Assembly (NCBI GenBank): GCA_001871015.1
Contig: MNUO01000119.1
Span: 1-7,002, forward strand
Direction of reading: 5' to 3'
DNA: 7,002 bases
Source of the DNA: Candidatus Desantisbacteria bacterium CG1_02_38_46
Lineage (GTDB): Bacteria; Desantisbacteria; UBA1551; UBA1559
Positions within the stretch are counted from its first letter, which is position 1, and the number at the start of each line of letters is the position of its first letter. The notes below the pieces were generated by a model. That model was not told where the DNA came from. It saw nothing but the letters and a program-made list of their open reading frames with translations, and ran no database searches. Shown here one piece after another: positions 1 through 7,002 of the stretch. Position numbers and translations under genes: made by a program.

Positions 1-282
1 TTCATTTCTCAAATCAGTTATTGCACGCTGGCAGATATAAGCAGTCAGGTAGGTCTGTCCATAAACAGAAACAGACCTGAAAAGTAGCAACAGCATACCG
101 TGCCTGAAAAACACATTTAAATATTTGAAATCCCTCAATTGCATATGATTGATGAGATTTTGAAGCAGACCTGGGAGAAAAAGAATGCTTACAGCAGCAA
201 CAATTGTACATCCGAACGCCCCTAATAAATAAGACCAGTATGGTTTGATATATTTCAAAATTCTCGTATATGGTTTAATCAT
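1..282 (-). CDS. msbA: MsbA-like ABC transporter, N-terminal part (cut by window edge)
   Basis: The reading frame opens with ATG at 280-282 and stays open to base 1, giving 94 residues, so the gene continues beyond the window. A GGGGGT Shine-Dalgarno sequence lies about 7 nt upstream of the ATG. The protein starts MIKPYTRILKYIKPYW, followed by a first membrane segment (about residues 17-40) and a second (about 56-80). The stretch YGQTYLTAY..QRAITDLRNE at 74-94 is the conserved signature of the transmembrane domain of exporter-type ABC half-transporters of the MsbA family. By family knowledge these homodimers flip lipid A-core or other lipids across the inner membrane using ATP. The Walker motifs would lie outside the window, so substrate and exact subfamily are inferred; a general multidrug or lipid exporter is possible. 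It follows the tRNA-Ala and its terminator candidate on the same strand. Confidence 0.82.
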   Translation of the reverse strand, partial: MIKPYTRILKYIKPYWSYLLGAFGCTIVAAVSILFLPGLLQNLINHMQLRDFKYLNVFFRHGMLLLLFRSVSVYGQTYLTAYICQRAITDLRNE

Positions 283-306
283 AAATTTACCCCCAATTAA
301 ACAGCA

Positions 307-344
307 AAAGCCTCGTCCAATAAATGTTACAAATACGAGGCTTT
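307..344 (-). terminator. Inverted repeat after tRNA-Ala, probable intrinsic terminator
   Basis: A perfect 10-bp inverted repeat, AAAGCCTCGT at 307-316 and ACGAGGCTTT at 335-344, has an 18-nt loop. On the minus strand it begins 14 nt after the tRNA 3' end and is followed by TTTTGCTGTTT, a modest interrupted U tract. Its position between the tRNA and the msbA start fits a rho-independent terminator. The long loop and short U run make it weaker than the other two terminators in this window. Confidence 0.6.
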
Positions 345-358
345 ATCCATTTCGAGAA

Positions 359-430
359 TGGAGCTGAGGGGAATCGAACCCCTGACCTTTTCCATGCCAA
401 GGAAACGCGCTGCCGCTGCGCTACAGCCCC
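359..430 (-). tRNA. tRNA-Ala (anticodon GGC)
   Basis: A complete 72-nt cloverleaf reads on the minus strand. The acceptor stem is GGGGCTG/CAGCTCC and contains the G3-U70 wobble that is the alanine identity element. The D arm is GCGC/GCGC with loop AGCGGCA. The anticodon stem TTTCC/GGAAA holds loop TTGGCAT, giving anticodon GGC, which reads GCC and GCU alanine codons. The variable loop is AGGTC, and the T arm is AGGGG-TTCGATT-CCCCT. The discriminator base is A, and CCA is not encoded, so it must be added by nucleotidyltransferase. The gene starts 20 nt after the rsfS stop with no clear terminator between them, so it may be processed from a pil-rsfS transcript. Confidence 0.97.
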
Positions 431-432
431 AG

Positions 433-459
433 GAAAAGTAGTGTCTGTCCCTACTTTTC
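433..459. repeat. Short palindrome across the rsfS stop and tRNA leader
   Basis: GAAAAGTAG (433-441) and CTACTTTTC (451-459) form a perfect 9-bp stem with a 9-nt loop, TGTCTGTCC. On the minus strand the 5' arm includes the rsfS stop codon TAG (451-453), and the hairpin ends 3 nt before the tRNA 5' end. No U tract follows, so it does not look like a terminator. It could be a REP-type palindrome (the TGTCTGTCCC core resembles dispersed repeats in some uncultured bacteria, from memory only) or a structure that helps process the tRNA precursor. Confidence 0.55.
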
Positions 460-795
460 TATCTGTGGAGCATCAGCCCACAATCCCTCTAAATTATAAA
501 ATTCTCTTGTCTCTTTGTAAAACACATGTATAATTATTGTACCATAATCTAACAGTATCCACCTCGCATCTTCATATCCTTCATCATGCCATAGCTTGAT
601 TTTTTTATCCTTAAGTCTTTCCATGATGCCATCAGCTATTGCTTTCACCTGGGTGGTGGACTCTCCACTACAAATAAAAAAATAATCTGCCACAGAAGTT
701 ATTTTCCTAAGGTCAAGAGTTATACTATCCAAAGCCTTTTTGTCCTCCGCAGATTCTAAAATAATAGATAGTATTTCTTTCAGAGTGGAACTCAC
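451..795 (-). CDS. rsfS: Ribosome silencing factor RsfS (Iojap/YbeB family)
   Basis: This 114-residue protein has the usual family length and conserved signatures: LDLRKITSVADYFFICSG (27-44), STTQVKAIAD (46-55), and W..LDYGTIIIHVF....REFYNLEGLW (79-106). RsfS binds ribosomal protein L14 (uL14) on the 50S subunit and blocks subunit joining, damping translation in stationary phase or starvation. The start is not clear-cut. The chosen GTG (793-795) is the only usual start codon near the family's N-terminus, but the SD-like GGGAGG directly abuts or overlaps it, leaving no normal spacing. Initiation a few codons inside, or coupled to pilQ termination 22 nt upstream, is possible. The gene follows pilQ closely and precedes tRNA-Ala by 20 nt, so it probably sits at the end of the pil transcript. 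Confidence 0.93.
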   Translation of the reverse strand: MSSTLKEILSIILESAEDKKALDSITLDLRKITSVADYFFICSGESTTQVKAIADGIMERLKDKKIKLWHDEGYEDARWILLDYGTIIIHVFYKETREFYNLEGLWADAPQIEK

Positions 796-817
796 CTCCC
801 TAGCAGAATTCTGATAT

Positions 818-2491
818 TTACTTAATTATGTGAGGGGTAATAAAAATAACCAGGTTAATTTTGACTTTGCTCTGACTGGTATACTTAAATAACGCTCCAA
901 GAAGAGGAATGTCGCCAAGAAGAGGAACTTTATATTCAGTTTTCCTTATATCATCCTTCATTAACCCACCAACAATTAAAGTCTGACCATCATAAATCAA
1001 AACACGACTTTCAATATTGCGAGTGGAAATAATTGGAACACCAGGCACATCTTTTGAATACTCATAATCGCTGATGACAGGTTTAATATCTACAATTACA
1101 GAATTTGCTCCACTTATATGTGGCGTTACAGAAAGAACAACTCCCACATCAAGGTAAATTATCTCCTCGCTTGTCGTGGTTGTACCCATTGAAGATATAA
1201 CAGTTGTTTTCTTGTAAGGAACTTGCGAACCAACCTGAATCCTTGCTTCTCTATTATCCAACGTAACAATCTGCGGGGTAGACATAAGGTTGAAATCTGT
1301 TGCAGATTTGAATAGCTCAATAAGCGCATCAATGTATTCTGTTGAAATTGTAATGCCAAAACCAGTACCCTTCATAGGAGCAAGGGATATTTTTCCTGTA
1401 AACTCAGAACCACTTTTTCCAATGCGATTCCAGATTGTGCGAAAATCTTCTCCTTTGGCAGTGGATATCTCAACAAATTTCACCTCAATTAAAACCTGCT
1501 TTGGTGCAAGGTCAAGCTCTCCAATCATCCTTTCAATTGACTCTACATTCATAGGAGTATCAATCACAATTAAAGTATTTGAAGGGTCATCCGCCTGCAT
1601 AACTCCATCAGAAGAAAGCATTTTGGATACAGTCGTTGCAAGCTGAGAAGCCTTTGCATATTTAATCACAAAACTCTTCGTCATAAAAACTTTCTGTGCT
1701 CTCTCAATAGTTCCTTCTTTGCCCTTTGCCTCAGTTTTTACTATGCGAAAAATATTCTCACCTTCCTTTTCGTATGCATAACCATATAGTTTCAGAATTA
1801 TATCAAGAGCATTTTTTGGGTCAACACTATCCAGGTGAATTGTCACTTTTCCTGTTACATCCTCCCTGCCTATTACATTTATACGAGCCTTCTTTGCAAG
1901 AATCCAGAGGACATCGCTTATCTCTGCATTTCTAAAATCCAGAGAAATCATTTCCCTGGGTTTTGGTATTTCTTCTTTTTTAACCTCCAGAGAAATCATT
2001 TCCCTGGGTTTTGGTATTTCTTCTTTTTTAACTTCAGCGGGAACAACTTCTGAAGGAGGAATTGTCTCTGCAGTGGAAGGTTGAGACGGAATTTCGCTGA
2101 GCAGTTTTGTATAGAGGTTAATAAGTATTAAATTTTCTTCTTTGGTAACACTAACCCCTTCAGGAGTTTGTGTGAGGTCAGCAACCACACGGGTAATAAC
2201 TTTAGGTTTTCTGGAAAATTGAGCTATTCTCAGGGTTTTAACCATTGCTTTATCTACAGAAATAGTCTCAGATGTTGCTACAACATCATAGAGGTCAACT
2301 ACCAGACGGAGAGGATTTTCTAAAGTAAAATATTTATAGGAAACAGGCTTATCCAGGGTTATTTCAATACTTATCCCCTCCTTTATCTCTTTAGTGTTGA
2401 CTCCCTTAATTTTGATTAAGTCCCCACCAGACATAAAAATAGGAATGAGTAAAATAGTTAAAATTAATACAATCCCTTTATATTTTTTCAT
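818..2491 (-). CDS. pilQ: Type IV pilus secretin PilQ
   Basis: This is the outer-membrane secretin that forms the gated channel for the pilus. The 557 residues hold, in order: a signal peptide (1-23, hydrophobic ILTILLIPIFM); an AMIN domain (about 27-127) of the type that binds peptidoglycan; a Pro/Glu/Lys linker (about 128-180); an N0/STN domain (about 181-252, ISLDFRNAEISDVLWILAK start); a KH-like N1 domain (about 267-330); and the secretin barrel (about 333-557) with the family signature VPLLGDIPLLGALFKYTS at 522-539 and the ending LVIFITPHIIK. One AMIN and one N1 domain make it shorter than proteobacterial PilQ (about 700 residues or more), but every essential part is present. The linker holds an exact 16-residue tandem duplication (154-169 and 170-185, last residue E or D). 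It starts 28 nt after pilP and ends 22 nt before rsfS. The ATG at 2489-2491 is preceded by two GGAGGG Shine-Dalgarno copies. Confidence 0.96.
   Translation of the reverse strand: MKKYKGIVLILTILLIPIFMSGGDLIKIKGVNTKEIKEGISIEITLDKPVSYKYFTLENPLRLVVDLYDVVATSETISVDKAMVKTLRIAQFSRKPKVITRVVADLTQTPEGVSVTKEENLILINLYTKLLSEIPSQPSTAETIPPSEVVPAEVKKEEIPKPREMISLEVKKEEIPKPREMISLDFRNAEISDVLWILAKKARINVIGREDVTGKVTIHLDSVDPKNALDIILKLYGYAYEKEGENIFRIVKTEAKGKEGTIERAQKVFMTKSFVIKYAKASQLATTVSKMLSSDGVMQADDPSNTLIVIDTPMNVESIERMIGELDLAPKQVLIEVKFVEISTAKGEDFRTIWNRIGKSGSEFTGKISLAPMKGTGFGITISTEYIDALIELFKSATDFNLMSTPQIVTLDNREARIQVGSQVPYKKTTVISSMGTTTTSEEIIYLDVGVVLSVTPHISGANSVIVDIKPVISDYEYSKDVPGVPIISTRNIESRVLIYDGQTLIVGGLMKDDIRKTEYKVPLLGDIPLLGALFKYTSQSKVKINLVIFITPHIIK
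1939..2034. repeat. 48-bp in-frame tandem duplication inside pilQ
   Basis: Bases 1939-1986 and 1987-2034 are adjacent 48-bp copies differing only near one end (aacct versus aactt). The difference is a silent GAG/GAA change in the minus-strand gene. The unit encodes VKKEEIPKPREMISL(E/D), twice, at residues 154-185. The second copy runs directly into the first strand of the N0 domain (MISLDFRNA), so the duplication copied part of the linker together with that strand. The near identity at DNA level points to a recent event. Confidence 0.95.
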
Positions 2492-2492
2492 T

Positions 2493-2516
2493 TTGACCCT
2501 CCAATTGACCCTCCCA
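2493..2516 (-). promoter_or_regulatory. Duplicated Shine-Dalgarno sequence before pilQ
   Basis: A 12-bp tandem duplication (TTGACCCTCCAA at 2493-2504, TTGACCCTCCCA at 2505-2516) reads GGAGGGTCAA twice on the minus strand. The proximal GGAGGG ends 5 nt before the pilQ ATG, which fits ribosome binding; the distal copy is about 17 nt away. A second site could act as a standby ribosome site or be a neutral slip duplication. Confidence 0.7.
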
Positions 2517-2519
2517 GAT

Positions 2520-2987
2520 TTACTTTAAAATTTTCTCCTCTTTCAAACTTAAGGAAATTGTCTTTTTCTTCCATGATAACCTGACACTACCTTGCTCAAT
2601 TTCCAGAACTTTAGCACCATCAACCTCATCGCCCTTTTCAAGTATCTTGTCATTAATAATTGCCAGCGATTTACCACCTTCACTATGTACAATTCCAATC
2701 AGAGTAAATGGAAATAAATTCTTCATTTCAGTAAGGGAAGGAAGCCCTGGCAGAGATTCTCTCTCCTGGTCAGTGAGCGCCTCAACACTTTTCAGAAATT
2801 GTTCTAATCCAACAAGCGGGATGAATGGGTCACGTTTCCCCCTCGCATTATACTTGAAACCTGTTACAGTCATTTTTTTTTGGTCAAGATATTTGTTTAA
2901 GTTATTAAGGCGTCTAACTATGTCCTCTGCGCAAAAGGACTCTGTGAAGATGAAGATGAAAATAAAACAGCAGATTGTTTTTTTCAT
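2520..2987 (-). CDS. pilP: Type IV pilus assembly protein PilP
   Basis: PilP connects the inner-membrane PilNO platform to the N0 domain of the PilQ secretin in the periplasm. Counting from the ATG at 2985-2987 (155 aa), there is a signal peptide or membrane anchor at 1-20 (CCFIFIFIFTESFCA), a disordered stretch, the hallmark Y..RGKRDPFIPL (47-58), and a C-terminal beta domain (about 90-150: FTLIGIVHSEGGKSLAIIND.....GDEVDGAKVLEIEQGSVRL). No convincing lipobox precedes Cys19 (ESFC), unlike lipoprotein PilPs of some proteobacteria, so cleavage after SFCA by signal peptidase I is more likely. Start choice: GTG at 2988-2990 lies one codon upstream, but the SD GAGGTG has better spacing (8 nt) to the ATG. 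The pilO stop TGA and this ATG share one base (TGATG), indicating translational coupling. Confidence 0.92.
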   Translation of the reverse strand: MKKTICCFIFIFIFTESFCAEDIVRRLNNLNKYLDQKKMTVTGFKYNARGKRDPFIPLVGLEQFLKSVEALTDQERESLPGLPSLTEMKNLFPFTLIGIVHSEGGKSLAIINDKILEKGDEVDGAKVLEIEQGSVRLSWKKKTISLSLKEEKILK

Positions 2988-3538
2988 CACTGTTTCACCT
3001 CTGGTGCAAGCATAAAAGTGCTTATTTTCATTGAGACGCGATGCTTCAAAGGATTAGCTGCGTCAGGTGAAATTACAATATCATCTACATCCATAAATCG
3101 TTGTGAATTCTCAATTTTGCTTAAGAATTTTCCAAGACTATGATAACCACATTGAATTTCAATTTTGATAGGCACCCTTATATATAATTCCTTTTTTTCC
3201 TCAGGTTGAGGAGTAATAGAAGCATATTTTATTCCTGTCTGGCGTGCCACTCTGCTCAACTCAATTAAAAGCCAGGAAGTTGCTTTTTCGCCTGGAATTC
3301 TGCGCTCATAATAGATTATTGATTCCCTGAGTTTATTAATTTCTTCTATGAGTTTGTCCTTCATGCGAGCAATTTTCTGGGTTTCCTGTAATTCTTCATT
3401 TGCTTTCACAATTTCATCACTTAATTTTTTAATTTCCTTAAATTTTGGGCGCGATATAAATATAAAAAGTGCAATAACCCCTGCAGTAGGCAATATAAGC
3501 ATCACCCACATCCTTCTACTTAATTTTATAGGACTCAT
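2987..3538 (-). CDS. pilO: Type IV pilus inner-membrane protein PilO
   Basis: PilO pairs with PilN to form the periplasmic part of the pilus alignment complex. The 183 residues fit the family: a short cytoplasmic N-terminus, a single transmembrane helix (about 11-29, WVMLILPTAGVIALFIFIS), a charged coiled coil (about 32-80, KEIKKLSDEIVKANEELQETQ onward), then a ferredoxin-like domain (about 85-180) containing VPIKIEIQCGYHSLGKFLSKIE at 122-143, typical of PilO. It begins with ATG at 3536-3538 behind a good GAGGAG SD. The 86 bp separating it from pilN hold a palindromic repeat element. Its TGA stop overlaps the start of pilP. Confidence 0.94.
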   Translation of the reverse strand: MSPIKLSRRMWVMLILPTAGVIALFIFISRPKFKEIKKLSDEIVKANEELQETQKIARMKDKLIEEINKLRESIIYYERRIPGEKATSWLLIELSRVARQTGIKYASITPQPEEKKELYIRVPIKIEIQCGYHSLGKFLSKIENSQRFMDVDDIVISPDAANPLKHRVSMKISTFMLAPEVKQ

Positions 3539-3550
3539 CTTCTCCTCTTT

Positions 3551-3628
3551 GTAACTCAGGGCTTTAGCCCTGATATCAAACCTTCCTTTCGCCGCTGCGA
3601 ACGGGTCTAATGAAAAGGTTTGAATTAC
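3551..3628. repeat. Palindromic element between pilN and pilO, same family as the pilA-upstream array
   Basis: The ends are inverted: GTAACTCA (3551-3558) and TGAATTAC (3621-3628). Inside are a hairpin TCAGGGCT-TT-AGCCCTGA (3556-3573), then ATATC-type linker bases, then AAACCTT (3578-3584) pairing with AAGGTTT (3615-3621). The loop between these arms carries a further small hairpin, TTCGC-CGCT-GCGAA (3588-3601). The design matches the 48-bp units at 6854-7002, but here the second hairpin has a 30-nt loop instead of 2 nt. The first stem has a paired change (GGG/CCC versus GGA/TCC). Its right end supplies the pilN stop codon TAA (3625-3627 on the minus strand). It looks like a MITE- or REP-type mobile palindrome lodged in the operon. 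Confidence 0.85.
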
Positions 3629-4242
3629 CTGAATGGACAGCGCAATTCAAATTCAACAATTTCTTTTTCACCAATTACCCCGGTGGTTGTACCCATAAAT
3701 TCTACATCGCTGAATGTTTCAAAAAAAGAAGGGTTGAATTTCAAATTATTCATAAAAACACCTATAAGATTTACAGCTTTTTCTCCTGGTAGAGCAAGCA
3801 CTTTTCCTCTTAAGATCAGAACATTTTTTACCACCGGGGCACCCCCGGGCTGAGAAACTGCCTGCTTGGATAAACTAAGAGAAGTAAGCCATATATTATC
3901 TGGAATAAAACTACTTATTTCGTTCAATTTTCTCGACCAGGAAAGTCTTGAGAACATCAACTGATCTATAATCTGGATTCTTTTTTCCATTTTATTTGCA
4001 TCTTCTTCTAAAATCCTGACCTCTTTAACCTCGGCTTGCAATTTATCTATCTCAGCTCTTATTCCTTTCAACTCTTTCTGCTTACTGTTTATCCTGACGC
4101 TGAGAAACACAAAAAGACTGAGAAAAGCAACAATCTCGCATGCTACTATTAATATCAGCAAAGTCTGGGTGGCTTCAAAAACCACTACTCTTCTTTTCTT
4201 TTTTCTCCTTAGCTGGGGAGGTAAAAGATTTATCTTAAGCAT
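3625..4242 (-). CDS. pilN: Type IV pilus inner-membrane protein PilN
   Basis: PilN recruits cytoplasmic PilM through its N-terminal peptide and dimerises with PilO in the periplasm. The 205-residue protein begins MLKINLLPPQLR, the conserved INLLP motif that binds the PilM cleft. A basic patch (12-18), a transmembrane helix (about 26-49), a coiled coil (about 52-92), and a ferredoxin-like domain (about 105-200) ending in VEFELRCPFR follow. The ATG at 4240-4242 lies within the end of pilM (8-nt overlap), implying coupled translation. The terminal TAA falls inside the palindromic element at 3551-3628. The protein still has the expected C-terminal strand, so the insertion appears to replace only the last codon or stop region. 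Confidence 0.95.
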   Translation of the reverse strand: MLKINLLPPQLRRKKKRRVVVFEATQTLLILIVACEIVAFLSLFVFLSVRINSKQKELKGIRAEIDKLQAEVKEVRILEEDANKMEKRIQIIDQLMFSRLSWSRKLNEISSFIPDNIWLTSLSLSKQAVSQPGGAPVVKNVLILRGKVLALPGEKAVNLIGVFMNNLKFNPSFFETFSDVEFMGTTTGVIGEKEIVEFELRCPFR

Positions 4243-5263
4243 ATTCTAATCCTTTGTACGCAAGCCCGAGGCTTACAGGAAACATAGAGGACATAGCCTG
4301 CCATTTATCTATAAGTTCCTTGGGAGCAGGAAGGAGTTTAAGCGGATTCCAGATTTCCACAGAAACACCTAATTCCGCACCTAAAAATTTATCCACTTCT
4401 TTGAGAAGACTGGTCCCTCCACTCAGATAGATTCTTTCAATGACTTTTCCCTTAGCCTGGCTTTGATGAAAATCGAATGAATAACGAACTTCCTTCAGGA
4501 AACTTTCAAGTATTTCTTTTACTGCATCATTTATCTTTGTAATTTTTTCTTTTTCAGCCTCTTCACCTTCCTGCGAAAGCCCAATTTTTATTTTCAAATC
4601 CTCCGCCTCCTCAGGTAAGATACCTAACCTTTTCTGAAGATGGGAGCTAATTGTATTCCCGCCAAGCGGAATATCGCGCGTAAAACAGGGAATTCCCTCT
4701 TCAATTATGCAGAGATTTGTAAAAGTCGCACCGATATTAAGCAATCCAATGGCATTGGTACTTGTCACAGTTTCTTTTTCAAAACAGTTAGCCAGACTCA
4801 ATGCATCAACATCAATAGCAATTGGGATAAGACCCGCTGAATCCAGGAAATCAAGTCGTTTTTTAATTATTTCTTTTCTTGCGGCTACAATCAGGACATG
4901 CATCTTCCCCTTTGATTCGCTGGCACCTTTCAAAACCTGCACATCAAGATTGACATCCTCAAATCGGAAAGGAAGAAATCTTTCAGATTCCAGGGCAATT
5001 GCATTTTTCACTTCCCCCTCAGACATATCTGGAAAATCTACATATCTTACAACTACGGATGGTCCTGAAACGCTGGTAACAACCTCACCTTCCTTCAATT
5101 TATTCTCACTCAATATTCTTTCAATTTCGCCCTTTATTGGTGCAGGCTCTATTCCTTTCTGCAAAACAAGGTCAACTAATTGTAATTCCTTCTTAACCCT
5201 TTTTATGCAGGCGAGTTTAATATTCGCTGCTCCTACATCTAAACCAAATCCAAATTCAGGCAT
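4235..5263 (-). CDS. pilM: Type IV pilus assembly ATPase-fold protein PilM
   Basis: PilM is the cytoplasmic actin/FtsA-like component that binds ATP and the PilN N-terminus and couples the motor side to the alignment complex. The 342 residues show phosphate-1 GLDVGAANIKL (7-17), the PilM-typical block YVDFPDM.EGEVKNAIALESERFLPF (74-99), phosphate-2 LLNIGATFTNLCII (174-187), and the adenosine motif IYLSGGTSLL (278-287). Length matches the family (about 340-360). The ATG at 5261-5263 has an AGGGAG SD 7 nt upstream. It is the first gene of the operon, downstream of a perfect-consensus promoter at 5326-5353, and overlaps pilN by 8 nt. Keeping PilM separate from PilN, with a PilP present, indicates a type IV pilus rather than a GspL-type type II secretion system. 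Confidence 0.96.
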   Translation of the reverse strand: MPEFGFGLDVGAANIKLACIKRVKKELQLVDLVLQKGIEPAPIKGEIERILSENKLKEGEVVTSVSGPSVVVRYVDFPDMSEGEVKNAIALESERFLPFRFEDVNLDVQVLKGASESKGKMHVLIVAARKEIIKKRLDFLDSAGLIPIAIDVDALSLANCFEKETVTSTNAIGLLNIGATFTNLCIIEEGIPCFTRDIPLGGNTISSHLQKRLGILPEEAEDLKIKIGLSQEGEEAEKEKITKINDAVKEILESFLKEVRYSFDFHQSQAKGKVIERIYLSGGTSLLKEVDKFLGAELGVSVEIWNPLKLLPAPKELIDKWQAMSSMFPVSLGLAYKGLEYA

Positions 5264-5325
5264 TTTAATCTCCCTGCCTATACTCTAATTTTGGGTTCCT
5301 CTATATATTTCATTACTCCAACACT

Positions 5326-5353
5326 ATTATACACAAATTTTTAATTTTGTCAA
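5326..5353 (-). promoter_or_regulatory. Sigma-70 type promoter of the pilMNOPQ operon
   Basis: On the minus strand TTGACA (5348-5353) and TATAAT (5326-5331) both match consensus at six of six bases, with a 16-bp AT-rich spacer. Transcription would start near 5319, giving a leader of about 55 nt before the pilM ATG, with the AGGGAG ribosome site near its end. The near-ideal boxes suggest strong basal transcription unless repressed. Confidence 0.85.
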
Positions 5354-5372
5354 GTTTCCGCATTAAATCACG

Positions 5373-5424
5373 AAAAAAGTAACCGAAATGGTACTGGTTG
5401 CCTCATATAAAAAAGTAACCGAAA
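5373..5424. repeat. Two direct copies of AAAAAAGTAACCGAAA upstream of the pil promoter
   Basis: Identical 16-bp copies lie at 5373-5388 and 5409-5424, 36 bp apart start to start. The nearer copy is about 20 bp upstream of the -35 box. They could be binding sites for an activator of the pil operon or the repeated terminal sequences of a lost insertion sequence, since multiple short terminal repeats are known at the ends of IS21-type elements. No transposase gene is present. The rest of the 5425-5470 stretch shows nothing I can name. Confidence 0.6.
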
Positions 5425-5473
5425 CTAGATGGAACTTTTGCTAAAAATTGTCTAATGGCTTAAATGTTACAAT

Positions 5474-5517
5474 AAAAAAGGTGTGGCACTGGAAAAAGTA
5501 TCGCAGTTACCACACCT
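5474..5517 (-). terminator. Intrinsic terminator after the PIN/coiled-coil module
   Basis: On the minus strand the arm AGGTGTGG (complement of 5510-5517) pairs with CCACACCT (complement of 5479-5486). A second helix, ACTG/CAGT, stacks inside after a small internal loop, and six T residues (5474-5479) follow. This is a textbook rho-independent terminator, 22 nt beyond the last stop of the coiled-coil remnant. It insulates the pil promoter from upstream readthrough. Confidence 0.85.
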
Positions 5518-5538
5518 ACAAAAAATTATTACAGCAAT

Positions 5539-5782
5539 TTAAGGAAGGTGTCTTTCATGCTCCCACCTTCTTCTCTCTTCTTCAAGTCTTCTCTCTTCTT
5601 CTTTGCTCTTCTAACTTTCTTTCCCTTTCCCTTATTTCTTCTTCTGCTCTTCTCTGTTCTTCTAATCTTTTTTGCTGCTCATCAATTCTTTCTTGCTGGA
5701 GTCTTCTTTCTTGTTCTGCCTTCTTTTCCAATTCTAATGCTTCATATTTTTCAAGAAAAGGCCGGTGTAGGAATGTGAATAT
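5539..5782 (-). pseudogene. Frameshifted Glu/Arg-rich coiled-coil remnant
   Basis: After the TAA of the 66-aa gene, the same frame continues open without any standard start: IFTFLHRPFLEKYEALELEKK, then QERRLQQERIDEQQKRLEEQRR and so on, to a TGA at 5582-5584. The +1 frame then carries the same composition on to EEERRLEEERRRWEHERHLP and a TAA at 5539-5541. Loss or gain of one base within a GA-rich stretch (which also holds an 18-bp tandem duplication, TCTTCTCTCTTCTTC at 5569-5583 and 5587-5601) explains the switch. Read together it is a continuous, highly charged helix of about 80 residues, the kind of low-complexity tail seen at the ends of many proteins. I do not recognise the parent. Lack of a start and RBS plus the frameshift argue for a decayed gene; programmed frameshifting is less likely because no good slippery heptamer is visible. 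Confidence 0.6.
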
Positions 5783-5983
5783 TTAAACGTGAACTAAAGT
5801 CTGTGCAGGTCTTTTTATGTAGTATTGCGCGGTACATTTAATCTGATATTTCTTTAAAATTTGCTGCGCATTTTCCTCGAGGTGATTTCTTAACTCTCTT
5901 CCACTTAAATTCTTAATCTCCTCGTAGAGAGCATCTTTCCACTTTTCAACTTCCTCATTGGGATCCGGAGAAATTTTCTTCAT
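5783..5983 (-). CDS. Small partner protein of a PIN-domain gene, putative antitoxin
   Basis: This 66-residue, charged, mostly helical protein begins MKKISPDPNEEVEKWKDALYEEIKNL. A strong AAAGGAGGT SD (5993-6001) lies inside the end of the upstream PIN frame, and the ATG overlaps its TGA (ATGA). In genomes of uncultured bacteria and cyanobacteria, small proteins starting this way and containing a short EEIKNLSGRELRNHLEENA-like helix often sit next to PIN-domain toxins. Assignment as an antitoxin therefore rests on context and resemblance, not on a defined domain. The order toxin then antitoxin is opposite to classical vapBC. The C-terminus (YYIKRPAQTLVHV) may be altered, because the same frame continues after the stop into coiled-coil sequence. 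It may be a functional leftover whose toxin has been inactivated. Confidence 0.62.
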   Translation of the reverse strand: MKKISPDPNEEVEKWKDALYEEIKNLSGRELRNHLEENAQQILKKYQIKCTAQYYIKRPAQTLVHV

Positions 5984-6315
5984 AAACTGAGTACCTCCTT
6001 TGGCGTATTAATAGCTAAATCAGTCAAGCCTTCTATAATATTTACTGTTCTCACTATCTGCTGAGTTTTAAACCTTACAATATGATCACAATTCCAGCTG
6101 GCCAAAATATCCATCCTTCCCACCGTAGCCATAGCAATGTGCAAAGCATCGCCCCGTTTTTGTTCAGGAATAGCTCCCGCCAGGACATACTTCTCTGCCA
6201 ATTCCTCATATCTCTGCGTGTCCTCAAAAACTAATCTTGTAAGGTTAAACTCTTCTATTGCAAAAAACATACCCAAGCAAACCAGAGTGCTGCAATAACC
6301 CATAAGAAGAAACAA
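5980..6315 (-). pseudogene. PIN-domain (VapC-like) protein remnant lacking its N-terminus
   Basis: Residues from about 19 onward match the C-terminal two thirds of a PIN ribonuclease: AIEEFNL...., YEELAEKYVLAGAIP (36-50), GDALHIAMA (55-63), ILASWNCDHIV (70-80), and the ending TVNIIEGLTDLAINTPKEVL. The acidic residues D56 and D77 are in the places expected for the later part of the metal site. The N-terminal strand with the first catalytic Asp (YLDTSV-type) and the helix with the conserved Glu are missing. They are replaced by a hydrophobic, unrelated stretch (MFLLMGYCSTLVCLGMF). The frame runs upstream without an RBS into the pilA terminator, with a TAG near 6352. Intact relatives are about 150-165 residues. 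The simplest reading is a toxin gene truncated at its 5' end by a rearrangement, with its small partner gene still overlapping it by ATGA. Confidence 0.72.
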
Positions 6316-6329
6316 AGGCGCTCGAGATT

Positions 6330-6392
6330 CAAAAAAGAAAAAAGGCGGCCAAAGGCTCTAAAATTTCACGACTAAATAATGGCCGCCTTTTT
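6330..6392 (-). terminator. Intrinsic terminator of the pilin gene
   Basis: AAAAAGGCGGCC (6339-6350) and GGCCGCCTTTTT (6381-6392) form a perfect 12-bp stem around a 30-nt loop. On the minus strand the stem begins 16 nt after the pilin stop and is followed by TTTTTTCTTTTTT. The A-rich and T-rich flanks also allow function in the opposite direction. It ends the pilin as a single-gene transcript unit and marks the truncation border of the PIN remnant. Confidence 0.92.
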
Positions 6393-6408
6393 AAACACAT
6401 ACTTCAAA

Positions 6409-6828
6409 TTATTCATACTGAACGTGCGGATAGCCACCTGCAGCAGCACCGCTTCCAATGGAACACCAGGGAGTTCCTCCTACTGCAAATGTATTCACAG
6501 GCCCGGTGAGTCCTGTTTCTGCAGTTCCTATGTCATAGCTTGAACTATCCCCATAGTTTCCAGCTGATGGACAGCTCGGAGTCTTCTTGATGTAGGTAGG
6601 CGACAGGGAAGACATTGTAACACTGTCTCCATCTACCTTGGTAGCATCCATTGCGTATTGCTCAACTGCTGATTCAATCTGACGCAGATTCGCCTTGCAA
6701 GCATTTGCTCTGGACTTGGACCTTGCAGCCATAAAATTAGGAATAGCAATAGCTGACAGGATAGCTATAATCGCTACCACGATCATAATCTCAACCAGTG
6801 TAAAACCCTTTTCTCTTAACTTAATCAT
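6409..6828 (-). CDS. pilA: Type IV pilin (prepilin)
   Basis: This 139-residue prepilin is the likely fibre subunit. The leader MIKLREKG is cleaved by prepilin peptidase after G8, leaving methylated F9. The mature N-terminus FTLVEIMIVVAIIAILSAIAIPNF has the conserved Glu at mature position 5 (E13) and forms the assembly helix, continuing as ARSKSRANACKANLRQIESA. The C-terminal globular part is short (about residues 62-139) and Gly/Ser-rich, with cysteines at 44, 86 (PSCPSAG) and 122 (PWCSIG); C86 and C122 could form a disulfide. Mature length (131 aa) fits small type IVa-like pilins and also GspG-type pseudopilins, so fibre versus pseudopilin is not certain; the nearby pilMNOPQ favours a pilin. 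ATG at 6826-6828 follows the SD AAAGGTGGTGA. No clear promoter is visible in the repeat array upstream, and the gene ends at its own terminator. Confidence 0.9.
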   Translation of the reverse strand: MIKLREKGFTLVEIMIVVAIIAILSAIAIPNFMAARSKSRANACKANLRQIESAVEQYAMDATKVDGDSVTMSSLSPTYIKKTPSCPSAGNYGDSSSYDIGTAETGLTGPVNTFAVGGTPWCSIGSGAAAGGYPHVQYE

Positions 6829-6853
6829 TTATATCACCACCTTTCGCTCTTAA

Positions 6854-7002
6854 GATATCAAACCTGAAGGTTTGAGTTACAACATACAGATGTAACTCAG
6901 GACTTTAGTCCTGATATCAAACCTGAAGGTTTGAGTTACAACATACAGATGTAACTCAGGACTTTAGTCCTGATATCAAACCTGAAGGTTTGAGTTACAA
7001 CA
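6854..7002. repeat. 59-bp tandem array of palindromic elements upstream of pilA
   Basis: Two full 48-bp units (6892-6939, 6951-6998) and one half unit (6854-6880) are identical where they overlap, separated by the same 11-bp spacer AACATACAGAT (6881-6891, 6940-6950). The sequence continues into the next spacer at the window edge. Each unit has inverted ends GTAACTCA/TGAGTTAC and two internal hairpins: TCAGGACT-TT-AGTCCTGA and TCAAACCT-GA-AGGTTTGA. Neighbouring units also pair across the spacer (GAGTTACA 6874-6881 with TGTAACTC 6891-6898). The half unit stops 25 bp before the pilA ATG, just outside the SD, so the array occupies the region where the pilA promoter or leader should be. Confidence 0.93.

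Follow-up and report, generated by a model that had tools for sequence, protein, structure and literature searches.

The window analyzed here is a stretch of 7,002 bp that constitutes the entire contig C4 of genome G000, and its right edge is an assembly break located inside a repeat. The features of interest, a pilA-like type IV pilin gene with its ribosome-binding site and the tandem array that adjoins it on the upstream side, are listed in Table 1. Beyond the pilA stop codon, an inverted repeat at positions 6335-6391 (AAAAAGGCGGCCA...TGGCCGCCTTTTT) is likely the pilA terminator; the terminator scan missed it on account of its long loop. Elsewhere in the window, the pilQ-like secretin gene carries an exact 48-bp in-frame tandem duplication (positions 1938-2032) that doubles a stretch of 16 residues, EVKKEEIPKPREMISL.

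Structure of the array upstream of pilA

The initial annotation had described identical 59-bp repeats with three potential hairpins per period, the nearest copy cut in half, and had read them as the product of recent tandem amplification. Tandem Repeats Finder recovers this array with a 100% match between copies and a score of 298, and a separate repeat search finds the same identical copies of the 59-bp unit. Each period has the sequence GTAAC-(TCAGGAC TTTA GTCCTGA)-TA-(TCAAACC TGAA GGTTTGA)-GTTAC followed by the spacer AACATACAGAT, and thus consists of two inverted hairpins (TCAGGACTTTAGTCCTGA and TCAAACCTGAAGGTTTGA), each headed by GTAAC, together with a third, weaker hairpin that is closed over the spacer (GTTACAACATACAGATGTAAC); the earlier count of three is therefore right, with two main hairpins and one minor one. 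The copy nearest pilA is indeed a half unit that retains the second hairpin only. As the spacers are identical between units, the array has been amplified locally in tandem, in agreement with the earlier reading. At position 7002 the array is cut because the contig ends inside the repeat. As a single strand, the array folds far better than its shuffles (z scores of -6.7 as RNA and -9.8 as DNA).

Table 1. Positions of the repeat and gene features in the window (contig C4 of G000).
Feature	Position	Strand	Basis
Further REPIN of the family, located between pilN and pilO; an insert enlarges its second hairpin	3551..3628	+	sequence; REP pattern match 3551-3573
pilA-like type IV pilin of 139 aa (68% identity with the G001 pilin by BLASTP)	6409..6828	-	ORF; N_methyl PF07963; TIGR02532
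pilA ribosome-binding site AAAGGTGGTG	6835..6844	-	sequence
Tandem REPIN array with 2.5 copies of the 59-bp unit, truncated by the contig end	6854..7002		Tandem Repeats Finder and repeat search
Lone REP hairpin GTAACTCAAACCTTCAGGTTTGA, half REPIN adjoining the pilA ribosome site	6858..6880	-	pattern match
11-nt spacer AACATACAGAT between REPs; also in C116, C60, C32 and C77	6881..6891		sequence
Complete REPIN, GTAAC-hairpin A-TA-hairpin B-GTTAC	6892..6939	+	pattern match, alignment, pair counts
11-nt spacer AACATACAGAT, copy identical to 6881..6891	6940..6950		sequence
Second complete REPIN, identical to the one at 6892..6939	6951..6998	+	pattern match

The hairpin family and an associated transposase

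The array belongs to a large family of dispersed repeats. When it was searched against its own genome, 55 matches were obtained, their surroundings being many mosaics of the same two hairpins, and the 59-bp unit itself is present at dozens of other G000 sites. The core pattern GTAACTCANNNCTNNAGNNNTGA occurs in 250 exact copies in G000 and 123 in G001, the only related genome compared and a member of the same order, while a reversed-pattern control gave 0 in both. The complete two-hairpin REPIN pattern was found in 2 of 290 genomes, with 23 exact matches in G000 and 15 in G001 (control, 0). Most sites of the family adjoin unrelated genes. The arrays of G000 lie predominantly between ORFs (40 of the 43 that are classifiable; the other 3 overlap a called ORF); ORF calling simply took the longest frame in the stretches around the repeats, which makes the start codons approximate. 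At the G000 loci read, hairpin orientation relative to genes is unbiased (48:50 for hairpin A and 63:55 for hairpin B), and the hairpins lie a median of 26 nt from the upstream stop codon and likewise 26 nt from the downstream start codon. An enrichment between co-directional genes was considered as evidence for a leader role and dropped, as 36 of 37 versus 43 of 49 in the background (Fisher p 0.23) is no excess.

The family also enters into more complex elements. At six loci (L009, L037, L040, L043, L044 and L045), REP arrays are nested in a second palindromic element with the ends GGTGTCAGGTCTTGACA...TGTCAAGACCTGACACC, such that one family lies inside another. At another six (L008, L013, L014, L016, L022 and L025), they lie between AAGAAAAATCAGACCTGAAGGTCTGAGTTAC, or a variant of it, and TTTTGGTATAATTTCCTTAGCTAT, forming a composite repeat with a TATAAT-like box. 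Expanded hairpins resembling those of the pilN-pilO REPIN (TCAAACCTTCCTCC...GGATCTTCGAAAAGGTTTGAGTTAC) are located beside a RAYT gene in L104, at ~3637-3770.

An alignment of 19 REPINs from G000 and G001, 14 of them distinct, reveals pairing in 98.9% of cells. Both partners have changed in six of the pairs (19 cells), the covariation score was reached by 0 of 500 shuffles, and the signal is lost when the pairing partners are slid relative to one another. This compensatory pattern fits recognition of the hairpins as single-stranded DNA, a reading of the alignment for which an RNA role would not be needed.

The identity of the unit follows from its relationship to a transposase. Contig C23 of G001 holds two Y1 transposase genes of 160 codons, with hairpins of the family, as inverted REPs, on both sides of the genes. 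Both match Pfam PF01797 (Y1_Tnp), and both are classed as REP-associated tyrosine transposases (RAYTs) by NCBIfam NF047646, with 99.7 and 94.7 bits against a cut-off of 80. The best PDB match of the G001 RAYT is TnpA-REP 4er8, in whose alignment DHLH and YIFNNP are paired with EHMH and YIYINP, and the HUH motif and the catalytic tyrosine motif are present in the ORF. In the first copy the left end has the layout GTAACTCAGGCCTTTAGGCCTGA-gene and the right end gene-TCAGACCTGAAGGTCTGAGTTAC; joined together, the two ends reproduce the layout of the unit in the window. RAYT genes are reported to be always flanked by two inverted REPs (PMC2817692). Because the unit corresponds to the joined ends of the RAYT element and the RAYTs are flanked by these same hairpins, we identify the repeat as a tandem REPIN array. 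Outside the right ends of both RAYT copies lie tandem arrays with periods of 25 and 60 nt, so amplification is usual for this hairpin family.

The head of the hairpins is unusual. In G000, G001 and G087 it is GTAA, which departs from the canonical REP head GT[AG]G (PMC6006769) and is therefore called a variant here. In five other genomes, RAYT relatives are flanked by, or lie close to, hairpins with a similar core that are headed by GTAG. The loci L130-L137, from several genomes, provide a small series for head recognition in which RAYT relatives are accompanied by hairpins with a similar core and either GTAG or GTAA. A cognate RAYT was sought in the G000 assembly, which is ~88% complete, and was not found (best match, 28% identity); it may have been lost or may lie in unassembled sequence. 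Two other Y1 transposases of G000, on C60 and C109, were considered and set aside, as there is no family REP within the 1.5-2.5 kb read around them and other inverted repeats flank them.

Probable placement of the array in the pilA leader

A second G000 contig, C116 (locus L048), ends in the same array as C4 and in the right direction, with two alternating spacers, one of which is AACATACAGAT. This contig carries ftsK (6547-8574), a RodZ-like HTH gene (8600-8836) and, at 8988-9004, a predicted sigma-54 site (TTGGCACGGTTATTGCA) with 0 mismatches to YTGGCACG-N4-TTGCW. In G001, ftsK, the RodZ-like gene, a sigma-54 site with 1 mismatch (TTGGCACGGTTTTTGTT) and pilA follow one another in that order, without an array, and the pilA leader is ~50 nt long; the G000 and G001 genes are 72% (ftsK), 64% (RodZ-like) and 68% (pilA) identical. 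As gene order and direction on C116 match those of G001, we infer that the array connects C116 with C4 in reverse complement. A single exact overlap of 27 bases, inside the repeat, links the ends of the two contigs; if this overlap is true, the array is ~417 bp long and contains about seven hairpins of each kind. Contig C106 was considered as a partner of C4 and rejected; it begins inside a REP array that lacks the AACATACAGAT spacer. Directly upstream of the predicted pilA promoter, at ~8895-8985 of L048, lies an inverted repeat (ATCCCCCCTTCTTGCTTTC...GCAAGAAAGCAGGGGGGAT), a small palindrome that looks mobile.

On C116 the transcription start site is predicted near base 9015, ~3 nt ahead of the first hairpin, which starts at 9018. 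The array, of at least 417 bp, most likely lies in the pilA 5' UTR, downstream of the predicted promoter and ahead of the start codon, which would give a pilA leader of at least ~445 nt versus ~50 nt in G001. This placement is based on promoter sequence and synteny, and the C4-C116 join on synteny and the 27-base overlap rather than on reads. A search for rpoN in the ~88% complete G000 assembly did not find the gene; since three strong sigma-54 activator genes are present in G000 and G001 has rpoN, it is probably located in the missing part of the assembly. By eye, the same promoter can also be read as a sigma-70 promoter (TTGGCA-N17-TGTAAT in G000, with TATAAA in G001), in which case the start would also lie at the array.

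Predicted effect on pilin and proposed origin of the array

The initial annotation had suggested that the array, if transcribed, would form a leader that could affect pilin mRNA stability or expression, and that its copy number could serve as a switch. The leader placement agrees, by inference, with the predicted, mismatch-free sigma-54 promoter just beyond the array's far end on C116 and with the gene order in G001, whereas a dedicated switch is not borne out. Such a switch, in which variable copy number would set the stability or translation of the pilA mRNA, would be consistent with an array that separates the predicted promoter from the start codon, with the recent copy-number change recorded by the identical units, and with an RNA fold far stronger than that of shuffles. 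However, the hairpins stand beside many unrelated genes and in both orientations, no array is present at pilA in G001, and the predicted exposure of the ribosome site hardly changes when the array is removed (mean unpaired 0.63 with the array versus 0.66 without); moreover, a scan found no terminator-like sites, and the hairpins are without a terminator T-run. Arrays of the same kind also lie at unrelated sites, which in substance is the observation that the initial annotation itself had named as speaking against a leader role. With random orientation, unrelated neighbors and an unchanged ribosome site, a dedicated switch is unsupported, and we consider it unlikely. A narrower version, in which the REPIN array has been co-opted as the tunable leader of a sigma-54 pilin gene and block amplification varies leader length, hairpin number and pilin output among cells, appears to us somewhat more doubtful still. 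Given a ribosome site that remains exposed and hairpins without a T-run, the predicted effect of the array on pilin is most likely small and generic, acting through mRNA stability or leader length; mRNA stability may well be altered by a leader so long and structured.

Two further explanations concern the nature of the repeat itself. It could be a structured cis-regulatory RNA, a riboswitch or leader motif conserved for its function in mRNA leaders rather than a mobile element; the compensatory base changes speak for this, as does the position of 28 of 37 copies no more than 60 nt from a downstream start codon. Yet the same fraction (28 of 37) lies equally close to an upstream stop codon, compensation is also expected for REPs read as single-stranded DNA, an Rfam search of the window matched only a tRNA, orientation in G000 is without bias, and the same hairpins flank a transposase gene; we therefore regard this explanation as highly improbable. 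The fact that both the window and C116 end inside the array could point to an assembly artefact, namely a repeat collapse or a chimera at the contig end, but independent intact copies of the unit occur inside many contigs and in G001; the uncertainty is confined to how long the pilA array is in total, and an artefact is scarcely credible. Overall, the array is very probably a tandem REPIN cluster in the pilA leader, moved by a RAYT and locally amplified, with a small and generic effect on pilin.

For this tandem REPIN cluster we propose the following origin. The REPIN would be a non-autonomous miniature form of a RAYT element, that is, of an element encoding a single-strand HUH tyrosine transposase. 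One REPIN would have entered the pilA leader in the G000 lineage, immediately after the start site predicted for sigma-54. Slippage or unequal recombination would then have duplicated one or two REPINs at a time on the spot, and transcription through the resulting array would lengthen the 5' leader from ~50 nt to at least ~445 nt. Three elements of this scheme are observed in the sequences: the derivation of the unit from RAYT-element ends, the dispersal of the family through G000 and G001, and an array-free pilA in G001. Insertion in G000 as opposed to loss in G001 was judged from the mobility of the element with one related genome and no outgroup. The system is of interest as a REPIN/RAYT pair with an altered GTAA head from a poorly sampled bacterial order, and the change from GTAG to GTAA among related transposases offers a way to test how RAYTs recognize the head. 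In addition, G000 and G001 form a clear pair with and without an array in the predicted pilin leader, and the REPIN array explains why the assembly is broken at pilA.

In Geobacter sulfurreducens, pilA has an RpoN-dependent promoter, and the available text of that study gives the regulon consensus as TTGGCACGGTTTTTGCT (PMC2725144), from which the sites in G000 and G001 barely differ; the promoter as described in that text differs in that no REP array is seen there. REPINs composed of two inverted REPs, and tandem REPIN clusters with their flanks, are known from Pseudomonas fluorescens (PMC3116915). As in strain SBW25, the mobile unit here consists of two inverted REPs, near-identical tandem clusters include their flanks, and clusters lie beside RAYT genes; in SBW25, however, the head is GTGG or GTAG, as opposed to GTAAC here, and the doublet spacings are 71-110 bp, whereas the present REPIN is very compact, at 48 bp with 2-5 nt between its hairpins (PMC3116915). 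Unlike SBW25, the host here comes from an order represented by two genomes, and a literature search for REPs in Omnitrophica gave none. The GTAG-tagged REP superfamily shares with this family a short palindrome with an unpaired 5' tag, intergenic dispersal as singles, dimers and clusters, and an association with RAYTs, but the tag here is GTAA, and the text of that paper is without a GTAA family (PMC3733652). Enteric BIMEs are likewise REP mosaics, in which the orientation alternates and the linkers are fixed. They sit after a gene, unlike the pilA array, which is most likely positioned between a promoter and a start codon.
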